Of a stretch of DNA of 64,000 nt, positions 1 to 64,000 are shown piece after piece. A program made the translations under genes and the position numbers. Within the stretch, counting starts at the first letter, position 1, and each line of letters starts with the position of its first letter. The notes beneath the pieces were generated by a model, which searched no databases, was not told where the DNA came from, and saw only the letters and a program-made list of their open reading frames with translations. Origin of the DNA: Methanocella paludicola SANAE (GTDB taxonomy: Archaea > Halobacteriota > Methanocellia > Methanocellales > Methanocellaceae); assembly GCF_000011005.1 (NCBI RefSeq), contig NC_013665.1, positions 2,271,501 through 2,335,500 on the forward strand, written 5' to 3'.

Positions 1-179
1 GCTGCGGCGCCGGCGCAGGGCTCAGGATGCATGACCGCCAGATGGCGGAGGCCAAAGCGAGGAAAACTGCGAACGTATCCGGCACCATCATTACGTACTG
101 TCCGTTCTGTTACATTAGCCTGTCAGCGGTGGACCCGGGCAACGTGAAGGATATTTATATGCTACTGGACGGCCGCTGA
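1..179 (+). CDS. CCG-domain (heterodisulfide reductase-like) protein, C-terminal fragment
   Basis: This is the 3' end of a gene cut by the window edge. The open frame starts at base 3 and stops with TGA at 177-179, giving 58 residues. It begins CGAGAGLRMHD and continues to YCPFCYISLS. A Cys-Gly-Ala-Gly stretch followed about 35 residues later by CPxC is the pattern of the second cysteine-rich CCG domain in HdrB, HdrD and related Fe-S proteins, where the cysteines hold a non-cubane 4Fe-4S cluster or a related site. The protein is probably an HdrD-type or glycolate-oxidase-like iron-sulfur subunit of electron transfer. The N-terminal part lies outside the window, so the precise paralogue cannot be named. 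Confidence 0.7.
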   Translation, partial: CGAGAGLRMHDRQMAEAKARKTANVSGTIITYCPFCYISLSAVDPGNVKDIYMLLDGR

Positions 180-326
180 TGTGAACATCGCGACCGTTTA
201 ACTTTTTTTATCAGAGGGCCGGAAACGCCGAAAATCTTAAGCCAATGAGCACACACTTAAATCCTCGCGGCCATATTTTAGTCAAAGCATTTCCAGGCTG
301 AGACCCGTTATGGAAAAGTGATCAAA

Positions 327-641
327 ATGGAATTTTGTCCCAAATGTAAAAGCATCATGATCCCCAACTCAGGCATCCTCAAGTGCCGCAAGTGCGGCTT
401 CGAGAAGAAGGCCTCGAAGGAGGCGGTCATCGTCGGAGGCCCCGAAAAGCCCCTGCGCGAGATGACCATCCTGGAGGATAAGGAGGCGGCCGGGCTTCCG
501 ACCACCGAGGACCAGAAGTGTCCCGACTGCGGCAACCAGAAGGCGTACTGGTGGATGAGGCAGCTCAGGAGCGCCGATGAGAGCGAAGTGCGCTTTTTCC
601 GCTGTACCCAGTGCGGTAAGACCTGGCGAGAATACAATTGA
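327..641 (+). CDS. tfs: Transcription factor S (TFS), archaeal RNA polymerase cleavage factor
   Basis: This protein of about 104 residues rescues backtracked RNA polymerase by stimulating transcript cleavage, like TFIIS and RPC11. The N-terminal zinc ribbon has CPKC and CRKC pairs (residues about 4-25). The C-terminal ribbon has CPDC and CTQC with a TFIIS-type tail ending KTWREYN; an acidic DES stretch between the pairs corresponds to the catalytic hairpin. The ATG at 327 is chosen because TFS proteins begin MEFCPKC and a GTGATC ribosome-binding motif sits just upstream; a GTG at 318 in the same frame would add three residues. It is followed by pcn and then priL, a common archaeal information-processing neighbourhood, though pcn has its own promoter. 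Confidence 0.93.
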   Translation: MEFCPKCKSIMIPNSGILKCRKCGFEKKASKEAVIVGGPEKPLREMTILEDKEAAGLPTTEDQKCPDCGNQKAYWWMRQLRSADESEVRFFRCTQCGKTWREYN

Positions 642-660
642 GCCTCAAGCGCAAGTATAA

Positions 661-669
661 CTATAAATA
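661..669 (+). promoter_or_regulatory. TATA box of pcn
   Basis: The sequence CTATAAATA lies about 45 bases before the pcn start codon, with a purine-rich BRE-like flank upstream. This places transcription start near 690 and leaves a short leader carrying AAGGAG just before the ATG. pcn is therefore probably transcribed independently of tfs. Confidence 0.6.
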
Positions 670-713
670 AAGGGATAAGTAAAAAATATAGAAATCATTC
701 AAGGAGACGGTAT

Positions 714-1454
714 ATGTTCAAGGCGGTAATCAACGCAGAGGTCCTGAAGGACGCCATCGAGGCCGTATCCACGCTGGTCGACGAGGCCAAGTTCCACATC
801 ACCAAGGACGGCATCTCCGCCAGGGCCGTAGACCCGGCGAACGTCGCCATGGTATCGTTCGACCTGAAGGCTGGCGCCTTCGAGTCGTATAACGCCACGG
901 ACGGCGAGATCGGCGTAGACCTGACCAGGATGAACGACATCCTGGGCATGACCTCGAAGGACGATAAGATCGAGCTGAATCTGAACGAAGAGACCCGTAA
1001 GCTGGAGATCCGCACCGGCGGCCTGGCATATACCCTGTCGTTACTGGACCCGACCTCTATCCGGAAGGAGCCCAAGGTGCCGAAGCTGGAACTTCCCGCG
1101 AAGATCGTGCTGAACGGCGCCGAGCTCAAGCGTGCCGTCAAGGCCGCCGAGAAGGTATCCGACCACATGGCGCTGGGCGTCGTCGATAAGACGTTCTACG
1201 TCGAGGCCGAGGGCGACCTGGACAAGGTCCGCCTGGATATCCCGGAGTCGAGCCTCATCTCTATCCAGTCCACCGGCAACGTGCGCTCGCTGTTCTCGCT
1301 GGATTATTTAAATGATCTGGCGAAGTCCCTGGGCAAGGCCGAGAAGGTCAGCATCGACCTGGGCACGGACTATCCCGTTAATTTCACGTTCAACATCGCC
1401 GGCGGCAACGGTACCGTTACGTACCTGCTGGCGCCCCGGATTGAATCTGAATAA
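714..1454 (+). CDS. pcn: DNA polymerase sliding clamp (PCNA)
   Basis: The 246-residue product has the normal length for an archaeal PCNA, a ring-forming clamp that tethers DNA polymerase, Fen1 and ligase to DNA. The N-terminal MFKAVINAEVLKDAI and the early DGISARAVDPANVAMV segment are classic PCNA sequence, as is the LDPTSIRKEP interdomain-connector region near residues 115-125. The C-terminus (TYLLAPRIESE) is the usual clamp end. The start is set by an AAGGAG ribosome-binding site 7 bases upstream. It is one of the surest calls in the window. Confidence 0.97.
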   Translation: MFKAVINAEVLKDAIEAVSTLVDEAKFHITKDGISARAVDPANVAMVSFDLKAGAFESYNATDGEIGVDLTRMNDILGMTSKDDKIELNLNEETRKLEIRTGGLAYTLSLLDPTSIRKEPKVPKLELPAKIVLNGAELKRAVKAAEKVSDHMALGVVDKTFYVEAEGDLDKVRLDIPESSLISIQSTGNVRSLFSLDYLNDLAKSLGKAEKVSIDLGTDYPVNFTFNIAGGNGTVTYLLAPRIESE

Positions 1455-1489
1455 AACTAACCCATTTTCTATTTTATTATGCGATAGCC

Positions 1490-1650
1490 AGGGCGCACTA
1501 AGCCTGATAAGAAGGCACGAAGACGATTTCAGCCACGAAGCGACTCGAAGCCGGCTCTAAGCGACTCGAAGATATCTAAAAATTAATAATAACTTCGTGT
1601 TGCTTCAGGCCTGCTTTGTGTAACTTTGAGGCTGAATACGTTTAGTGCAT
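1490..1650. repeat. Degenerate intergenic inverted/direct repeat
   Basis: This stretch between pcn and the KGG gene has no credible gene. It contains the direct repeat GCGACTCGAAG at 1540-1550 and again at 1561-1571, and weak inverted ends (GCACTAA near 1493 and TTAGTGC near 1640) with CACGAAG/CTTCGTG inside. The vocabulary (CTAAGCC, ACTCGAAG) resembles the 550-bp palindrome at 8984-9533, so it may be an eroded relative. The pairing is much weaker than in the other palindromes. Confidence 0.4.
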
Positions 1651-1729
1651 TCTTAATGAGCTTTAGCGTGGCTTAATCGAATTAAAAAATGGCGCCAGGG
1701 CCCCGAAGGAGCCCCGCAATGAGGTCCGG

Positions 1730-1915
1730 CTAGTAGCGGCGCCGCCCCGACTCAGACTCCTTACCGCGCTCGATGAGCTCACGCACCCGCTGCCCGCCTT
1801 TCGAGCCGCCCTTGTGGCCGATGGCCTCGTAGAACTCGTGCCCGTGAGATTTGGAGGTGGCCAGGCCGCCTTTTCTGCCCGCCTCCCTGACGCTGATGTT
1901 TCCTTTTTCTACCAT
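1730..1915 (-). CDS. KGG-motif small stress-type protein
   Basis: This 61-residue hydrophilic protein has repeated Lys-Gly-Gly motifs: AGRKGGLATS, GHKGGSKGGQRV. These are typical of the Con-10/GsiB-like KGG family, which is glycine-rich, probably disordered and often stress-induced; a molecular function is not established. The start ATG at 1915 is chosen because an AGGAGG sits 6 bases upstream; an upstream ATG lies too close to that site. The protein ends ERGKESESGRRRY. A second, longer member lies at 19371-19613 on the same strand. Confidence 0.8.
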   Translation of the reverse strand: MVEKGNISVREAGRKGGLATSKSHGHEFYEAIGHKGGSKGGQRVRELIERGKESESGRRRY

Positions 1916-2126
1916 TTCCATCCTCCTGTATAGCAGTTTCTGATACCTAGAATCCCATTTACGCCTATACAAATTAAAATGACCCTTAAAAAACGCAGAA
2001 TAACGGAAATAGCGGTTTTTATCGTTTATTATAGCATTTTTTGCCCTTGCTGGGGCTTTTCTTTCGATATCTTCATGCCGGGGAAAGCATATTAAGCCCT
2101 ATTGCCATAACTCCGTTGATGGGACC

Positions 2127-3176
2127 ATGGACGTAGTCACATTCGCTAAATACCCCTTCATTCAGGAAGCCCTCGCCTACGTGAAGGAGCAGGGCTACTC
2201 CATTGAGGATATCGTGTCTCGTCCGGCGTATGGTATCGTCCGTACGAGGGGTAAAAAGCGCGTGCTCGAATCGCTGGGAGCCCCGGTTGCCGGGGACGAC
2301 ATGTCCTTAAGGCCCGAGGAAGAGCTGCTATCGTACCCGGTGGCCCGTATGCTCGTCTCCATATCGGGCGATACGTACCTGCTGCGGCGCTACGCTGTCT
2401 GGGAATCGAAACGCGCATACGCGTTCCTCTCAAGCGAAAAGGACGATGCGCTGCTCGCCGTAGGCAGGGATTTCGGCCTTCCCGCCAGGGCCGAGGGCAG
2501 GGAGCTTGTTTTATATTTTACGGACTACCTCCGATACTCCGCGCCACTCCGCTCGCCAGACTGGAAGCTGATAAGCCAGAAGATCATCGGCGGCATGGTG
2601 TACGTCCAGCGGGACCAGTACGCCCGGCTCATCGAAGAGGCCGTCCGCGAGAAGATACAATCCTCGGTCTCCCCCGTGCCGGCGCCCCTTGCGGCTCCGC
2701 TGAAGCCATACGGCGATGAGATCTTGATCGAGCTGAATAGGCTCAAGAGCAAGATGAACATCAGCCTGGGAGGCGACGTCAGCCGTGACGCATTCCCCCC
2801 GTGCATGAAGTACCTGCTCTCCGAACTACAGAAGGGCGTGAACCTGCCCCATACGGCCCGTTTCGCCCTCACGTCTTTTTTAGCGAACATCGGCTACGAT
2901 AAGGATAAGATCATGGAGCTTTACCGCATGGCTCCCGACTTCAGGGAGGACCTGACCCGCTACCAGGTCGAGCACATCACCGGCGGCGGGGGCACCGAGT
3001 ATACATCGCCCTCCTGTAAGACCATGACGACCTATGGTAATTGCTTTGGCAGGGATAAGCTATGCGATTACGTGAGCCACCCGCTTACCTATTATCGTAA
3101 GTCCGCCTCTCGCAGGGCCAGGCTTCAGCCGCCGGAGAAAAAAGAGGCGCCTGAGCCGGTGCCTGCGGATAAATAA
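2127..3176 (+). CDS. priL: DNA primase large subunit PriL
   Basis: The 349-residue protein matches the archaeal/eukaryotic primase large subunit, which partners with catalytic PriS and carries a 4Fe-4S cluster in its C-terminal domain. Four cysteines are in the expected places: PPCMKYLLSEL (about residue 227), SPSCKTM, YGNCFGR and KLCDYVSHPL near the end. The last of these is followed by the conserved HPLTYY. The N-terminal helical half begins MDVVTFAKYPF. A TATA-like CATATTAAG near 2087 precedes it. The final 25 residues are a charged Pro/Glu/Lys tail. The gene is monocistronic or follows the KGG gene divergently. Confidence 0.93.
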   Translation: MDVVTFAKYPFIQEALAYVKEQGYSIEDIVSRPAYGIVRTRGKKRVLESLGAPVAGDDMSLRPEEELLSYPVARMLVSISGDTYLLRRYAVWESKRAYAFLSSEKDDALLAVGRDFGLPARAEGRELVLYFTDYLRYSAPLRSPDWKLISQKIIGGMVYVQRDQYARLIEEAVREKIQSSVSPVPAPLAAPLKPYGDEILIELNRLKSKMNISLGGDVSRDAFPPCMKYLLSELQKGVNLPHTARFALTSFLANIGYDKDKIMELYRMAPDFREDLTRYQVEHITGGGGTEYTSPSCKTMTTYGNCFGRDKLCDYVSHPLTYYRKSASRRARLQPPEKKEAPEPVPADK

Positions 3177-3185
3177 AATAAGTTT

Positions 3186-3416
3186 TTAAGGCTCGGCCGC
3201 AGGTGTCGGAAGCGACCTCGGCCCGATATGCTTAATATCCGTCACTTTATTACCCGTTATGTCGACGGTCACCTGGTACATGTCGGGGGTCCAGATGCTG
3301 CCATCAGAATGTACCGTGTTCCCGCCCTCGACGTATACGACGGCCGTGCCGGCGCCGCTCCCGAACACGCCGGTGACGCTATAGCCTGGCCTGCCCAATA
3401 TCTCCTTCACTGCCAT
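3186..3416 (-). CDS. Small hypothetical protein
   Basis: This 76-residue protein (starting MAVKEILGRPGYS) has alternating hydrophobic residues suggestive of a small beta-rich domain, with VTVDITGNKVTDIKHIG near the C-terminus. The ATG at 3416 is favoured over a TTG nine codons upstream because an AAGGCGAT motif precedes it. No family was recognised. It sits tail-to-tail with priL, with only 9 bases between the stops, so it belongs to the leftward transcription side. Confidence 0.5.
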   Translation of the reverse strand: MAVKEILGRPGYSVTGVFGSGAGTAVVYVEGGNTVHSDGSIWTPDMYQVTVDITGNKVTDIKHIGPRSLPTPAAEP

Positions 3417-3534
3417 ATCGCCTTTTGCAAAAGATCCAGGCAATTGTTGCCGAATTAATTCTCATTACGTATCACCCGATACGCAATAAAAATTCACCAT
3501 CGGGCTTATAGGCCTTATCTCACAATACGTTAAG

Positions 3535-4593
3535 TCAAAAGCGCACGAGCACGCCGTCCTTCATGATCGGCCGGCCGTCCACCCATATGGAGGGGCTGAG
3601 CATGAGACAGTCCTGGTGAATGAGGGCAGAGGCGTCGTTGTCGAAGTTGTTGCCGATGGCGAAGTGGGCGGTGCCGAGAGCCTTCTCGTCCTCGATCATG
3701 TTGCCGATGAGCATTGCGTTAGGGTTTAGGCCGATGCCGAACTCGCCGATGTGCCGGGCGTTCCTGCGCTCTTCCTGCATGCCCCGCTCGGCGGCTTCGC
3801 TCTCGCCGCTCTCGATCGTCTTGCGCAGGCCTGCCGCCCCAAGGCCGCCGGTGATCGTTGAAACGTAGCCGTCTTTCAGCTCTACGCGCACGGGCGTGGA
3901 CGGAAAGACGTCATTGTTCTCCAGGCTTATCGTGCCGTCGAAGACCATCGTGCCGCCGGCGCTGGCGACGGCCGGGGATACGTAGACTTCGCCGGCGGGC
4001 AGGTTACCGCCGGTGCCCGGGAGGGAAAAATCGCCGTCCTCCAGGAAGGCCTTTCGGCCTTTTATGGAGAACTCCACGTCCGTGCCCGCGGGCGACGTGA
4101 CCCTGACCATCCTGCCCCGGTCGAGCACGCGCTTCAGGCGGGCGGCGTCCGCCCGTATAGGCCCGTAGTCGATGGCCACGCATCTCCTGAACGTATCCAC
4201 GGATACCCTGTTCGACCAGAAGCTCCGGATACGGCGGTCGCCCTCGATGAGCTTGTCCATGATACCCCGGTATAGCCTGCCGTCTCGCCCAACGTAGCCG
4301 GTATGCAGTCCGAACGGGTCGTTGCCAGAGCTCAAAGCAGGTAACAGGATAAGCACGTGGGGCTCGGCCTTTACTGCCTCGTTTATGATACGCTCCGTGG
4401 GCATATGGGGCTCCTTCGTCTCCTGCACGAGGAGCGTCGGCCTGCCGCCCAGCGCTTTCGTGTTATCGACCAGGGCCCTCGCTATCGAAAAAACATCTGG
4501 CTCAAAATTCGTGACAATGAGGACCTCTTCCCCGGGCCTGAGGCCGAGGACGTCCCGCATGGCGATACGGGCCGCCTCGTCAAGCGTGGCCAT
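3535..4593 (-). CDS. M29-like aminopeptidase (AmpS family)
   Basis: The 352-residue protein resembles the thermophilic-type metallo-aminopeptidase family (COG2309, aminopeptidase T/S). Supporting features are the N-terminal Rossmann-like GLRPGEEVLIVTNF, a central TSPAGTDVEFSIKGR region, and the C-terminal metal-site segments ARHIGEFGIGLNPNA and AHFAIGNNF followed by ALIHQDCLM. It likely releases N-terminal residues from peptides in the cytoplasm. Its ATG directly abuts the TGA of the upstream DHH gene (TGAATG), so the two are almost certainly co-transcribed and translationally coupled. Confidence 0.85.
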   Translation of the reverse strand: MATLDEAARIAMRDVLGLRPGEEVLIVTNFEPDVFSIARALVDNTKALGGRPTLLVQETKEPHMPTERIINEAVKAEPHVLILLPALSSGNDPFGLHTGYVGRDGRLYRGIMDKLIEGDRRIRSFWSNRVSVDTFRRCVAIDYGPIRADAARLKRVLDRGRMVRVTSPAGTDVEFSIKGRKAFLEDGDFSLPGTGGNLPAGEVYVSPAVASAGGTMVFDGTISLENNDVFPSTPVRVELKDGYVSTITGGLGAAGLRKTIESGESEAAERGMQEERRNARHIGEFGIGLNPNAMLIGNMIEDEKALGTAHFAIGNNFDNDASALIHQDCLMLSPSIWVDGRPIMKDGVLVRF

Positions 4594-6705
4594 TCAGCCC
4601 ACGGGAGCCTGGCCGATCTTTTGCGTGAGTTTCTCGAGGACTTCCTTCCGCATGCCCTCGACGAACTTGATGGAGCCGACCACGAGGTGGCCGCCGCCGT
4701 TCACGCCGCCGCCCCGGATCTCGTCCCTGAGCTCCCGGACCATCTTCGGGATGTTCATCAGGACGCCACGGGACCGCAGCACCGCAAAGTCCGGGCCGAA
4801 GCCCAGGGTCACCACGGGCTTGCCCGCGTACTTCCTGCAGAGAAGGTCGTGGATCTCGCCGGTGGTCTTTCCGGGGGCCGGGAAGGTGAACTTGTGGGCG
4901 TAGTTCTCCACGTCGATGACGTTCAGCACTGCCCCGCTGGGCAGGTCCATGGTCTTCACGTGGGGCATGGACGCGTCGAGCTGGTCGCCGATCATCTTCG
5001 CGGCCTGCTCGCACAACAGGCTCACGAGAGCATTGTGCCGCTTCTCGTCGTTGAAGTTCAGGATATCGTCGACGATGCCCTTGCCGTCGTTATAGCGCAG
5101 CCAGAACTGCTCATAATCAAGGGCCAGCGCCATCTTCTTCAGCTCCTCCTCGGGGTACTTTTCCCCGACGAGAGCGAGGTACTGCGCCCTCTCGGGCGCC
5201 TCGGACCTGTCGCCGACGGCTGCCACGGCCGCCAGGTGCCGGATCTTGTTCTCCACGTCCGGGTTGATCATCCGGGCCAGCTCGGTGCCCAGCATGCCCG
5301 CGGTGATGCCGAAGTCGCTCCCGGCATGGTAGGGGTTGACGTGGGCGATGAGGTACTGGTCGACGATCTCGTCGGGGTGGTGATGGTCGACGACGAGCAG
5401 GTCGATGCCGTAGACCTTAGCGTACTTGTACGCGTCCAGGTCTTCCTCGGTGGAGCCGTTGTCCATGAGTATGATGAGCGGCATGGCCTGGCCGAACCTC
5501 TCGTGGTCCTCCAGGGCCATCGTCAGGTCCTTGTTGATATCCTCCAGCTCGTAGAACGGTGCCTTTGAGGGCGAGCGCGAGAAGAAGTGGTATTCGGCGT
5601 CAGAGTCCCCCTGCGCCTTAATGAGCGGTAAGCAGGCCTTCTCCACGGCGACGCCGGCGCATATGCCGTCCGCGTCCGCGTGGTGCCTCACGATGATGGG
5701 CTGGGACTTGAGGATAGCACGGCGAATATGTTTTGCCACCTTCTCCATCTGGGGCCGGAGCTTCTCGAGCGCCTCGCTCTTCACTAAAAATTCGACTTTG
5801 GCAGGCGCAGCCCGGGCGTCGATGGAGCGCTCGATGGTCTCCTTGATGGGGGCCGCTTCCGCGTCCGACAGCTTCTTTAGTTCCAGGACTTCCATCTGGA
5901 TGGCGCCGTTGTGGAGCTCGATGTCGCCGACGGCCTTCGCCATCGTTTCCAGGCCGATGTCCGGGTAGGCCCGCATTCCCGCCTCGGTGAACGCGGCGCA
6001 GGAGACCGTGCCGTCCTCGTCGGCGATGGTGAATATCGTGGGGCCGCTGGTCTGCTTGACCTGGACGACCTCGCCGCTGATGCAGACGGTCTTGCCGATG
6101 AACTTAGCCACATCACTGGACTTCCTGCGGGGCAGGTTCTTTTCGACGTTGACGATCTTGATCTCCTTGAAGTTCTGGGGCTTGAGATCGAAATTGCCGT
6201 TGGGCTTTATACTGTTGATCATTACCTGGACTTCTTCGCCCGGCACATAGGTCCTGCTGACGTTGCTGGAATGGATTAAGCCCTTAGTCTGGTCGTTCAG
6301 GTTCACGAAAACGCCGAAGTCGGCCAGGTTGGCCACCTTGCCCAGGTAGGTCTTGCCGATATCCAGATCGGAGACGTCGCAGGCGCCGCTTAGCTTATAG
6401 ACGGGGCGGACGTTGCGGCATTCGTTGCAGAACTCCTGTCCCGGGGCCACGGCCTTTCCGCAGACCTCGCACACGGGCGCTTTGCCCGAGCCACCGCAGG
6501 CCTGGCACTTTTCCCGGACCTGTATTTTGCCGCTGCCTTTACACTTAGGGCAGAATCCTCCCCCGAGCAGGCTCTTGAGATCTTTTTCGGTCATCCCGAC
6601 CAGGTTGACGCTTTTCACCTTGCCGGTGCCGTTACAGTTTTCACAGGGCGTTTCGCCCTTGACGATGAAACCTTTACCATGACATGACGAGCATTCGGGG
6701 CTCAT
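4594..6705 (-). CDS. Archaeal RecJ-like DHH phosphoesterase with DnaJ-type zinc finger
   Basis: The 703-residue protein has the layout of the archaea-specific RecJ-like family (COG1107). Residues 1-90 hold four CxxCxGxG-type motifs (CSSCHGKG, CENCNGTG, CPKCKGSG, CQACGGSG), and then CEVC/CNEC. An S1 RNA-binding domain follows (about 115-175, DFGVFVNLNDQTKGLIH), then an OB fold (about 205-275) and the DHH core with HADADG, DNGS and VDHHHP. The C-terminal DHHA1-like region is glycine-rich (GGGVNGGGHLVVGS). The family is thought to act on single-stranded nucleic acid. It is the first gene of a leftward pair with the aminopeptidase. Confidence 0.9.
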   Translation of the reverse strand: MSPECSSCHGKGFIVKGETPCENCNGTGKVKSVNLVGMTEKDLKSLLGGGFCPKCKGSGKIQVREKCQACGGSGKAPVCEVCGKAVAPGQEFCNECRNVRPVYKLSGACDVSDLDIGKTYLGKVANLADFGVFVNLNDQTKGLIHSSNVSRTYVPGEEVQVMINSIKPNGNFDLKPQNFKEIKIVNVEKNLPRRKSSDVAKFIGKTVCISGEVVQVKQTSGPTIFTIADEDGTVSCAAFTEAGMRAYPDIGLETMAKAVGDIELHNGAIQMEVLELKKLSDAEAAPIKETIERSIDARAAPAKVEFLVKSEALEKLRPQMEKVAKHIRRAILKSQPIIVRHHADADGICAGVAVEKACLPLIKAQGDSDAEYHFFSRSPSKAPFYELEDINKDLTMALEDHERFGQAMPLIILMDNGSTEEDLDAYKYAKVYGIDLLVVDHHHPDEIVDQYLIAHVNPYHAGSDFGITAGMLGTELARMINPDVENKIRHLAAVAAVGDRSEAPERAQYLALVGEKYPEEELKKMALALDYEQFWLRYNDGKGIVDDILNFNDEKRHNALVSLLCEQAAKMIGDQLDASMPHVKTMDLPSGAVLNVIDVENYAHKFTFPAPGKTTGEIHDLLCRKYAGKPVVTLGFGPDFAVLRSRGVLMNIPKMVRELRDEIRGGGVNGGGHLVVGSIKFVEGMRKEVLEKLTQKIGQAPVG

Positions 6706-6822
6706 GAATAGGACTCCAATATCGACTATTTTTAGAAGTGATGCATCCTAATCGTCGTTCCCCCTAAAAATCATTGTGGTTCGCGCCTCGTATTTTTATA
6801 TTCACGTGTCTTAGTTTTCATT

Positions 6823-7110
6823 ATGTCGGGAGAGAAGAAGGGCAATTTCAGGGGAGGCATCGCCGGCGAGTACGCGACGCCGTCGGAGATCGGGCGTAAC
6901 GAGTCGAGATATTTTGGCAAAGAGGGTAAGGGCCCGTCGAAGACATGCCCCCAGAGGGGTAAAAAGTTCGAGGACTTCGCGACGATCGCGCCTTCCGATA
7001 CCGAGCTGGAATATTTCTGCCCACTGTGCGATGCGTTAGTGGCCCGGGAGTTCGACGACGGCGGGATGCGCAAGACCGAAGTGTACGACTGGGAACACAT
7101 GCCCGATTAA
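6823..7110 (+). CDS. Small hypothetical protein with two Cys pairs
   Basis: This 95-residue hydrophilic protein begins MSGEKKGNFRGG and contains only three cysteines, arranged CPQRGKKF and later CPLCDALVAREF. This hints at an incomplete or shared zinc site rather than a full zinc ribbon. A TATA-like TATTTTTATATTC lies about 30 bases upstream at 6790-6802, so the mRNA would be nearly leaderless. It is divergent from the DHH gene. No family was recognised. Confidence 0.6.
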   Translation: MSGEKKGNFRGGIAGEYATPSEIGRNESRYFGKEGKGPSKTCPQRGKKFEDFATIAPSDTELEYFCPLCDALVAREFDDGGMRKTEVYDWEHMPD

Positions 7111-7137
7111 ATTCGGAGCATGAGGCCACATGCCCGA

Positions 7138-7758
7138 TTAAAGCCTGGGCATCTTTTCATCAGGCTGAGGCCGTGAAGGCAGAGGCTTGAGCGCTTCCTG
7201 GTTCCGCTGCCGGGGCTCGATGACCTCCGGCCTGATGCTCTTATGCGGCTTGAGTATGCCGACCTCGGCGGCCCGCACGATCTTCACGAAATCGAAGGCC
7301 TCCTTCTTCATCGAGCGAGGGTAGCTGAAGATGCGTGTCTCGAACTGCGTCTTCATTACTATGCCCCGTCTAATCGTTAATACGAAGGCCAGCACCATCG
7401 CCCCCGCGAACGCCAGGAGCAGGCTTATGGTGAAGCTCAGCATATGGGTCAGGTTCTCGAGGTTCACGTCGCTGATAAAATAGAGCGGTATGTTGATCGT
7501 AGCGCTCATCAGGAGCGCTGTTACGGCGGCGATGACGGCGACGAGCAGAAGCCGCCACTCGTATATCGTGTAACAGCCGAGCGACTCCAGGCTCTCGTAC
7601 TTGACATCGTAGAAACGCTCGCCCTTAATGTGGACGATCCGCCTGTCCGTGGCAACCAGGTATTCAGATCCCAGCGGTAACTCCTTTGAAAGCGAAAAGA
7701 TCGCCTTCTCGCCAATATAGAGGAACTTATCTATCCTCGACATCCCCATCCATCCCAT
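7138..7758 (-). CDS. Membrane protein with PH-like domain
   Basis: The protein is about 206 residues. The N-terminal soluble part (about 1-65) has a PH-like pattern, GEKAIFSLSKELPLGSEYLV then ATDRRIVHIKG, as in bacterial PH-domain membrane proteins. Two transmembrane helices follow (about 68-90 and 105-130), then a basic, proline-rich cytoplasmic tail. Three closely spaced ATG codons could serve as start (7758, 7749, 7743), and none has a clear ribosome-binding site. The gene is convergent with the small gene at 6823-7110. The function is unknown. Confidence 0.65.
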   Translation of the reverse strand: MGWMGMSRIDKFLYIGEKAIFSLSKELPLGSEYLVATDRRIVHIKGERFYDVKYESLESLGCYTIYEWRLLLVAVIAAVTALLMSATINIPLYFISDVNLENLTHMLSFTISLLLAFAGAMVLAFVLTIRRGIVMKTQFETRIFSYPRSMKKEAFDFVKIVRAAEVGILKPHKSIRPEVIEPRQRNQEALKPLPSRPQPDEKMPRL

Positions 7759-7827
7759 GGCTTACGCTTAATATGCTATTATAATTATAACGTGTATATC
7801 TGCTTTTTTCTCCTGTTTAGGGCCGAT

Positions 7828-7839
7828 AATTTTAATATG
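7828..7839 (+). promoter_or_regulatory. TATA box of tRNA-Val
   Basis: The A+T stretch ATTTTAATATG lies about 30 bases before the tRNA, which is the expected TATA distance for an archaeal tRNA promoter with little or no 5' leader. Confidence 0.5.
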
Positions 7840-7864
7840 TATGAGCATTACTGTAATCTACGCC

Positions 7865-7938
7865 GGGCCTGTGGTCTAGTCGGCTATGACGTCGCCTTCA
7901 CACGGCGGAGGTCAGGGGTTCGAATCCCTTCGGGCCCA
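7865..7938 (+). tRNA. tRNA-Val (CAC)
   Basis: A 74-base cloverleaf fits. The acceptor arm GGGCCTG (7865-7871) pairs with CGGGCCC (7931-7937), including one G-T pair. The anticodon stem CGCC/GGCG encloses the loop TTCACAC with anticodon CAC, reading valine GTG codons. The T arm is GGGGTTCGAATCCCT-like. The discriminator base is A and CCA is not encoded, as is common in methanogens. No intron is present. Confidence 0.95.
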
Positions 7939-7943
7939 CTCTG

Positions 7944-7950
7944 TTTTTTT
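7944..7950 (+). terminator. Poly-T terminator after tRNA-Val
   Basis: A run of seven T residues begins six bases after the tRNA 3' end. Archaeal RNA polymerase terminates on such runs. Confidence 0.6.
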
Positions 7951-8007
7951 CATATGCAAAAAGCATTTTAATGCCCTGGCCGTTATTAGTTTTATCGAGT
8001 GGATGCC

Positions 8008-8286
8008 ATGGAGACACAAAAGAGCGCGGAGCAAAGGAAGCTCATCGACGAGCAGCTTCAGACAATAAAGGCATACGTGGACGGCTTCGAGCTTTTTATG
8101 CCTAAGGATGAGGCGGCGCTGGCGGAAATAGCGGACATTATCGGGAGAGTTGCCGGGAAAGTCAGGGAGATGGACGAGTCCAGGATCAGGCGCAGGCAGC
8201 TTATGGCGGAGCTGGACAGGGCGTTCAGCGACCTCGAGAGCTCCCAGAGGCAGTTCGCCCAAAAGGTCAAGCCCGGGCAGCGCTAA
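8008..8286 (+). CDS. Small coiled-coil hypothetical protein
   Basis: This 92-residue, highly charged and almost entirely helical protein (METQKSAEQRKLIDEQL...) has heptad-like hydrophobic spacing, consistent with a coiled coil. There are no cysteines or membrane segments. The ATG at 8008 is preferred over a GTG three codons upstream; neither has a strong ribosome-binding site, and a TATA-like TTAGTTTTATC near 7985 suggests a nearly leaderless mRNA. No family was recognised. Confidence 0.55.
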   Translation: METQKSAEQRKLIDEQLQTIKAYVDGFELFMPKDEAALAEIADIIGRVAGKVREMDESRIRRRQLMAELDRAFSDLESSQRQFAQKVKPGQR

Positions 8287-8410
8287 GAAAAATGAACAAG
8301 GCGGCACTACTTAACGCCGTTAAGTCATCATTTATTTATACTTAAAAATTCTAGTATTTATGAACGCTTACGCCTGCGGCCCGCAGGGGCGGATTTTATC
8401 TTCATGAGGA

Positions 8411-8956
8411 ATGCCAGTGGACATGCTAGATGAGTTAGGCCAAAAAGAGATATCGATCACCGAGTTACTTGACGAGATGCGGTACGTAAAGGGCTATTCG
8501 AGCATTATGACCCCCCTTACGGACGAGTACATGAAGTCCCACGACCGGACCTTCTTCTACGATGGCGACCTGATGGAGTACCAGGTCGGCACGAGCCGCG
8601 TGGTCAAGGCCGTCGTGGACGGCGAGTCCTTCGTCGTGAAGAAGGACGGCAAAGAGTACCGTGGCGATAAGGCCCGGGCCCTCTTCAAGGACGACGCCGA
8701 TTTTAAGCAGTGGAAAAAGACCTGGGACGGCGACAAGAATGCCCTGGTGAGCGACGCCTGTGCCTATCTCAAGGTGTACCAGTATAACCACGTATACGCC
8801 CTCAAGGAGCTTCAGCTCCCCGGCGAGTTCAAGTTCTGTACGGTAAGGGAGCTTATGGTGTTCCTGAAGTCAAGGGAGTTCGAGGCCGTGCAGGCGCGGT
8901 ACCTGCCTCAGAAGGACAGCTTGAGAAAAGTGAGAGCCGGCGACGACGAGGAGTAA
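8411..8956 (+). CDS. Hypothetical cytoplasmic protein
   Basis: The product is an approximately 180-residue acidic soluble protein, rich in Lys/Asp and aromatic residues, with DGESFVVKKDGKEYRGDK in the middle and an acidic C-terminus (RAGDDEE). No catalytic motif was recognised. The start is uncertain: ATG 8411 directly abuts a GAGGA motif, whereas GTG at 8417 has ideal 6-base spacing. A TATA-like TTATTTATACTTA lies at 8331-8343. The long palindrome follows the gene. Confidence 0.6.
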   Translation: MPVDMLDELGQKEISITELLDEMRYVKGYSSIMTPLTDEYMKSHDRTFFYDGDLMEYQVGTSRVVKAVVDGESFVVKKDGKEYRGDKARALFKDDADFKQWKKTWDGDKNALVSDACAYLKVYQYNHVYALKELQLPGEFKFCTVRELMVFLKSREFEAVQARYLPQKDSLRKVRAGDDEE

Positions 8957-8983
8957 GCGCTACAGTATTATGTTTTAATTTTC

Positions 8984-9533
8984 CCTGTGCGCTGATTTGT
9001 TTGGTCGGTAACACGAACCTCTCCAAAGGAATTAAACCACGAATTCTTTCTTTTTATATTTTACTCACGAAGCCTCTAAGCCTCGAACTCACCGTCAATG
9101 CCCGAACTCTCTAATACTCTGGGCAGTGCTCTAAGTCACTAACACGCTAACCCGAAACGAATGCTCTAAGTCTCTAAATCACGTTTGAAACGCTAAACGG
9201 TGGAGCACTGCTCGAATTGCGAAGCAAAACACTCAAAGAGCCAGGTCGTTCCCCAGTACTTTTGGGTTTTAGTGGCGTTGGCGATTTAGCCGAGCCTTAG
9301 AGAGTTAGTGCTATGTCGTTTAGCGTTTCAAACGTGAATTCGAGCTTTTGGGAATTCATTTCGGGTTTGAGGCTTCGAGAGTTCGTGCACTGACCTGTGG
9401 ATTAGAGAGTTCGGGCATTGACGGTGAGCTAGAGACTTAGGGATTTAGTGAGAAAAAATTATAAAAGAAAATTAGTGGTTTATTTCCTTTGGTGATGTTC
9501 GTGTTACCGACCGAACTAATCAGCGCCCACAGG
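8984..9533. repeat. 550-bp imperfect palindrome (family 1)
   Basis: Two arms of about 230-270 bases face each other across a short centre near 9230-9260. The outer ends pair CCTGTG.CGCTGATT with its complement at 9518-9533. Then GGTCGGTAACACGAAC (9003-9018) pairs with GTTCGTGTTACCGACC. Further in, TCACCGTCAATGCCCGAAC pairs with its near-exact complement at 9406-9425. Near the centre CACGTTTGAAACGCTAAACG pairs with CGTTTAGCGTTTCAAACGTG. Identity between the arms looks like about 75-80 percent by eye. It fills the gap between two rightward genes (8956-9637) and contains no convincing gene. The vocabulary (CGAACTCTCTAA, CTCTAAGTC) differs from the other three palindromes. Confidence 0.9.
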
Positions 9534-9636
9534 TAGCCTGGATTAAGGCATGGAGATTACTTCTGGTGAGGGCCTTTATTTCTTTCACCGCACACACGAC
9601 AAACTATTTTTATCCTCAGCCGCATGTAAGCCCGCG

Positions 9637-9891
9637 ATGGACTCGATCGTTCTAGTAGGGCTGGTGGCAGGGGCGCTGACCACGAGCAGCTGCATACCCC
9701 AGGCAGCCCGCATCATCCGCACGAAGTCCGCTAAGGACGTGTCGGCGCTCTTTTTCGGGCTCATGGCGGCAGGCATGAGCCTCTGGCTCGTCTACGGCCT
9801 GGCCCGCTCCGACGTGGCCATCGTGCTCTGGAACGCGATCAGCCTCGCCTTCTGCATCTTAATATTAATTTTAAAGCGCGTCTACGGCTGA
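9637..9891 (+). CDS. SemiSWEET-type PQ-loop transporter
   Basis: This 84-residue protein has three predicted transmembrane helices, the size of a SemiSWEET half-transporter that dimerises to move sugars across the cytoplasmic membrane. The PQ motif is present in TSSCIPQAARIIRTKSAKDV, and conserved Trp and Asn residues follow (SLWLVYG, VLWNAISL). The ATG at 9637 is chosen because a TATA box (ACTATTTTTATC, 9603-9614) lies about 30 bases upstream; an upstream in-frame start would place that TATA box inside the coding region. Its end overlaps the hemerythrin gene end by 10 bases, tail to tail. Confidence 0.88.
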   Translation: MDSIVLVGLVAGALTTSSCIPQAARIIRTKSAKDVSALFFGLMAAGMSLWLVYGLARSDVAIVLWNAISLAFCILILILKRVYG

Positions 9892-10553
9892 TCCAGGGTG
9901 TCGGGCTCCTTGAGGTTAGCGGTATACTGCGACAGGTCATGGCATCCGACCTGCTTCTCGATCTCCGATACGCGGCCGACCAGGCCCCTGAACCCGGTGT
10001 CGCCCAGCGCCTGCTCCTCCTCGTCCTCCATCTTCTCCTTGATGTCCTGGATGTACTCGTTCGAGACGATGTCGAAGAACGTCGGGAATACGATAGTATT
10101 TTCCCGGGAGATGTGGGGCAGGTACATGTTGATATACATGCCGCACCTGTCTAAAAGCCTCACCAGGTCTTCCTGGCTTATATCGGCGCCCTGCGCGGAG
10201 AGATCCATGATCTGGCGGTTGAGCTCCCGGGCCACGTCGTGCTGGTGCTCCAGCGTGTCCACGATCTCGACGATATAGTTGGCCTCCCGGAACTTCGGGA
10301 AGATGTAGTTCTCCTCGTCTTCCTCATGGTGTTTGGAGACGTACATATCCACCATCTGCGATGCTTTGTTGATGGCCGAGATGTCGATCTCCTGGCCCGT
10401 GATGGCCTTTTCGAGAATACGCTGGTATATGAGCAAGATCCGCTCGACGACCCCGTGCTCCCGCATGAGGTCTTCCGTCGGTGAGCTTTCTTCCTCTTCC
10501 AGCTGCTCGCCCTTTTCCTTCAGAGGCTGATGTGTCCCTGCCAAAATGGTCAC
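9882..10553 (-). CDS. Hemerythrin-domain protein
   Basis: The 223-residue protein carries a four-helix hemerythrin/HHE domain with metal ligands in the expected order: LMREHGVVERI, YVSKHHEEDEENYIFP, TLEHQHDVAREL and LPHISRENTIVFP. Such proteins bind O2, NO or iron through a di-iron site and are used for oxygen sensing or detoxification in anaerobes. An acidic N-terminal extension precedes the domain, and a helical tail of about 60 residues follows. The start is GTG 10553, part of a GGTGACC motif, or TTG 10544 if that motif is the ribosome-binding site. Confidence 0.88.
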   Translation of the reverse strand: MTILAGTHQPLKEKGEQLEEEESSPTEDLMREHGVVERILLIYQRILEKAITGQEIDISAINKASQMVDMYVSKHHEEDEENYIFPKFREANYIVEIVDTLEHQHDVARELNRQIMDLSAQGADISQEDLVRLLDRCGMYINMYLPHISRENTIVFPTFFDIVSNEYIQDIKEKMEDEEEQALGDTGFRGLVGRVSEIEKQVGCHDLSQYTANLKEPDTLDQP

Positions 10554-10597
10554 CTTCGGGTGTCTATTTCGGCTTCATTCTTATATACTGTGGCGCA

Positions 10598-11467
10598 TTA
10601 TTCGGCAGTCACGGACTGGCTTTTGTGCCGGGGAGGGTACCAGATGTGGCCGTTCTCCCTGACGGGGTCCCTGTACGTGATAACGTTGCCGTTTTTCTCT
10701 ACGGTCACGATGTACGAATTATAGCGTAGCCGCCTGACCTCCGGGGTCCCCGTGAATCTCATTGCCTCCCCGGGCGTCAGGCCCCGGAATTTTTCGTATG
10801 ACTCGGCATGCGATGCGCCTTTGAAGAGGTCGTAAGTGTAAAACCGGTAAGCTTTCGGCATGTCCTCGATCACCATCCACTTCGTGGGATTCATCGTCGC
10901 AATGGTCCTGCCTTTTACTTTCGTGGCCGCCCACGCTTTGGACCCGGCGCTGATCGATATGACCAGGCCGAAGATGGCCACGTATGGCAGGGGGTCCATG
11001 AAGCTCGCGAGGCCCATGGCCATGGCTGCGATATATGCGAAGCTGGCGGCCATGATGTAGATGCTTGGGCCGGCCAGGATGCCCAGGGTGTACTTTTTGT
11101 CCGTGGCCGGGTAGAAGAGGGGGATGCCCGGGTACGCGAGGTAGTCGGCAGCGATGTGGGTTATTGCGCCGGCCCCGATGGCGACTATAGCCTGCAGGCC
11201 GAAGGGTGCCATGATCGACGGGAAGGTGAGCGATAGCGGGTATGCGACGGCCGCAGATAGAAGCGTGACCACGAAGGCGCCGAAGAAGCTGTGCGTGAAC
11301 CCGCCGTGAGTGTAAATATAGAGCCGGGGGTCACGGTCCGGGAAAAGGCCGAGCAGCACGTCCATGTCGATGAGTACAGCCCCCATGATGCCGTATATCG
11401 CCAGGTCGGGGCGGCCGATGAGCGATAGTGGTATGGCGATGATGAGCGCGTGCGTGATGGAGTCCAC
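10598..11467 (-). CDS. Membrane-bound metal-dependent hydrolase-like protein (DUF457/YdjM)
   Basis: The 289-residue protein has about six transmembrane segments and the family signature of Asp/His clusters near membrane ends: MDSITHALI at the N-terminus, IDMDVLLGLFPDRDPR, YTHGGFTHSFFG and AITHIAADYLAYPG. These are the conserved putative metal ligands of the YdjM/LexA-regulated membrane hydrolase family, whose substrate is unknown. The start is GTG at 11467; a TATA-like CGTATTTATG lies about 25 bases upstream. The C-terminal 90 residues are soluble and basic. Confidence 0.85.
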   Translation of the reverse strand: MDSITHALIIAIPLSLIGRPDLAIYGIMGAVLIDMDVLLGLFPDRDPRLYIYTHGGFTHSFFGAFVVTLLSAAVAYPLSLTFPSIMAPFGLQAIVAIGAGAITHIAADYLAYPGIPLFYPATDKKYTLGILAGPSIYIMAASFAYIAAMAMGLASFMDPLPYVAIFGLVISISAGSKAWAATKVKGRTIATMNPTKWMVIEDMPKAYRFYTYDLFKGASHAESYEKFRGLTPGEAMRFTGTPEVRRLRYNSYIVTVEKNGNVITYRDPVRENGHIWYPPRHKSQSVTAE

Positions 11468-11548
11468 AAGCCTACGTGGGTCAGTTAATCATAAATACGT
11501 TATCCGCCGGGCACCGCTAAAGCTAATACGACGGCGCGACATGCCATT

Positions 11549-13594
11549 ATGGCAATGCACCTTATCATCACCGAAAAGCACGATGCCGCCAACAAGATCG
11601 CCGGGATCCTGTTCCCCGACCGGTCCGCCGAGAGGCACGGCGGCGTCACCGTTTACCGTTCTAAGGCAGCCGGGGCCGCGGTCGTGGGGCTTGCCGGCCA
11701 CATCGTGGCGCTCGACTTCCCCGGCGAGTACAGCCGCTGGTCGGCTCATCCGCCGTCCACCCTTATCGGCGCACCCATCGTCTCCGTGCCCACGAAAAAG
11801 GATATCATCGGAGCGCTGGCTTCGCTCGCCCCTTCGGCGACAAAAGTCACCATCGCTACTGACTACGACCGGGAAGGAGAGCTGATCGGCGTAGAAGCCT
11901 ACAACATCATCCACAGGCTCACTAAAGCGCCTTTTGAAAGGGTCCACTATAGCTCGTTCGCGAAACAGGAGATCGAGCAGGCGTTCGCCAGGCCCGTGCC
12001 CCTGGACTTCAACCTGGCCGCCGCCGGCGAGTGCCGCCAGGAGATCGACCTCGTATGGGGCGCCGCCCTGACCCGGTTCGTGTCGCTGGCCGGCAATAAG
12101 GCGGGAAAGGATTTCCTGTCCGTTGGCCGGGTGCAGACGCCGCTGCTGGCCATTATCGTGGACCGGGAGAAGGAGATCCTGGCCTTTGTCTCGAAGCCTT
12201 ACTGGGAGCTCGTCGCCACCCTTTTAAAGGGCCAGGAGGCGTTCACGGCAGGCCACGCTAAGGGCAGGTTCGACAAGAAGGAAGAAGCCGCTGCGATCCA
12301 TAAAAAGCTGGGAAAGACGGCACTCGTAAAGGGCGTTTTGAGGGACCGTAAAAAGGAGCCCGCACCGGTGCCCTTCAGCACGACGGAGTTCCTCAAGGCG
12401 GCCGCGTCCATCGGCTATAGCGCAGCGAGCGCAATGCAGGTGGCCGAAGAGCTATACATCAACGGCTGGATATCCTACCCTCGTACGGACAATACCGTGT
12501 ACCCGGCCACGCTGGACTTACGCCAGACCGTGGGCATGTTCAAGGCAAGCCCCGAGTTCGCGAAAAGCGCCCTGGAATTGCTCGGCCAGAAGACTCTCAC
12601 GGCCACAAGAGGCAAGGTCGAGAGCAAGGACCACCCCCCGATATACCCGGTGGCCTGCGCTTCGAAGACACAGATGGACGAGCGGAAGTGGAAGCTGTAC
12701 GAGCTCGTAGTAAGGCGGTTCTTTGCGACGCTTTCGCCGCCCTGCGAGTGGGAGATGGTGAAGGCGAGCATCGACATCAGCGGCGAGCCATTCATCTCGG
12801 ACGGGAAACGTATGTCCGCCCCGGGATGGCGAAAGCACTACCCTTACGGCATGCCGAAGGACGAGGTCATACCGCCGCTGGCCGTTGGTGATGTGCTGGC
12901 CGTCAAAAAGGTCGACCTCCTGGAGAAAAAGACCGAACCGCCCAGGCGGTACGGCCAGGGCAAGCTCATCGAGACGATGGAAAAGCTTGGGCTGGGCACC
13001 AAGGCCACGAGGCACGAGGCGTTGAGTAAATTATACAATCGCGGCTACATCGAGGGCAACCCGCCGAAGCCCACGCAGACCGGCATCACGCTCATCGACG
13101 CGCTCAAGGCCCACGCGGGCGCCATCACCAGCCCCGGGATGACGGCCCGCCTGGAGAGCGACATGGACGGCATCGCCGAGAGCCGCCTCCGCAAGGATGA
13201 CGTTACCGGCGAGTCGAAGGCCATGCTGCGCACGATATTCGACCAGCTCGAATCCCACCGCGCGGACATCGGCCGGACCCTGAGGGCAGGATCGGCCATG
13301 GACAGCCCCATCGGGCCGTGCCCGAAGTGCGGGAGCCCGCTCGTGATCAGAGAGACAAAGGCGGACAAGAGAAAGTTCATTGCCTGCACCGGGTTCCCGG
13401 AGTGCCGCAACACCTACAACGTGCCTCCGGGCACGCTCAAATTCGATAAGAAAGCCTGCGAAAAGCACAAGCTCCACATCGTGAAGGTCACGCCGCCGTC
13501 GATCATCGACAGCCAGGGCAAAAAGGTAAAAGGTAAGCCCTACGAATACGGCTGCCCTGCCTGCAAAAAAGAAGCTTTCTATAAGCCGCCCTAG
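11549..13594 (+). CDS. topA: DNA topoisomerase I (type IA)
   Basis: The 681-residue enzyme relaxes negative supercoils through a covalent tyrosine link. The N-terminal TOPRIM domain shows LIITEKHDAANKIAG and the acidic TDYDREGE. The active-site tyrosine is Tyr310 in WISYPRTDNT. The C-terminal zinc region has CPKCGSP...CTGFPEC and a later YGCPACKK. This is the archaeal topoisomerase I layout with no helicase domain, so it is not reverse gyrase, which fits a mesophile. The ATG at 11549 or 11555 could be the start. Confidence 0.95.
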   Translation: MAMHLIITEKHDAANKIAGILFPDRSAERHGGVTVYRSKAAGAAVVGLAGHIVALDFPGEYSRWSAHPPSTLIGAPIVSVPTKKDIIGALASLAPSATKVTIATDYDREGELIGVEAYNIIHRLTKAPFERVHYSSFAKQEIEQAFARPVPLDFNLAAAGECRQEIDLVWGAALTRFVSLAGNKAGKDFLSVGRVQTPLLAIIVDREKEILAFVSKPYWELVATLLKGQEAFTAGHAKGRFDKKEEAAAIHKKLGKTALVKGVLRDRKKEPAPVPFSTTEFLKAAASIGYSAASAMQVAEELYINGWISYPRTDNTVYPATLDLRQTVGMFKASPEFAKSALELLGQKTLTATRGKVESKDHPPIYPVACASKTQMDERKWKLYELVVRRFFATLSPPCEWEMVKASIDISGEPFISDGKRMSAPGWRKHYPYGMPKDEVIPPLAVGDVLAVKKVDLLEKKTEPPRRYGQGKLIETMEKLGLGTKATRHEALSKLYNRGYIEGNPPKPTQTGITLIDALKAHAGAITSPGMTARLESDMDGIAESRLRKDDVTGESKAMLRTIFDQLESHRADIGRTLRAGSAMDSPIGPCPKCGSPLVIRETKADKRKFIACTGFPECRNTYNVPPGTLKFDKKACEKHKLHIVKVTPPSIIDSQGKKVKGKPYEYGCPACKKEAFYKPP

Positions 13595-13644
13595 CGTACA
13601 CATGGCGCAACGTTTATTCACGATAAAGCGAATATTGCAGGCTG

Positions 13645-14136
13645 ATGAAGGGTAAAGGTCTCGTCGTATTATTTCTCGTAGTCATGTCATTTGTCGCGGT
13701 CAGCGGCTGCTCCGACCTGTACAACATTCTGGAGACGTACGTCCCCACCGTGACCCCTGAAGCCCAAACGCCCGTCAGGATAGGGGACGTCGCGCCCTCA
13801 TCTACGGTAAAGGACATCACTATCACCGGGTCAGGAAATACTATAACTTTCAGAGGCCTGGGCAAGTACAACGTGAACGACCGCAATGACTATTTTACCC
13901 TGAACCAGGGCAAGGCGGACTTTTCCATCGACCTGAAGGGCCAGGGCGCCTGGTGCATCATCACCATGGAATGCATTAACCCGTACACCGGCAGCAAGGA
14001 GTATATGACGATCTATGAGTTCACGCTGGAAAGCAGGCAATATAAATTCACTAAGCAGGTCGATATTCCTTATACGGCGAAGTACTGTCTCAGCGTAAAC
14101 TATTACGATAGCTGGGAGATCAAGATAACACAATGA
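13645..14136 (+). CDS. Secreted lipoprotein, hypothetical
   Basis: The 163-residue protein begins with a signal peptide (MKGKGLVVLFLVVMSFVAV) and a lipobox SGC that predicts lipid attachment at about Cys22. A Pro/Thr-rich linker (TVTPEAQTPV) follows, then a beta-rich domain with many aromatic residues and a final WEIKITQ strand. Nothing in the exposed part suggests an enzyme. It lies just downstream of topA (50 bases) with the same orientation, but probably has its own promoter. Confidence 0.75.
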   Translation: MKGKGLVVLFLVVMSFVAVSGCSDLYNILETYVPTVTPEAQTPVRIGDVAPSSTVKDITITGSGNTITFRGLGKYNVNDRNDYFTLNQGKADFSIDLKGQGAWCIITMECINPYTGSKEYMTIYEFTLESRQYKFTKQVDIPYTAKYCLSVNYYDSWEIKITQ

Positions 14137-14211
14137 GCCTGTTTTAAATAAGGCCCATGCCATAACCGTTTTTGTCTTTTATCGGGCGACCGGTCATCCA
14201 GTATTAGAAAG

Positions 14212-14252
14212 CTATAAATACTTTGGCGCATACTATGCCCGATGGACATAGT
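14212..14252 (+). promoter_or_regulatory. Promoter and candidate PadR operator
   Basis: A TATA box CTATAAATA (14212-14220) is followed by the inverted repeat ACTATG (14232-14237) / CATAGT (14247-14252), separated by nine bases. The repeat covers the expected transcription start about 25 bases after the TATA box. Such a dyad in front of a padR gene is the usual arrangement for autorepression by the dimeric winged-helix protein it encodes. Confidence 0.55.
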
Positions 14253-14314
14253 CCCTTTGGTAATAGTACAAAATGGTAATAATTCCAGCGGGAATATGCA
14301 GAGAAAGTGAGAAT

Positions 14315-14842
14315 ATGGTCGATCTGGAACTGATCATCCTGGGAGCATTGCAGGGTATGCCCATGCATGGCTACGGCCTGCGGCAGGGCCTGATGGCGAG
14401 CTACGGTAACCGCTATTTCAAGCTAAGCAACAGTTCCCTTTACCGGGCGCTGGCAAAGCTGGAAAGCGAGGGGTGCATCGAGGGGAAGAAGGTACCCCAG
14501 GAAAACGTGCCGGACAGGATGATGTACAACATCACCGAGGCGGGAAAGAAAAAGCTGAAGAAGAAGGCGGCCACGCCGGTGAAGCCGAGCACGACCCCGG
14601 GCGGCTATGATTTCGACTTCAAGACGCAGGCCGTGCACTTTGGCATGCTCACGAAGGAGGAGCGGCGCCGGGTCACACAGCCGCTGTACGAGAATTCCGG
14701 GGAAGAGCTCAAGGAGGCGCTCAGCAAGCACGAAAAGTTCGGCCAATACCTGGACAGGTATCAGCTGGCCGTGCTCGAGCAGGGCATCGAAGAATTAAAA
14801 CATAAACACCAGTTCTATGGGCGGTTAATGGAGATGGAGTAA
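14315..14842 (+). CDS. PadR-family transcriptional regulator
   Basis: The 175-residue protein has an N-terminal PadR winged helix (LIILGALQGMPMHGYGL, then NSSLYRALAKLESEGCIEG and a wing ending NITEAGKKKL) and a C-terminal helical dimerisation region. PadR repressors commonly control an adjacent efflux pump. Here the gene is followed after two bases by an ABC permease and its ATPase, so it is probably the repressor of this operon, sensing a toxic compound exported by the pump. The ATG at 14315 is chosen because the PadR fold begins there; the frame extends 14 codons upstream. Confidence 0.9.
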   Translation: MVDLELIILGALQGMPMHGYGLRQGLMASYGNRYFKLSNSSLYRALAKLESEGCIEGKKVPQENVPDRMMYNITEAGKKKLKKKAATPVKPSTTPGGYDFDFKTQAVHFGMLTKEERRRVTQPLYENSGEELKEALSKHEKFGQYLDRYQLAVLEQGIEELKHKHQFYGRLMEME

Positions 14843-14844
14843 CA

Positions 14845-15969
14845 ATGCTAGATATAGCGATCAAGAATATGTGGCAGAGAAAGACGAGGACCGCTTTGAC
14901 CGTGGTCAGTATCGCCGTGTGCATCATGCTGTTCATCACGCTCTCTACGGCTACGACGTACATGGGCAAGTCGTACGATACGCTAGCCGAGAGCTTCTCG
15001 TCGCAAATGTACGTGCGGTCGCCATCGACCATGTCGTCGGCGAGCGCGGAGTTCCCGCCATTATCCTCGAGCGTGCCGATGGATAAGGCGTACGCCATAA
15101 TGAACATGAGCGGGCTGGATAAGTCAAAGAGCACGCCGCTTATCATTGTGGCGCTGGCCCCGTCACTGTTCCAGGGCGGGCCACCGCAGGTCATGGCCGT
15201 CGGCGTTCCCGAGGGCAATGAGAAAGCGTTCTACGGCACCGCGAAGGTGCAGGAAGGCAGCGGGGCGCTGTCGGACAAGGACCAGGTCATACTGGGCGCC
15301 GACGCGGCGACTTACTACAAGGTGAGCCTGGGCGACACCCTGCCGCTGATGGGCACGAACTTCACCGTCGCCGGGATACTGGAGCGGAACGGGAATATTG
15401 TGACGAACGGCATGGTCATGATGCCGATGTCCTCGGCCCAGGAAGTGTTCAGCCGTCCGGCGGCCACGACGGTGCTCATATCGCCTGCGAACGGAGACTT
15501 CGATTCCCTGGGCAACGCCATAAAAGCGCAGTTCCCCGGCCTCGAGGTCATGGCGCCAGGCGACATGCAGAAGAGCCTCAACACCATGATGGGCACCACG
15601 AAGACGTTCATGGGCATGATCACGCTGGTCATGCTCCTGGTGGCGGGTATAGTCACGCTCATGGTCATGGTCATGTCCGTCTCCGAGAGGACCAAGGAGA
15701 TCGGCATGATGCGGGCCATCGGGGCGAGAAGGTCGAGCGTCCTGCTCATGATCGTGGAAGAATCCATTGTCGTGTGCCTGGCGGGCAGCGTGCTGGGCAT
15801 AGCCCTGTCTGTGCTGCTCATACGGATCATGTTCGGCGGTTTCCTGGCCTCCGCCGGGATAATCGCCGAAGCAGTGGTCTTCATGACCATCATAGGCGTG
15901 CTCGCGGCCATGTATCCCGCGTATCGCGCATCGAACGTGCAGCCCCTGGAGGCGCTTCGCTATGAGTGA
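14845..15969 (+). CDS. ABC transporter permease, MacB/FtsX type
   Basis: The 374-residue protein has the MacB layout: one N-terminal transmembrane helix after MLDIAIKNMWQRKTRTALTV, an extracytoplasmic domain of about 200 residues, and three C-terminal helices with the conserved SERTKEIGMMRAIGARR loop between the first two. The last residues (AYRASNVQPLEALRYE) are the standard FtsX-family tail. Together with the next gene it forms a half-size exporter of unknown substrate (lipid, peptide or drug). The start lies two bases after the PadR stop. Confidence 0.92.
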   Translation: MLDIAIKNMWQRKTRTALTVVSIAVCIMLFITLSTATTYMGKSYDTLAESFSSQMYVRSPSTMSSASAEFPPLSSSVPMDKAYAIMNMSGLDKSKSTPLIIVALAPSLFQGGPPQVMAVGVPEGNEKAFYGTAKVQEGSGALSDKDQVILGADAATYYKVSLGDTLPLMGTNFTVAGILERNGNIVTNGMVMMPMSSAQEVFSRPAATTVLISPANGDFDSLGNAIKAQFPGLEVMAPGDMQKSLNTMMGTTKTFMGMITLVMLLVAGIVTLMVMVMSVSERTKEIGMMRAIGARRSSVLLMIVEESIVVCLAGSVLGIALSVLLIRIMFGGFLASAGIIAEAVVFMTIIGVLAAMYPAYRASNVQPLEALRYE

Positions 15970-16639
15970 TGTGGTACTTGAAACGAGGGACGTGAAAAAG
16001 TTCTATAAGATGGGCAGCGTGACCGTGCAGGCTTTGAGGGGCGTGGACGTGAGCCTGAAGAGCGGAGAGTTCGTATCCATCATCGGCCCGTCCGGGTCCG
16101 GGAAGTCGACGCTGCTGAACCTGCTGGGGTGCCTGGACCGGCCCACGGAGGGCAGCGTGCTGCTCGACGGCACGGACGTGTCGAAGATGGGTGAGCGCCA
16201 GCTTACGGACATGCGGTGTAAAAAAATCGGATACGTGTTCCAGAAGTTCTACCTTCTGCCCTTCCTCACGGCGCTGGAGAACGTCGAGCTCCAGGCTCGC
16301 CTGGCTGGCGTGAAGGACAGCCGCCGCCGTGCAGAGGAGGCGCTGAGGCTCGTCGGCCTGGATGGCCGCATGGGCCACATGCCGAAGGAGATGTCGGGAG
16401 GCGAGCAGCAGCGGGTGGCCATCGCGAGGGCGCTGGTCAAGGCCCCTAAGCTGCTCCTGGCGGACGAGCCGACCGGCAACCTGGATACGGCCACGGGCAG
16501 CGAGGTCATGCGAACATTAAAAAAGCTCAATGAGCAGGGCCTCACCATCCTGATGGTCACCCATAACCCGGAGCTTGCGGCGCAGACAGACCGGATAATA
16601 CGCGTGAAGGATGGCCTCATAGATGGAAGCCTCAACTGA
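15962..16639 (+). CDS. ABC transporter ATP-binding protein, MacB/LolD type
   Basis: The 225-residue ATPase has all motifs intact: Walker A GPSGSGKST (42-50), Q-loop VFQKFYLLP, signature MSGGEQQR, Walker B LLLADEPT and the H-loop VTHN. It overlaps the permease by eight bases, indicating translational coupling. With padR and the permease it makes a three-gene export operon ending in a T-run. Confidence 0.95.
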   Translation: MSDVVLETRDVKKFYKMGSVTVQALRGVDVSLKSGEFVSIIGPSGSGKSTLLNLLGCLDRPTEGSVLLDGTDVSKMGERQLTDMRCKKIGYVFQKFYLLPFLTALENVELQARLAGVKDSRRRAEEALRLVGLDGRMGHMPKEMSGGEQQRVAIARALVKAPKLLLADEPTGNLDTATGSEVMRTLKKLNEQGLTILMVTHNPELAAQTDRIIRVKDGLIDGSLN

Positions 16640-16650
16640 GGCCCCTCCTC

Positions 16651-16656
16651 TTTTTT
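16651..16656 (+). terminator. T-run terminator of the PadR-ABC operon
   Basis: Six T residues follow a C/T-rich tract twelve bases after the ATPase stop codon; this is a plausible archaeal terminator. The next gene has its own A+T-rich promoter around 16679-16705. Confidence 0.45.
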
Positions 16657-16716
16657 GAGCCCCGGGCGGCAAATCCTTATATTTTTATAAAATTACCTTA
16701 TATAATTGGAATTAAT

Positions 16717-17289
16717 ATGATGGGAAATGTAGGGGATTATTTAACGGGAGCATGGCGCAACATGTGGTGGGACATGCTCCTTCGCGGGGCTATTGCCATC
16801 ATTTTCGGGCTGATCGTCTTCTTCTGGCCCGGGCTATCCATCGCGACCTTCGTGTTACTGTTCGGGAGTTTTGTTTTTGTGGATGGTATCCTGCTGTTGT
16901 TGCAGGCGGTAACGGTCAAGGATGGCAGGTGGTGGGTACGGTTGCTGCAGGGCCTCTTATCGATAGCTGCGGCGGTCGCCGTTTTCATCTGGCCGGGCCT
17001 CACTGCGCTCATGTTTCTATACATCATCGCGTTCTACCTGATATTCGCGGGCATGCTGCAGATATTTGCCGCGATCGAGATGCGCAAGGCCATCAAGGGA
17101 GAGCTATTGCTGATCGCCGGCGGCATATTGTCCGTCATCATCGGCGCGCTCATGTTCGCCAGGCCTTTAACCGGGGCCCTCGCGCTGGCGCAGACCATCG
17201 GCATCTTTGCCATCGCTTACGGCATCCTGCTGGCGATACTGGCGCTGAAGCTGCGGGGCGCTGGCCATAAGGTCGCCGCGGCCACCTGA
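16717..17289 (+). CDS. HdeD/DUF308 family membrane protein
   Basis: The 190-residue protein has six predicted transmembrane helices arranged as repeated helix pairs with the family motif FWPGLSIATFVLLFG, repeated as FIWPGLTALMFLYII. This matches the HdeD/DUF308 family, linked to acid or stress tolerance in bacteria but not biochemically defined. A TATA-like TTTTTATAAAATTACC near 16682 precedes it. Confidence 0.85.
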   Translation: MMGNVGDYLTGAWRNMWWDMLLRGAIAIIFGLIVFFWPGLSIATFVLLFGSFVFVDGILLLLQAVTVKDGRWWVRLLQGLLSIAAAVAVFIWPGLTALMFLYIIAFYLIFAGMLQIFAAIEMRKAIKGELLLIAGGILSVIIGALMFARPLTGALALAQTIGIFAIAYGILLAILALKLRGAGHKVAAAT

Positions 17290-17361
17290 CCCGGCGACGG
17301 TCGTCGCGTCCGTTTGCGCGACGACAAGTTAATATGGCGACGCCGCCTTTCTTTTTTATTT

Positions 17362-18150
17362 ATGCTCGAGGTCTACTGCGATTCGTCCTTTAACGAGAAG
17401 GGCGTCTCTTTCATCGGCTGCGTCGCCGTGAAGGACGGCGTGGAGATATACCAGTCTACCGCCAGGGTCATGCCCGACCCGCTGCGCAATATCGAGTGCG
17501 AGATGGCCTCCATCGAGTTCGGCATCGCCGTCTCCGGGCTTTTCCCTGACCCCAGGACCGTCATTTACAATGACTCGACCGAGGCGGTCAAGGAATATCA
17601 GCTCCAGAAGAAAGGCGAATATTCGGTAGAATATGCGGCCCGGGAGACCCCGTACCAGTCGCTGGCAGACCGCCTGTCAAAAAGGTTCCCGCAGGGCTTG
17701 ATCGAGACGTACGGCCTCTGTAAAAAGCCCGTCGAGCCGTTCACCCCGGAGGTACTGGCGGATGTGGCCCGGGGGGCTACCGTGATATACCTCAAAAAGA
17801 GCGAGAGGGAGACCACGAACACGAAGACCGTCTACACGCTCATAGTCCGTACGATCGACGGCGTACTTTCCGACGATAAGAAATATGAGGCGAGGTCCGG
17901 CGAGGTCAAGAACATCAAGGTCGCCAGGGAAGTCTCCGCCGACCTCAGCGACCCGAACTTTGTAAAAGGCGTCGAGGGCCTGGACCTGGAGGGCTCGTAC
18001 TTCCTGCTGACGGATGAGACGTGGGGCCTGCGGCAGAAGGGCGGAGAGGCGTACACCATAATACCGTGCGGCGTGGCGCACCACGTCATCTGCCACGAGG
18101 TGGACCGCAGCCCTGAAAATCTCTTCAGGCGTGCCGGAGATGCGAAATAG
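17362..18150 (+). CDS. RNase H-like fold protein with unknown C-terminal domain
   Basis: The 262-residue protein starts MLEVYCDSSFNEKG. Three acidic positions fit an RNase HI-type site: Asp7 in YCDSS, Glu47 in NIECEMASIEFG and Asp71 in IYNDSTEAV, in the right order and spacing. The fourth acidic residue of RNase HI was not identified with confidence. Residues of about 130-262 form an extra domain with no recognised family, ending in GVAHHVICHEVDRS. It could process RNA-DNA hybrids or be a binding-only relative. The ATG at 17362 fits the fold; upstream in-frame codons are basic and non-conserved in type. Confidence 0.6.
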   Translation: MLEVYCDSSFNEKGVSFIGCVAVKDGVEIYQSTARVMPDPLRNIECEMASIEFGIAVSGLFPDPRTVIYNDSTEAVKEYQLQKKGEYSVEYAARETPYQSLADRLSKRFPQGLIETYGLCKKPVEPFTPEVLADVARGATVIYLKKSERETTNTKTVYTLIVRTIDGVLSDDKKYEARSGEVKNIKVAREVSADLSDPNFVKGVEGLDLEGSYFLLTDETWGLRQKGGEAYTIIPCGVAHHVICHEVDRSPENLFRRAGDAK

Positions 18151-18198
18151 CGCCCCACGGGGAAACTATTTTTATCGAACCAGCATAGTGCTTTATGC

Positions 18199-18327
18199 AT
18201 GGCGAAAAAGGGCTCCGGGAAAAGGCCAAAGGATAAAAATTTCAAGCTGGCTAAAAAGATCGTCGCTATACTGGCGTTCATCATAGGCTTCGCCGCTATG
18301 ACCTATTTTATCGTGATGAGCCTTTGA
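18199..18327 (+). CDS. 42-residue single-span membrane microprotein
   Basis: A short frame encodes a very basic N-terminus (MAKKGSGKRPKDKNFKLAKK) followed by one hydrophobic helix of about 20 residues and a stop. A TATA box ACTATTTTTATCG (18165-18177) lies about 25-30 bases before the ATG, giving a leaderless or nearly leaderless mRNA. The basic-then-hydrophobic organisation fits a protein with its N-terminus in the cytoplasm. No family is known to me. It lies between the RNase H-like gene and the next small gene. Confidence 0.6.
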   Translation: MAKKGSGKRPKDKNFKLAKKIVAILAFIIGFAAMTYFIVMSL

Positions 18328-18392
18328 GCAAACGGCAAATATATAGTAAATAAGCTCAGATTGGTATAGACTATCATACCGGAGGCTAAAAC

Positions 18393-18746
18393 GTGAGGGA
18401 CTGGGACGTCTGGCAAAGACACGAGAATTATAATTCTATCATAGCGTTAGCGTGCGAGCTGCCGAAGGAGACCATCGTAAGGCTCGAGAGCATCGGCCTG
18501 GTCGTCGACGACGGAAGTAAAAGCGCCGTTAAGGCCGACCAGCTATTCCTCATTCACGTCAGGGACCTTGATAAAAAGCTCTACTGGAGGAAGTACGACG
18601 AGTTCAAGGCGAAGTACAACGAAGAGCCCAGGCCAGTCCACCTCGAGGAGCTGCCGGAGCTCATTATCCGTTTCTTAGGCAACGTGAAGCCGGACCAGTG
18701 TATCGCGATCACTGACTTTACGCTGGACCTGCTGGGGAAGCAATAG
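18393..18746 (+). CDS. Hypothetical cytoplasmic protein
   Basis: The 117-residue protein begins with GTG (MRDWDVWQRHENYN) preceded by a strong GGAGG seven bases upstream. It is mixed helical and soluble, with LYWRKYDEFKAKYNEEPRP in the middle and LIIRFLGNVKPDQCIAI near the end. A TATA-like ATATATAGTAAATAAG lies near 18339. No known family was recognised. It is the last gene before the long palindrome and is convergent with the KGG gene at 19371. Confidence 0.6.
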   Translation: MRDWDVWQRHENYNSIIALACELPKETIVRLESIGLVVDDGSKSAVKADQLFLIHVRDLDKKLYWRKYDEFKAKYNEEPRPVHLEELPELIIRFLGNVKPDQCIAITDFTLDLLGKQ

Positions 18747-18843
18747 CATTTATAGTACTTATTTTTCTCTTTAAAGCTTTTTTAGCATTTATTAATATGA
18801 CTCTTCCGCGGTTTTGGGATGAATATTTTTTTATCCTTTTCTA

Positions 18844-19163
18844 GTTATGCCGTCGTTGAGTGGTCCAACCACAGAGGCACGGAGCGCACGGGAGTTTCAC
18901 AGAGTTTTATTTTAATAATTTAAGACTCAGAGGGCTCAGAGGCCGGTTTATTAGTTTGCCTGGGGCACAGAGTTTATTGAGGCTCGGTTGACCAATAAAC
19001 AATAATGCGGGTTTATCCTCGGCAGTGCCTCTTTCAACTCCGTGCCCCGGGAATGTTATAAACCCGTACTCCGTGGCCTCTGAGCCTCAATTATTAAAAA
19101 AATCTCCGTGAAGCTCTGCGCTCTCCGTGCCTCTGTGGTTGGACCACTCAACGACGGCATAAC
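18844..19163. repeat. 320-bp imperfect palindrome (family 2, copy 1)
   Basis: The outermost 41 bases of each arm (18844-18884 and 19123-19163) are exact inverted copies, starting GTTATGCCGTCGTTGAG. Inward the arms remain complementary at roughly 70-80 percent, with matching blocks CACAGAG, TTTTAATAATT, GGCTCAGAGG, GGTTTAT and GGGGCACAGAGTT. The tip contains the smaller dyad GTGGTCCAACCAC. The element lies between the ends of two convergent genes. Two further copies are at 39227-39570 and 55453-55768. Confidence 0.92.
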
Positions 19164-19370
19164 ATAAAAACGAGCGAAGGCATCAGCCAAAGCAATATAT
19201 CACCCCAAAAACGCACAAGAACCATTAATATTTTCAATGTTTATTAAGCCGCAATTCGCTATATCGTTAAATTATTAGACGGTCCTACGGATAAGCATCA
19301 CGATAATGCCATTATCGACAGCGTTCTCTCCGGTATCTCCGAACGCATTAAGTAAAACAGGATATTGAGA
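19164..19370. other. Intergenic remainder with perfect dyad and possible gene remnant
   Basis: After the palindrome this stretch holds a 17-base perfect dyad CGATAATG-C-CATTATCG (19301-19317). It also has a 35-codon open stretch (19248-19355) reading AIRYIVKLLDGPTDKHHD... and ending SGISERIK before TAA. That stretch has protein-like composition but no start codon, so it may be the tail of a lost gene. Nothing else was found. Confidence 0.3.
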
Positions 19371-19613
19371 TCATTTACCCGAGCGCAGCAGCTTGCCCCT
19401 CTCGATGAGCTCCTTGACCTTCTGGCCGCCCTTGTGGCCTATGTCCTCGTAAAAGCTGCCGCCGTAGCGTTCCTTGGTGGTCTCCCCGCCGATCTTTCCG
19501 CCCTTGCGGCCGATCTCCTCGTAAAACCCTTCCCCATAACGCGCTTTTGTCTTTTCACCGCCCTTATGGCCGGCTTCCTTGACAGTCATTACTCCTTTGC
19601 CTTTATCCGCCAT
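19371..19613 (-). CDS. KGG-motif small stress-type protein (second copy)
   Basis: This 80-residue protein carries several KGG motifs in repeats: AGHKGGEKTKARYGEGFYEE, IGRKGGKIGGETTKERYGGS and DIGHKGGQKVKELIERGK. It is a longer paralogue of the protein at 1730-1915; both end in a related LIERGK tail. The ATG at 19613 is chosen for its GAGGTG ribosome-binding site six bases upstream. The protein is probably disordered and stress-related; its function is not established. Confidence 0.8.
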   Translation of the reverse strand: MADKGKGVMTVKEAGHKGGEKTKARYGEGFYEEIGRKGGKIGGETTKERYGGSFYEDIGHKGGQKVKELIERGKLLRSGK

Positions 19614-19807
19614 TTCCACACCTCTATGTAATGTCGAAAAAATCTGCCCTTCTGTCGGCTTTATGGATACACGGTAATGTAATTGGCATAGGGCATTCAA
19701 TTTAACTAACGGATAACACGAGATTGCGCTTGAATTTTATAATATACTATATCCGCCTGACAGTTATGGTAAAAAACGCTTAAATCAATGTATAAAAAGA
19801 GGCAGGC

Positions 19808-20116
19808 TCACATCTTGAGCTCGATGAGGTCGGGAGAGAATCCGTAGCTCACTAAAAGCTTTTTTACTTCTTCCCGGTGGTCGCCCTGTAGCTCGATGCG
19901 GCCGTCCTTGATGGTGCCGCCGCAGGCGAATTTGGTCTTCAGCTTCTGGGAGAGTTCCTTGATGTTGACGTTCTTCGTATCGATGCCATCGATGATGGTC
20001 GTGATCTTCTTAAAACGCCGTGTGTTGGTATATACGCGAATTTTTTGGTTCTCCTTCGCCAGGTCCTCGCAAATGCAGAGGTCCGTGGGCAATCCACACT
20101 TATTGCAAACTTCCAT
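19808..20116 (-). CDS. Translation initiation factor aIF1 (SUI1)
   Basis: The 102-residue protein is archaeal aIF1/SUI1, which controls start-codon selection on the small ribosomal subunit. A cysteine cluster opens it (CNKCGLPTDLCIC), as in many archaeal members. The SUI1 core has TRRFKKITTIIDGID, LKTKFACGGTIKDGRIELQG and a DHREEVKKLLVSYGF end. It is transcribed leftward from its own TATA-like region near 20140-20160. Confidence 0.93.
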   Translation of the reverse strand: MEVCNKCGLPTDLCICEDLAKENQKIRVYTNTRRFKKITTIIDGIDTKNVNIKELSQKLKTKFACGGTIKDGRIELQGDHREEVKKLLVSYGFSPDLIELKM

Positions 20117-20162
20117 ATTATGTTCTCTAATATCACATTTATAAAGGCTGTATAAATATTTT

Positions 20163-20495
20163 TCATTCTGGGATGAACTTAAAGCCGCAATCTCTTGAAA
20201 CGTCGTCCCCGTAATCCTCTTCCGGGTAGCGCTTACATATGTCGGGCTTATTATCGTGTATGGCGCACGAGAACGTGCCGTCCTTATTCTCGACGAGGTT
20301 TTTGCACGGGTTCCTTATCTGCAATTCCACGTTGCGGCCCTTGAAGTTCTTGATATCGGCCGAGACGCCGACGTGGGACTCCAGCCACCGCAGGTATTCC
20401 GTGAACTCGTAGTCGGTCACGCCGCCCACGTGCATGTCTATGCAGAAATCCCTGCAGCAATTCCCGCACTGCTTACAGCTTCCTGTTCGTTTCAT
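20163..20495 (-). CDS. YkgJ-type cysteine cluster protein
   Basis: The 110-residue protein has the CxxCxxCC signature CKQCGNCCRDFC at its N-terminus, a middle cysteine in RNPCKNLVENKDGTFSC, and a C-terminal CKRYPEEDYGDD...DCGF. This matches the YkgJ/UPF0153 family, thought to bind zinc or an iron-sulfur cluster; the biological role is unknown. The ATG abuts the stop of the upstream gene (20496), so the two are translationally coupled. Confidence 0.85.
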   Translation of the reverse strand: MKRTGSCKQCGNCCRDFCIDMHVGGVTDYEFTEYLRWLESHVGVSADIKNFKGRNVELQIRNPCKNLVENKDGTFSCAIHDNKPDICKRYPEEDYGDDVSRDCGFKFIPE

Positions 20496-20951
20496 TCAGT
20501 CTCGCTTCCTCTTTTCCTCGCCCGAGTACACTTTCCTCATCAGGTTCAGCCACCGCCGCCCGTCCTCCATTTTCGCCCTGTTCGCCTCTTCCTTGATGGA
20601 TGGCTTCGGCATCGGGGCGTTGTAGAGCGTGTCGAGCGCCCGGTCCAGCCCCCTGGCCTCGGCGTACAGCGCCTGTGCCTCGGACTTCGCCATCTCTTCC
20701 CGGGAAATGCGATCGATGATCTCGCGGCGCTTACGCTTGACGGCCGATATGACACGGTCGACCTCCGCAATGTCCTCCGGAGTCAGCCGCCCGCGCTTCT
20801 TTGACATCTCAAAGACGAATGCCCTGAGAGGTATCCGCCCGCCGTCCGCCTCAAGCTCCGGCGGTATGGTCGCGCCGGCAAAGGCGAACTCCTTATCGAG
20901 CTTCAATAACAGGTTCTCCCGCTCGTACTTTGAGAGCTTCTCGTCGCTCAT
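20496..20951 (-). CDS. DUF5788-like hypothetical protein
   Basis: The 151-residue, highly charged helical protein (SKYERENLLLKLDKEF, RAFVFEMSKKRGRLTPEDI, then a long Arg/Glu helix) resembles an archaeal uncharacterised family that I recall as DUF5788; that name is from memory. The start follows the Ubl-JAMM-E1 gene stop by 45 bases on the same strand, and the stop abuts the YkgJ gene. Together they could form one leftward unit (Ubl-JAMM-E1, DUF5788, YkgJ). Confidence 0.6.
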   Translation of the reverse strand: MSDEKLSKYERENLLLKLDKEFAFAGATIPPELEADGGRIPLRAFVFEMSKKRGRLTPEDIAEVDRVISAVKRKRREIIDRISREEMAKSEAQALYAEARGLDRALDTLYNAPMPKPSIKEEANRAKMEDGRRWLNLMRKVYSGEEKRKRD

Positions 20952-20996
20952 GGCCAGATACTATCTCACCATGACCGGCCTAAAATACTTTTCCGA

Positions 20997-22448
20997 TTAT
21001 CTTCTGGCCCTGCGCTCGTCGCCCGCGCCCAGCACGCCGCCCTCGCCGCACATCGGGCATGCCCTATCCCGATCCCGGCGCCGGCGCTCGACGGACTGAG
21101 CCTCAGGGTCATATTCGACGAGGTCAAAGGCCCTGTCCGCGCCCGAGAGCATGTCCATCAGCTCCTGGACTGCGATAGAGGCCACCGCCTCGTTCACGGG
21201 CACGCTTGAAGCCCCAGTGTCCCTGTCAGTAGCGGCCTCTCCGGAGCAACTGCTGCACCCGGTGATGCCGGGCAGGAGCACTCGTACCAGGCCGTACGGG
21301 CCGCCATTTTCCGCCTTAATTGCAGTGCGTGCCTCGATGCAGGGTATGAGGTATTTGAGCGATACGTCGGCGACAGCGGCCTTTAGCGCCTCATCCGACC
21401 CGCAATAAAATATCACGTCACAGTCCTTAAGATAGCTCCGGGCGCTGCGGGCGACATCGCTGACGTTGAAAGCGTCGATGTCCGCGGATATCTTCCTGAG
21501 CATCTTCTGCGCGGCCTTCGCGCGCCGCTTACCCGTTTCCATGCCGGTCACGCCGTCGTCCAGCAGGAGAAAATTCCTTACGCCCTGCCGGGCCAGCATA
21601 GAGCATATCTCCAGGCCGATCCCGTCCAGCCCGACAACGGCCACCCTTATGGACCCGGGACATGCGGCGGACGTTATCTCGCAAGAGGAGGCGCTCCGGT
21701 GCATGACGGCGTCCTTCATCCCGTTCCTGCCGAGTACGCTTATGCGGGCGCTCTCGGGCATGACGAGAGAGTCGTGGTCGCCGTCGTAGTCGCAGAATGA
21801 AAATCCGGCCTCACCGACCACGGCCATGGCAAAGCGCAGCCCGCACGAGCGGAGGAAACGCCCGTTCTCCAGGCCGTTCTCGATGTCGATCCACGAAAAG
21901 TTGGGCTCCCTTGAGCCAACATGGGTGTGCACTTCCACCACCAGGTCGCCTTTCAAGGCGGCCTCGGCCAGCACGGCCTCGATGAACTCGGCCCGGGGCG
22001 TCACCGTGATGCTGGACTGCTCGAACAGGTCTTCCTTCGCCGGTATGTGGAGCCCTCTCACGAAATAGTCACGATTCTTCCTGTCGGACCGGCTGCCGCA
22101 GCGGGCCACGGCATAGCCTTCCCTCGACAGGGATTCGGAAGCTTCGAACGCCTTCCGCATGAGCTCAAAAAGGGGCTGAGAGAAAATAAGCCGGACTGAC
22201 CGGTCGGCTTTTCGCTGCTTTTTGGACGAGAGTACGCGGAACTTTTGCATGCCCTTCGTGAACGGCCGCCCTACAGTAAAGCGGTCGCCTTCCGATACGT
22301 CGATCTCGCCATGGACGATGACGTTCTTTCCGCCTGAGGCTTTTGCGATCGGCCGGCTCTGGTCGCTATGCGTGACCCGCCGTATCTCGGCGGCGCTCGT
22401 GCGCTCCGGGACCTGTACTGGCCTGCCGTCGACGTATATAGTGACCAT
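20997..22448 (-). CDS. Ubl-JAMM-E1 (ThiF) fusion protein
   Basis: The 483-residue protein appears to join three ubiquitin-pathway modules. Residues 1-70 (MVTIYVDGRPVQVPERTSAA, then EIRRV...GEIDVSEGDRFTVG) match the multiubiquitin-type beta-grasp pattern. Residues about 85-240 form a JAMM/MPN domain with H174, H176, S185 and D188 in VEVHTHVGS...NFSWID, the zinc protease HxH-x8-S-x2-D pattern; Glu95 is a possible upstream Glu. Residues about 265-470 form an E1/ThiF domain: AVVGLDGIGLEICSMLAR, LLLDDGVTG, basic RRAKAAQKML, LPGITGCSSC (398-401) and a distal CPMC (464-467). The first glycine-rich loop has Asp where Gly is usual (GLDGIG). There is no E2 gene beside it. A TATA-like stretch lies near 22486-22500. 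Confidence 0.8.
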   Translation of the reverse strand: MVTIYVDGRPVQVPERTSAAEIRRVTHSDQSRPIAKASGGKNVIVHGEIDVSEGDRFTVGRPFTKGMQKFRVLSSKKQRKADRSVRLIFSQPLFELMRKAFEASESLSREGYAVARCGSRSDRKNRDYFVRGLHIPAKEDLFEQSSITVTPRAEFIEAVLAEAALKGDLVVEVHTHVGSREPNFSWIDIENGLENGRFLRSCGLRFAMAVVGEAGFSFCDYDGDHDSLVMPESARISVLGRNGMKDAVMHRSASSCEITSAACPGSIRVAVVGLDGIGLEICSMLARQGVRNFLLLDDGVTGMETGKRRAKAAQKMLRKISADIDAFNVSDVARSARSYLKDCDVIFYCGSDEALKAAVADVSLKYLIPCIEARTAIKAENGGPYGLVRVLLPGITGCSSCSGEAATDRDTGASSVPVNEAVASIAVQELMDMLSGADRAFDLVEYDPEAQSVERRRRDRDRACPMCGEGGVLGAGDERRARR

Positions 22449-22512
22449 GTGGGCTCGCCCTTCCGCTTATCGTGTTCATTTTTCAATAATTTATATTAGT
22501 ACTACTATAATA

Positions 22513-23685
22513 TTATATTTTCCGGGGCTGCCCTATGAAGAGAAACATGATGATCCCCGCGATCGCGAGCAGTACGGCGACCACGTATAGCGTAGCGGGA
22601 AGCGTCAGGGCGGCCACCATCACACCGCCGGCGAACGGCCCGACGGCGAGGCCCAGCGAAAAGAGCGTGTTATAGATGCCGTAGGCCATGCCGCTTGAAT
22701 TGCCCCCGCCGTACAGGTCGGAAAGGAGAGGGAGCATGGGCGTGAGAGCAAAGCCCATGGTCATACCCAGCAGCGATAACACGGCTGCAGTCAGTGCGAA
22801 CGACGGCGTGAGCGCGCACCCCGCCACGACGATCGCCGAAGAGGCTAATCCGGCCGTAATTAACAAGCGCCCCCCATGCAGGTCATAGAGCCGGCCGACG
22901 AGGGGCTGTGCGACGATGCTCAGGAGCGACATGGCGCCGAAGGCCAGGCCCACCATGGTCGGGGTGGCGGAGAACACGTCGTACATGTATACGGGCATGA
23001 AGGGCTCCAGGATGCCGTACGTGACAGCCCCGATCACGACGGCCAGCGATATGGCGAGGAAGGTCCGGGGCGATCTAAGGTACGGCGCAAGGCGCTCCCG
23101 GAACGGCACAGAGGGCGCATGGCCCGATGGCTCGCTGACCGCGAGGAACGCAAGCCCAACGATACATGCCATGACTGACGGTATGATGAACGTGAGCGCG
23201 TAGCCAAGGTTATCGTACAATATGCCGCCCATGGTCGGCCCGATCAGCGTGCCGACAGACATCGCCGACATGGCCATCCCCAGGCGTTTGCCCCGCTCCT
23301 CAGGGCCGAAAGTGTCCGCCAGCATCGACAGCCCGGCCGACCACGTGGCGGCCCCGGACATGCCCTGGAGCAGCCTTGCCAGAATAAGGACCGCCACGTC
23401 GGACGAAAGCGCGAACGCCACGTTCGTGGCGGCCAGGGTGAGCATGCCCAGCATCATGAACGACCTTCTGCCCAGTTGGTCAGAAAGAATACCGAAGGGA
23501 ATGCTGAATAAAAGCAGCGAGACCGAGAACGCGCCGTATATGGCGCCGATGGTCACCGTGTCGGCCCCGAGCTTCATGGCGTACGAGGGCAGCACCGGTA
23601 TGACCAGCGTGTAGACCATCATGTCCATGAAGATGGCCGCGGAGACGAGCGCAAATACGAGGTTCTTCCTGCCGGTCATTAGCAT
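22513..23685 (-). CDS. MFS transporter, drug-efflux type
   Basis: The 390-residue protein has twelve predicted transmembrane helices and the MFS A-motif between helices 2 and 3 (FGILSDQLGRRSFM). The antiporter-type motif C is seen in helix 5 (MSVGTLIGPTMGGILYD). It fits the DHA1 family of proton-coupled multidrug exporters in the cytoplasmic membrane. The substrate is not predictable. The ORF ends 65 bases before the Ubl-JAMM-E1 start, with a TATA-like stretch between them, so the two genes are probably separately transcribed. Confidence 0.9.
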   Translation of the reverse strand: MLMTGRKNLVFALVSAAIFMDMMVYTLVIPVLPSYAMKLGADTVTIGAIYGAFSVSLLLFSIPFGILSDQLGRRSFMMLGMLTLAATNVAFALSSDVAVLILARLLQGMSGAATWSAGLSMLADTFGPEERGKRLGMAMSAMSVGTLIGPTMGGILYDNLGYALTFIIPSVMACIVGLAFLAVSEPSGHAPSVPFRERLAPYLRSPRTFLAISLAVVIGAVTYGILEPFMPVYMYDVFSATPTMVGLAFGAMSLLSIVAQPLVGRLYDLHGGRLLITAGLASSAIVVAGCALTPSFALTAAVLSLLGMTMGFALTPMLPLLSDLYGGGNSSGMAYGIYNTLFSLGLAVGPFAGGVMVAALTLPATLYVVAVLLAIAGIIMFLFIGQPRKI

Positions 23686-23720
23686 TGGGAAATGGCCGGC
23701 ATGAGATAAATGTTTCCATC

Positions 23721-24026
23721 CTAGCTTTCGCGCCCGTATTTTGCAATGAACGTGCCGTCGTCCTTTACCTTAAAGTTCATGAAGACGCCGTCCCTGCGGT
23801 CGCAGATGACGTACTCGCGGCCCGCATCGTCGTACTTCAGGTATTCGCCCTCGACCAGGATGGCCCTGCCCCCTACGTTCACATCCATACGGTCGCTGTA
23901 TATGTCCACGGAAACATCGGCGCCCACGGTATCCCTGCCGATGTAGCGCACGCCCCGGTCGGTCACCTCTGTACTGTCGATATGGCCATTAATAGGAGGT
24001 AGTATGTAGCTCGCTCTTTTTTGCAT
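23721..24026 (-). CDS. Hypothetical beta-rich protein
   Basis: This 101-residue soluble protein (MQKRASYILPPINGHIDSTE) has alternating hydrophobic residues (VSVDIYSDRMDVNVGGRAIL) suggesting an all-beta fold, and a single cysteine. No family was recognised. It starts about 15 bases after an A+T-rich CATTAAC region and is followed after 35 bases by the MFS gene on the same strand, so co-transcription is possible. Confidence 0.5.
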   Translation of the reverse strand: MQKRASYILPPINGHIDSTEVTDRGVRYIGRDTVGADVSVDIYSDRMDVNVGGRAILVEGEYLKYDDAGREYVICDRRDGVFMNFKVKDDGTFIAKYGRES

Positions 24027-24118
24027 AGTTAATGTTGATGTGCGCGTCCTTGTAACGTTATCACGCGCTTTAAACGCTATTTTTTATTTGTTATGTATTC
24101 GCCCGTACTCCGATTTTA

Positions 24119-24517
24119 CTATATCGGGCCCAGGCGGAAGAGCAGGTTGAGCAATACGAGGATCCCGAGCAATGAGAGCAAAATTGATGCCACGAGCGCG
24201 GTAGAGACGGGGAATTTTTGGCCCGACTCTCTACTCAATTGTCGCTGGAACAGGAAGTACTCGACAATGGCCATGGCCTGCAGGATCATGCCCAGCCCGA
24301 CGAGCGCCACGCCGAAGTTACGGGGCGCATGGTTCTGTATATTTCCCGTTATCAGGTCTGACTCGACCAGGTACTGGAAGAATTTGAAGATGGTGAAGCC
24401 GAAGCTTATCAGCGATAAAGAGGTACGGAACCATGACATCAGCGTGCGGTCGGCGGCCATGCGTGTACGCTCGTAGCCAAGGTCTATGGGCTTCCCGGGA
24501 TTTGCTGTCTCACCCAT
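24119..24517 (-). CDS. DUF202 (YidH) membrane protein
   Basis: The 132-residue protein has the DUF202 signature: a charged start with YERTRMAADRTLMSWFRTSL followed by three transmembrane helices (SLISFGFTIFKFFQYLV, FGVALVGLGMILQAMAIVEY and a C-terminal hydrophobic helix). The ATG at 24517 is chosen because the family begins shortly before the ERT motif; an ATG at 24526 is also possible. It lies 32 bases after the sulfatase maturase and may be the third gene of that leftward operon. The function is unknown. Confidence 0.82.
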   Translation of the reverse strand: MGETANPGKPIDLGYERTRMAADRTLMSWFRTSLSLISFGFTIFKFFQYLVESDLITGNIQNHAPRNFGVALVGLGMILQAMAIVEYFLFQRQLSRESGQKFPVSTALVASILLSLLGILVLLNLLFRLGPI

Positions 24518-24549
24518 ATATATCATCTCTATCTCCGTGCCAGCGCATA

Positions 24550-25818
24550 CTAGGGCCTCCCATGGCATCGCTTGTATTTCCGGCCGCTCCCGCATGGGCA
24601 TGGGTCGTTGCGGCCGACCCTGGCCGCCGTGCCCTCTTCATCCGATAATACCTGCATTACTCCTTCGGCGGGGCGGCCCTGGCGGAGGAGCGAGGCCATT
24701 ATCTGCATCGGGTGGTTGACGTGCTCGAAGAACATTTTCAGCCCGGGGCAGAGGTAGCTCAGTCCCGGCTCCCCGCTAATGAAGCGATGCTTGGGGCAGT
24801 CGCCGTTGCAGGCAAAGCGCACGATGCACTCGCGACACTGGCGGACCAGGTCCGCCTTACGCTGCCCGAACCTGCGCTGGGCCTCCGAGCCCACCAGCCC
24901 GGCCAGCGGCTTATCGGCGATATTGCCTAAAAAGTAATCAGGCTCGACGAAGTGGTCGCATGAATATACGTCGCCGTTGTGCTCGAGCGCCACGCCCTCC
25001 CCGCAGGTCCGCCGGAAGATGCAGAGCGACGACTGGCCGCTCAGCCAGGCCATCAGCGTGCCGTCGAACTGCTGTACGAACATGCGCCCCACATCGTGGC
25101 GTACCCATTCGTCGAAGATATCGATCAAAAATCGGCCGTATTGCTCCGGCAAGACGGAACGTTCTGTGACCTCCCGGCCCTCCTGGAAGCCCCTTTCGCT
25201 GACGCGCTCGACCACCGGGATGAACTGGAGATACTCGGCGCCCAGCTCGTCGCGGAAGAAACGGTATACTTCAAGGGGGTGATCGCCATTGGCGGCGTTG
25301 ACCGTGCATAAGATGTTAAAATCAACCTTATGTTTCTGCATGAGGCGGACGGCGTTCACGACACGGTCGAACGTGGGCCTGCCCGCCCTGTCCACGCGAT
25401 AGCGGTCGTGCATCTCACGGGGCCCGTCCATGCTCAGGCCGACCAGGAACTTATTTTCGTGCAGGAACTCGCACCACTCGTCGTCGAGCAGGGTGCCGTT
25501 GGTCTGTAGCGTGTTCTGGATGATCGTCCCGGGCTTCTGGCATTTTCGCTCGACGTCCATGGAACGCCGGAAAAAGTCCAGGCCCATGAGAGTCGGTTCC
25601 CCGCCCTGCCATGCGATCACCACCCCGGGCGTCCGGTGCGCCTCGATGGTCTGCCGTATGTAGCGTTCCATAACGTCGTCGGACATGCGGAAACTATCCC
25701 CCGGATAGAGCCGGTCCTTCTTCAGGAAAAAGCAATATGCGCAGGCGAGATTGCACTTCGCGCCCGTCGGCTTGGCCATGACGTGAAAGGCCCCTGGTGG
25801 CTCACATGTCGATGACAT
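24550..25818 (-). CDS. Anaerobic sulfatase-maturating radical SAM enzyme (anSME)
   Basis: The 422-residue enzyme converts the active-site Cys or Ser of sulfatases to C-alpha-formylglycine without oxygen. The radical SAM cluster is C22, C26, C29 ([11 protein letters not shown]), followed by [10 protein letters not shown]. The twitch/SPASM region has CDHF and [14 protein letters not shown] cysteines for two auxiliary Fe-S clusters, then CPKHRF. The last 20 residues are an SEC-C zinc motif ([15 protein letters not shown]), common at the end of anSMEs. It starts seven bases after the arylsulfatase with an AGGAGG site, so it is co-transcribed with its substrate. Confidence 0.93.
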
Positions 25819-25825
25819 GAGCCTC

Positions 25826-28180
25826 CTACTGCCGCGCCATCACGATGCGCATCTCGGCCTCCGCGTCCTTGATCAGCTCGCCGCTGACGTCCACGTCGAC
25901 CTTATGGATCCTGCCGGTGAACTCGAACGGCGACCGGTAGTCCATCGTTACCGGGGCGCCCGGATCGGCGCCCACGACAATGCCCCCACCCAGGGTCATC
26001 CGGATCGGGATGGTGACGGGAATATCAGCCTGCCCGACCAGCCGACCGTCGATATATAGCTGGCCGCGCCCTGGAGTGCCCTTGCCGCCCGGGAGGTCCG
26101 GCTTGCCGGTCACCTCGAACTCGTACCGCAGCTGATGGCGGCCCTCTGGCACCGGCTCCCGGGACTCGACGTGGTACAGCACCTTCGAGACGTAATTGTG
26201 GACGTAATGCAGCCGGCCGTCCTTGACGTAAAACGTAAATCCACCCTCATCGCTTCCCTGCGAGAGGAGCACGCCCTCGGCACCACCCGGGGGGACATCC
26301 ACGTCAGCCGTGATACTATGAGAGCGGTTGAGCACGTTGACCGCCTGCTGATCCGGGATCATCTGCGTGCCGGAATAATATGTGTAGTTCATGCGCGGCG
26401 GGGCTATCGCCGGGCGCTCGTCCATGAAGCGAAGCGTCCCACGGCTATCGATCGGCAGAACCTTGTACTTGCCCGCTTCGATGTACCACAGGGAGATCAT
26501 CTCGATCAGCTTGGGCCGATTTTGTGCCGACAGGTCGTGATTCTCTGCGAAGTCCTCCGCCAGATGGTACAGCTCCCAGCCTCGGGCGTCCAGCTCGATC
26601 AGCCTCTCGGACGATAGCGGCGCCCCGAAGAACTGGCCGCTTTCGGTGAACGACGGGCCGGGCCAGGGGCAGACGGCGCGCCAGCCGTCATGATATATCG
26701 CGCGATGGCCGAACATCTCGAAGTACTGAGTATGGTGCCTGCCCGGAGCATTCGCATCGTCGAAGGTATTGGCCAGGCTCACGCCTTCCAGCGGCGACTG
26801 TGTGACGCCCCTAATGGCCGAAGGCGACGCTATCTCGAGCGCTTCCAGCACGGTGGGCACCATGTCGATGGCATGGCTGTACTGCGTGCGGACCTCGCCG
26901 CTGGATTTAATCCCTCCTGGCCAGTGTACAATGAAGGGGTCGCTGACGCCGCCCCGGTAGGTCTCGCGCTTCCAGCGGCGGAAGGGAGTGTTGCCGGCCC
27001 AGGCCCAGCCCCACGAGTAGTGATTGCTGTACTCGGGACCTCCCAGCTTCTCCATGGCTTTCATGTTTTCCCCCATAGACTCCGGGATGTTGTTGAAGAA
27101 CCGGCTCAGGTTCACCGAGCCGCCCGGGCCGCCCTCGGAGCTGGCGCCATTGTCCGAGAGCAGCATGATGAGGGTATTATTGAATTCGCCAATGCTGCGG
27201 AGGAAATCGAGGAGTCGGCCGATATGGTGGTCGGTATGTTCCAGGAAGCCGGCGAATACCTCCATCATTCGGGCGTAGAGCCTCTTTTCCTCTGACGTGC
27301 ACTCGTCCCATGGCTTGACGTCGGGGTCATGACGTGAGATCTCGGCGTTCGCTGGGATAATGCCCAGCTCTTTCTGCCTTGCAAAGACTTTTTCCCGATA
27401 GGCATCCCAGCCGTCATCAAACCGGCCCTTATATCTGTCCGCCCATTCCCTGGGCACATGGTGGGGAGAATGCATCGCGCCCGTGGCGAAGTACAGGAAG
27501 AACGGCTTGTTTGGCGCTACCTGTTTGGCATCGGCGATGAACGAAATGGCCTTATCGACCAGGTCTACAGTCAGGTGATAGCCTTCCTCAGGGGTCTTCG
27601 GTGGCTCTACCGTGTGGTTATCGTATACCAGCTCAGGATAATACTGGTTCGATTCCCCGGACATGAAGCCATAGAAGCGCTCGAAGCCCCGTCCCAGGGG
27701 CCAGCGGTCGTACGGTCCCGCAGCGGACGACTGGTCGGAGGGCGTCAGATGCCACTTACCCACCGCGTAGGTACTGTAGCCCTGCTGCAATAGAATCTCT
27801 GACAGGAAGCCGTTCTCGAACGGGATGTTGCCGTTGCTGCCCGGGAATCCGGTGGAGCCTTCCGTTATGCAGGCCATGGCATTGGAGTGATGGTTGCGGC
27901 CGGTAAGCACGCAGGAGCGAGTGGGCGAGCACAGGGCAGTCGTATGCATGTTATTATATCTCAGGCCATTGGCCGCCAGACTGTCGATGTTCGGCGTCCG
28001 GATGGGGCTGCCGTAGCAGCCGAGATGGCCGAACCCGGTGTCGTCCAGTATGATGAATAGTACATTCGGCATTCCCTCCCTGGACCTGACGGGCTCCGGC
28101 CATGCCGGGGAAGATTCGTCCACCGTACGGCCGATAATGCCGTTAAACGCCGTTCCAGGCTTATATTCCTTCATTGCCAT
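25826..28180 (-). CDS. Arylsulfatase, Cys-type (784 aa)
   Basis: This large type I sulfatase hydrolyses sulfate esters. The fold starts with [19 protein letters not shown] (metal-binding DD) and has the formylglycine motif LCSPTRS with Cys84 as the modified residue. KWHL, metal-site [12 protein letters not shown] and TGAMHSPHH segments follow. The C-terminal 200 residues form an extra beta domain. No signal peptide is present, so the enzyme should be cytoplasmic. It heads a leftward operon with anSME and DUF202, and is divergent from a BASS transporter across an inverted repeat. The length is like the large bacterial arylsulfatases, which suggests lateral acquisition. Confidence 0.93.
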
Positions 28181-28236
28181 TTTCCCTTCACCTGCTTATA
28201 CGGTCCTCTCCAGAGTGACGCAGCACTAAAAAATGA

Positions 28237-28296
28237 TTTTATATAAATATATAAATGCGTAATAGATAATTATCCTTAACTTAACGGATAATCATC
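28237..28296. promoter_or_regulatory. Divergent promoter with inverted-repeat operator
   Basis: Between the sulfatase and the BASS transporter, an A+T-rich tract with TATATAAATATATAAA (28240-28256) gives the leftward TATA box. Next to it GATAATTATCC (28265-28275) and GGATAATCATC (28286-28296) form an 11-bp inverted repeat with one mismatch and a ten-base spacer. This is the arrangement expected for a dimeric regulator controlling both directions. Confidence 0.55.
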
Positions 28297-28338
28297 TTAC
28301 TGCGCCCTATAAGGGAACGATGAGGCAGGTCGGTCACT

Positions 28339-29211
28339 ATGGCAAACGACATCCTGACGATGATCAAGGTATGTGCGGCTATCAGCGTGTTCACTTTCGT
28401 TTTTTCCCGGGGACTGGGCACGCGCATCGATGACCTCGGCTACTTCAGCACGCGATCCGGGCTGATGGCAAGGTCTTTTCTTTCCGTCGATGTCCTGGTC
28501 CCGCTCATCACGATCGCGGTCATCTATCTCGTCAGCCCTTCGAGGGCCACGGCTATCGGCCTGATCCTGCTCGCGGCAGCGCCGGTCGCTCCCCTTGTCT
28601 CAAAGAACATAGCGAATGCCGGTGGAAAGCTGGACTACGCCATGAGCCTCCAGGTGTTGCTGGCATCGCTGGCGATAGTCACGACGCCCGCCTTGCTATA
28701 TCTTTTATCCCGCGTTACGGGGATCACTATGAACATCGATCCGATATCAGTGGCAGAGAGCGTCGGGCTCTCCGTGCTCGTGCCCATCCTTGGCGGGGTG
28801 TTTGTCAGACGGCTATTCCCGGCCCTGGCTGAACGCCTTATCCGGCCGCTGGAGATCTGCTCGATCGTCGTCCTGGCCCTGGTGTTCATCATCGTCCTGC
28901 TGTTCACGTATCAGCTTGTCTTTGTCCCGAATATCCGGTCCTATATAGCCATGGTACTGGTGGTCGTCGGTGCCCTGGCGGCAGGCCACCTGATGGCGCC
29001 GGGGCTGCCGGAAGAACAGACGACTCTGGCGCTGGAGAGCGCGGCGCGGAACAGCGGGCTCGCCCTGCTGATAGCCTCGGAATACGCCTCGCTCGAGAGG
29101 GCCCTGCCGGTGATGATACCGTACTTACTATTATCCGCAGCCATATGCTTCATTTACATCCGATACCGGAAAATGGGGCATGGTATTACGCGACCTACCC
29201 GGTCTGGTTAG
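28339..29211 (+). CDS. BASS-family (bile acid:sodium symporter-like) transporter
   Basis: The 290-residue protein has about nine to ten transmembrane helices and the family signature LALESAARNSGLALLIA, with LLAAAPVAPLVSKN in the first core half. BASS proteins import organic anions with sodium; some bacterial members carry sulfonates or sulfated metabolites. Its position, divergent from arylsulfatase and maturase genes across a shared operator, suggests that it imports a sulfated organic compound for the cytoplasmic sulfatases. That substrate is inferred. Confidence 0.8.
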   Translation: MANDILTMIKVCAAISVFTFVFSRGLGTRIDDLGYFSTRSGLMARSFLSVDVLVPLITIAVIYLVSPSRATAIGLILLAAAPVAPLVSKNIANAGGKLDYAMSLQVLLASLAIVTTPALLYLLSRVTGITMNIDPISVAESVGLSVLVPILGGVFVRRLFPALAERLIRPLEICSIVVLALVFIIVLLFTYQLVFVPNIRSYIAMVLVVVGALAAGHLMAPGLPEEQTTLALESAARNSGLALLIASEYASLERALPVMIPYLLLSAAICFIYIRYRKMGHGITRPTRSG

Positions 29212-29329
29212 GGATCGTCGGGCATTTTTCAATACGCGGGAACATGCGGCTCCCGCTGGCGGCATATCGCATCATTATCAGGTCGCCATGATAAGGGGCC
29301 AACGTATGCCTCCTTTTAATGATGGCCCT

Positions 29330-30829
29330 TTAATCGCCGGGAACATTCTTCATCTGCTCGCTGGCCTTTTCAACGGTGAAACTCGCGGCCTTCTGGCGCG
29401 GCGGGAATTCCTTGAACGTCGCCATGAACTCTCCGACGGCCTTCTGCGCAGGTATGACCAGGTACGCGTGGGAGAATAACCAGTCGTAGTAAGTGTTCGA
29501 AGTGGTATCCGCGAACTCAAATGGATCGGTGCGCAGGTTGAAAATCTTCGGCACACGTAGGTGGGTGAATGGATTGGCCCAGACGGCTAGAGTCCCCGGG
29601 CACCGCTGTTCCAGGAAGACCATTTTCCAATTGTTATAGCGCATGGCGAGTAGATCGCCGTCGTCCGAGAAGTAGAAGAATACGTCGCGGGGCCACTTCT
29701 TTTCTTTACCGGCCAGGTAGGGCAGCAGGTTGTATCCGTCGATGTGTACCTTGAATTTTTTCTTGCCCGCCTTATGCCCTTTCTTCAATTTTTCAATGAT
29801 ATCCGGTTCGCCTGCGGCCGCCAGGAAGGTCGGCAGCCAGTCGTGGTGACTGACGATCTCGTTACAGACGCTCCCGGGCTTGATCTTACCGGGCCAGCGC
29901 AATAATAACGGCACTCGAAAGGCGCCTTCCCAGCACGTATTCTTCTCGCTGCGGAATGGGGTCGTGCCAGCGTCCGGCCAGGAGTTGCGATGCGGACCGT
30001 TATCGGTGCTGTACATGACGATGGTGTTATCCGCGATGTCGAGGTCGTCCAGCTGCTTAAGCAACTGTCCTACGCACCAGTCATGATAGATCATGGCGTC
30101 GTGGTACTCGGACTGCCAGAGCCCCGACTTCCCCAGGTAATCGGGCCGGACGTGGGTGCGGAAGTGCATGTGTGTCGTGTTGAACCAGACGAAGAAGGGC
30201 TTGCCGTCTTTATGCTGACGCTTGATGAAGTCCTTCGCCGCCTTGAGGAACTCTTCGTCGACCGTCTCCATGCGCTTTTTCGTGAGAGGGCCCGTGTCCT
30301 CGATCTTCTGACCCCCGTCCGGCTTCGCCCAGCAATGCAGGACGCCCCGGGGCCCGAAGTTCTTCCTGAAGTCAGGGAAGAGCGATTCCGGAGGATAGTC
30401 CCGTTCTTCGGGCTCTTCCTCCGCGTTCAAATGGTACAGGTTGCCGAAGAACTCGTCTAAGCCGTGCATCGTCGGCAGGAACTTATCCTTATCACCGAAA
30501 TGGTTCTTCCCGAACTGGCCCGTGGCATATCCCAGCGGCTTTAAAAGTTCCGCTATCGTCGGGTCCTCGGCGCTAAGGCCGATTTCCGCGCCCGGCATTC
30601 CTACTTTGCTCAGCCCCGTTCGGTAAACGCTCTGCCCCGTGATAAAAGATGAGCGTCCGGCGGTGCAGCTTTGCTCGCCGTAGCTGTCGGTGAAGAGCAA
30701 GCCCTCCTCGCCGATACGGTCTATGTTGGGGGTGCGGTATCCCATTAGCCCTTTCGAGTAGATGCTCAGGTTGGTGATACCGATATCGTCTCCCCATATA
30801 ACCAGAATGTTGGGTTTCTTTGCAGCCAT
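29330..30829 (-). CDS. Arylsulfatase, Cys-type (499 aa)
   Basis: This second type I sulfatase is in the smaller size class. PNILVIWGDDIGITNLS begins the fold, and SCTAGRSSF contains the formylglycine precursor Cys55 in a CxAxR variant of the usual CxPxR motif. MYSTDNGPHRNSWPDAG supplies the metal-site Asp-Asn. There is no signal peptide, so it is cytoplasmic, and it must depend on the anSME encoded nearby at 24550-25818. It has its own promoter with a 16-base A/T palindrome at 30864-30879. It is a different subfamily from the 784-residue enzyme. Confidence 0.92.
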   Translation of the reverse strand: MAAKKPNILVIWGDDIGITNLSIYSKGLMGYRTPNIDRIGEEGLLFTDSYGEQSCTAGRSSFITGQSVYRTGLSKVGMPGAEIGLSAEDPTIAELLKPLGYATGQFGKNHFGDKDKFLPTMHGLDEFFGNLYHLNAEEEPEERDYPPESLFPDFRKNFGPRGVLHCWAKPDGGQKIEDTGPLTKKRMETVDEEFLKAAKDFIKRQHKDGKPFFVWFNTTHMHFRTHVRPDYLGKSGLWQSEYHDAMIYHDWCVGQLLKQLDDLDIADNTIVMYSTDNGPHRNSWPDAGTTPFRSEKNTCWEGAFRVPLLLRWPGKIKPGSVCNEIVSHHDWLPTFLAAAGEPDIIEKLKKGHKAGKKKFKVHIDGYNLLPYLAGKEKKWPRDVFFYFSDDGDLLAMRYNNWKMVFLEQRCPGTLAVWANPFTHLRVPKIFNLRTDPFEFADTTSNTYYDWLFSHAYLVIPAQKAVGEFMATFKEFPPRQKAASFTVEKASEQMKNVPGD

Positions 30830-30943
30830 TGATAATCCCTACCAATCTGTACTGTAGAAGCTTTATTATTATAATAATAGCATTATTAAATTGTTAAATG
30901 TTGACTCATAGTCCACAAAAAACATGGAAAGTAACATTAATCA

Positions 30944-31321
30944 ATGGGCGACGTTGTCGGGTGTCCCATGACCGGTATAGAGAATTACACTATGATAGCC
31001 GTGGACTGGCTTAAGTCCGCTACCGAGATGATCAGCGTCATCCTCGTAGCCACGGGGGTGGTCGTCACATCCTTTAAGATACTACAGATGATCAGCTCGC
31101 CGCATCTCAGGAATTACAACCAGGCACGGCTGACCTTCTCCAGGTATCTGGTCATGGCCCTCGAGTTCATGCTGGCGGCGGACATAGTGGCCACTGCAGT
31201 GAAGCCTAGCTGGAACGACCTCATCATGCTCGGGTCCATTGCTATTATACGAACATTCCTCAATTTCTTCCTGCAGCGCGAGATGAAAGAGGAAGAAGAA
31301 GCCATAAAGAAAGTGGCTTGA
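30944..31321 (+). CDS. DUF1622 membrane protein
   Basis: This 125-residue protein has three predicted helices and matches DUF1622: AVDWLKSATEMISVILVATG, then LTFSRYLVMALEFMLAADIV and a LGSIAIIRTFLNFFLQREM end with an acidic tail. The family is uncharacterised. The start ATG 30944 is used; ATG 30968, preceded by GGTGT, is a credible alternative. It is divergent from the second sulfatase. Confidence 0.82.
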   Translation: MGDVVGCPMTGIENYTMIAVDWLKSATEMISVILVATGVVVTSFKILQMISSPHLRNYNQARLTFSRYLVMALEFMLAADIVATAVKPSWNDLIMLGSIAIIRTFLNFFLQREMKEEEEAIKKVA

Positions 31322-31412
31322 ACGCCGTGCTAAAACAATTTATTATCATATTATTATAATAATTCTTATAAGCATGCAAGAGGAAATATTGCATTATAAT
31401 AGGTGCGTGGGT

Positions 31413-31838
31413 ATGAGGCTTATCAGCATTATTATCGCTATATCTCTGTCGGCCATAGCGGCAGCAGGGCTCATTTCGTGGCCGGCGCTTGCCAGCCTGA
31501 ACCAGCCGGCACAGGTGATCGGGATGCCATTCATATCCACGGATTGCGTTACTTATGCCATGCCCGCGTCGTTCGGGGGATTCGTGTGCATTGAGTTCAA
31601 CAGCACATTCCTGGAGCAGCGGGATCTTGAAAAGCTGGACATCGATTTCCCGCTATTTACAGATGCAACAGTGGCCGGGCCGGCGGTCATGGACGCGGAC
31701 AGCGGCGAGACGACGGCGAACGTCCTTCCATTCGGCCCTGTAGACCTCGCGTTCCCGTCCATAAGCCAGGTAGCCGACCAGTCGATAAAATATTCGGATA
31801 CCTATTTCTTCACCGATACCATCGGCATAGGCGGGTAA
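31413..31838 (+). CDS. Secreted hypothetical protein
   Basis: This 141-residue protein has a Sec signal peptide (MRLISIIIAISLSAIAAAG, cleavage probably near ALA-SLN) and an acidic extracellular part with few basic residues, ending TDTIGIGG. Two cysteines (DCVTYAMP and FVCIEF) could form a disulfide. The ATG at 31413 sets the signal peptide at the N-terminus; an upstream start would add 13 unlikely residues. An A/T palindrome similar to that upstream of sulfatase 2 lies at 31349-31364. No family was recognised. Confidence 0.6.
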   Translation: MRLISIIIAISLSAIAAAGLISWPALASLNQPAQVIGMPFISTDCVTYAMPASFGGFVCIEFNSTFLEQRDLEKLDIDFPLFTDATVAGPAVMDADSGETTANVLPFGPVDLAFPSISQVADQSIKYSDTYFFTDTIGIGG

Positions 31839-31847
31839 TGCCGGTGC

Positions 31848-32414
31848 CTAATTATTTTTTATGCTTTCCAGCAGCTTTGACACGGCGGCGATCTTCTCAC
31901 CGACGATCTTTGGGTCATAATACCCATAGCCGAAAGACCTGATGCCCATGTTCATCGTATTGCCTCCCGGTAACCTGAGGCCCATCACTTTACCGTATAT
32001 CGTCCCCGGCTGGATCGGGAACTCGTTGAAAATGTCCTTTTGCGGCTCGCCGATGACGATCGAGGGGCTCGTGCCACTCATATTGACGTTAGCGGCTGAA
32101 TAAGTTTTAGGCAGCATGAAGCTGGACGGGTCTAAGTTGACATCGGAGACCAGCGTCCTCAGGCTCCCATTGCCTATGCCGGTGTTCCCCACGCCGCGAA
32201 TGCCCGGATAGTGGACGATCTTTTCGATGGCGCTGCCATTGTTATTAGCTCCTTGCGGGAGATAATTCCTGGTGCTCCTGTTGGATAGTGCACAAAAATC
32301 TGCTCGAGCTTCCGACCTGATAGAATACTGGCCAATGAACAACGTAAGGAGCAGGCCCGTTAAGACGAAAATAGTGGTCGCTGTCTTTAAAAATACGCTA
32401 TATCCCCCACTCAT
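31848..32414 (-). CDS. Membrane-anchored or secreted hypothetical protein
   Basis: This 188-residue protein starts with a signal anchor (MSGGYSVFLKTATTIFVLTG and a further hydrophobic stretch). The exposed part is rich in Gly, Asn and Ser (LPQGANNNGSAIEKIV, GNTGIGNGSLRTLV), with a helical end (VGEKIAAVSKLLESIKNN). It is convergent with the preceding secreted gene, with nine bases between the stops. No family was recognised. Confidence 0.55.
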   Translation of the reverse strand: MSGGYSVFLKTATTIFVLTGLLLTLFIGQYSIRSEARADFCALSNRSTRNYLPQGANNNGSAIEKIVHYPGIRGVGNTGIGNGSLRTLVSDVNLDPSSFMLPKTYSAANVNMSGTSPSIVIGEPQKDIFNEFPIQPGTIYGKVMGLRLPGGNTMNMGIRSFGYGYYDPKIVGEKIAAVSKLLESIKNN

Positions 32415-32503
32415 AAGTATCTTTAGGCCATTAGAGATTTTAAAAGATAGCTATTGAAAAGCAAAACGAATTGGCATATATATAAAAATAATAGCGGGCC
32501 GCG

Positions 32504-33844
32504 TCATCGCCTATCCACTAGACGCTTCGGCCTGCCCTTCTTCGCGTAGAATTCCAGTTTACCCGGCGGCAGGAAATCGAAGGACAGCCTGAACTTATCT
32601 TCCTCGAAGGCCCTGGCCAGCCCCGGCTTATACTTTAAAAAGGCCTCGGTGAAGCGCTCTTCCACCGGCCGTCGCCCCGGCCTGTCCGGATCGAAGCACT
32701 CAAGGTTGAGCTTCATGATGGTCGATCCGCCCGATCTATCGATGAAGGCCTCGTACTCGCCCGTAAGGTACTCCATGTTATCCCGCTGGAAGACGCCCGA
32801 CTCCACGTCCACCCGGTTGAACGGGTTACCGGCCACCCAGACAGTCTCCGACTCGCGCTGAGGATAGAAGATACGCATGTGCGTCCGGCCGCATGCGCAC
32901 TTTTCCCTCGACATGACCACGGTCGTGTCCTCGGTATCGTAGTTGATGAGCAGCGTGCCGCACTTCCCGCCCACCGGCAGCAGCGTCGTCAGCACCATCC
33001 GGCCGCACTCCCCGTCCGGGACGAACTTCATCAAGGTCGGGTCGTACACGTCCAGGTGCACCATGTCCTCGGGCACATGGAGGCCGTTCTGCTCCGCGCA
33101 TTCGCCGCACATCGTGCCCTCGGTGCTCCCGTAGGTGTTGAACACTTTACAGCCCCAGATCTCCTCGACGTACTCCCGCGATTCCTTCGCGAAGCTCTCG
33201 CCGCCTGACACGAGCCTTTTTACGCCCGAATCCCGGGGCTCCATGCCCTCTGCCTTCATGCGCCTGGCCAGCCTCAAGAGCTTAAAAACGCTCCCCAGGA
33301 TGCCCGTAGGCTTATATCCCTTGATGGTCCGCAGGGGGAAGCTGCATTTTCCGAAGGGCACGATGGTCATGCCCATCCGGTGGGCCGCCAGGGTCATGGT
33401 GTTGGCGCCCACGTTCATGCCGTAGGACGCGCAGACAATGAGACGGTCGCCCATGCCGAAGCCCTGGGCCACGAAGAAGCGCGCGTACTTCTCCGCATAT
33501 CGCTGCCAGTCCTGATACGTTAAAAAGAACGACTTCGGCGTGCCGCTGGTGCCGCTGGTCTCGTGGATGGTGAACACGTCCGGCCAGCCCACGCTCCTGA
33601 ACCGGAAGTTCTCCGTCACCGGAGGCTGGCTCTCCCGGATCGTCTGGCCCGAGATGATGGGCAGCCTCGCGAGGTCCTCGTGGGTGCGGATAGAGGCGAC
33701 ATCGATACCGTTCTCCCTGAACCACTGGCTGTAGAACGGGGAGTTCTCCTCCGCATACCTTACGGTATACTGGATGCGGTCCTCGATGAGGGCGTTGAGC
33801 CCGGCGCGCCCCATCGTTTCCATCGGCTCGTTGAAATACGCCAT
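32504..33844 (-). CDS. PaaK-like adenylate-forming ligase (phenylacetate-CoA ligase or F390 synthetase type)
   Basis: The 446-residue protein is an ANL-superfamily adenylating enzyme of the PaaK branch: HETSGTSGTPKSFFLTYQDW is the phosphate-binding loop, VFNTYGSTEGTMCGE the aromatic/Glu motif, and VLTTLLPVGG and the C-terminal lid follow. In methanogens such paralogues are often annotated as coenzyme F390 synthetase, which adenylylates F420 on oxygen exposure; phenylacetate-CoA ligase is the alternative. Cysteines near ECAEQNG and KCACGRTHMR could bind a metal. It is the last gene of a possible leftward unit with fasciclin and TspO genes (15-32 base gaps). Confidence 0.82.
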   Translation of the reverse strand: MAYFNEPMETMGRAGLNALIEDRIQYTVRYAEENSPFYSQWFRENGIDVASIRTHEDLARLPIISGQTIRESQPPVTENFRFRSVGWPDVFTIHETSGTSGTPKSFFLTYQDWQRYAEKYARFFVAQGFGMGDRLIVCASYGMNVGANTMTLAAHRMGMTIVPFGKCSFPLRTIKGYKPTGILGSVFKLLRLARRMKAEGMEPRDSGVKRLVSGGESFAKESREYVEEIWGCKVFNTYGSTEGTMCGECAEQNGLHVPEDMVHLDVYDPTLMKFVPDGECGRMVLTTLLPVGGKCGTLLINYDTEDTTVVMSREKCACGRTHMRIFYPQRESETVWVAGNPFNRVDVESGVFQRDNMEYLTGEYEAFIDRSGGSTIMKLNLECFDPDRPGRRPVEERFTEAFLKYKPGLARAFEEDKFRLSFDFLPPGKLEFYAKKGRPKRLVDRR

Positions 33845-33859
33845 CGGATATACTCTGTC

Positions 33860-34336
33860 TTACGGGTTTAATAAGAATACGGCCACGTTGAGGCAGGTGG
33901 CGAAGGAGACCCACAGGATGTAGGGCACCATGGCGTATGCCGCCGGCTTCGAGAGACCATAGAACTCGTACGTCGTGAGCACGATCAGGGCGAGCAACAG
34001 CAGGATAAGCGCGACGCCGAGCAGAATGTTGTGGAACCCGAAGAATCCGACTGACCAGAGCACGTTCATAATTAGCTGGGCCGCGTATACGGCTATGGCG
34101 GAATCCCTCTGCTTGCTCTGCGGCAGCCTCCAGACGAGGAATAGCGCGATGGCCATGAGCAAATAAAGTATCGTCCAGGCGGGGCCGAAGAGCCAGTCGG
34201 GAGGCGTGAAGAAGGGCTTGTTCAATGAGGCGTACCAGGTCGTGATGCTCGGTATGGTGAAGACCGAGCCTATGAGCGCCGCCAGAAAGCTCGCTGCGAG
34301 GGCGGCGACGAGCTTCACGATATCGTTGAACTTCAT
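33860..34336 (-). CDS. tspO: TspO/MBR family membrane protein
   Basis: The 158-residue protein has five transmembrane helices and the TspO signatures WYASLNKPFFTPPDWLFGP (after helix 1) and WSVGFFGFHN. TspO binds tetrapyrroles and related ligands and takes part in oxidative-stress control. A role with oxygen-related neighbours (the PaaK/F390 synthetase-like ligase) is possible but unproven. It starts 32 bases after the fasciclin stop. Confidence 0.92.
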   Translation of the reverse strand: MKFNDIVKLVAALAASFLAALIGSVFTIPSITTWYASLNKPFFTPPDWLFGPAWTILYLLMAIALFLVWRLPQSKQRDSAIAVYAAQLIMNVLWSVGFFGFHNILLGVALILLLLALIVLTTYEFYGLSKPAAYAMVPYILWVSFATCLNVAVFLLNP

Positions 34337-34368
34337 GTGCTTAAGTTATGACCGCCAGGTAGATAAAT

Positions 34369-34782
34369 TTACGGCCCCTCCGCTTTAGTTATCTCGTGGA
34401 TGACGCCCTTGTTGTAGGGTATATCCGGTTTGGCTATGTCCGCCCCGTTGACCCGGATGCCGTCGTGGGCCTCGATCCTGAGCAAATACCCGCCCACGGT
34501 CTTGAGCAAGTGGAGGCGATGCAGATCCTCATATGTATATTTCCCCGGGACGATGAAGTGCCAGAGCAGGTCTTCCAGCTTCGCCGAGCCCGCCAGCCCG
34601 CCCATCGTATATTCGTTAAAGACCTCGTCGGTAGGCGCAAAGATGGTATACGGCCCCTTCTTTTCGAGCATGTCCCCCACGCCCGAAAGCTCCAGCGCCC
34701 GTATAAAGTTCGTAAACATCCCCTCTTCCCCCAGCACCTCGGAGGCCGTCATCTCGTTCAACGGCCTTAGAACATCGCCCAC
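34369..34782 (-). CDS. Fasciclin (FAS1) domain protein
   Basis: The 137-residue protein is a single FAS1 domain: FTNFIRALELSGVGDML, the H1-type motif GPYTIFAPTDEVFNE, LLWHFIVPGKYTYEDL, and the end GVIHEITKAEGP. FAS1 domains mediate adhesion in secreted proteins, but no signal peptide is present here, so it is cytoplasmic or leaderless-secreted. It is probably the first gene of the fasciclin-TspO-ligase unit, with a TATA-like TTAAATATG on the minus strand at about 34814-34822. Confidence 0.9.
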   Translation of the reverse strand: MGDVLRPLNEMTASEVLGEEGMFTNFIRALELSGVGDMLEKKGPYTIFAPTDEVFNEYTMGGLAGSAKLEDLLWHFIVPGKYTYEDLHRLHLLKTVGGYLLRIEAHDGIRVNGADIAKPDIPYNKGVIHEITKAEGP

Positions 34783-34852
34783 TAACTCGCCTCAAGAGAA
34801 AATTCGCCTTTCACATATTTAACCTTACTAAAAAAATAAAAAGGAGGAGAAC

Positions 34853-34918
34853 ATGGGAGATGACAGTGACTTTGTCGGTGACGCTGACGCCAGGCAGGGG
34901 CCACTTTTTGACGGTTGA
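34853..34918 (+). CDS. Possible 21-residue micropeptide
   Basis: A 22-codon frame (MGDDSDFVGDADARQGPLFD, one more Gly, stop) has an exceptionally strong AAGGAGG site five bases before its ATG and an A+T-rich TATA candidate about 35 bases upstream. The acidic, Gly-rich sequence matches no known protein. Its stop lies inside the left arm of a short hairpin (34913-34921 with 34942-34950), which might act in attenuation. Confidence 0.3.
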   Translation: MGDDSDFVGDADARQGPLFDG

Positions 34919-35289
34919 GCGACCGTGTGCCCCCACTAGACCGCTCAACCCCCCGTTTTGCGATCTATTTTACACATATTGTATAGTCCGCCCCAGATTT
35001 GGCCCGTGCCTGAGCGTACGTTTAATGGACAATTGCTTGTCCAGTAATGAATTATTGTTCCTCTATAAGATAAATATTTCGATGATAAATCGATAAATTA
35101 AGTATAATAAACCTTATAATCGATAAGTTCGTATTTTTTTAATTACATTAAGAACAAATTGTTCCATCCATAATTAAGTTAATAAAAGAGTTTTTTTCCT
35201 TCTTAAGCAGGGCGGGCGTATGCCGACATCTTAAACTCACGGCATACGCCCGGTGGCTCGCCCAAAAAAGTATTATTTCAGTTGGTTAC
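34919..35289. other. A+T-rich intergenic stretch with several dyads
   Basis: No gene is supported. It contains GGTTGAGCG/CGCTCAACC (34913-34921/34942-34950), TGGACAA-TTGC-TTGTCCA (35026-35043), GAACAA-A-TTGTTC (35152-35164) and a strong 12-bp hairpin GGGCGTATGCCG/CGGCATACGCCC (35214-35225/35240-35251). The latter lies 40 bases after the stop of the leftward gene at 35290, where it could end transcription, though without a T-run. Confidence 0.5.
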
Positions 35290-35682
35290 TCACAATTCGT
35301 ATCTACGCTTTTTATTGACTTTCAGTTTCAAGAGTACGACCAGTGCCATGTATAACGAGGCCATTAGCATAGCCCTCTCTATCAGTTCCTTTTCCCGTTC
35401 GTGGTTGCTATGCAGGCATTTTTCTATGAACCTCATATCGTCACGGTCATATATTCCCTCGAAAGGCTCCCACAGATCATTGTTACAGCATATGTGACAT
35501 ATCATGTCCTGAAACTTGTCTGGAGTATCGAAAGTATCAGCCAGCAGAATCCTTTTCCTGATGTCAAACTCGAGGCTATCGAATACGTCTTTGACCATCC
35601 TCTTATAGGTGACGTCCTCGACGCCCGGAGATTCGCCGGGAATTGGAGCCCTCTTAGTGTACCTACGACAATTATCTTTCAT
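35290..35682 (-). CDS. Hypothetical protein with C-terminal hydrophobic helix
   Basis: This 130-residue protein is basic at the start (MKDNCRRYTKRAPIPGES), acidic and cysteine-containing in the middle (MICHICCNNDLWEPF), and ends with a hydrophobic segment of about 20 residues (AMLMASLYMALVVLLKLK) and a basic tail, like a tail-anchored protein. No family was recognised. Its ATG overlaps the stop of the upstream 48-residue gene by four bases (ATGA). G+C content is visibly lower than in neighbouring genes, suggesting recent arrival. Confidence 0.6.
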   Translation of the reverse strand: MKDNCRRYTKRAPIPGESPGVEDVTYKRMVKDVFDSLEFDIRKRILLADTFDTPDKFQDMICHICCNNDLWEPFEGIYDRDDMRFIEKCLHSNHEREKELIERAMLMASLYMALVVLLKLKVNKKRRYEL

Positions 35683-35825
35683 ACGTGATCACCCATGGGC
35701 TCCGCTAAAAGACTGCCCTTGTTTCTGTCATTCTTCTCGTAGTCGTAGTCATGCGATCGCACGCTTTTCAGAGCGCGTCCTATACCGTTCCAGATATTTT
35801 CTTCTTCTCTATAGTAGCTAGTCAT
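35679..35825 (-). CDS. Small hypothetical protein (48 aa)
   Basis: A 48-residue frame (MTSYYREEENIWNGIGRALK, then SVRSHDYDYEKNDRNKGS...) starts after an AAGGAG site seven bases upstream and overlaps the next gene by ATGA, strong evidence of translational coupling. The protein is hydrophilic and tyrosine-rich at its N-terminus. No family was recognised. It probably acts with its partner gene at 35290-35682. Confidence 0.55.
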   Translation of the reverse strand: MTSYYREEENIWNGIGRALKSVRSHDYDYEKNDRNKGSLLAEPMGDHV

Positions 35826-36083
35826 GTTACACTCCTTGGTTTCATGGTCGAGGTCCTATCGCATGCTATCCGGGAGAGCACACTCTAAAAGTTACTAGAG
35901 AATATTCTAAAAGCCCTAAAAGAAGCCGCGATAGAATCAAGAACTAGGATATATTTTTAAATTAATTATCCAGTATCTCATTTAATTCTATTAGCGGTCT
36001 TCTCTGCATCGTAAATGGTTTAAGTACTTGCAGTATATTAAAAATTGCGCACAGTATGAGAAGAGCGTTTTACAAAGGATATA
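35826..36083. other. A+T-rich gap with no gene
   Basis: No coding frame is supported. CTAAAAG recurs three times at about 35885-35923, and a TATA-like element lies near 36031-36044, in front of the structured segment. Confidence 0.5.
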
Positions 36084-36299
36084 CGCGGTCGTCGAGGCGT
36101 TCCGGGCATCAGTCGGCCATCAGGCCGATGCGAAGATGGCGGGGTAATGAGCGTTTTTTCCGAAGGATAAAACGCTGCTTAGGGCTTGCGAGCGAAGCAT
36201 GCCCGAAGGGCCATGCGAAGCGGGGTGCAAGCCCGGCCCCGACATCGAAGCACCCGGAACGCCGAGTAGCCTTGCCAACAGGCAAGGCGTCGACCCGCG
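36084..36299 (+). ncRNA. Candidate structured RNA (multi-hairpin)
   Basis: The segment folds on paper into nested stems. The outermost CGCGGTCG (36084-36091) pairs with CGACCCGCG (36291-36299) with a bulge. GGCGTTCCGGG (36096-36106) pairs exactly with CCCGGAACGCC (36253-36263). Inside are TCGGCC-ATCA-GGCCGA (36113-36128), AGCGTTTT/AAAACGCT (36150-36175) and GGCTTGC/GCAAGCC (36183-36233) enclosing a further GCATG/CATGC hairpin. A second domain is GCCTTGCC-AACA-GGCAAGGC (36269-36288). A TATA-like AGTATATTAAAAAT lies at about 36031-36044, favouring the plus strand, but the strand is not certain. No protein frame here is credible. Confidence 0.5.
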
Positions 36300-36327
36300 A
36301 AGAAGAAAAACACCATATTATAGAAAG

Positions 36328-36412
36328 TGCAGGGGATGGGATTCGAACCCACGAACGCCTACACGACAGGACCCTGAATCCTGCGCCTTTGACCTGACTT
36401 GGCAACCCCTGC
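36328..36412 (-). tRNA. tRNA-Leu (CAG)
   Basis: The minus strand gives an 85-base class II tRNA. The acceptor GCAGGGG (36412-36406) pairs with CCCCTGC at the other end, and the discriminator is A. The anticodon stem CAGGA/TCCTG holds the loop TTCAGGG with anticodon CAG. A long variable arm follows (GTCGTGTAGGC region), and the T arm contains GGGTTCGAATCCC. CCA is not encoded and there is no intron. A TATA-like GTTTAAATAG (36461-36470, minus strand) and a closer ATTAATACG (about 36430) are promoter candidates. Confidence 0.94.
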
Positions 36413-36509
36413 GTCTGACATTAAAAACGTATTAATGCGGACTCCTATTGGCCGTACATACTATTTAAACTTTTTTGGCTGCACAAAAAAGGAGGACGCT
36501 GTCGGCATA

Positions 36510-37772
36510 TTATTTACGTGTCCGCCAGAATATGAGCACTATCAGCAGAACGGCTAGCACATTAACAATGCCGAGCACCGCGTATACGACAGTATCGTCA
36601 GCCATCCCGGATCCGGACAGCATATTCTGGGTCGCCGGGGGTTCGGACTTCGTCAGGATAATGTTATAGAACCTGAGCTGGCCCTTGTCGATCGTGAGCG
36701 TATTGTTCACCGTCACGTATCCCTCGTGGTCCAGGTATACTGTGAACAGCCCGTAAGTGAGGTTCACCGAATAATAGCCAGAGGTGTTCGTCTTTGCCGT
36801 ATACGGCTTACCCAGTACGGCCGAGTCGTTCCTCATGCACGTGAAGACGAGGGTCTCGTTCCCGAGGGGCAGGCCGCTGGCGTCTTTCACGTAGCCGTAA
36901 ACGCGCTCGGACGTCACGGCGCCGTCCCGGGCGCTCAGCTCGCCCTTCAGGTTCACCTGCCAGTCGGCGTTGATGCCCTCGGGCGAATAGCCGAGGCGCT
37001 TCGTGAAGGCCTTCTCCAGGTCGCCGGTGGTCGCGTAGTCCTGCATGATGTACCGGACGTTGTCCTCGCCATACTTATCGACGATATACTGCATGAGCAT
37101 GCCCGACTGGGCGTATGCCATTTCAGACTCGCTCTGGCCGGCCGAGTCGCCCGTCCCGCTCAGGACCGTTTCCACCTGGGCGACCGTCATCATCTTGCCC
37201 TCGCGGCACGCGTCCTCGACCATCGACTTCCCCCGATCGGAGATGTCGCCCGATATGTAAATGGCGAGCCCTTCGGAGAACCACCGGGGCATGTCGTACT
37301 TGTTGCTGATTAGCTCCGTGCGCATGGCGATGTGGGAGAACTGGTGGGTCAGGACTGCCTCAAAATTGGAAAGCTGTTCGGGGGACTCGATGACGATGGT
37401 GCCGCTCTCCGCGTCGCCCCAGCTGTCCGCCACGTTGTTATCCGTTATATTATCGTTCGTCAGGTAATTGTAAAGGATGCTGGTGTACTGGCTGTGGCTC
37501 GCCGCCAGGATGATCCGGTTACGGTACTCGAAATCCCCGTAGAAAGCAGTGACGTTAGCGTAAGCGTTATTCGCGGCGACAATGACGGTACTCAGGTCAG
37601 TGATCCTGGTCGAGTCGTAGTAGATGTCGAAATGATCGGACCTGTACAGCTCGAAGTCGCCCGGCGGCATTGGAGTATACTGGGAGGACGCCGTAGTCCC
37701 CGGAACGGATGCCGACACCAGGATGAAAATGGTCAGCGATATGATGCAAAGCCCGGACGGTAACGATCTCAT
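36510..37772 (-). CDS. Secreted gluzincin-like (peptidase MA-type) protein with altered active site
   Basis: This 420-residue protein has a signal peptide, a peptidase MA-like domain (about 45-270), a carboxypeptidase-regulatory-like beta domain (about 275-370, YGYVKDASGLPLGNETL) and a C-terminal membrane helix. The zinc motif expected as HExxH reads VLTHQFSHIAM, so the catalytic Glu is Gln (codon CAG). The downstream WFSEGLAIYISGD keeps the third-ligand Glu. It is probably a zinc-binding but catalytically weak or dead cell-surface protein. The family's normal motif is established knowledge; loss of activity is inferred. Confidence 0.8.
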   Translation of the reverse strand: MRSLPSGLCIISLTIFILVSASVPGTTASSQYTPMPPGDFELYRSDHFDIYYDSTRITDLSTVIVAANNAYANVTAFYGDFEYRNRIILAASHSQYTSILYNYLTNDNITDNNVADSWGDAESGTIVIESPEQLSNFEAVLTHQFSHIAMRTELISNKYDMPRWFSEGLAIYISGDISDRGKSMVEDACREGKMMTVAQVETVLSGTGDSAGQSESEMAYAQSGMLMQYIVDKYGEDNVRYIMQDYATTGDLEKAFTKRLGYSPEGINADWQVNLKGELSARDGAVTSERVYGYVKDASGLPLGNETLVFTCMRNDSAVLGKPYTAKTNTSGYYSVNLTYGLFTVYLDHEGYVTVNNTLTIDKGQLRFYNIILTKSEPPATQNMLSGSGMADDTVVYAVLGIVNVLAVLLIVLIFWRTRK

Positions 37773-37940
37773 GCTAAATCCTCGCCCACACTAACTTCAT
37801 ACATTAATATATAGCCTTTTTCACATAATCGCCGAAGGCTCAAATAGATAGTGCTCCCCGGAGACTCCCTGTTTTTAGGCCGTGAAATCTACGGAAAAAC
37901 TTCGAACGTATATGCCGGTATTTTATGATGGGGGATTATC

Positions 37941-38375
37941 ATGGCAGAATTCACGTGGGATATACAGGAGGAACTGAGAAGGATCGAGGACAGGATGAAC
38001 CGGATGTTCGGGGAGGGCCAGGGGCGGCGGCCCGGCTGGCAGCGGAACAGCGAAGTGCCGAACGTCGACGTGCAGGAGCACGGTAACGACGTAATCGTTA
38101 CGGCAGACATGCCCGGGGTCGACAAGAGCGACATCAAGATCAACGTCAGGAATGGCAACATCCTGGAGATAAGCGCCCAGAAGAGGACGGAAATGGAGAA
38201 AAGGGAGGAAGGGTTCATACGGCATGAGCGGGGCTATACCGGGTATTACCGCTCGATCACGCTACCGGCGCCTGTGGACCGGTCCGGGGCCAGCGCGAGG
38301 TACAATAACGGCGTTCTGGAGATCACCCTGCCCATGACGAAGGAAGCTACTGAGAATATCATACCCGTCAGCTAA
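37941..38375 (+). CDS. Small heat shock protein Hsp20
   Basis: The 144-residue protein has an alpha-crystallin domain (about 40-130): VPNVDVQEHGNDVIVTADMP, GVDKSDIKINVRNGNILEI, and the terminal ARYNNGVLEITLPM. It ends with the short IPV-type tail (NIIPVS) used for oligomer contacts. It is an ATP-independent holdase chaperone. A GGGGGAT ribosome-binding motif precedes the ATG. Confidence 0.95.
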   Translation: MAEFTWDIQEELRRIEDRMNRMFGEGQGRRPGWQRNSEVPNVDVQEHGNDVIVTADMPGVDKSDIKINVRNGNILEISAQKRTEMEKREEGFIRHERGYTGYYRSITLPAPVDRSGASARYNNGVLEITLPMTKEATENIIPVS

Positions 38376-38736
38376 AAAGGTGGAAAAATGGTGTCGAATG
38401 CGGTCATAGCTGAAGTCCTGAAGGGCCTTGCCCGGCTTCCCTGACCGTCATCTCACCCTTTTTCCCGTGCTTTGCCACATTATCACCCGGTGGCATGGCC
38501 CGTGTATCTGTAAAACGGCGTGGGGGGGCAGAACGGAGTCACCACCGGATGCGTTTCGATAAGGCGTGCGAGGCACTACGGATATGATTTTCTCGAAGAG
38601 GCATAGTATCTTTTTAGATTATATTATCGCCATTGTCCCGTTATGATGCCAATGGGAGTGCTCATCATTTTAATATCATGGATAGATGGGCTATTGAGGC
38701 TAAAAAAATAGCAAAAAAAGGGAGTAATAAAAAGGG
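38376..38736. other. Intergenic stretch with two micro-ORFs of doubtful status
   Basis: An 18-codon frame at 38388-38444 (MVSNAVIAEVLKGLARLP) follows Hsp20 with a GGTGG site four bases upstream. A 22-residue hydrophobic frame at 38643-38711 (MMPMGVLIILISWIDGLLRL...) starts 25-30 bases after TTTTTAGATTATATTATC and could be leaderless, or that TATA box may simply serve the rhodanese gene. Nothing else was recognised in the rest. Confidence 0.3.
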
Positions 38737-39117
38737 GTGGTTGGAGTGTACGAGCAACAGATAAGGACAATGAGCGTAAATGACCTGAAAGACCGGCTGA
38801 AGCAGAAAGACAGGACGTTCATGCTGGTCGATGCCCGGGAGATGGAGGCCTTCGATAAGGGGCATATTCCTGGAGCCTGTGACGTCTTCGACGGGGAGAT
38901 CATGTCGCTGGCTAAGAATTTCGATAAGAGCCTGGACATCTGTGTCTATGGGCCGGGGCAGGCAACGCCGTCCCCTATGGCGGACAGGCTCGCCGGCGAT
39001 GCGGCGAAAAAGCTCCTGGACATGGGCTTTAAGAACGTCTGCGTGCTGAACGGCGGGTTCGAGGCCTGGGACAACAGCGGCAACCGCGTGGACATGTCCC
39101 GAAGGAAGATGGCGTAG
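38737..39117 (+). CDS. Rhodanese-like protein lacking the usual active-site Cys
   Basis: The 126-residue protein has a single rhodanese fold: MSVNDLKDRLKQKDRTFMLV, DAREMEAFDKGHIPGACDVF, KKLLDMGFKNVCVLNGGFEA and the W that follows. In active rhodaneses the loop after the central strand reads YCxxGxRS; here it is CVYGPGQATPSP, with Gly where the persulfide Cys belongs. A Cys lies two residues earlier, but the loop geometry differs. It may be a non-catalytic rhodanese. The start could be GTG 38737, GTG 38746 or ATG 38770. Confidence 0.75.
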   Translation: MVGVYEQQIRTMSVNDLKDRLKQKDRTFMLVDAREMEAFDKGHIPGACDVFDGEIMSLAKNFDKSLDICVYGPGQATPSPMADRLAGDAAKKLLDMGFKNVCVLNGGFEAWDNSGNRVDMSRRKMA

Positions 39118-39226
39118 AAGGGCGATTTTTTCGCCCACTATTTTTTGTTCATGCGTGTTTTTAGAATAACTTTCCAGTTAAATAGCCCCGGAATATAATT
39201 TCGCTTATACTACTTCTCGCTTCGTC

Positions 39227-39570
39227 TTATGCCGTCTCGGAGTGGTCCAACCACAGGGGCACGGAGGGCAGAGGGTTACACAGAGATTTTTTAAAAAGGG
39301 AGGTCACAGAGGCCACGGAGACGGGTTTATAACTAGCCTGGGGCACAGAGTTGAAAGAGGCATAGTTGACGATAAACCACTTCCAGTTTATGTTTATTAG
39401 AAATTACTCATAAATTGTTTATTAATTAACCGCGCCTCTTTAAACTCTGTGCCCCGGATAAGCCAATAAACCGGGCTCCGTGGCCTCCGTGCCTCAAATT
39501 ATTAAAAAAAGCTCCGTGAACTCCCGTGCGCTCGGTGCCCCTGTGGTTGGACCACTCCGAGACGGCGTAA
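39227..39570. repeat. 344-bp imperfect palindrome (family 2, copy 2)
   Basis: The arms begin TTATGCCGTCTCGGAG and end with CTCCGAGACGGCGTAA. The tip GTGGTCCAACCACAG and GGCACGGAG blocks are shared with copies at 18844-19163 and 55453-55768. Inward blocks include CACGGAG, GGTTTATAA, CTGGGGCACAGAGTT and AGAGGC, each with a complement on the other arm. The centre (about 39370-39430) is A+T-rich. It occupies nearly the whole gap between the convergent rhodanese and ALDH genes. Confidence 0.92.
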
Positions 39571-39616
39571 CGGGAAAGAGAGCGTAGATAATTCAAACAG
39601 CGGGAGTATAACTTTT

Positions 39617-41041
39617 TTAAAACATAATGCTTTTCAGCTCATAGTATGCGTCGATCGTCTCCATCCCGTTCTCGCGGCCGATGCCGCTCGCCTTGACGCC
39701 GCCGAAGGGCATCTCCGGGGGCAGCTTGACGTGCTGGTTGATCCAGGTTATGCCGGACTCCAGGCGCTCGCACGCGGTCCTGGCCCGTTCCATGTCGTTC
39801 GTCCATATCGAGGAGCCAAGGCCGTACTTCGTGTCGTTGGCCCGCTCTATGGCCTCGTCGAGGTCCTTCACGACGACGATGGGCAGGACCGGCCCGAAGA
39901 CCTCTTCCCTGACCAGGCGGGAATCGGGCGCCACGTCGCTGACAAGGGTGGGCAAATAGAAGAAACCGTTTTTGTACTGCTCTCCTTCAGGCACACTACC
40001 GCCTGTGATAACCTTGCCTTCGTTCTTCTCACGTACCTCGTCTACGAGCGTTTTGATCTGCTCCCATTGAGCATGGTTATTCATGGGACCCATCTCCGTC
40101 CCCTCGTCCATTCCGTTACCCACCTTGAGGCGCTCCACCCTGGCCTTGAGCTGCCCTATGAACTCATCGGCGATGGACTCGAACACGAACAGCCGCTTGG
40201 CCGCCGTGCAGGTCTGGCCGCAGTTGTAGAAACGCCCGTGGACGGCCCCATTGACGGCCTTCTTCATGTCCACGTCGTCGCAGACGATCATCGGGTCGCT
40301 GCCGCCCAGCTCCAGCGTGACCCGCTTCATGGATGCCGAAGCGGCCTGGAGCACGCGCTTTCCCGTCTCGACGGAGCCGGTGAACGAGAGCTTTCTTATG
40401 ATCGGGTTGCGGACGATCTCGTCCCCGACGCTTCCGCCCGGGCCGGTGACGATGTTGAGTACGCCCTTCGGGAGTCCCGCCTCGTACATGGCATATGCGA
40501 GCGAGAGGTTCGTCAGCGGCGTCGTCGTCGCCGGCTTCAGGACGAGCGTGTTGCCCGTGATGAGCGCCGGCCCGACCTTCCATCCCATGATGATGGCGGG
40601 CACGTTCCACGGTATGATGGCCCCGCAGACGCCGATGGGCCGCCGCAGCATGGCCCCGTACTTGCCGTGGGCCAGCGGTATGAGGCCGTCCTCCAGCGCG
40701 GCGGATATGCCCGCGTAATACTCCAGGATGCTGGCGAAGCCCTGTATCTCGTCCCTCGCCTCCTTGAACGGCTTGCCCTGCTCCATGGTGAGCGTGGTGG
40801 CCAGCGTGTTCTGCTGGTCCCTGACGTGCTGCGCGGCCTTGAACAGTATTTTGCCCCGGTCGCGTGCTGACACTGTGGACCATTTTTTAAGTGCCGAATG
40901 CGCTGAGTCCGCCGCACGCTTTACGTCCTCCGCGTTGCCGAGGGGCGCAGTGTCCAGGAGCTTGCCGTCCGCCGGGTTGTGCACCTCGTACGTTTCGCCG
41001 GATGCCGCGTCCGTCCATTCGCCGTCGATGAGCATCTTCAT
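39617..41041 (-). CDS. NAD(P)-dependent aldehyde dehydrogenase
   Basis: This enzyme of about 474 residues belongs to the ALDH superfamily, oxidising an aldehyde to its acid. It has the cofactor-fold motif FTGSVETGKRV, general-base Glu in LELGGSDPM, and the catalytic Cys in NCGQTCTAAKR. The C-terminal EMPFGGVKASGIG is characteristic. It resembles succinate-semialdehyde or lactaldehyde dehydrogenases, but the substrate is not fixed by sequence. The ATG at 41041 (MKMLIDGEWTD) matches the family start; the frame reaches further to 41086. Confidence 0.92.
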   Translation of the reverse strand: MKMLIDGEWTDAASGETYEVHNPADGKLLDTAPLGNAEDVKRAADSAHSALKKWSTVSARDRGKILFKAAQHVRDQQNTLATTLTMEQGKPFKEARDEIQGFASILEYYAGISAALEDGLIPLAHGKYGAMLRRPIGVCGAIIPWNVPAIIMGWKVGPALITGNTLVLKPATTTPLTNLSLAYAMYEAGLPKGVLNIVTGPGGSVGDEIVRNPIIRKLSFTGSVETGKRVLQAASASMKRVTLELGGSDPMIVCDDVDMKKAVNGAVHGRFYNCGQTCTAAKRLFVFESIADEFIGQLKARVERLKVGNGMDEGTEMGPMNNHAQWEQIKTLVDEVREKNEGKVITGGSVPEGEQYKNGFFYLPTLVSDVAPDSRLVREEVFGPVLPIVVVKDLDEAIERANDTKYGLGSSIWTNDMERARTACERLESGITWINQHVKLPPEMPFGGVKASGIGRENGMETIDAYYELKSIMF

Positions 41042-41129
41042 TGTAACCATATCTAAAAAGGCATGGAGGGTTAAGATACTTGTCATTATGGATAAGTTAA
41101 AAGCTATAAAAAAGTAAAGAGGACCGCCC

Positions 41130-41867
41130 CTATGTAGAAGGCTTTGCGGCGGCCTCGGACTTAGTATCGCTCACCGTCATAGGCGTGCTACTCATCACGG
41201 AAGCCTCATAGTCCGCCAGCTTCAGCGGCGCGGCGTCAGCCGGGAACGTGGCACCACCCTTTAGCGCATCGCCCAGGGCCTTAGTAAAGCCAGGATAGGC
41301 GTCCCAGACCACGGTCTTACGCTCCTTAGACTTGATCACTTTTACAGGCTTCTCCAGATCGTATGACCTGACTGTGCCGTCGGGCAGGTATACGGACATC
41401 TTCCCGAAACTAGCGATCGTGTAGTCCCTGCCCTTGTATTCAACCCGGATATCGCTCAGGCCGAGGACGGCGGACGCTCCCGAGACGGGCAACGTGGAGT
41501 TGCTCGCGTTATCCACGCGGATGTTCATGCCTCCCATGCCCATCTGGTCCATGGCCATATCGCCCATGGAAACATAGGCCATGTCGCTCGTCATGTTATA
41601 TTTCCCGGTCAGCGGCTTGTCAAGGGTGATGACCATGACTTTACCCTTTCTGCCTTCGACGGCCATGCCCTGCATGGTGAACGTAGTGGAGCTATCCGAA
41701 GTTCCCGTAACGGTGATCGGTATATCGACCCGCTTGATCATCTTGCCCATGTACTTATGGTGCCATCCGCCCCGGCCCGAGTCCTTCCAGTGGTGGTCAG
41801 AATATGCGGCGGGCGCCATTGCGGCCAGGAACATGGCCAGCACGGCTACGACTAGAAGCGTTTTCAA
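41130..41867 (-). CDS. Secreted hypothetical protein
   Basis: This 245-residue protein has a Sec signal peptide (MKTLLVVAVLAMFLAAMAP, cut near AYS-DHH) followed by a His/Trp-rich start (DHHWKDSGRGGWHHKYMG), which could bind metal. A Met-rich region follows (MGDMAMDQMGMGGMN), then beta-rich sequence. The Met and His clusters suggest copper or other soft-metal binding, by analogy only. No family was recognised. Confidence 0.6.
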   Translation of the reverse strand: MKTLLVVAVLAMFLAAMAPAAYSDHHWKDSGRGGWHHKYMGKMIKRVDIPITVTGTSDSSTTFTMQGMAVEGRKGKVMVITLDKPLTGKYNMTSDMAYVSMGDMAMDQMGMGGMNIRVDNASNSTLPVSGASAVLGLSDIRVEYKGRDYTIASFGKMSVYLPDGTVRSYDLEKPVKVIKSKERKTVVWDAYPGFTKALGDALKGGATFPADAAPLKLADYEASVMSSTPMTVSDTKSEAAAKPST

Positions 41868-41951
41868 TGTAGTTTTCGCGTACGTTTTTATCCCCCGGTA
41901 AAGATTCCGGGGTAACTCTAAAAAAAGTATGGCAACTTTTACGCGTACAGC

Positions 41952-42461
41952 TTACTTCACCTGGGTGGCATTCGAGGCCATAATTGTGAAATCGCGCCGC
42001 GTATCGTTCTTCAGGACAAATATCTCATCGAGAAGCTTTGTGTTCAGGCCAACGGACAGCTTATCAACATACGTGTATCCGAGCGTCACCCTGAAGGGCA
42101 CGTTCGCCTTGACCTCGAGGGAGTACGCCCCGCCATCGTCATACGTATCATACCGTACCGTCGGGTACTCGTCCCAGTAGTTCTTGTCCATGTAGCTGAC
42201 CTTGATCGTGCCGTAGACGTGCTCCCCCCCGATGACGGTCACGTTCCCGAAAAGCTTTACCATCTCCCCGTTCCAGGTCGTCGACGAAGGTGTGGGCGTC
42301 ACGGTAGCGACAGGCGTGGGAGTGGGCGAGGGAGGCACATAGGGCGCCGTCACGGTCACCGACGGGGCGGGCACGAGCGGGTTCGTGCATCCCGAGGAGG
42401 CCATCGCTAATGCTACAAAAGCAGACAGCAGGATACTCAGGAGGATGGCGCGCCTATTCAT
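41952..42461 (-). CDS. Lipoprotein, hypothetical
   Basis: This 169-residue protein has a signal peptide ending in a lipobox (ASSGC, about Cys25) and a Pro/Thr linker (PPSPTPTPVATVTPTPS). A beta-domain of about 115 residues follows, with KLFGNVTVIGGEHVYGTIKV at its start and an LGYTYVDKLSVGLN strand pair. It is probably anchored on the outer face of the membrane. No family was recognised. Confidence 0.65.
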   Translation of the reverse strand: MNRRAILLSILLSAFVALAMASSGCTNPLVPAPSVTVTAPYVPPSPTPTPVATVTPTPSSTTWNGEMVKLFGNVTVIGGEHVYGTIKVSYMDKNYWDEYPTVRYDTYDDGGAYSLEVKANVPFRVTLGYTYVDKLSVGLNTKLLDEIFVLKNDTRRDFTIMASNATQVK

Positions 42462-42520
42462 AGGTAAATCAAATATCGGCGAACAGATATAACGATGACG
42501 TTCGAAACGTCATAGGACGT

Positions 42521-43390
42521 TCAAGTCGTCAGCTCGCAGCCGTCCTCGGTGATGATCATCGTATGCTCCGCCTGGGAGACCAGGCCGTGCTGGTGCTCCA
42601 CGAGCACCGGGTAGCCGTGGACGATGCCCTGCCTCATCAGCGACGTCAGCGACCTGTCGACGAACTTACCGGTGAGCCAGCGCCGTGCGAATGGCAGGCC
42701 GTTGTACTCCAGTATCTGCTTGAGCAGCTCCCTTTCATGAGGCATGCGCACCGGCTTCACCTTCAGGAGGCTGAAGATCTCGATGAACGGGCCCTCGACC
42801 ACGATGCCGATGCCGTTCGTGGCGAAAGGCTCGATAGCGATGACCTGGCCGGCCTCCAGCGTCACGCCCTGCCCGATGCGCTTGTTCGGAATGGCCGGCT
42901 CCGAGTGCTGGACGTATCGCTCCAGGCCGTGGCCCGTAAGATTGTATACCGGCTTGAAACCGAAGCCCTCGATGGTCTCCTCGATGACGGCCCCGATCTC
43001 GCTGGTGTTCACGCCCGGCTTGACGATCTTGATGGCCTGCTCGAGGGCCGACCTGGACGCCTTGACGAGGTCCGGGTTGCCCGAAAGGTCGACGGTGACC
43101 GCCGTGTCGGCGATGTAGCCGTCGATGTGGACGCCGATGTCCACCTTGACCATATCGTCGCCGAACTCCCGCACGTCGTCGAGGCCCGGCGTGTCATGCG
43201 CGGCCTCCTGGTTGATGGAGATGTTCACGGGAAAGGCCGGCTTGCCGCCCTTCTCCACGATCTCCGCCTCGATGGCGTTCGCCACGTCCAGTAACTTAGC
43301 CCCCTTCTTTACCTTCGACACGGCGTTCTCCCTCACTTCTTTCAGGATCACGCCGGCCTTACGGTATTTCTCCAGTATCTCCGGATCCAT
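42521..43390 (-). CDS. map: Methionine aminopeptidase (type 2, archaeal)
   Basis: The 289-residue M24A enzyme removes N-terminal Met from nascent proteins. The dimetal ligands are visible: VKVDIGVHIDGYIAD (Asp pair), GHGLERYVQH (His), IAIEPFAT (Glu) and HTMIITEDG near the end. The type-2 insertion is present. Its ATG directly abuts the TGA of the upstream M24 dipeptidase (TGAATG), making a translationally coupled pair of related peptidases. Confidence 0.93.
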   Translation of the reverse strand: MDPEILEKYRKAGVILKEVRENAVSKVKKGAKLLDVANAIEAEIVEKGGKPAFPVNISINQEAAHDTPGLDDVREFGDDMVKVDIGVHIDGYIADTAVTVDLSGNPDLVKASRSALEQAIKIVKPGVNTSEIGAVIEETIEGFGFKPVYNLTGHGLERYVQHSEPAIPNKRIGQGVTLEAGQVIAIEPFATNGIGIVVEGPFIEIFSLLKVKPVRMPHERELLKQILEYNGLPFARRWLTGKFVDRSLTSLMRQGIVHGYPVLVEHQHGLVSQAEHTMIITEDGCELTT

Positions 43391-44542
43391 TCAGACCACC
43401 AGCTTCTTGGGCGCCTTTGTCAGGTTGATGTTGCCCTTATCCGTGACCACGACCATGTCCTCGATGCGTACTCCGCCGATGCCCTTGATGTACAGGCCCG
43501 GCTCGACGGTGACGACCTGCCCCGGCTTCAGGGGCTCGAGGCCCGCGTCGCCGATGGACGGGTACTCGTGGATGTTGATCCCCACGCCGTGGCCCGTCGA
43601 GTGGATGAATCCCTCGGCCGCGCCCGTCCTTGTCGTGCCGTAGCCGAGCTTCTCGAAGTAGTCGCAGACCATGTCGTGGACCTGCTTGCCCGTGACGCCG
43701 GCTTTGATCGCGTTCAGCGCCACGTTCTGCGCTCCCAGGACCGCGTCGTACATTTTTTGTACCTCGGGCGAGGGCCTGCCCTTGACGACCGTCCTCGTCA
43801 TGTCCGCCCAGTAGCGGCCCTTCTTGCCGTACGGGTAAATATCGATGACGATTGGCTCATTCTCTTTTATGGGCCCTGCCCCGGAAAAGTGCGGGTCAGC
43901 TGATCCCGGCCCTGCCGCCACGATGCTGTCCGTGGTATCGTAACCGTTCCTGACGAACACGAGGTCGACCTCGCTTTGCAGGAACTCCGAGGTAAGGGGC
44001 TTGCCCTCGTAATGTAGCACGCCGTTCACGGGCTTCGAGGCCTCGATGATGCTTATGGCGTGTTCCATGGCCATCTCGTTCACGGCCTGCGCCTTCTTGA
44101 TCTTCTCGATCTCGTCGGGCGCCTTGACCGAGCGGGCCTCGTCGAACAGCCGGGGCGCCGGGATGACCTCGATGCTCTTAGCCCTCAGCAGGTCGGCCGT
44201 CAATAACGGAAAATCGACCGGAACTCTCGCCTTTTTGATCTTTAAGGACGCGAAAATGGCGGCCAGCGTGTCGACCAGCGCCAGTTCGGGGTCACGGAGG
44301 GCCCTCAGCCGGCCCATGTAATCGTATTCTTCCATCGAATGAACGTTCTTGACCTTTGCCTCTTTCTTCGCCCTCTCGAACTCCATCTGGCTGACAAAGA
44401 GGTATTTCTTATCGTCCTGGCAGAGATAGACGAACCGGTCCGGGGCCAGGAATCCCGATGCATAGTACATATCCGCGCTGTGGTAGCTTTCACTTACGAG
44501 CAATATCGGCTCTCCACAGCCGCTTTTAGTTCCACTGCTCAT
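43391..44542 (-). CDS. Xaa-Pro dipeptidase/aminopeptidase (M24B)
   Basis: This 383-residue protein has a creatinase-like N-terminal domain (about 1-140) and a pita-bread catalytic domain. Its metal ligands are IDIYPYGKKGRYWADMTR (two Asp), STGHGVGINIHEYP (His), VTVEPGLYI and GVRIEDMVVVT (two Glu). It is expected to cleave the bond preceding proline in short peptides. It lies directly upstream of map, with no spacing. Confidence 0.9.
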   Translation of the reverse strand: MSSGTKSGCGEPILLVSESYHSADMYYASGFLAPDRFVYLCQDDKKYLFVSQMEFERAKKEAKVKNVHSMEEYDYMGRLRALRDPELALVDTLAAIFASLKIKKARVPVDFPLLTADLLRAKSIEVIPAPRLFDEARSVKAPDEIEKIKKAQAVNEMAMEHAISIIEASKPVNGVLHYEGKPLTSEFLQSEVDLVFVRNGYDTTDSIVAAGPGSADPHFSGAGPIKENEPIVIDIYPYGKKGRYWADMTRTVVKGRPSPEVQKMYDAVLGAQNVALNAIKAGVTGKQVHDMVCDYFEKLGYGTTRTGAAEGFIHSTGHGVGINIHEYPSIGDAGLEPLKPGQVVTVEPGLYIKGIGGVRIEDMVVVTDKGNINLTKAPKKLVV

Positions 44543-44594
44543 GTTATCCCGTATACAAAGCAGGCCTCATTGCTTAAAAAATTATGCCAGAGCC

Positions 44595-45653
44595 TCATTC
44601 TTTGGGCCCTTCCGCGGGAGGCCTGTTCAAGCGTATTAAATTCTCCTTACCCTTTTTGATCTTGATGATCGTGCCCTTCTCCTTGAGGTCCGAGAGCACC
44701 ATGCTCAGCTTGGACTTCGAAAAGTCGGTCTTCCTCACGAGGTCCGACTGGAACATCTGGCCGCCCGCCTCTTCAAGGTACCTGACGATGCGCTCCTCGT
44801 CGGACAGGAATCGGCCCTCGTCCGGCACCGGAAGCACCTCGGGCTCCGCAGTGCCAGCGTCGGGCATGATCAGATCGGGCACGGGGGGCGCCTCCACGGG
44901 CCGGGGCCTGCGATTCATGAAAAGGTATGCGGCCCCGAAGCCGAGGGCGGCCGAAACGGCCATGGCGGGGATCAGCATCCACCACTCGATGGCGAACGCC
45001 GCGGATGCCGTCTTTTGCATGATGATGGATGGTTCGCCAGACTGGAATAGCATGACGTCCGACACCGTGTCATTGGTCACGTCCACAGACCATTTGACCT
45101 GAGGCTGGTAAGATTTCTTATAATCGTACTGGTCCGGCGAAATGCTGTCGATCTCGTAGCCGGAGGGCAGCGTAAAGGAGATGGAGTCGCCCTCGCTCAA
45201 TAAGAAGCCGTCGACGAAAGAGTCCCCGACTTCCAGGGAATCGCCGCCGGTCATTGCGAAGCCGGTCCAGGTGAACTCGTAGCGGATGACGCCGTAAGAG
45301 CGGGAGGTGTTATCCAGCATGGCGTAGGGCTGATTTTTCTCGACCGACACTTCGACGTCGTTAACGGCCATGGCCCTGCCGATCGTTCCGCTGATCCTCG
45401 CCACGTAGTCCTTCATCCGGGCCTCGAACTCGGCAAGGTACTTATCCCTGCCCTGTGCTGCGATCGCGTCCCATTCGATGATGTCTTCCTGCGTATCCAG
45501 CGAGAACACTTTCTCGGTCGTCCACCGGGCGTCGCCGTTCGGGAACAGTTCGACCTTGACGACGGTCGACTGCGCCAGCGTGGGTGCCGCTAATGAGAGG
45601 GCACAGAGCAGCACGAGCGACATTACGGCCAATTTAATTAAGATGCGGGTCAT
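44595..45653 (-). CDS. Membrane-anchored winged-helix regulator
   Basis: This 352-residue protein has a signal peptide, an extracellular beta-rich domain of about 190 residues, one transmembrane helix (IEWWMLIPAMAVSAALGFGA) and a Pro-rich cytoplasmic linker. A C-terminal winged helix of about 65 residues follows: DEERIVRYLEEAGGQMFQSD, LVRKTDFSKSKLSMVLSDL and KEKGTIIKIKKGKENLI. The order places a DNA-binding domain in the cytoplasm and a sensor outside, as in one-component membrane regulators of methanogens. The signal and target genes are unknown. Confidence 0.78.
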   Translation of the reverse strand: MTRILIKLAVMSLVLLCALSLAAPTLAQSTVVKVELFPNGDARWTTEKVFSLDTQEDIIEWDAIAAQGRDKYLAEFEARMKDYVARISGTIGRAMAVNDVEVSVEKNQPYAMLDNTSRSYGVIRYEFTWTGFAMTGGDSLEVGDSFVDGFLLSEGDSISFTLPSGYEIDSISPDQYDYKKSYQPQVKWSVDVTNDTVSDVMLFQSGEPSIIMQKTASAAFAIEWWMLIPAMAVSAALGFGAAYLFMNRRPRPVEAPPVPDLIMPDAGTAEPEVLPVPDEGRFLSDEERIVRYLEEAGGQMFQSDLVRKTDFSKSKLSMVLSDLKEKGTIIKIKKGKENLIRLNRPPAEGPKE

Positions 45654-45775
45654 CCTTATCCTTTACAGATTTATTCGATAACTTAGACACTGTTTATCAA
45701 TTAATTCATATATCCTTTGCCGTCCGGCCACCATGGAAAAAATTGAATACATCGACGGGCATAAGTTGCAGCGAC

Positions 45776-47371
45776 ATGGATAAAGTGAGTGCTGCCTGCC
45801 GGGAGCTGGTCTCGCTTATTGTTTCGGGGGACGTATCCACCCAGGCCGAGCTAAATAAGGCCAAGAAGATGGTGAGCATAGCCCATGGCCTGTCCAGCCT
45901 GCCTCGCAACTCCGACATACTAAGGGAGGCCGGCGAGGACTATGATGCCGTGCTCGGGATACTCCAGAAGCGCCCTGTGCGGACGATGTCGGGCGTGGCC
46001 GTCGTGGCGGTCATGACCTCCCCGCACAAGTGCCCGCACGGCAAGTGCGTACCGTGCCCGGGCGGCGTGGACTCGGTGTTCAACTCGCCCCAGAGCTACA
46101 CGGGCGCAGAGCCGGCGGCGCTGCGGGCCATCCAGGAGAACTACGACCCGTACCGCCAGGTCACCGCCCGCCTGAGCCAGCTACGGCAAATAGGCCACGA
46201 GCTGGACAAGGCCGAGCTGATCGTCATGGGCGGCACCATCACGGCCCGGCCGCTGGACTACCAGCAGTGGTTCGTGAAGCGCTGCCTGGACGCGATGAAC
46301 GACTTTGGCGTCGACCCTGTTCATACTAAATACCTGGAGGACGCCCAGGCGGCGAACGAGGAAGCTGCGGTCAGGGACGTCGCGATGACGTTCGAGACCC
46401 GGCCCGACTGGTGCCGCACGGCGCACATCGACCGCATGCTGGACATGGGCGTGACGAAGGTCGAATTAGGCGTGCAGAGCACGTACGATTTCATCTTAAA
46501 GCGCATCGAGCGCGGCCACACGGTGGCCGACAGCGAAGAGGCGAACCGGGCGCTCCGGGACTCGGCCATCAAGGTCGGGTTCCACATGATGCCCGGGCTG
46601 CCGGGCTCGGGCTTCGACAGGGACCTGCGCATGTTCGAGGCGGTGTTCAGCGACCCGCGCTTTTGCCCCGATTACCTGAAGATCTACCCCACGCTCGTCA
46701 CCAGAGGCACGAGGCTATACGACATGTGGGAGCGGGGCGAGTATACGCCCTATTCGAGCGAAGAAGCGGCCCTGCTGCTGGCCAGGATGAAGGAGCGCCT
46801 GCCGAAGTGGGTGCGGCTCCAGCGGATCCAGCGGGACATCCCGGTAAAGCACATTGCCGCCGGCGTCGTCAAGAGCAACGTGAGGCAACTCGCCGGGGAT
46901 ATCCTCCGCAGCGAGGGAAAGGAATGCCGCTGCATCCGGTGCCGGGAGATCGGGCACAAGGCCATGAAGGGCCTGAAAGGAGACCCGGGCTCGGTGAGGC
47001 TCGACGTGGTAAAATACGAGGCCTGCGGAGGCGCCGAACACTTCATATCATTCGAGGAGCCGAACATCGACGCGCTCGTCGGCTTCACCAGGCTCCGGTT
47101 CCCCTCGAGGCCCCATCGCCCGGAGCTTGAGAACGCCGCGCTGGTCAGGGAGTTGCACGTCTACGGCAGGATGGTGCCCATAGGCCAGAGCAACGAAAAC
47201 TGGCAGCATAGGGGCTATGGCGTTGAGCTATTGAGCAAGGCGACGGACATGGCGAGAGATGCGGGCTACGGGAAGCTGGCGGTCATGAGCGGCATCGGCG
47301 CCAGGCCGTATTATAAGAAGCTCGGGTTCGAGAGGGACGGCCCCTTTATGTCCATACGTATACGGGCCTGA
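45776..47371 (+). CDS. elp3: Elp3 tRNA-modifying radical SAM/GNAT enzyme
   Basis: The 531-residue enzyme makes the carboxymethyl modification of wobble uridine-34 in tRNA. The radical SAM motif is SPHKCPHGKCVPCPGG, with Cys at the expected positions, and GTITARPLDYQQWFV, VELGVQST and MMPGLPG follow. The C-terminal GNAT acetyltransferase has VRELHVYGRM, QHRGYGVELL and the terminal YYKKLGFERDGPFM. The ATG at 45776 is used; a TTG 11 codons upstream is unlikely. It is divergent from the winged-helix regulator. Confidence 0.95.
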   Translation: MDKVSAACRELVSLIVSGDVSTQAELNKAKKMVSIAHGLSSLPRNSDILREAGEDYDAVLGILQKRPVRTMSGVAVVAVMTSPHKCPHGKCVPCPGGVDSVFNSPQSYTGAEPAALRAIQENYDPYRQVTARLSQLRQIGHELDKAELIVMGGTITARPLDYQQWFVKRCLDAMNDFGVDPVHTKYLEDAQAANEEAAVRDVAMTFETRPDWCRTAHIDRMLDMGVTKVELGVQSTYDFILKRIERGHTVADSEEANRALRDSAIKVGFHMMPGLPGSGFDRDLRMFEAVFSDPRFCPDYLKIYPTLVTRGTRLYDMWERGEYTPYSSEEAALLLARMKERLPKWVRLQRIQRDIPVKHIAAGVVKSNVRQLAGDILRSEGKECRCIRCREIGHKAMKGLKGDPGSVRLDVVKYEACGGAEHFISFEEPNIDALVGFTRLRFPSRPHRPELENAALVRELHVYGRMVPIGQSNENWQHRGYGVELLSKATDMARDAGYGKLAVMSGIGARPYYKKLGFERDGPFMSIRIRA

Positions 47372-47400
47372 CGTTCAATAAATCATAATTTATATGGCAA

Positions 47401-47422
47401 ATATTAAATATATTTAATATTA
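47401..47422. promoter_or_regulatory. Perfect 22-bp palindrome in the promoter of the TPR-rubrerythrin pair
   Basis: AATATTAAATA (47401-47411) is followed immediately by its exact complement TATTTAATATT (47412-47422). It lies 11 bases before the GTG start of the next gene, overlapping the probable core promoter or start site, so it could be an operator as well as supply the TATA box. Confidence 0.5.
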
Positions 47423-47433
47423 TTTATTTATGT

Positions 47434-49368
47434 GTGAAGCTTCTACCGGCCGCCCTCATTCGCCCTAACGGGCAGGTATCTAAGGCTCAGGCGCCGAAAA
47501 AGGCGGAGCCTGAAATAAGCACGGCCGCGGCGGCCGCGCTAGCGCTGCTGGCGGTCGCCGGCGTGTTCATCGTCGGCGAAGCCTACCTGTCACGCATCAT
47601 CCTGACCGCGGACGAGAGGGGCGCCCTTCTCAATACGCTGCTGCTCTGCGACGTGGTCGTCCTCGGCTTTGCGCTGCTCACCACGGCCCTTCTCGGGTAC
47701 TTTTACTCTGCCCGCTATGGCAAGCACCGAGGCCTCCTGAGCCCGGGCAGGTCTGCCCTCTTCGGCGCCATGATGGCACTGCCGATCATTTACATCGCCA
47801 GCGATCTCGCGTTCAAGCCAGAATATTTCGCAGGCTTCGAGGCCGAGCTGGCGCTGGGGCTGTCCGCCATGGGCATCGCCGGCCTTGCATTGTGCTGCAC
47901 CGAGATGCTCGAGCACGCCAGGCCTGACCGCATCCTGTCCCGCTACCTGGAAGAGATACGGGGCCAGTTCATGGAGCGGGAGGGCCCGGCCGGGCCTGCC
48001 GCATTGCAGAGGCCGGTATTTAGAGGGAACTCGGGCCTTGGCCTTATGGCGATGATCGACAGGCTTTGCCAGAGGGGCGACGGCGAGGCCGTTGTCCGTG
48101 CGCTCGAAGAGATAAAAGCGCCCGCGCTGGAGCCGGCGAAAAGCGCCCGGAGCATTGCCCTTGCCGCGTCCATGGTATCCCTCATCGGCGAGACGGCGGC
48201 CGCGGGAGCGAAGCACGGGAGGCACGAGGTCGTCTACCGTGCCCTGGACACGCTGGCGGACGTTGCCGTTTCCTCTCCCCACGACGGCACGGCCTCGCTG
48301 GCGTTCAGGTCGCTGGGAGGCGCCTTTAACGCGTGCTGCATAGACCTGGACGAGCGGACGCTGAACCGGCTCGAGACGAAGATGATGGAGACGTATACCT
48401 CTGTGTACGACCGCACGGGACGCGGAGAGGCACTTGAGCTGGCCGCGGCGATGGCCGAGAAGGCGTCCGCCACCCGCATGTTCGTCACCGAGGAGTACGA
48501 CGGCGTGCTCTACATCTCCGGAGGCGTTTATCGCAGGCTCGCCGAGGCCGGCGATTCCGAGGAGTACGCGAATAAGGCCCTCATGGCGCTATTCGAGGCG
48601 CTTACGGCCCGGACCGCCGAGGCCAGCCCGCTCGACCACGCCTGTATCAAGGGCGAGATGGGCCGGGCTTACCTGGCGCTGGCGAAAGCGAAGAACCCGG
48701 TGAAGGCCTATAAAAGCGCGGCGCAGGCCTTCGAGGACGCGGGCAGGCTCCTCGATGCCAAGATATATCCATGGGACTCGGCCCTGTACCGGGGCAGGGC
48801 GGCCGGAGCCTACACCTTCCTGGCGGATGAGTACTGCCGCAGCCGGCGCTATGACGATGCCATCCAGGCGGCCCGCAGCGCCCTGGCGCTATACCCCGAC
48901 GTCCTGAAGTTCTTCGAAAAGCGCTCCCCGGAGGACTATATGGAGGCTTCCTCGAACATGGGCTTCGCCCACACCATCGTCAGCGAGGTCTACCTCAAGT
49001 CCCGGATGTTCGACCTGTCCCTGCAGCACGCCGCGAGTGCCCTTAACGCGTACTCCTCGTCCGCAAAAGCCCTCGACCCAAAGGCTATGCCAGAGCGCTA
49101 CGCGTTCCTGAAGACCTGCATCGGGCAGACCCATGCGAACATGGCGGAGATCCACTTCCGCGAGAAGCGCTACGAGAGCGCCATCAGCGCGTGCGACGGC
49201 GCCATCGCCGCCTACAACGAGGCCATCCGCATCTATGACGAGCGTAAGAAAGATAAGCCCGCTTCCGCGGCCAGGAAGCACCTCAAGAAGGCCAATGACC
49301 TGTTCAGCACGATGATGCGCATCGGGGTGGCCGATAGTAAGCCGCTGGCGCCGGTGGCCGAGATATGA
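47434..49368 (+). CDS. Membrane protein with TPR-like repeat domain
   Basis: This 644-residue protein has a short basic start (GTG, MKLLPAALIRPNGQ), four predicted transmembrane helices (about 32-50, 66-90, 110-128, 138-158), and a long cytoplasmic helical part. Its tail has TPR-like pairs: YLALAKAKNPVKAYKSAAQA, YRSRRYDDAIQAARSAL-like and MAEIHFREKRYESAISACDG. It is probably a scaffold or sensor; there is no enzymatic motif. The stop overlaps the rubrerythrin start by four bases. An ATG just upstream is out of frame. Confidence 0.7.
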   Translation: MKLLPAALIRPNGQVSKAQAPKKAEPEISTAAAAALALLAVAGVFIVGEAYLSRIILTADERGALLNTLLLCDVVVLGFALLTTALLGYFYSARYGKHRGLLSPGRSALFGAMMALPIIYIASDLAFKPEYFAGFEAELALGLSAMGIAGLALCCTEMLEHARPDRILSRYLEEIRGQFMEREGPAGPAALQRPVFRGNSGLGLMAMIDRLCQRGDGEAVVRALEEIKAPALEPAKSARSIALAASMVSLIGETAAAGAKHGRHEVVYRALDTLADVAVSSPHDGTASLAFRSLGGAFNACCIDLDERTLNRLETKMMETYTSVYDRTGRGEALELAAAMAEKASATRMFVTEEYDGVLYISGGVYRRLAEAGDSEEYANKALMALFEALTARTAEASPLDHACIKGEMGRAYLALAKAKNPVKAYKSAAQAFEDAGRLLDAKIYPWDSALYRGRAAGAYTFLADEYCRSRRYDDAIQAARSALALYPDVLKFFEKRSPEDYMEASSNMGFAHTIVSEVYLKSRMFDLSLQHAASALNAYSSSAKALDPKAMPERYAFLKTCIGQTHANMAEIHFREKRYESAISACDGAIAAYNEAIRIYDERKKDKPASAARKHLKKANDLFSTMMRIGVADSKPLAPVAEI

Positions 49369-49916
49369 AAAGGGCCACGGCTCAAAGCATGAGGAACGCC
49401 TTCGGCGCCGAGTGCGCTGCGCACATGCGCTATCTGCTTTTTTCTGATCAGGCAGCTTTTGAGAATTTCCCCAACATCGCCCGGCTTTTTCGCGCCCTCG
49501 CATTTTCCGAGAAGGTTCACGCATCATCCCACTACCGTCAGACAAAGGAGCTGCTTGGCGAATATTGTGTAAATTTTTCAGCGCCGTTCATTCTGAATCG
49601 CACCGTCGATAACCTGACTAAAGCGTTCGAGAGCGAGAAGGAGGAGAGCGAGGAATATTACCAGCCCCTGGCCGCCGGCGCCCGGTCCCAGGGAGAGATG
49701 CACGCCGCCCAGAGCTTCGAGTGGTTGGCGCAGGTGGAAAAAGCGCACTCGGACATGGTACGACGAGCGCTCGATGCGCTGGAGCACGCAGCCGAAGACC
49801 CGGAGATCGGTGAGCTCTACGTCTGCGACATTTGCGGGCTCGTCATGGAGGAAAAACCGCCCGAGAACTGCCCGGTGTGCAGGGCAAAGCAATTCAGGTT
49901 CCGGCTCATAGAATGA
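49365..49916 (+). CDS. Rubrerythrin
   Basis: The 183-residue protein has an N-terminal ferritin-like diiron domain with Glu ligands (NAFGAECAAHMRYLLF, AFSEKVHASSHYRQT, GEMHAAQSFEWLAQVEKAH) and a C-terminal rubredoxin domain (YVCDICGLVMEEKPPENCPV then C). It reduces hydrogen peroxide in anaerobes. ATGA overlap with the TPR membrane gene indicates coupled translation, an unusual partner for rubrerythrin. Confidence 0.92.
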   Translation: MKRATAQSMRNAFGAECAAHMRYLLFSDQAAFENFPNIARLFRALAFSEKVHASSHYRQTKELLGEYCVNFSAPFILNRTVDNLTKAFESEKEESEEYYQPLAAGARSQGEMHAAQSFEWLAQVEKAHSDMVRRALDALEHAAEDPEIGELYVCDICGLVMEEKPPENCPVCRAKQFRFRLIE

Positions 49917-49987
49917 GCAAGCGATGAACCATAAATTAAATACTGGTACCGGCCATAGTATCTACAAAAATAGAAGTTGTGTTTACC

Positions 49988-51181
49988 ATGTCCATACTCA
50001 TAGCGCTGGCCGGGAAGCCGAACTGCGGCAAATCCACCTTCTTCAAGGCCGCTACGCTCGCGGACGTCGAGATAGCGAATTATCCCTTTACGACCATCAA
50101 GCCCAACCTGGGCGTCTCTTATGTCAGGGCAAAGTGCCCCTGCAAGGAATTACACCTGACCTGCCCGAAGTGCTCGGACGGCGAGCGCTTCATCGCAGTA
50201 GAGCTGCTCGACGTGGCCGGGCTGGTGCCCGAGGCGCACAAGGGTAAGGGCCTCGGCAACGCTTTCCTGGACGATATGCGACAGGCGCAGGCCATCATCC
50301 ACGTCATCGACGCCAGCGGAGGCACGGACATCGAGGGGAACGTCGTGCCGGTAGGCACGCACGACCCGCTGGACGACATCAAATTCCTCGAGACCGAGAT
50401 CACCATGTGGATGTTCGGCATCCTCCACAAGAACTGGGTCAAGCTCTCCCGTAAGGCGTCCGCATCGGGCGAGAAGATCGAGGACGTCATCGCCGAGCAG
50501 TTCGCCGGGCTGGGCATCGATAACGTAATGGCCAAGCAGGCATTGCTCGAGACGGGCCTTGTGGACAAGCACATCGTGAACTGGACGGAGCCGGAGATGA
50601 TCGAGCTCTCCGATCTCCTTAGAAAGATCAGCAAACCCCTGGTCATAGCGGCCAACAAGGCCGACATCGCCCCGCCCCAGAACCTTGAGAAGCTCAAAGG
50701 CCTGGAGAAGGACGGCTACAGGGTCATCGCGTGCAGCGCCGGCATCGAGCTCGCCTTACGGAACGCTGCAAGCCACGGGTTCATCCAGTACCTCCCGGGC
50801 GATAAGGACTTCACCATAAAGAACCCCGAGAAGCTTAACCCCGCGCAGAAGGGGGCCCTGGAGAAAATGAGGGAGTTCCTCAAGAAGAACGACGGCACGG
50901 GCATCCAGAAATGCCTCAACGAGGTCGTGTTCGGCCTTCTGGGCTACATCGTGGCCTACCCGGTGGAGGACGAGAGCAAGTTCACCGATAAGAGCGGCAA
51001 CGTGCTCCCCGACGCTTTCTTAATTAAGAAGGGCTCTACGGCCCGGGACCTGGCCTTCCGGGTGCACACGCAGATCGGCGAGTCGTTCCTGTTCGGCATC
51101 AACGCCCGCACAAAGATGAGGCTGGGCGACAAGTACGAGCTCCAGGATAACGATATTATCAAGATAACTTCTACCAAGTAG
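49988..51181 (+). CDS. YchF/Ola1-type redox-regulated GTPase/ATPase
   Basis: The 397-residue P-loop protein has G1 LAGKPNCGKSTFFKA, G3 ELLDVAGLVPEAHKGKG, the NKAD of G4 (AANKADIAPP) and a C-terminal TGS domain (TARDLAFRVHTQIGESF). It is an Obg-superfamily ribosome-associated protein; related members prefer ATP. The ATG at 49988 (MSILIALAGKP) is used; a GTG three codons upstream is in frame. TATA candidates lie near 49930-49945. Confidence 0.95.
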   Translation: MSILIALAGKPNCGKSTFFKAATLADVEIANYPFTTIKPNLGVSYVRAKCPCKELHLTCPKCSDGERFIAVELLDVAGLVPEAHKGKGLGNAFLDDMRQAQAIIHVIDASGGTDIEGNVVPVGTHDPLDDIKFLETEITMWMFGILHKNWVKLSRKASASGEKIEDVIAEQFAGLGIDNVMAKQALLETGLVDKHIVNWTEPEMIELSDLLRKISKPLVIAANKADIAPPQNLEKLKGLEKDGYRVIACSAGIELALRNAASHGFIQYLPGDKDFTIKNPEKLNPAQKGALEKMREFLKKNDGTGIQKCLNEVVFGLLGYIVAYPVEDESKFTDKSGNVLPDAFLIKKGSTARDLAFRVHTQIGESFLFGINARTKMRLGDKYELQDNDIIKITSTK

Positions 51182-51253
51182 CCGCTGATAGACCAGCATA
51201 TATTTATTTAAATATCACAGCATACAGTAGAACAGCATAGCTAAGTGATCCTT

Positions 51254-51883
51254 ATGGATGGAAAAGTGAAGGTAGTATTCATAGCCCTTATCCTTTCGGC
51301 GCTCGTTATGGGGTGCACGTCCTCCGAAAAGGTAGTTAAAGCGGGCGATACGGTCTCGGTCGATTACACGCTCAGGGACGTTAACGGCAAAGTGCTCGAG
51401 ACGACGAACTCGAGCGTCGCGAAGGCAAATAACATATACAATCCTGCTAACCCATACGCTCCGTTCTCCTTCGTTGTCGGCTCAAATACGACAATATCCG
51501 GGTTCGACGAGGCCGTAAAGGGCATGAGCCTGAACCAGACAAAAACGAACGTCACGCTTACGCCCGATAAAGCCTACGGAGATTATAACGCCTCGAAGGT
51601 CCTGACCACGCAGCTCGAGACGATCGAGGGTAATAATACGAACTTTAGCCAGTTCGTTAACCAGACGATGGTGTTTAACGACGAATACGTTTACGTCGTG
51701 GGCCTGGGCCCGGCCAATAATACGGCGCTTGTCGTGCCCCTGAGCAAGATCAACACGGCCGGCCTCTACACGATCACGCCCGACCTGAACAATAAGACGG
51801 CGACGCTCGACTATAACCCCCCGATGGCCGGGAAGACGCTGGTCTTCGACATCACCGTGGTCGACATCAAGACTAAAGCTTAA
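51254..51883 (+). CDS. FKBP-type peptidyl-prolyl isomerase lipoprotein
   Basis: The 209-residue protein starts with a signal peptide and lipobox (ALVMGCTSSEKV, lipid Cys about residue 21). An FKBP fold follows: VKAGDTVSVDYTLRDVNGKV, SFVVGSNTTISGFDEAVKGM, KTNVTLTPDKAYGDYN, with the slyD-like insert of about 70 residues, and ends GKTLVFDITVVDI. It is probably a foldase outside the membrane. The ATG at 51254 has a GTGATCC motif just upstream. Its end overlaps the next gene's end by four bases. Confidence 0.9.
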   Translation: MDGKVKVVFIALILSALVMGCTSSEKVVKAGDTVSVDYTLRDVNGKVLETTNSSVAKANNIYNPANPYAPFSFVVGSNTTISGFDEAVKGMSLNQTKTNVTLTPDKAYGDYNASKVLTTQLETIEGNNTNFSQFVNQTMVFNDEYVYVVGLGPANNTALVVPLSKINTAGLYTITPDLNNKTATLDYNPPMAGKTLVFDITVVDIKTKA

Positions 51884-52491
51884 TCCTTTATCAGGAACGC
51901 TCTGGCGGGGGCACCGTCCCCGTCCTTTATTTTTAGCGGCAGGCATGCCAGCGTGTACTTGCCAGGCTCAACCTTCCTGAGGTCCAGGCCTTCGATGACC
52001 GTGACGCCGGCGCCCAGGAGTATCTTATGCACGGCCTCGCCGCCCTCGAATTTGCCGATGGAGAGGTAGTCGATGCCGATGGTCTTTACTTTATGGTCGA
52101 CGAGCCAGCGCGCCGCGCTCTCGTCCAAATACACGTAGTCCTCGTGGAACTTTCCGCTGTCCCAGAGGGCCGAATTTTTCGTCTTCAATAAAATGATATC
52201 CGAGTCCGCGCCCTGCAGGTCCCTCGCGCTGACGGCATCAATGCCGGGCAGGCCGACTACCACAGCAGGGCCGTATAAGTGGTCGAGCGGGATCTTATCC
52301 ACGGTGTAACCGCCGGCCACGAAATGGATGGGCGGGTCGACATGCGTGCCTATGTGCGTGCCGGTACACATCAGCGACACGTTGAACGAGTCCTGCGGCA
52401 TGCTCAGCACGCGCTTGATATCGATGGGCGGGTCGCCCGGAAAGGCAGGCATCCCGTTATAGAGGTCGACGGACACGTCAAAGATCTTCAT
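51880..52491 (-). CDS. Cyclase/kynurenine-formamidase-like hydrolase
   Basis: This 203-residue protein starts MKIFDVSVDLYNGMPAFPGD and contains the metal motif CTGTHIGTHVDPPIHFVAGG, the HxGTHxDxPxH pattern of the cyclase family (kynurenine formamidase, isatin hydrolase). It hydrolyses an amide or lactam of unknown identity. The frame is open 85 codons further upstream, but that part is low-complexity shadow sequence of the kinase gene. The ATG at 52491 overlaps the kinase stop by one base (TAATG), indicating an operon. Confidence 0.88.
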   Translation of the reverse strand: MKIFDVSVDLYNGMPAFPGDPPIDIKRVLSMPQDSFNVSLMCTGTHIGTHVDPPIHFVAGGYTVDKIPLDHLYGPAVVVGLPGIDAVSARDLQGADSDIILLKTKNSALWDSGKFHEDYVYLDESAARWLVDHKVKTIGIDYLSIGKFEGGEAVHKILLGAGVTVIEGLDLRKVEPGKYTLACLPLKIKDGDGAPARAFLIKD

Positions 52492-53435
52492 TAAAGGCCC
52501 GTATAGCCTCGCTCCGCTAAAAATGTATTGACCTGTTTGCGCGTCGGGTATGTCGACCATCCTACGCCGCCGATCTTCAGCGCCGCCGTGGCGCTGCCGA
52601 CGATGGCGCACTCGTTCAGTGGCTTGCCGCTGATGTAGGAGCTGATGAACCCGGCGTTGAAGTTGTCGCCGGCGCCCGTCGTGTCGACCACTTTCACGCT
52701 GAAGGCGGGCACGTACTCGATGCTCTCCTTCGTCGCCACCCAGCACCCGTCCTTGCCCATCTTGATGGCTACGACTTTCACGCCCATGTCCAGCAGGATC
52801 TCGGCGGCCCTCTCGGGCCCGATCCTCGTGTCCAGCCCCAGGATGCTGCGCGCCTCATCGATGTTAGGCAGGAACACGTCGACCCGGGGCAGTATATCGA
52901 AGAGCGGGTCGACCGTCTCTCTCATGAACCCGCGGGGGTCCCATCCAGTGTCGAACGACACCTGCACCTTCGCCGCGTGCAATACGTCAATAAGCTTCGC
53001 GTAGTCGTTCCTCAGCCCGTCGAGCAAAAAGTAGGACGGCAGGTGGGCGATGTCCGCCCGTATCTTCGAGACGTCGATGTCGTTCAGGCTATACGTCGCG
53101 TTCTCGCCGCGGAACGTGATGAACGACCGCTCGATGCCCTGCACCATGGCCACGGTGACGCCCGTCTTATTGTCGGTGAGCATGACGTTCTTCGTGTCGA
53201 CGTGGTTGTCCTCCAGCTCCACCAGCACGTAAGTGCCGAACACGTCGTCCCCGACCTTGCCGAAGAGCTGTGTCTCCATCCCCAGCCGGGCGCAGGAGAG
53301 CGAAAAATTAGCAGAACAGCCTCCCCCATGCGTCTGGAAGTCCCTGGTTATGACCTGCTTGCCCAGCTCGGGCATGCGGTCTATTCTCGCTATAAGGTCT
53401 ACGTTGACGTCCCCTATGGTGGCTATTTTCGGCAT
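52491..53435 (-). CDS. PfkB-family carbohydrate kinase
   Basis: The 314-residue protein is a ribokinase-type sugar or nucleoside kinase: ATIGDVNVDLIARIDRMPEL, the glycine signature QTHGGGCSANFSLSCARLG, and the C-terminal catalytic VKVVDTTGAGDNFNAGFIS with Asp as the base. It is the first gene of a leftward pair with the cyclase-family hydrolase. A TATA-like ATATATTTATCG precedes the start near 53455-53475. The substrate is not predictable. Confidence 0.9.
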   Translation of the reverse strand: MPKIATIGDVNVDLIARIDRMPELGKQVITRDFQTHGGGCSANFSLSCARLGMETQLFGKVGDDVFGTYVLVELEDNHVDTKNVMLTDNKTGVTVAMVQGIERSFITFRGENATYSLNDIDVSKIRADIAHLPSYFLLDGLRNDYAKLIDVLHAAKVQVSFDTGWDPRGFMRETVDPLFDILPRVDVFLPNIDEARSILGLDTRIGPERAAEILLDMGVKVVAIKMGKDGCWVATKESIEYVPAFSVKVVDTTGAGDNFNAGFISSYISGKPLNECAIVGSATAALKIGGVGWSTYPTRKQVNTFLAERGYTGL

Positions 53436-53530
53436 CGCAGTGTTCCTTTAAATATATCGATTCGATAAATATATTTACTTGTCCGGCTTTAGCGGCGGGC
53501 AGCACTGCAATAAAGCGATGCTGCGGCCGG

Positions 53531-54163
53531 TCAGTCTCCTTGCGGCCTGAGGCATATAGGCATTTTTGCTTTTCCCTTTCGGGAATACCTGTGCAGGGCG
53601 GTCTCGAGCTCCACGATGTCGAGGCCGTGCTCCACCGCGTAAGCCCTGGCATCCCGGATGCCCAGCGCATCTGCCGCTTTCTTGACCCGGGGAGTAAGCG
53701 CGGGCCTGGCTTTAGGCCACACGCGCTGCATGTCCCGCAAAAAGACAGAGACTGTGACCGGACCGATGCCCTTGCCGAGCCCCATGATGCGCCGCCCCAG
53801 GTCATCGCTGTCCTTCGATGCATCGTAAAGGCGCCGGAGGCTGCCACCGTATTCGCTCTGGAGCCTGCCGAAAATATCCAGGAGCCGGTCGGCAGTGCTG
53901 TAGTCATAGCGCGCGTAGCCACCTTTATCCAGCACTTCGACAAGCCTGTCCCACCCGGCGCCCGCTATTGACTTCGCGTCCACGAGCCCCGCCGACTCGA
54001 ACGCCTTGTAGGTCTTCGTTGCCGATTCCTCGCGGATGGGCTTCGCGTAGAGGATGGACGCTAACAGCCACTTCACGTAGGCAGGGTCACCCCCTTTCAG
54101 GTCGATGCCGAGCATCTTCGAATAGGGCTCGCCGCAGTCCTCGATTAGCGTAACCACGTCCAT
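53531..54163 (-). CDS. HhH-GPD-like DNA glycosylase
   Basis: The 210-residue all-helical protein resembles the endonuclease III/HhH-GPD superfamily: LLASILYAKPIREESATKTY, then a helix-hairpin-helix GLGKGIGPVTVSVFLRDMQ with Asp at the catalytic position. The Lys of bifunctional glycosylases is not obvious and there is no C-terminal 4Fe-4S cysteine loop, so it would be a monofunctional base-excision glycosylase. The family is inferred from the HhH pattern. Confidence 0.7.
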   Translation of the reverse strand: MDVVTLIEDCGEPYSKMLGIDLKGGDPAYVKWLLASILYAKPIREESATKTYKAFESAGLVDAKSIAGAGWDRLVEVLDKGGYARYDYSTADRLLDIFGRLQSEYGGSLRRLYDASKDSDDLGRRIMGLGKGIGPVTVSVFLRDMQRVWPKARPALTPRVKKAADALGIRDARAYAVEHGLDIVELETALHRYSRKGKAKMPICLRPQGD

Positions 54164-54235
54164 CGCGGCACATCCGCACCATTAATTGTGGAAAACATAT
54201 TCATTATTCTTTGTGAATATTTGCTCGTGGTATGG

Positions 54236-54457
54236 ATGGATAAAAAAGGGCTTTTTCACATCGTAATGGGCCTGCTCAGGGGAAGCCTGGGGCTGAGCCT
54301 GATCGTCGCCGTTCTGGAGATGTTCGCCCGCGGGCCCCAGAGGAGGCTGAGGAGTAAAGGCATGCTCGGCATCCTGGCGGCCATGGCGCTGTCATTTTTG
54401 CTGCCTTACGCCGCGAAGACGATCTACCGGGCGGTGGCACGGCCCCACAGGGCCTGA
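54236..54457 (+). CDS. Small membrane protein, hypothetical
   Basis: This 73-residue protein (MDKKGLFHIVMGLLRGSLGL) has two hydrophobic helices separated by a basic loop (ARGPQRRLRSKG). The ATG at 54236 is used; an earlier start at 54188 would add a cysteine-containing hydrophobic stretch without a ribosome-binding site. No family was recognised. Confidence 0.5.
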   Translation: MDKKGLFHIVMGLLRGSLGLSLIVAVLEMFARGPQRRLRSKGMLGILAAMALSFLLPYAAKTIYRAVARPHRA

Positions 54458-54528
54458 TCGTTGCATGACATAGAAAAACCTAAATACTTTTATTACAGTG
54501 AGCGCTAAAAGCTCTATGAGGGTTAGGT

Positions 54529-55362
54529 ATGAAACTGGATAAATTCTTACTCATAACCGTGGGAGCGCTGCTGGTCATCGTCCTGATCCTGCTCGCTTTC
54601 GGCGGGGCGGCATTCCTCTGCCTGTTCGTTACACAGGGACCGGTCACGAACGAGGGCCCCATACTACAAAAGTCGTACGACTATAACGGCTCGCTGTCGG
54701 GCTTCGACCGCGTCAACATCGAGGTCGCCAATATCAACGGCTTCGTCGACGTCCGGGAAGGCGACAGCGACGCTTACGCCATCAATGTTAACGCGCGCGG
54801 CACCGAGAAGGACTTCGAGCGCTACAGGGTCGAGTTCACCCAGAAGGACGAGAACGGCGTCAAGACCCTGAAGGTCCAGATCAAGGACACGAAGGAGCCC
54901 AGGATGGCCAGCTCGAAGTATGGCTCGGACATAACGATCACATTGCCGAAAAGCAAGATGTACGACGCGAGCCTCGTAACTGTTAATGGGGAGGTCCGCC
55001 TGGGCGAGCTGGACTGTAGCAAGGTTAACATGGCCACCGTGAACGGCGTGATAAGCTCGAAGGCGAACGCCACGAATGCCACCATGGTCACGGTCAACGG
55101 CGATATCGACGTCCGGACGTCGGTCCTGAAGGGGGACATGTTCCTGAACAGCGTCAACAGCGCCGTCACCGTCACGGTCCCGAAGGACGCGCCCCTGTCG
55201 CTGAACGCTCACCTGGTGAACGGCGGCATCAGCACGGACCTGCCGCTGGTCATTACGGAGAAGAGCCGTGTGGCGCTGGTCGGCAAGACGGCCAACTACA
55301 CCGAGGGCATCTATATCGAGACCTCCATCGTTAACGGTGACATCGATATCAGGGGCCGCTAG
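54529..55362 (+). CDS. DUF4097-type beta-solenoid protein with membrane anchor
   Basis: This 277-residue protein begins with one transmembrane helix (KFLLITVGALLVIVLILLAF) and then has repeated strands typical of the DUF4097 adhesin-like family: VEVANINGFVDV-like, SLVTVNGEVRLGELD, MATVNGVISSKAN, MVTVNGDIDVRTS, HLVNGGISTDLPL and SIVNGDIDIRG. The VNG-turn repeats recur about every 18-22 residues and should form a right-handed solenoid outside the membrane. The function is unknown. A TATA-like CTAAATACTTTTA lies near 54480. Confidence 0.85.
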   Translation: MKLDKFLLITVGALLVIVLILLAFGGAAFLCLFVTQGPVTNEGPILQKSYDYNGSLSGFDRVNIEVANINGFVDVREGDSDAYAINVNARGTEKDFERYRVEFTQKDENGVKTLKVQIKDTKEPRMASSKYGSDITITLPKSKMYDASLVTVNGEVRLGELDCSKVNMATVNGVISSKANATNATMVTVNGDIDVRTSVLKGDMFLNSVNSAVTVTVPKDAPLSLNAHLVNGGISTDLPLVITEKSRVALVGKTANYTEGIYIETSIVNGDIDIRGR

Positions 55363-55452
55363 CCGGCTCTGCTTTTCCTTTTTTTATTTGTAGTTCTTGC
55401 GAGTTTTTGATTGAAAATTGTTTTAGTTGATACTGATCCTCGCCTTTATACA

Positions 55453-55768
55453 TTAAGCCGTCTCGGAGTGGTCCAACCACAGGGGCACGGAGAGCGCAGA
55501 GTTCACAGAGTTTTCTTATAGATGGAGGCTCAGAGGGCACAGGGGACGGGTTTATAACTAACCTGAGGCACGGAGTGCTTAGAGGCACTGGCGAGGATAA
55601 ACCTGCTAAATTGTTTATTGGTCAACCGTGCCTCGATTAACTCTGTGTCCCGGGTAAGCCAATAAACCGGGCTCTGAGTTCTCTGTGGCTCAAATTATAA
55701 AAGAAAAACTCTGTGAAACTCGGTGCGCTCTGCGTCCCTGTGGTTAGGAACACTCCACGACGGCATAA
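55453..55768. repeat. 316-bp imperfect palindrome (family 2, copy 3)
   Basis: The outer ends TTAAGCCGTCTCGGAG and CTCCACGACGGCATAA face each other. The GTGGTCCAACCACAG tip is present on the left, and its complement on the right has an A insertion (CTGTGGTTAGGAACACTCC). This copy is the most diverged. Inner blocks again are CACAGAG, GGGTTTATAA, GAGGCAC and GTTGACCAATAAA with complements. It lies between the ends of the convergent DUF4097 and small membrane-protein genes. Confidence 0.9.
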
Positions 55769-55822
55769 CGTGTAAAGGATTGAACAAAGAATTATCTGAA
55801 AACAATAGAAGTGTTTTTTTTA

Positions 55823-56215
55823 TTATCGCTTTTTGATCGGCAGCCGGTCCGACTTCACGCTGTACAGCCCGAGCAGCAATCCTACGACCAGGCACAGCAG
55901 GCTGATGAACACGTCGGACAGCAAAAAGTACCCGCACCCGAACCCAAAAGCGACCGCCGTGATGGCCGTGGCCTTACCCAGCCGATAGATATAGACCACG
56001 CTCACGATGAGCACAATGGCGGGCAGGAGCTGCAAAATTAATAATAAAAAGCCGGAAAAGCCCGGGGCCAGGGCGGCGATAAGGGCGGAAACGCTCGAGG
56101 TGACCTCGTTGAAGAAGGCGTTAACGGGATTAAATTTTAAAGAATAAAGGAAGCCGTTCACCACGCCGAGAATAACGATGAACTCCACGATCTGCGTATC
56201 TTTTTTTGCGCCCAT
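55823..56215 (-). CDS. Four-helix membrane protein, hypothetical
   Basis: This 130-residue protein (MGAKKDTQIVEFIVILGVVN) has four predicted transmembrane helices, with Gly-rich helix GFGCGYFLLSDVFISLL and a basic tail (SDRLPIKKR). The ATG at 56215 is chosen because a TATA box (minus-strand CTTATATACC, about 56251-56260) predicts a start near 56225, leaving a very short leader. The frame continues 21 codons upstream across the TATA box, so those codons should be untranslated. No family was recognised. Confidence 0.6.
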   Translation of the reverse strand: MGAKKDTQIVEFIVILGVVNGFLYSLKFNPVNAFFNEVTSSVSALIAALAPGFSGFLLLILQLLPAIVLIVSVVYIYRLGKATAITAVAFGFGCGYFLLSDVFISLLCLVVGLLLGLYSVKSDRLPIKKR

Positions 56216-56322
56216 CCTCGATACCGTAAGCATACATCGGAATGCTGGTATATAAGCAGGTCGGTCGACCTCCGCCATAGAAAGGGTTATTTGGGAGGCC
56301 GTGTAATTGAGGCGGGGTAAAT

Positions 56323-57024
56323 ATGGCGAAATATTCAGTAGGAGATTTCGTTTCGGAAACGGCTCAGAAGGACAGGGGCGAAGGCCTCTTCGAGCTGGAG
56401 AACGATTATACGCTGGAAGTTAACCTGAACGGCATGGTCTGGTCCAAGCTGGGCTCGATGGTCGCCTACCGCGGCGGCATCAAGTTCGAGCGGGAGGGCA
56501 TGATGGAGCACGGCCTGGGGACGTTCCTCAAAAAGGCCGTGACGGGCGAGGGCGCCCACCTGATGAAGGCCGTGGGCAACGGCAAGCTCTACCTGTCGGA
56601 CGAGGGCAAGCGCATCTCGATACTTAATTTACAGAACCAGTCGATCTACGTGAACGGCAATGACATACTGGCGTTCGAGCAAGGCCTTGGCTACGAGATC
56701 AAGCTCATGCGCCGCATGACGAGCATGATGGCCGGAGGCCTGTTCAACATCAAGCTGGAAGGCACGGGCATGGCAGCCATCACTACGTATTACAAGCCCC
56801 TCACGCTCATGGTCACGCCGGACAGCCCGGTGTACACCGACCCCAATGCGACCGTTGCCTGGTCGGGCTCGCTCTATCCCGAGCTGAAGACGGACATCAC
56901 CTTCAAGACGCTCATGGGCCGGAGCAGCGGCGAGACTTTCCAGATGGAGTTCAAGGGCACGGGCTTTGTGGTCGTGCAGCCGTACGAGGAAGTCTATTAC
57001 CAGATGGCCTCGAGTACGCATTAA
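56323..57024 (+). CDS. AIM24/TIGR00266 family protein
   Basis: This 233-residue all-beta protein matches the AIM24/TIGR00266 family: [72 protein letters not shown] and the C-terminal [11 protein letters not shown]. The family resembles the tryptophan RNA-binding attenuator fold; its role is unknown. A hairpin with a T-rich tail just beyond the stop probably terminates the transcript. Confidence 0.92.
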
Positions 57025-57034
57025 ATAAAAGGAT

Positions 57035-57072
57035 GAAGGAGGCGATCAGGTCTCCTTCTTATTTTAATTTTG
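57035..57072 (+). terminator. Hairpin plus T-rich terminator
   Basis: GAAGGAG (57035-57041) pairs with CTCCTTC (57052-57058) across a ten-base loop and is followed by TTATTTTAATTTTG. This is a plausible terminator for the AIM24 gene. Confidence 0.55.
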
Positions 57073-57100
57073 TATTATTTTATTGATCAGGCTGATGGTG

Positions 57101-58291
57101 CTAATTGGCCTCAGAGTAGTTGATATGAAGCCCGTATGCGCTCGGCCAGCCAGGAATATATCCCTCGTTATAGCCGATGTAAATGGTCAGCTGGTAATTG
57201 TCGCCGCCCGTTACGTATTCGGACGGTATCGATACCTTAACGAGGCCATCTTTTTGCCCTGCGATGAACGAGGGCGAAGTGACCATTACGTCGCTAATTC
57301 CCCCATTCCAATATAGGTATGGGGTTAAAGTACCTTTATCTGTTTCCCGGATGATCGGTATGAACACATCGACGTAACTATCGTTTTCAGCGATGTGGTC
57401 GATATCACCGCTAAAATCAATGCCTGATTCTTCACGGTTGAGGTATCCGTCACTGGCAATCGTCGTGGAGTTCCCGAACCAGATCTCGGGCAAAGCTTCG
57501 AGCGATAGGTTAAATTCCTTCTGCGAGCCGATGCCATAGTTGCCTTCCACCACGTCAGTTATGGTCAGCTTGACCCAACCCGGCGTAGGCATATACGGCA
57601 TGGCGTCCACGCTGTCGTACCAGTATTGGTGATAGATGTGCAAGAAAAGGTCCTGATGACTCACTCCGGGGCCCAGCGTTAGCAGATAATCGCCGTTCTC
57701 GTCGGGGCCGGTCATGTTCTCCGTGTCTAAAGTGTACATGGAGAAGGTATACTCGGGGATGGAATTCAGGTTGGTTTGGAAGCCTACGTTATCGCTCATG
57801 CTCGCGTGTATCTTGACCACGACCGTCTGGTTTATGTCGCCGCCCTGGCGGTATACGGCGGTATCGCCATCTTTCCTCATGGCCGCAGGCTGGATGTTGA
57901 TCGGGTACACGGCCGATGTCGGGTTGAAGAACACGATGTTGTCCTGCGAGGAATCTGACGGCAGAGACTTATACTCGGACCAGTTCTGCGGGCCCAGCGG
58001 CGGATACGTTATCCAGTAGCCGAACTCAGTCTGCTTCACACCGCTCTCCGGCGTCGGAGTAGGCGTTACGGACGGCACAGGCGTCGCAGTAGCAGTAGCG
58101 GTCACAGTCGGCTCAACACTCGGCGTCACTGATACAGACGGAACGGGCGTAACAGTCGGCGTAACGGTAACGGGCAATACGGTCGGCGTGGCCGAAGGCT
58201 GAGGGCTCGAGCCGCTCAGCGCATAGGCGCCCACCAACAAAAGCAATATAACGATAATTGCTCCCACAAGTATCTTAGTCTCATTCTTCAT
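57101..58291 (-). CDS. Secreted or membrane-anchored beta-rich protein with Thr/Pro linker
   Basis: This 396-residue protein has a signal anchor (KILVGAIIVILLLLVGAYAL), a Thr/Pro/Val-rich stalk of about 60 residues with TVTPTVTPVPS-type repeats, and a globular domain of about 300 residues, rich in aromatic and Asn residues (probable N-glycosylation sites such as NQT, NWS, NMT). The domain has many beta strands and no recognised family. It is probably a cell-surface protein. Confidence 0.65.
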   Translation of the reverse strand: MKNETKILVGAIIVILLLLVGAYALSGSSPQPSATPTVLPVTVTPTVTPVPSVSVTPSVEPTVTATATATPVPSVTPTPTPESGVKQTEFGYWITYPPLGPQNWSEYKSLPSDSSQDNIVFFNPTSAVYPINIQPAAMRKDGDTAVYRQGGDINQTVVVKIHASMSDNVGFQTNLNSIPEYTFSMYTLDTENMTGPDENGDYLLTLGPGVSHQDLFLHIYHQYWYDSVDAMPYMPTPGWVKLTITDVVEGNYGIGSQKEFNLSLEALPEIWFGNSTTIASDGYLNREESGIDFSGDIDHIAENDSYVDVFIPIIRETDKGTLTPYLYWNGGISDVMVTSPSFIAGQKDGLVKVSIPSEYVTGGDNYQLTIYIGYNEGYIPGWPSAYGLHINYSEAN

Positions 58292-58429
58292 TATGCTCCC
58301 CCAATAAGAGCTTATTTGGTAAAAGCATGGGACTGCGGCCTAATATACTTATTCTATGCCGACAAATATTTCCTGTCCGTGGGCGGTGCTCAACATTTTT
58401 ATTTCCAATGCCCGCTATCTACTCATTAC

Positions 58430-59653
58430 ATGAAAGGCAAGACGCGTCAGATAGCGATCCTGGTATTCGGCATGTTCTTCCTCACGCTGGGCTTCAGCAT
58501 CATCATGCCCATCCTGCCCTACTATACGCAAAAGATGGGCGCGTCGGCCCTGGAGCTGGGCTTGCTGATGGCGTCGTACTCGGTCATGCAGCTCATCGTC
58601 ACGCCTTTCTGGGGGGAGATGTCGGACCGCATCGGGCGCAAGCCCATATTTTTAATAGGCCTTTTCGGCTATGGCATATCTTTTATCATTTATGGCTTTG
58701 CCACGCAGCTCTGGATGCTGTTCGCCGCCCGCATGCTGGGAGGAGCGCTGGCCGGGGGCATGTACCCGGCTTCGCTGGCGTACATCGCCGACGTCACGGA
58801 GCATAGCGAGAGGGGCAAGGTCATGGGGCTCCTGGGCGCCGCATCCGGCCTGGGGATGATCTTCGGGCCGTCCATCTCGGGCATCCTCTCCGTCTGGGGC
58901 CTCACCGTGCCGTTCTTTGTGACGGCCGTCGCCGCCTTCATCTTCGGCATCATCGGCTACTTCGCCCTGGAGGAGTCCCGGGCCGTGGACGTACACCACC
59001 CCGTAAGGTGGGAAAAGGTCTCGCTGCTGGCGCCGCTACGCTCAAGTACGGGGATCCTGTTCGTCATGATGCTCCTGGTGGCCTTCCTGATGTCGGGCTT
59101 CCAGACCATTTTCGCCTACTACATGGGCGGGCGCTTCAGCCTCTATGACGCCCCGTCGCAGATGCCCCTTCTGAACGGGAGCATCACGCTTACCGGGCCT
59201 ACGGCCATGGCCGTGCTGTTCACGGTGATGGGCGTCGTGGGCGTGCTGTGCCAGGGCGTGCTTGTTGGCGTATTGATCGCGCGCATAGGCGAAGCCAGGA
59301 CGGTGCTGGCCGGCATGGCCGTCTCGGCGGCCGGTTTCCTGCTCATCAACGTGTCCTGGGAGCTGCTGACCATCATGCTCTCGTCCAGCCTGATCGCCAT
59401 CGGCGTGGGCCTGGCCACCCCCTGCCTGAACTCGCTCGCCTCGAAGGCGACGGACGAGGAACACCAGGGGGCCGTGCTCGGTGTGCTGGGCTCCTATGGG
59501 GCCATGGGGCGGATCGTGGGGCCGCCGCTCAGCGGCTTTGGCTTCGACATCAACGTGGACCTGCCCTATTTTACCTCGGCCCTGCTTTCGGCTGCCGGGG
59601 CCCTCGTCCTGTACGTTGCCATTAAGAGGAAAGGTATAAGGCGAAAGGTCTGA
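58430..59653 (+). CDS. MFS transporter, drug-efflux type
   Basis: This 407-residue protein has twelve predicted helices, the MFS A-motif (FWGEMSDRIGRKPIF) and motif C in helix 5 (LGAASGLGMIFGPSISGIL), typical of DHA1 proton-coupled exporters. It is distantly related in kind to the protein at 22513-23685. The ATG at 58430 is chosen because a TATA box (CAACATTTTTATTTCC, near 58392) predicts a nearly leaderless transcript; the frame extends to 58316 across that TATA box. Confidence 0.9.
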   Translation: MKGKTRQIAILVFGMFFLTLGFSIIMPILPYYTQKMGASALELGLLMASYSVMQLIVTPFWGEMSDRIGRKPIFLIGLFGYGISFIIYGFATQLWMLFAARMLGGALAGGMYPASLAYIADVTEHSERGKVMGLLGAASGLGMIFGPSISGILSVWGLTVPFFVTAVAAFIFGIIGYFALEESRAVDVHHPVRWEKVSLLAPLRSSTGILFVMMLLVAFLMSGFQTIFAYYMGGRFSLYDAPSQMPLLNGSITLTGPTAMAVLFTVMGVVGVLCQGVLVGVLIARIGEARTVLAGMAVSAAGFLLINVSWELLTIMLSSSLIAIGVGLATPCLNSLASKATDEEHQGAVLGVLGSYGAMGRIVGPPLSGFGFDINVDLPYFTSALLSAAGALVLYVAIKRKGIRRKV

Positions 59654-59960
59654 TGCGATGTTCAAGATAAGATATTTAAATCGATAGCTAAATTAATGAT
59701 TATGGGCCAGGCGCCCGGAGAGGTGAGAATAGATGGCCGAGAAAAAGAATCCGGATAAGGGTAGCAAGCCAAAGCCCAGGGCGGCATAACGTCTTTTATA
59801 AAAATTATTTTTATTATTTATCATCCAATCATATGCCGTTCTTCCGCTCAAAGAGCGAGTAAAATAATATATTAACACCCTTTACCCAATATTAAATATA
59901 TAAATTAAAACTCCCAGACCGGGGATATCAAAATTTTAATCGCCCCCGGAGGCGGCACCG
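59654..59960. other. Promoter region of the glycogen operon, with a doubtful micro-ORF
   Basis: An 18-codon frame at 59733-59789 (MAEKKNPDKGSKPKPRAA) follows a GAGGTGA site five bases upstream; its basic composition is plausible for a small protein but unproven. Towards the right, AATATTAAATATATAAATT (59885-59903) supplies a TATA box, and a GGAGGCG site lies before the GH57 start. Confidence 0.4.
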
Positions 59961-61409
59961 ATGAGCAGATTATGCATAGGATTTGAAGTCCACCAGCCCT
60001 TCCGGCTCAACCCGGATTTTAGCAGCAGCAATGGTACCGATAGCCTGGAAAGCGCATATTTCAGCCCGCTGAACCGGGAGATACTGGAGAGAGTGGCGGA
60101 TAAGTGCTATATCCCGGCCACGAGCGCCATCCTCGAGAACCTCGATAAGGGGTTCAAGTGCGCCTTCAGCATATCGGGGACGCTGGCCGAGCAGCTCGAG
60201 AAGTGGAGGCCCGACGCGCTGGACCTCTTCAGGCAGGCGGCGGCGCATAAAAATGCCGAGATGATCGCCCAGACATATTTCCATAGCGTCGCAAGCCTTT
60301 TCGACCTGGGCGAGTTCGAGGAGCAGGTCAGGCTCCATAAGAAGATGCTAAAGTCGACGTTCGGCGCCACGCCGAAGGTCATGGAGAACACCGAGTTCAT
60401 ATTTAACGATCACATCGCCCGGTCGGCGAAAAAGCTGGGCTTCAAGGCCATCTATACTGAGGGCGTGGAGCGTGTCCTGGGGTGGCGGAGCCCGGACTAC
60501 GTGTACTCGTGCAACGGGATCAAGCTCCTCATGCGGAACTACCAGCTATCCGACGACGTGGCGTTCCGTTTTAATAATAGGGAGTGGGACCAGTACCCGC
60601 TTATGGCCGATAAGTTCGCCTCCTGGGCTGCGGCGTCGCCCGGCGATTATGTCAACGTCTTCGTGGACTACGAGACCTTCGGCGAGCACCACTGGTCGGA
60701 CTCGGGCATCTTAGAATTCTTACGCTGGCTGCCGAAGGAGTGCATGGACCGGGGCATCGAGTTCATCACGCCCTCGCAGGCTGCGGAGATACCGGCCAGG
60801 GACGAGCTGAGCGTAGAGGAGACCATCTCCTGGGCGGACGTGGAGAAGGACGCCTCTGCCTGGCTGGGCAACACCATCCAGCACACGGCCCTCAAGGCCA
60901 TCCAGAGGGCCCGCGCCTACGCGAAGGACAAGAAAATGTGGCGCTACCTGCAGACGAGCGATCATTTCTACTACATGGCCTCGAAGTTCGGCTCCTGTGC
61001 CGACGTGCACAACTACTTCAGCCCGGATGCCTGCAAGCCCTACGATTCTTTCGCCAACTACATGCGGATCGTGTCCGACTACGAGCGCCTTGCGGCGCAA
61101 AAGATGAAAAAGAAGGCTGCTGCGATGGAGCTGCGGACCGTGCCGCCGGAGGAGGCGTTCCAGTTTTACACGTCGAGCGCTTACACTGGGTTCACGGCCT
61201 ATAGCCTGGACGACCTGTGTGACCTGCTGAATTACGTGCCTAAAGACTCCGTGGAGCACCACCTGAGGAATAAGGACCTATCGAGGTGGGTGCAGGATGT
61301 GCTGGGAGACGAGGCTCTGGCCGGCCAGATGGATGCCTGTAAGAACAGGCTGGAGCTGGCCGAAGTCGCCGCGAAGAAGAGGGATGCGCTGTGGAAAAGC
61401 TTAAGATAG
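59961..61409 (+). CDS. GH57 family alpha-glucan hydrolase/transferase
   Basis: The 482-residue protein is a family 57 glycoside hydrolase (alpha-amylase or 4-alpha-glucanotransferase type). The GH57 regions are visible: IGFEVHQPFRLNP at the N-terminus, nucleophile Glu in KVMENTEFIFND, and acid-base Asp with VDYETFGEHHW. It starts an operon with two GT4 glycosyltransferases and a debranching enzyme, so it probably trims or remodels intracellular glycogen. It has no signal peptide, which fits a cytoplasmic role. Confidence 0.92.
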   Translation: MSRLCIGFEVHQPFRLNPDFSSSNGTDSLESAYFSPLNREILERVADKCYIPATSAILENLDKGFKCAFSISGTLAEQLEKWRPDALDLFRQAAAHKNAEMIAQTYFHSVASLFDLGEFEEQVRLHKKMLKSTFGATPKVMENTEFIFNDHIARSAKKLGFKAIYTEGVERVLGWRSPDYVYSCNGIKLLMRNYQLSDDVAFRFNNREWDQYPLMADKFASWAAASPGDYVNVFVDYETFGEHHWSDSGILEFLRWLPKECMDRGIEFITPSQAAEIPARDELSVEETISWADVEKDASAWLGNTIQHTALKAIQRARAYAKDKKMWRYLQTSDHFYYMASKFGSCADVHNYFSPDACKPYDSFANYMRIVSDYERLAAQKMKKKAAAMELRTVPPEEAFQFYTSSAYTGFTAYSLDDLCDLLNYVPKDSVEHHLRNKDLSRWVQDVLGDEALAGQMDACKNRLELAEVAAKKRDALWKSLR

Positions 61410-62533
61410 CGTTCTTTTGCTGGGAGTCCATTTACTCCGAGAAGATCGGCGGCCTGTCGCCTGGTGCGACCTACCTTGCGGAGACGCTTGCTAAAGAGCA
61501 CGAGGTGCATTTCTTCACCCGGGGGCGCATCGAGGAGAAGGAGATCAAGGGCGTAAATTATCACTATTGTTGGCCTTCGGCGAATAACATCGTGGATTAT
61601 TGTAAGAACATGAGCGACCGGATGGTGGAACGCTTCCGCGAGTATGACTCGCCGCCGTTCGACATTTTACACTTCCACGACTGGCACGTCGTGGAGGCGA
61701 TGCACCAGCTCAAGGACAGGAACACCGTGTTCACGTACCACTCGACGGAGTTCGGGCGCATAGGCGGCCGCTTCGGCGACTGGTGGGAGTCCAGGGAGAT
61801 CGCCGGAAAGGAGTGGTACGGGGGACTCATAGCGAAGCGCTGCACGGCCGTATCGCAAACGCTCAAGAACGAGGTCATGTGGCTCTACAAGGTGCCCGGC
61901 GATAAGATCGGCGTGGTGAATAACGGCATATTCCCGGAGGTCTACGACGCCATGATCGACGCGGGCGAGGTCAAGAAGTCCTACGGCATCCACCCGCTGG
62001 CGCCGCTGGTCTTTTTCATCGGGCGGATGGAGTACCAGAAGGGCCCTGACATGCTCGTCGACGCCATGCCCATGGTGGTCGCCAATAAGTGGGGCGCCCA
62101 GTTCATCATGGCCGGGGAGGGCAGCATGAAGCACCAGCTCGAGGAGCAGGCCCGGCGCATGGGCCTGCCGGTAAGGTTTTTAGGCTACATACCTGATTCC
62201 GAGTACGTGAGGCTCCTCCACGCGAGCGACGTGATCGTCATACCCAGCAGGAACGAGCCCTTCGGCTTAGTTTTACTGGAGGCGTGGAGCGCGAAGCGCC
62301 CGGTGGTGGCCTGCGACGTCGGAGGGCTGGCCGAGAACATCGATAATTTCGTTAACGGCGTAAAGGTACACCAGAACCCGGAGTCGATCGCCTGGGGCAT
62401 TAATTATATATTGAACGGGGGCAACGGAGTGGCCGGCTACGGATGGAACGGCTGGAAGAAGATCGACCGCATGTTCAGGTGGGATGTGAGCGCCCGGAAA
62501 ATGCTCGACATATATAAAAAGGTGTTACAGTGA
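61391..62533 (+). CDS. GT4 glycosyltransferase (glycogen synthase-like), first copy
   Basis: This 380-residue GT-B enzyme has LSPGATYLAETLAKEHEVHF as donor/acceptor loop, FFIGRMEYQKGPDMLVDAMP and the E-x7-E catalytic motif NEPFGLVLLEAW. It starts with GTG (MEKLKIAFFCWES) and overlaps the GH57 gene by 19 bases, so translation is coupled. The likely role is alpha-1,4-glucan synthesis; the donor (UDP- or ADP-glucose) is not decided by sequence. Confidence 0.9.
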   Translation: MEKLKIAFFCWESIYSEKIGGLSPGATYLAETLAKEHEVHFFTRGRIEEKEIKGVNYHYCWPSANNIVDYCKNMSDRMVERFREYDSPPFDILHFHDWHVVEAMHQLKDRNTVFTYHSTEFGRIGGRFGDWWESREIAGKEWYGGLIAKRCTAVSQTLKNEVMWLYKVPGDKIGVVNNGIFPEVYDAMIDAGEVKKSYGIHPLAPLVFFIGRMEYQKGPDMLVDAMPMVVANKWGAQFIMAGEGSMKHQLEEQARRMGLPVRFLGYIPDSEYVRLLHASDVIVIPSRNEPFGLVLLEAWSAKRPVVACDVGGLAENIDNFVNGVKVHQNPESIAWGINYILNGGNGVAGYGWNGWKKIDRMFRWDVSARKMLDIYKKVLQ

Positions 62534-63828
62534 AGCTTGCATATTTTGTTGATGAGTTCCCGCCCTTTTTCAGGGGCGGGCTTGGCACGTACGCGATGGA
62601 GATCACGAAGGAGTACATGAGGACCGGGAACGAGGTCACCGTGTTCTCGAGAAATACGGGCAACGACCCCACCCATGACGAGTGGAACGGCGTGAAGGTG
62701 CACCGCCCGAAGCTGATGAACCTGTCAGACGTGCTCTCAGTGGTCAGCCCCGGCGACGTGCAGCGCTGGGACGCCGGCGGCCAGCGGTTCTTCACGGAAA
62801 CGCTGCTTTATAACATGCTGTCGGCCTCCAAGCTGGTGAACAGCCTGGTGGCGGTCGAAAAGCAGAGCTTCGATATCCTGGTGTCCCACGACTGGCTGGC
62901 CTTTATCGCGGGCATCGTCTCAAAAAGCAACCTTGGCCTGCCTCTTGTCGTCCACTACCACTCGACCGAGCAGGGCCGTACAGGCAGCGGCTCGGCCGCC
63001 GTCAAGGATATCGAGCGCCTGGCCGCGCAGAAGGCCGACCTCATCATCACGGTAAGCTATGCCATGCGTGACGAGCTGGTCAAGCTCGGCTATCCTGAGC
63101 AGAAGATACGGGTCGTATACAATGGCGTGGACGCTAACAAGTACCGCCCGGACCTGTATTCCCCGAAGGAGCTCAAGGCGTTCCGGGAGAAGATCGGCGT
63201 CGGCGACTCGCCCATGATATTCTTCGTCGGCAGGCTCACCTGGGTGAAGGGGGCGGACACGCTCACAATGGCCATGAAGGAGATCGTCAAGGCCGTGCCC
63301 GATGCTAAGCTGGTCATCGTTGGCAAGGGCGAGCAGGAAGATATGCTCAAGCAGATCGTCACCTCGAATAACCTAGAAAAGAACGTCCTGTTCAACTTTA
63401 GCTATGTCCCCGAAGAGGAACGCCTCAAGTATTATGCCGCATGCGATGTCGCCATATTCCCCTCGAAGTACGAGCCCTTCGGCATCGTGAGCCTGGAGGC
63501 CATGTCCATGGGCAAGCCGGTCATCGTGGGCGCGGCCGGTACGTCCGGTTTCAGGGAGCAGGTCATACCGTTCGGCCCCAACATCTGCGGCTTCCACATC
63601 AACCCTCATGATCCGGGAGACGTGGCGAAGTTCACCATCATGCTGCTAAAGGACCCCGAGCTGAGGAAGAGCATGGGCATTAACGCCCGGCGGCGGGTCC
63701 TCGAGAGCTTTACCTGGGACACGGCGGCGAGCAGCACGCTGCGCGTCTATGAGGAGGCCATCGAGCTGTTTAAAAAGAAGCAGCAGGCGCTCTACGATAG
63801 CGTCTGTAAGGTGCCGCCCCCGTCATGA
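62530..63828 (+). CDS. GT4 glycosyltransferase (glycogen synthase-like), second copy
   Basis: This 432-residue GT-B enzyme begins with GTG (MKLAYFVDEFPPFFRGGLGT), the Gly-rich KxGGLxT-type loop of glycogen synthases. It has FFVGRLTWVKGADTL and the E-x7-E motif YEPFGIVSLEAMS. It overlaps the first copy by four bases (GTGA). Two synthases side by side may form a heteromeric enzyme or have different donors. Confidence 0.92.
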   Translation: MKLAYFVDEFPPFFRGGLGTYAMEITKEYMRTGNEVTVFSRNTGNDPTHDEWNGVKVHRPKLMNLSDVLSVVSPGDVQRWDAGGQRFFTETLLYNMLSASKLVNSLVAVEKQSFDILVSHDWLAFIAGIVSKSNLGLPLVVHYHSTEQGRTGSGSAAVKDIERLAAQKADLIITVSYAMRDELVKLGYPEQKIRVVYNGVDANKYRPDLYSPKELKAFREKIGVGDSPMIFFVGRLTWVKGADTLTMAMKEIVKAVPDAKLVIVGKGEQEDMLKQIVTSNNLEKNVLFNFSYVPEEERLKYYAACDVAIFPSKYEPFGIVSLEAMSMGKPVIVGAAGTSGFREQVIPFGPNICGFHINPHDPGDVAKFTIMLLKDPELRKSMGINARRRVLESFTWDTAASSTLRVYEEAIELFKKKQQALYDSVCKVPPPS

Positions 63829-64000
63829 TCACTTTCGGCGCCGACCTGCACGATCATGCGTTCGCCCGGCGCAAGGAGTTTCTTTTAACCGCCGGGGACG
63901 CCTACTGCTCGTCGTCGCTCGCAGGCAATACCCGTAAGTACCATGGTCTCTTTGTGGCCGGGCGGCGAGTGTATATATCCTGCCTTGAAGAAGAGGCAAA
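63825..64000 (+). CDS. Glycogen debranching enzyme, N-terminal fragment
   Basis: A frame starting at the ATG overlapping the previous stop (ATGA) runs to the window edge without a stop: MITFGADLHDHAFARRKEFL, then LTAGDAYCSSSLAGNTRKYH and GLFVAGRRVYISCLEEEA. The SLAGNTRKYHGL motif is the N-terminal signature of the archaeal amylo-alpha-1,6-glucosidase/glycogen debranching family. Only 58 residues are present. It completes a glycogen metabolism operon. Confidence 0.82.
   Translation, partial: MITFGADLHDHAFARRKEFLLTAGDAYCSSSLAGNTRKYHGLFVAGRRVYISCLEEEA

Follow-up and report, generated by a model that had tools for sequence, protein, structure and literature searches.

Copies, ends and target sites of the element

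The window analysed here is a stretch of 64,000 nucleotides (positions 2271501-2335500) of the Methanocella paludicola SANAE genome, which consists of a single contig of 2,957,635 bp. A long palindrome at positions 18844-19163 of the window lies within a longer repeated unit, a miniature inverted-repeat element (MITE) with ends of the ISL3 type. The features are listed below in window coordinates.

18791..18798, no strand: left target-site duplication, ATTAATAT
18799..19223, plus strand: complete MITE, 425 bp, with ISL3-type ends around a palindromic core; delimited by the common extent of the aligned copies and by the 8-bp duplications
18799..18822, plus strand: left terminal inverted repeat, GACTCTTCCGCGGTTTTGGGATGA
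18844..19163, no strand: palindromic core, ORF-less relative of the GxxExxY-nuclease palindromes
18844..18884, plus strand: left exact arm, 41 nt
18994..19018, no strand: apex; the corresponding point holds a nuclease ORF in L109, L113 and L116 (aligned with the ORF left out)
19123..19163, minus strand: right exact arm, 41 nt
19200..19223, minus strand: right terminal inverted repeat, family form GGTTCTTGTGCGTTTTTGGGATGA with one change in the window copy
19224..19231, no strand: right target-site duplication, ATTAATAT
39226..39571, no strand: second ORF-less palindrome of the same family, without recognisable ISL3 ends
55452..55769, no strand: third palindrome of the family, inside a MITE with decayed ends

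No ORF of 60 or more amino acids was listed in the interior of the MITE. A 544-bp palindrome of another family, with arms 77-83% complementary and built of different units, was also seen at 8986-9529.

The sequence-only reading had made its case depend on further copies in the genome, and these are present. The copy search returned 90 candidates, and the 40 that were scored gave 40 palindrome copies; identity to the window copy is 91-98% for 21 of the others and 79-88% for the remaining 18. Roughly two dozen copies of this small mobile element, which carries no gene, are dispersed through the genome, the window copy among them. For the DNA alignment 42 palindromes were used, leaving out L001 (which is the window copy), L056 (split by an IS), L058, L064 and the ORF-bearing copies. 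The MITE copy L056 is disrupted at 595-1981 by 1.4 kb of inserted DNA, which has inverted ends of the TCCGTACTTCCGA type and an ORF of 387 aa. An extra segment in one arm, TTTTCGCTGATGCGAATTCGAG, marks a subfamily (L028, L029, L030 and L113) that includes an ORF-bearing copy. A literature search for Methanocella MITEs found nothing relevant.

Homology among the copies runs past the palindrome by 45 bp on the left and 60 bp on the right, so the repeated unit extends beyond positions 18844 and 19163. When recent copies were aligned together with their flanks, the likeness reached GACTCTTCCGCGG... at the left and ...CGCACAAGAACC at the right. The terminal inverted repeats of the MITE are 24 bp long and imperfect, and the window copy is bordered on each side by an exact 8-bp duplication, ATTAATAT. 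Across elements, most of them entered from both strands, flank identity was 0.92 at a length of 8, and the remaining lengths examined gave 0.43-0.62; mismatched pairings of flanks at length 8 gave 0.51. With each element counted once, 28 full-length elements had both ends, and at least seven of the eight duplicated bases agreed in 24 of them (8/8 in 19, 7/8 in 5). The remaining four scored 6/8 (two elements), 5/8 (one) and 2/8 (one); the last, L054, is the only one of the 28 without a matching duplication, and its ends may have been set wrongly. Of the bases in the left duplications, 96% are A or T.

Empty sites were sought by joining the flanks after removal of the element and one duplication. 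For L021, L026 and L238 the joined flanks could be aligned with CGCGAAG palindromes of this genome that lack the element; at L235 and L236, two of the five joined sites, the ends or the duplications gave no clean match. Common ends, AT-rich 8-bp duplications, many copies and empty sites together show that the unit is a MITE. As a side observation, the ORF-less CGCGAAG palindromes (L229, L233, L237, L243, L247, L249, L235, L236 and L238) often have outer flanks like TGTGTTGAATTAGCCTTATTTATCGGAGCA in common, and those with such flanks may lie inside a second MITE family.

The sequence-only reading had called the palindrome MITE-like and had looked to 18844 and 19163 for target-site duplications. 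The multiple copies, the lack of an ORF, the inverted ends and the 8-bp duplications agree with the first point. The duplications flank 18799 and 19223 instead, so the exact 41-bp arms are not transposition termini. That the 320-bp palindrome is itself the transposing MITE, with the exact arms as its terminal inverted repeats, is accordingly very unlikely. Some palindromes of the family do occur outside recognisable ISL3 ends (39226-39571, L025, L060, L067 and the ORF-bearing L109 and L116), so the palindrome can stand alone and is separable from the MITE ends. However, both the homology of the recent copies and their target duplications stop at 18799 and 19223, and inspection of the free copies by eye showed no duplication at the palindrome ends.

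The ends point to the ISL3 family. When five ISL3 ends from the sister genus were compared with it, the left 24-bp end had 15-18 of 24 positions in common with them and the right end 15-19; the best MITE ends scored 18 and 19, against a background maximum of 16/24 in 279,400 comparisons. The sister-genus genome G001 holds five ISL3 copies of 1313 or 1324 bp, all five intact and with exact 8-bp duplications, whose ends are of the type GGCTCTTCTCCAAGGTTGGGATTG, GGYTCTTCTCC... The older MITEs L235 and L238 carry a related palindrome between ends that are very close to the 1313-bp IS of G001, and closer to the sister-genus element than are other MITE ends. The ISL3 transposase domain PF01610 is present in two sister-genus genomes and was not found in the host genome (0/1). 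A search of the host genome with the sister-genus transposase, run without a positive control, likewise gave no match (0/1). Because ends and duplication resemble those of the sister-genus elements and no ISL3 transposase was found in the genome, the unit is described here as an orphan ISL3-type MITE, and the family is probably stranded.

Exact arms and predicted fold

Positions 18844-18884 match the reverse complement of 19123-19163 at every base (0/41 mismatches), while complementarity in the interior of the core is imperfect; both had been noted from the letters alone, and exact arms proved common across the family. Among the 22 recent copies the arms agree at 41/41 positions in 14 and have one or two mismatches in eight. 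Two arm types were distinguished: TCCTT occurs on both arms of the ORF-bearing L109 and L116, and GTCC on both arms of most recent copies. Mosaics with one type per arm were found in 6 of the 42 copies, among the older ones. From these mosaics, the exact arms are best read as the product of a conversion of one arm by the other that preceded the burst; such an event in a founder copy would account for outer arms that are exact around an interior that is not.

A stretch of 340 nt folds at -196 kcal/mol, compared with -94 +/- 6 kcal/mol for 100 dinucleotide shuffles (z = -15.7), and 75-100% of the base pairs in the window structure are retained in all 42 aligned copies. Such values would be expected if the fold were functional and selected, as a structured RNA, a terminator or a cruciform, with the copies kept for its sake. 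High pairing is also expected from common descent of a palindrome, and the substitutions argue against selection. Of the single changes at paired positions in the 22 recent copies, 54 break a pair and 23 preserve it, and double compensatory changes number one against 1.14 expected by chance. Among the 20 older copies, 11 double changes kept the pair and four broke it, against 22 expected. Rfam gave no match in window positions 18000-20000 or in L109, L119, L002 and L235. Since compensatory changes are at chance level, selection on the fold, for which the interior complementarity had been taken as an argument, finds no support, and we regard a selected fold as extremely improbable. The complementarity is an inheritance from a palindromic ancestor, and some copies of the ancestral type carry a nuclease gene at the apex.

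Palindromes that encode GxxExxY proteins

In the host genome, the PF13366 genes are enclosed in long inverted repeats. For L109, L113 and L116, the arms flanking the nuclease ORF match the window core at 77-82% identity; each arm aligns over 140-180 bp, and the order is the same. The GxxExxY gene is absent from the window core, so that the window copy is at most a derivative, and not a member, of the GxxExxY element proposed below. Short CACAGAG-like units are present in unrelated families and phyla, and the resemblance could in principle be owed to such units, with no common descent from the ORF-bearing copies. The length and order of the matching arms, the position of the ORF at the apex and the match of the non-repeat stretches TTGACCAATAAACA and GTTATGCC speak against this, and leave it scarcely credible. 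By homology, the window core would be an ORF-less derivative that sits inside an ISL3-type MITE, with loss of the gene as the probable direction of change.

Two of the encoded proteins, those of L109 and L105, were scanned, and both match TIGR04256 (GxxExxY) and PF13366. Among L109, L113 and L116, dN is 0.020-0.026 and dS 0.185-0.255, values that indicate purifying selection on the protein. An alignment of 49 members (leaving out L173, which has a stop codon, L157 and L189) showed G35, E38, Y41, D78, K90 and Q102, among others, to be invariant, and E88 and Y106 to be nearly so. The AlphaFold2 model of the protein, for which this alignment was used, has a pLDDT of 94 and a pTM of 0.87. Foldseek found no match to it at E <= 0.001, and no solved relative was credible by sequence (best E 0.32). 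With VIA-align, the Cas4-like SSO0001 (4ic1) ranked first at Z 9.2; next came other nuclease folds, with Z <8. The structural matches fit a nuclease fold for the model; they do not indicate a substrate.

Inverted repeats were then scored around GxxExxY genes elsewhere. In the Methanocellales, repeats scoring >28 were found within 350 bp in 11 of the 13 loci with a readable ORF. The archaeal scan listed 24 loci, of which L115, L117 and L120 had no match to the ORF pattern; L115 has an inverted repeat of 291 bp. A set of 80 GTDB loci from many phyla was used, 77 of them with both flanks; a score >28 was reached in 49/77, against 7/1493 for controls placed within these loci. Paired CRCNRAG units, inverted on both sides, occur in 33/80 GTDB loci against 0/670 controls, and 69/80 have the pair on one side and strand or more, the motif having been framed from the Methanocellales loci and after the repeats of the same 80 loci had been seen. 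Independent checks gave weaker results: further archaeal loci had inverted repeats >28 in 3/7 and the motif pair in 1/7, and plasmid loci had both in 2/8 by the automatic test. Among the plasmid loci, L255 and L256 show inverted units by eye, beyond the automatic cut; L257 has a direct repeat, L260 an inverted repeat of 11 bases, and L258 and L259 nothing clear.

Presence and absence were compared at two loci. In Sphingomonas parapaucimobilis fabD and fabG are separated by a GxxExxY gene and its arms; the two neighbours adjoin, free of such an insert, in Sphingomonas paeninsulae and Rhizobium indigoferae. In Bacteroides finegoldii the gene and arms lie between radA and the next gene; in Parabacteroides distasonis these two adjoin without the insert, and Phocaeicola massiliensis has a different, unrelated-looking insert at that place. 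In the host genome, L119 and L121 hold identical ORFs at two sites (0/390 differences), and the similarity stops at the palindrome ends. A separate observation concerns a Gemmatirosa kalamazoonensis plasmid (L253), whose GxxExxY region matches at least 26 and at least 23 places in two large replicons.

GxxExxY genes were found at one locus in IMG/VR, in 0 of 50,697 phage records and in 8 of 72,556 plasmid records. The four-helix 23S-IVS protein (PF05635) had no match in four genomes of the order, and the control genomes were likewise without a match, which makes this negative uninformative. A literature search on intervening sequences gave nothing relevant among the matches listed, and five example 15-mers of the repeat do not occur in the open-licence literature that was available. 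In that literature the names GxxExxY, PF13366, TIGR04256 and PDDEXK_3 are rarely mentioned.

Presence and absence at the same sites, purifying selection and the architecture of the arms suggest, without proving it, that the GxxExxY palindromes are a class of mobile element. In its full form the proposal is that GxxExxY genes are the coding part of undescribed, very widespread small mobile elements, in which a nuclease of about 130 aa and PD-(D/E)XK fold lies between inverted CRCNRAG arrays and would process their hairpin or cruciform. The abundant ORF-less palindromes would be the non-autonomous form, and the window element a shell of this kind that found its way into an ISL3-type MITE. For this proposal as a whole we see about even odds.

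Interpretation and comparison with known systems

Our preferred reading, to which we give a probability of roughly 0.86, is that 18799-19223 is a non-autonomous MITE with ISL3-type ends, carrying the shell of a GxxExxY palindrome as cargo, and that its outer arms were evened by conversion before the burst. The unit would have been mobilised in trans by an ISL3-family transposase through recognition of its 24-bp terminal repeats. Against this reading stand the negative searches for an autonomous partner in the host genome, the incomplete agreement of the ends with those of the sister genus (15-19 of 24), the one element without a matching duplication and the two joined sites without a clean match. 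The cargo would be a long palindrome that in other copies has a GxxExxY PD-(D/E)XK gene at its apex, the gene having presumably been lost here. As the mosaics suggest, arm-to-arm conversion in a founder copy may have made the outer arms identical before the recent burst.

The MITE itself is of a known, ordinary kind; the novelty lies in its core, the shell of another element. It is a clean orphan example of one mobile element's shell inside another's ends, and accounts for two dozen long palindromes in the genome. The GxxExxY palindromic element is the more interesting part. The wider point is the function of the GxxExxY proteins, whose genes, in many phyla, are often flanked by inverted CRCNRAG arrays and were found in two cases, together with their arms, as inserts between neighbouring genes. 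If these palindromes are mobile elements, the common annotation 'hypothetical nuclease' and a class of intergenic palindromes would receive one explanation that can be tested biochemically.

The window MITE resembles the ISL3 insertion sequences and their MITEs in its AT-rich targets and in its 24-bp imperfect inverted ends, which are similar to those of the 1313- and 1324-bp elements of the sister genus. It differs in that no transposase lies inside it and none was found elsewhere in the genome, and in that its interior is a foreign palindrome and not a deleted IS. With the GxxExxY family (TIGR04256; PF13366, PDDEXK_3) the window core shares the arms of the palindromes that encode the protein; unlike them, the window copy has no ORF, and the libraries list the family as a protein only.

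REP and REPIN sequences are described, in the available part of the source, as short palindromic repeats of 20-40 bp (PMC3733652); at 320 bp the window palindrome lies outside that size. As far as the REPIN/RAYT system is set out in the available part of PMC3116915, both systems combine many non-autonomous, hairpin-forming copies with a few that encode an enzyme between inverted repeats. The enzyme here is a protein of predicted PD-(D/E)XK fold and not a tyrosine transposase, the palindromes are 200-320 bp long, and the recent copies were probably spread by ends of the ISL3 type.

Follow-up and report, generated by a model that had tools for sequence, protein, structure and literature searches.

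What is the role of a single protein that carries a ubiquitin-like domain (Ubl), a JAMM metalloprotease domain, and an E1-like domain? The question is raised by P0001, a fused gene of Methanocella paludicola SANAE found in the stretch of 64,000 nucleotides analysed here (the window). The original prediction was of an archaeal protein combining self-contained activation and deconjugation. The three domain identities and the archaeal host are confirmed, and the self-contained function is not. P0001 is probably the reduced descendant of a chromosomal operon of the Bub type, or type 6e, a conjugation-dead remnant that would be kept for the activity of its JAMM, on a pseudo-E1 scaffold. This reading starts from the architecture of the gene, the loss of the E2 and of the E1 active site, a JAMM that is intact and constrained, and a pseudo-E1 that is still coding, all of which are features of the sequence. 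The Bub operons of Citrobacter consist of BubA-BubB-BubCD (PDB 9ea4, 9ea5, 9eae, and 9eav; Ye et al. 2026, cited in PMC13373217), and type 6e designates the polyUbl / inactive E2 (RWD-like) / JAB-E1 operons in Table 1 of Iyer 2006 (PMC1779556). The gene lies on the minus strand, which had not been given previously, and the features of the locus are the following.

20997..22448, minus strand: P0001 (483 aa), one fused gene for Ubl, JAMM, and degenerate E1; GC3 0.76–0.80 throughout, as in neighbouring genes
22251..22448, minus strand: ubiquitin-like beta-grasp domain, residues 1–66, C-terminal PFTKG; G66 identical in all four orthologues
22250..22251, minus strand: fusion junction FTKG/MQKF, where relatives carry an E2-like domain (~130–140 codons) between Ubl and JAMM-E1
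21699..22250, minus strand: JAMM (MPN+) domain and leader, residues 67–250
22119..22121, minus strand: JAMM glutamate E110
21885..21929, minus strand: JAMM metal motif H174-x-H176...S185-x-x-D188, intact
21000..21698, minus strand: degenerate E1/ThiF domain, residues 251–483, with a ThiF match and an accelerated branch
21644..21645, minus strand: site where 14 aa are deleted after residue 268; immediately ahead, G265 replaces the DRQ arginine
21554..21555, minus strand: site of a 12-aa deletion after residue 298, removing the SNLxR nucleotide-binding motif
21233..21234, minus strand: site of a 25-aa deletion after residue 405, removing the conserved GYV tyrosine (BubCD Y370)
21246..21257, minus strand: first zinc CxxC (398–401), retained
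21048..21059, minus strand: second zinc CxxC (464–467), retained
20496..20951, minus strand: DUF5788 gene, the downstream neighbour, syntenic in 3/3 relatives and anchoring orthology
20163..20495, minus strand: CxxCxxCC-domain gene, syntenic in relatives
19808..20116, minus strand: small zinc-finger-like protein resembling aIF1/SUI1 (identity by inspection only), syntenic

The Ancestral Operon and the Loss of the E2

The comparison covers four Methanocellales genomes, M. paludicola and three relatives (G001, G002, and G003), all of which carry the locus. In each of the relatives it is made of two overlapping genes, Ubl-E2 and then JAMM-E1, followed by the DUF5788, CxxCxxCC, and aIF1-like genes. 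The first of these genes fuses the Ubl to a Prok-E2_E domain, which passes the Pfam cut-off in every relative (E from 1.4e-7 to 1.6e-5). P0001 has 38–44% identity with the JAMM-E1 of the relatives which, with synteny, indicates common descent from the operon. As in the relatives, FTKG closes its Ubl, and the first residues of JAMM-E1 come directly after, with no E2 between. The absence of an adjacent E2 had been noted, and profile search finds none elsewhere in the M. paludicola genome either, using profiles that recover the E2 of the relatives at E < 1e-39. Because the orthologous loci of all three relatives have an E2, it was lost in M. paludicola.

The same gene set is found as separate genes, in the order Ubl, E2, JAMM-E1, on bacterial and haloarchaeal plasmids and on a Daviesbacteria contig. 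Since the set of the relatives matches the type 6e and Bub operons, the two-gene state is ancestral and P0001 derived. The ancestral locus would have consisted of a Ubl-E2 gene overlapping a JAMM-E1 gene. In the lineage of M. paludicola the E2 would have been deleted and the Ubl fused in frame with the beginning of JAMM-E1, after which the E1 would have lost its catalytic residues by further in-frame deletions and replacements. A scan of genome contigs gave no match with the P0001 protein, and the JAMM-E1 of the relatives retrieved nothing beyond Methanocella sp. PtaU1.Bin125 and one Daviesbacteria locus. No relatives were found among the viral contigs and phages searched, and a tblastn of the Methanocella Ubl-E2 protein had no match among plasmids.

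The E2 genes show some variation among loci. In G001, a second E2-like ORF lies immediately downstream of JAMM-E1 (L027, 9692–10108; 2e-6 with the family E2 profile), and it is absent from G002, G003, and the window. The E2 proteins of archaeal loci (L027, L028, L032, L067, L068, L069, and L070) mostly have a cysteine (WFCTGH, HCIHE, YCIHR) at the position where the bacterial BubB-type E2s have a serine (FSWH, WSRH). This is not a strict rule, as the archaeal G359 (L070) has the serine. Iyer 2006 calls this E2 family cysteine-less and inactive (PMC1779556). In Natribaculum and the related haloarchaeal G235 (L068, 1986–5273; L069, 3332–6437), the Ubl/E2 genes are (partly) duplicated before JAMM-E1, and the latter is extended at its C-terminus by a long segment whose end is hydrophobic and resembles a membrane anchor.

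Other genes occur near the locus. A small KGG-repeat, GsiB-like protein is encoded at 19371–19700 of the window (minus strand), and similar genes are near the locus in G002 (L028, 11706–12458) and G003 (L029, 9694–10465). To judge from translations, the region 24550–30829 (minus strand) encodes a radical SAM protein that resembles the anaerobic sulfatase-maturating enzyme and has a C-terminal SEC-C-like motif, adjoined by two arylsulfatase-like genes, an unusual content for a methanogen.

Unequal Evolution of the Domains

The beta-grasp fold proposed for the N-terminal region is recovered in an AlphaFold model, in which residues 1–60 have the expected order of strands and helix (pLDDT ~75–92). 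This model was run on a 3-row alignment and is usable for the Ubl only, being unreliable elsewhere (mean pLDDT 41); the model of a relative's Ubl-E2 is also confident in the Ubl only. Among the profile searches suggested to identify the domains, ThiF gives a clear match (4e-17), whereas Multi_ubiq (PF14452) does not directly match residues 1–66 and Prok-JAB stays below cut-off (residues 123–205, E 0.03). Combined into one profile, the Ubls from all four Methanocellales genomes do find multiubiquitin-domain proteins (hhalign probability 93, E 3.5e-7). The best close structural matches of an orthologous Ubl also include multi-ubiquitin proteins, namely 8u38, which is bacterial (69 columns, rmsd 2.2), and 9cd2. 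A whole-chain Foldseek search with the P0001 model puts BubCD first (E 9e-4, TM 0.16), a weak match from a model unreliable outside the Ubl. Among the Ubl columns invariant in the other three orthologues, P0001 keeps 26/35 (74%), for 87–93% in leave-one-out controls. The Ubl is mildly relaxed at this level and may be on its way out.

The E1 domain has diverged much further. Its ThiF match (residues 267–464) scores 62.6 bits, against ~1e-43 and ~149 bits in the JAMM-E1 of the relatives. The roles of the lost residues are established for MoeB/ThiF. Besides the DRQ arginine, the lysine (now R309), the aspartate of CxDN (S351), and the aspartate of IDxG (E372) are replaced, and the asparagine and arginine of SNLxR and the tyrosine of GYV are deleted; all these residues are invariant in ten homologues. 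The SNLNRQ gap is seen directly when P0001 is aligned with the intact ThiF of its own genome. The GYV tyrosine is the residue mutated as Y370F in 9eav, as determined by the difference between the 9ea4 and 9eav sequences and by counting positions; its chain index is 372, consistent with a two-residue numbering offset. What remains of the active site is the ribose-binding D297. The four zinc cysteines are also kept, so that the two CxxC pairs previously reported are present, as is the glycine-rich loop (GLDGIG, residues 273–278). From these losses, adenylation activity is predicted to be absent. P0001 keeps 57/138 of the E1 columns invariant in the other three orthologues, with 24 deleted (leave-one-out controls 84–93%), and its terminal branch in the E1 tree is 1.37, ~5–8 times longer than in the relatives (0.17–0.29). 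The internal deletions are nonetheless all in frame, and there are neither stops nor frameshifts. Between the E1 remnant and G001 the differences at codon positions 1/2/3 are 0.45/0.42/0.72, showing that coding constraint persists; these differences and the normal GC3 indicate that the pseudo-E1 is still read as protein. An assembly error is ruled out: in a finished genome, misassembly would not produce a number of in-frame deletions together with replacements scattered along the sequence and rates that differ among domains.

The JAMM contrasts with this. Its catalytic set is complete (5/5), as P0001 has the E + HxH(x)nSxxD motif, with E110 in addition to the four residues H174, H176, S185, and D188 noted originally. 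These residues are invariant across ten homologues, save E110 in one N-terminally short gene model. P0001 keeps 55/67 (82%) of the JAMM columns invariant in the other three orthologues, within the 82–85% of leave-one-out controls, and its terminal branch (0.51) compares with 0.04–0.49 in the relatives (0.28 in G001, 0.49 in G002). By these measures the JAMM evolves at the normal rate of the family and is normally constrained, although this constraint may stem from a role in structure or binding and not from catalysis.

A Remnant That May Act as an Eraser

As the tag-attaching parts are lost, P0001 is best seen as a derived leftover or a specialised eraser and not as a complete all-in-one tagging machine. 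Each of the three folds can be recognised and no further component lies next to the gene, which is what one would expect if one polypeptide activated and deconjugated Ubl by itself. Yet the adenylation and transfer residues of the E1 are deleted or replaced, the ribose-binding aspartate excepted, the E2 of the ancestral operon is gone, and the C-terminus of the Ubl is buried in the fusion, so that the self-contained function is very improbable. The frame might alternatively stay open just so that the genes downstream (DUF5788, CxxCxxCC, and aIF1-like) continue to be translated, the product being irrelevant. DUF5788 is only 45 bp away on the same strand, but such a role would not conserve the amino acids of the JAMM to the degree seen in functional relatives, and this explanation is given equally little credit.

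The loss of E1 function and of the E2, with the mild relaxation of the Ubl, would also fit a decaying pseudogene, in which selection has lapsed on the whole locus and the JAMM is merely undamaged so far. The very long branch of the E1 against the normal one of the JAMM indicates, however, that the parts have been under different constraint for a long time, and the open frame, normal GC3, and intact JAMM set also speak against decay. The figures for conservation, branch length, and codon positions argue against a simple pseudogene, which is improbable, and also against an active E1. Somewhat less improbable, though still unlikely, is a neofunctionalised regulator, whose pseudo-E1 and fused Ubl would form a binding scaffold or decoy with JAMM catalysis secondary or absent in vivo. 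The retention of all zinc-ribbon cysteines and of the glycine loop, and the constraint on the E1 remnant, agree with it, but what is conserved is precisely the catalytic residues of the JAMM.

If P0001 is instead a JAMM-retaining remnant of the operon, the protein would be made, and its JAMM would work as a peptidase or isopeptidase mounted on a pseudo-E1 scaffold that zinc stabilises. By its sequence it has no means of activating or conjugating its own Ubl, which in cis might be a built-in substrate-like or regulatory domain, or might be released by a cut after G66. This glycine, placed at the junction and conserved, would be a credible point of cleavage. In nature the protein may act on conjugates that the separate SAMP/ThiF machinery of the cell produces: the M. 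paludicola genome also encodes a separate ThiF-type E1, ThiS-like proteins, and one standalone JAMM, so that there may be other Ubl conjugates for it to target. It is possible, if rather doubtful, that P0001 is an "eraser-only" Bub protein, that is, an active JAMM deconjugase with a cis-fused Ubl and a pseudo-E1 platform, maintained after its conjugation arm was lost, that processes other Ubl conjugates (e.g., SAMP-type) or frees its own Ubl after G66. Standalone JAMM proteins, as detected by Prok-JAB matches, number two in each of the relatives, against one in M. paludicola, and a second JAMM gene may therefore also have been lost in this lineage.

At this locus a ubiquitin-like pathway has been taken apart in a single lineage, and the intact loci of sister genomes allow a comparison. 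Its conjugation arm (the E2 and the E1 chemistry) has gone, but constraint on the JAMM is undiminished, and this makes it testable whether the deconjugase acts independently of the operon's own conjugation.

Comparison with Known Systems

Among known systems, the closest is Bub. The JAMM-E1 of an intact relative finds its best PDB match in BubCD (E 2.8e-21), which likewise fuses JAMM to E1, and the E2 encoded in the operons of the relatives has a match in BubB (E 3e-16). P0001 shares with Bub and type 6e a multiubiquitin-type Ubl, a JAMM with its catalytic residues N-terminal to the E1, and common descent. It differs by lacking an E2-like protein (BubB) genome-wide and the E1 adenylation site and GYV tyrosine, and by joining the Ubl to JAMM-E1, whereas the relatives join it to the E2. 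The gene set of type 6e is identical, and the polyUbl-E2 fusion noted as possible in some species corresponds to the state of the Methanocellales relatives (PMC1779556). The fusion is unusual, as originally proposed, in being a single protein of three domains, but a JAMM-E1 fusion is the norm in row 6e of Table 1 (PMC1779556). That row names bacteria only, and a fusion of Ubl, JAMM, and dead E1 without E2 is not among the variants described there (PMC1779556).

Operons with PF14452, PF14462 (Prok-E2_E), and PF00899 on rhizobial, Acidiphilium, and haloarchaeal plasmids have the order of Ubl, E2, and JAMM-E1 in common with this family, but differ from P0001 in that their genes are separate and the active site of their E1 is intact. 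Bil (BilA-D) and type II CBASS (Cap2/Cap3) follow a common Ubl/E1/E2/JAMM logic, with much weaker profile matches. The BilD model reaches only 1e-5 to 1e-8 with the proteins of the relatives, and P0001 has no specific BilA-D or Cap2/Cap3 match, its best PADLOC hit being an E1-E2 model (1.6e-5) over 35 residues of the Rossmann loop. The SAMP system (UbaA, SAMPs, HvJAMM1) also associates an archaeal Ubl with a JAMM, but the E1 of P0001 is not UbaA (NF047750, 12 bits for a cut-off of 450 bits). Iyer 2006 describes the type 6e operons as sporadic and mobile in bacteria (PMC1779556). In contrast, chromosomal and syntenic loci of the Bub type exist in methanogens, in all four Methanocellales genomes examined.
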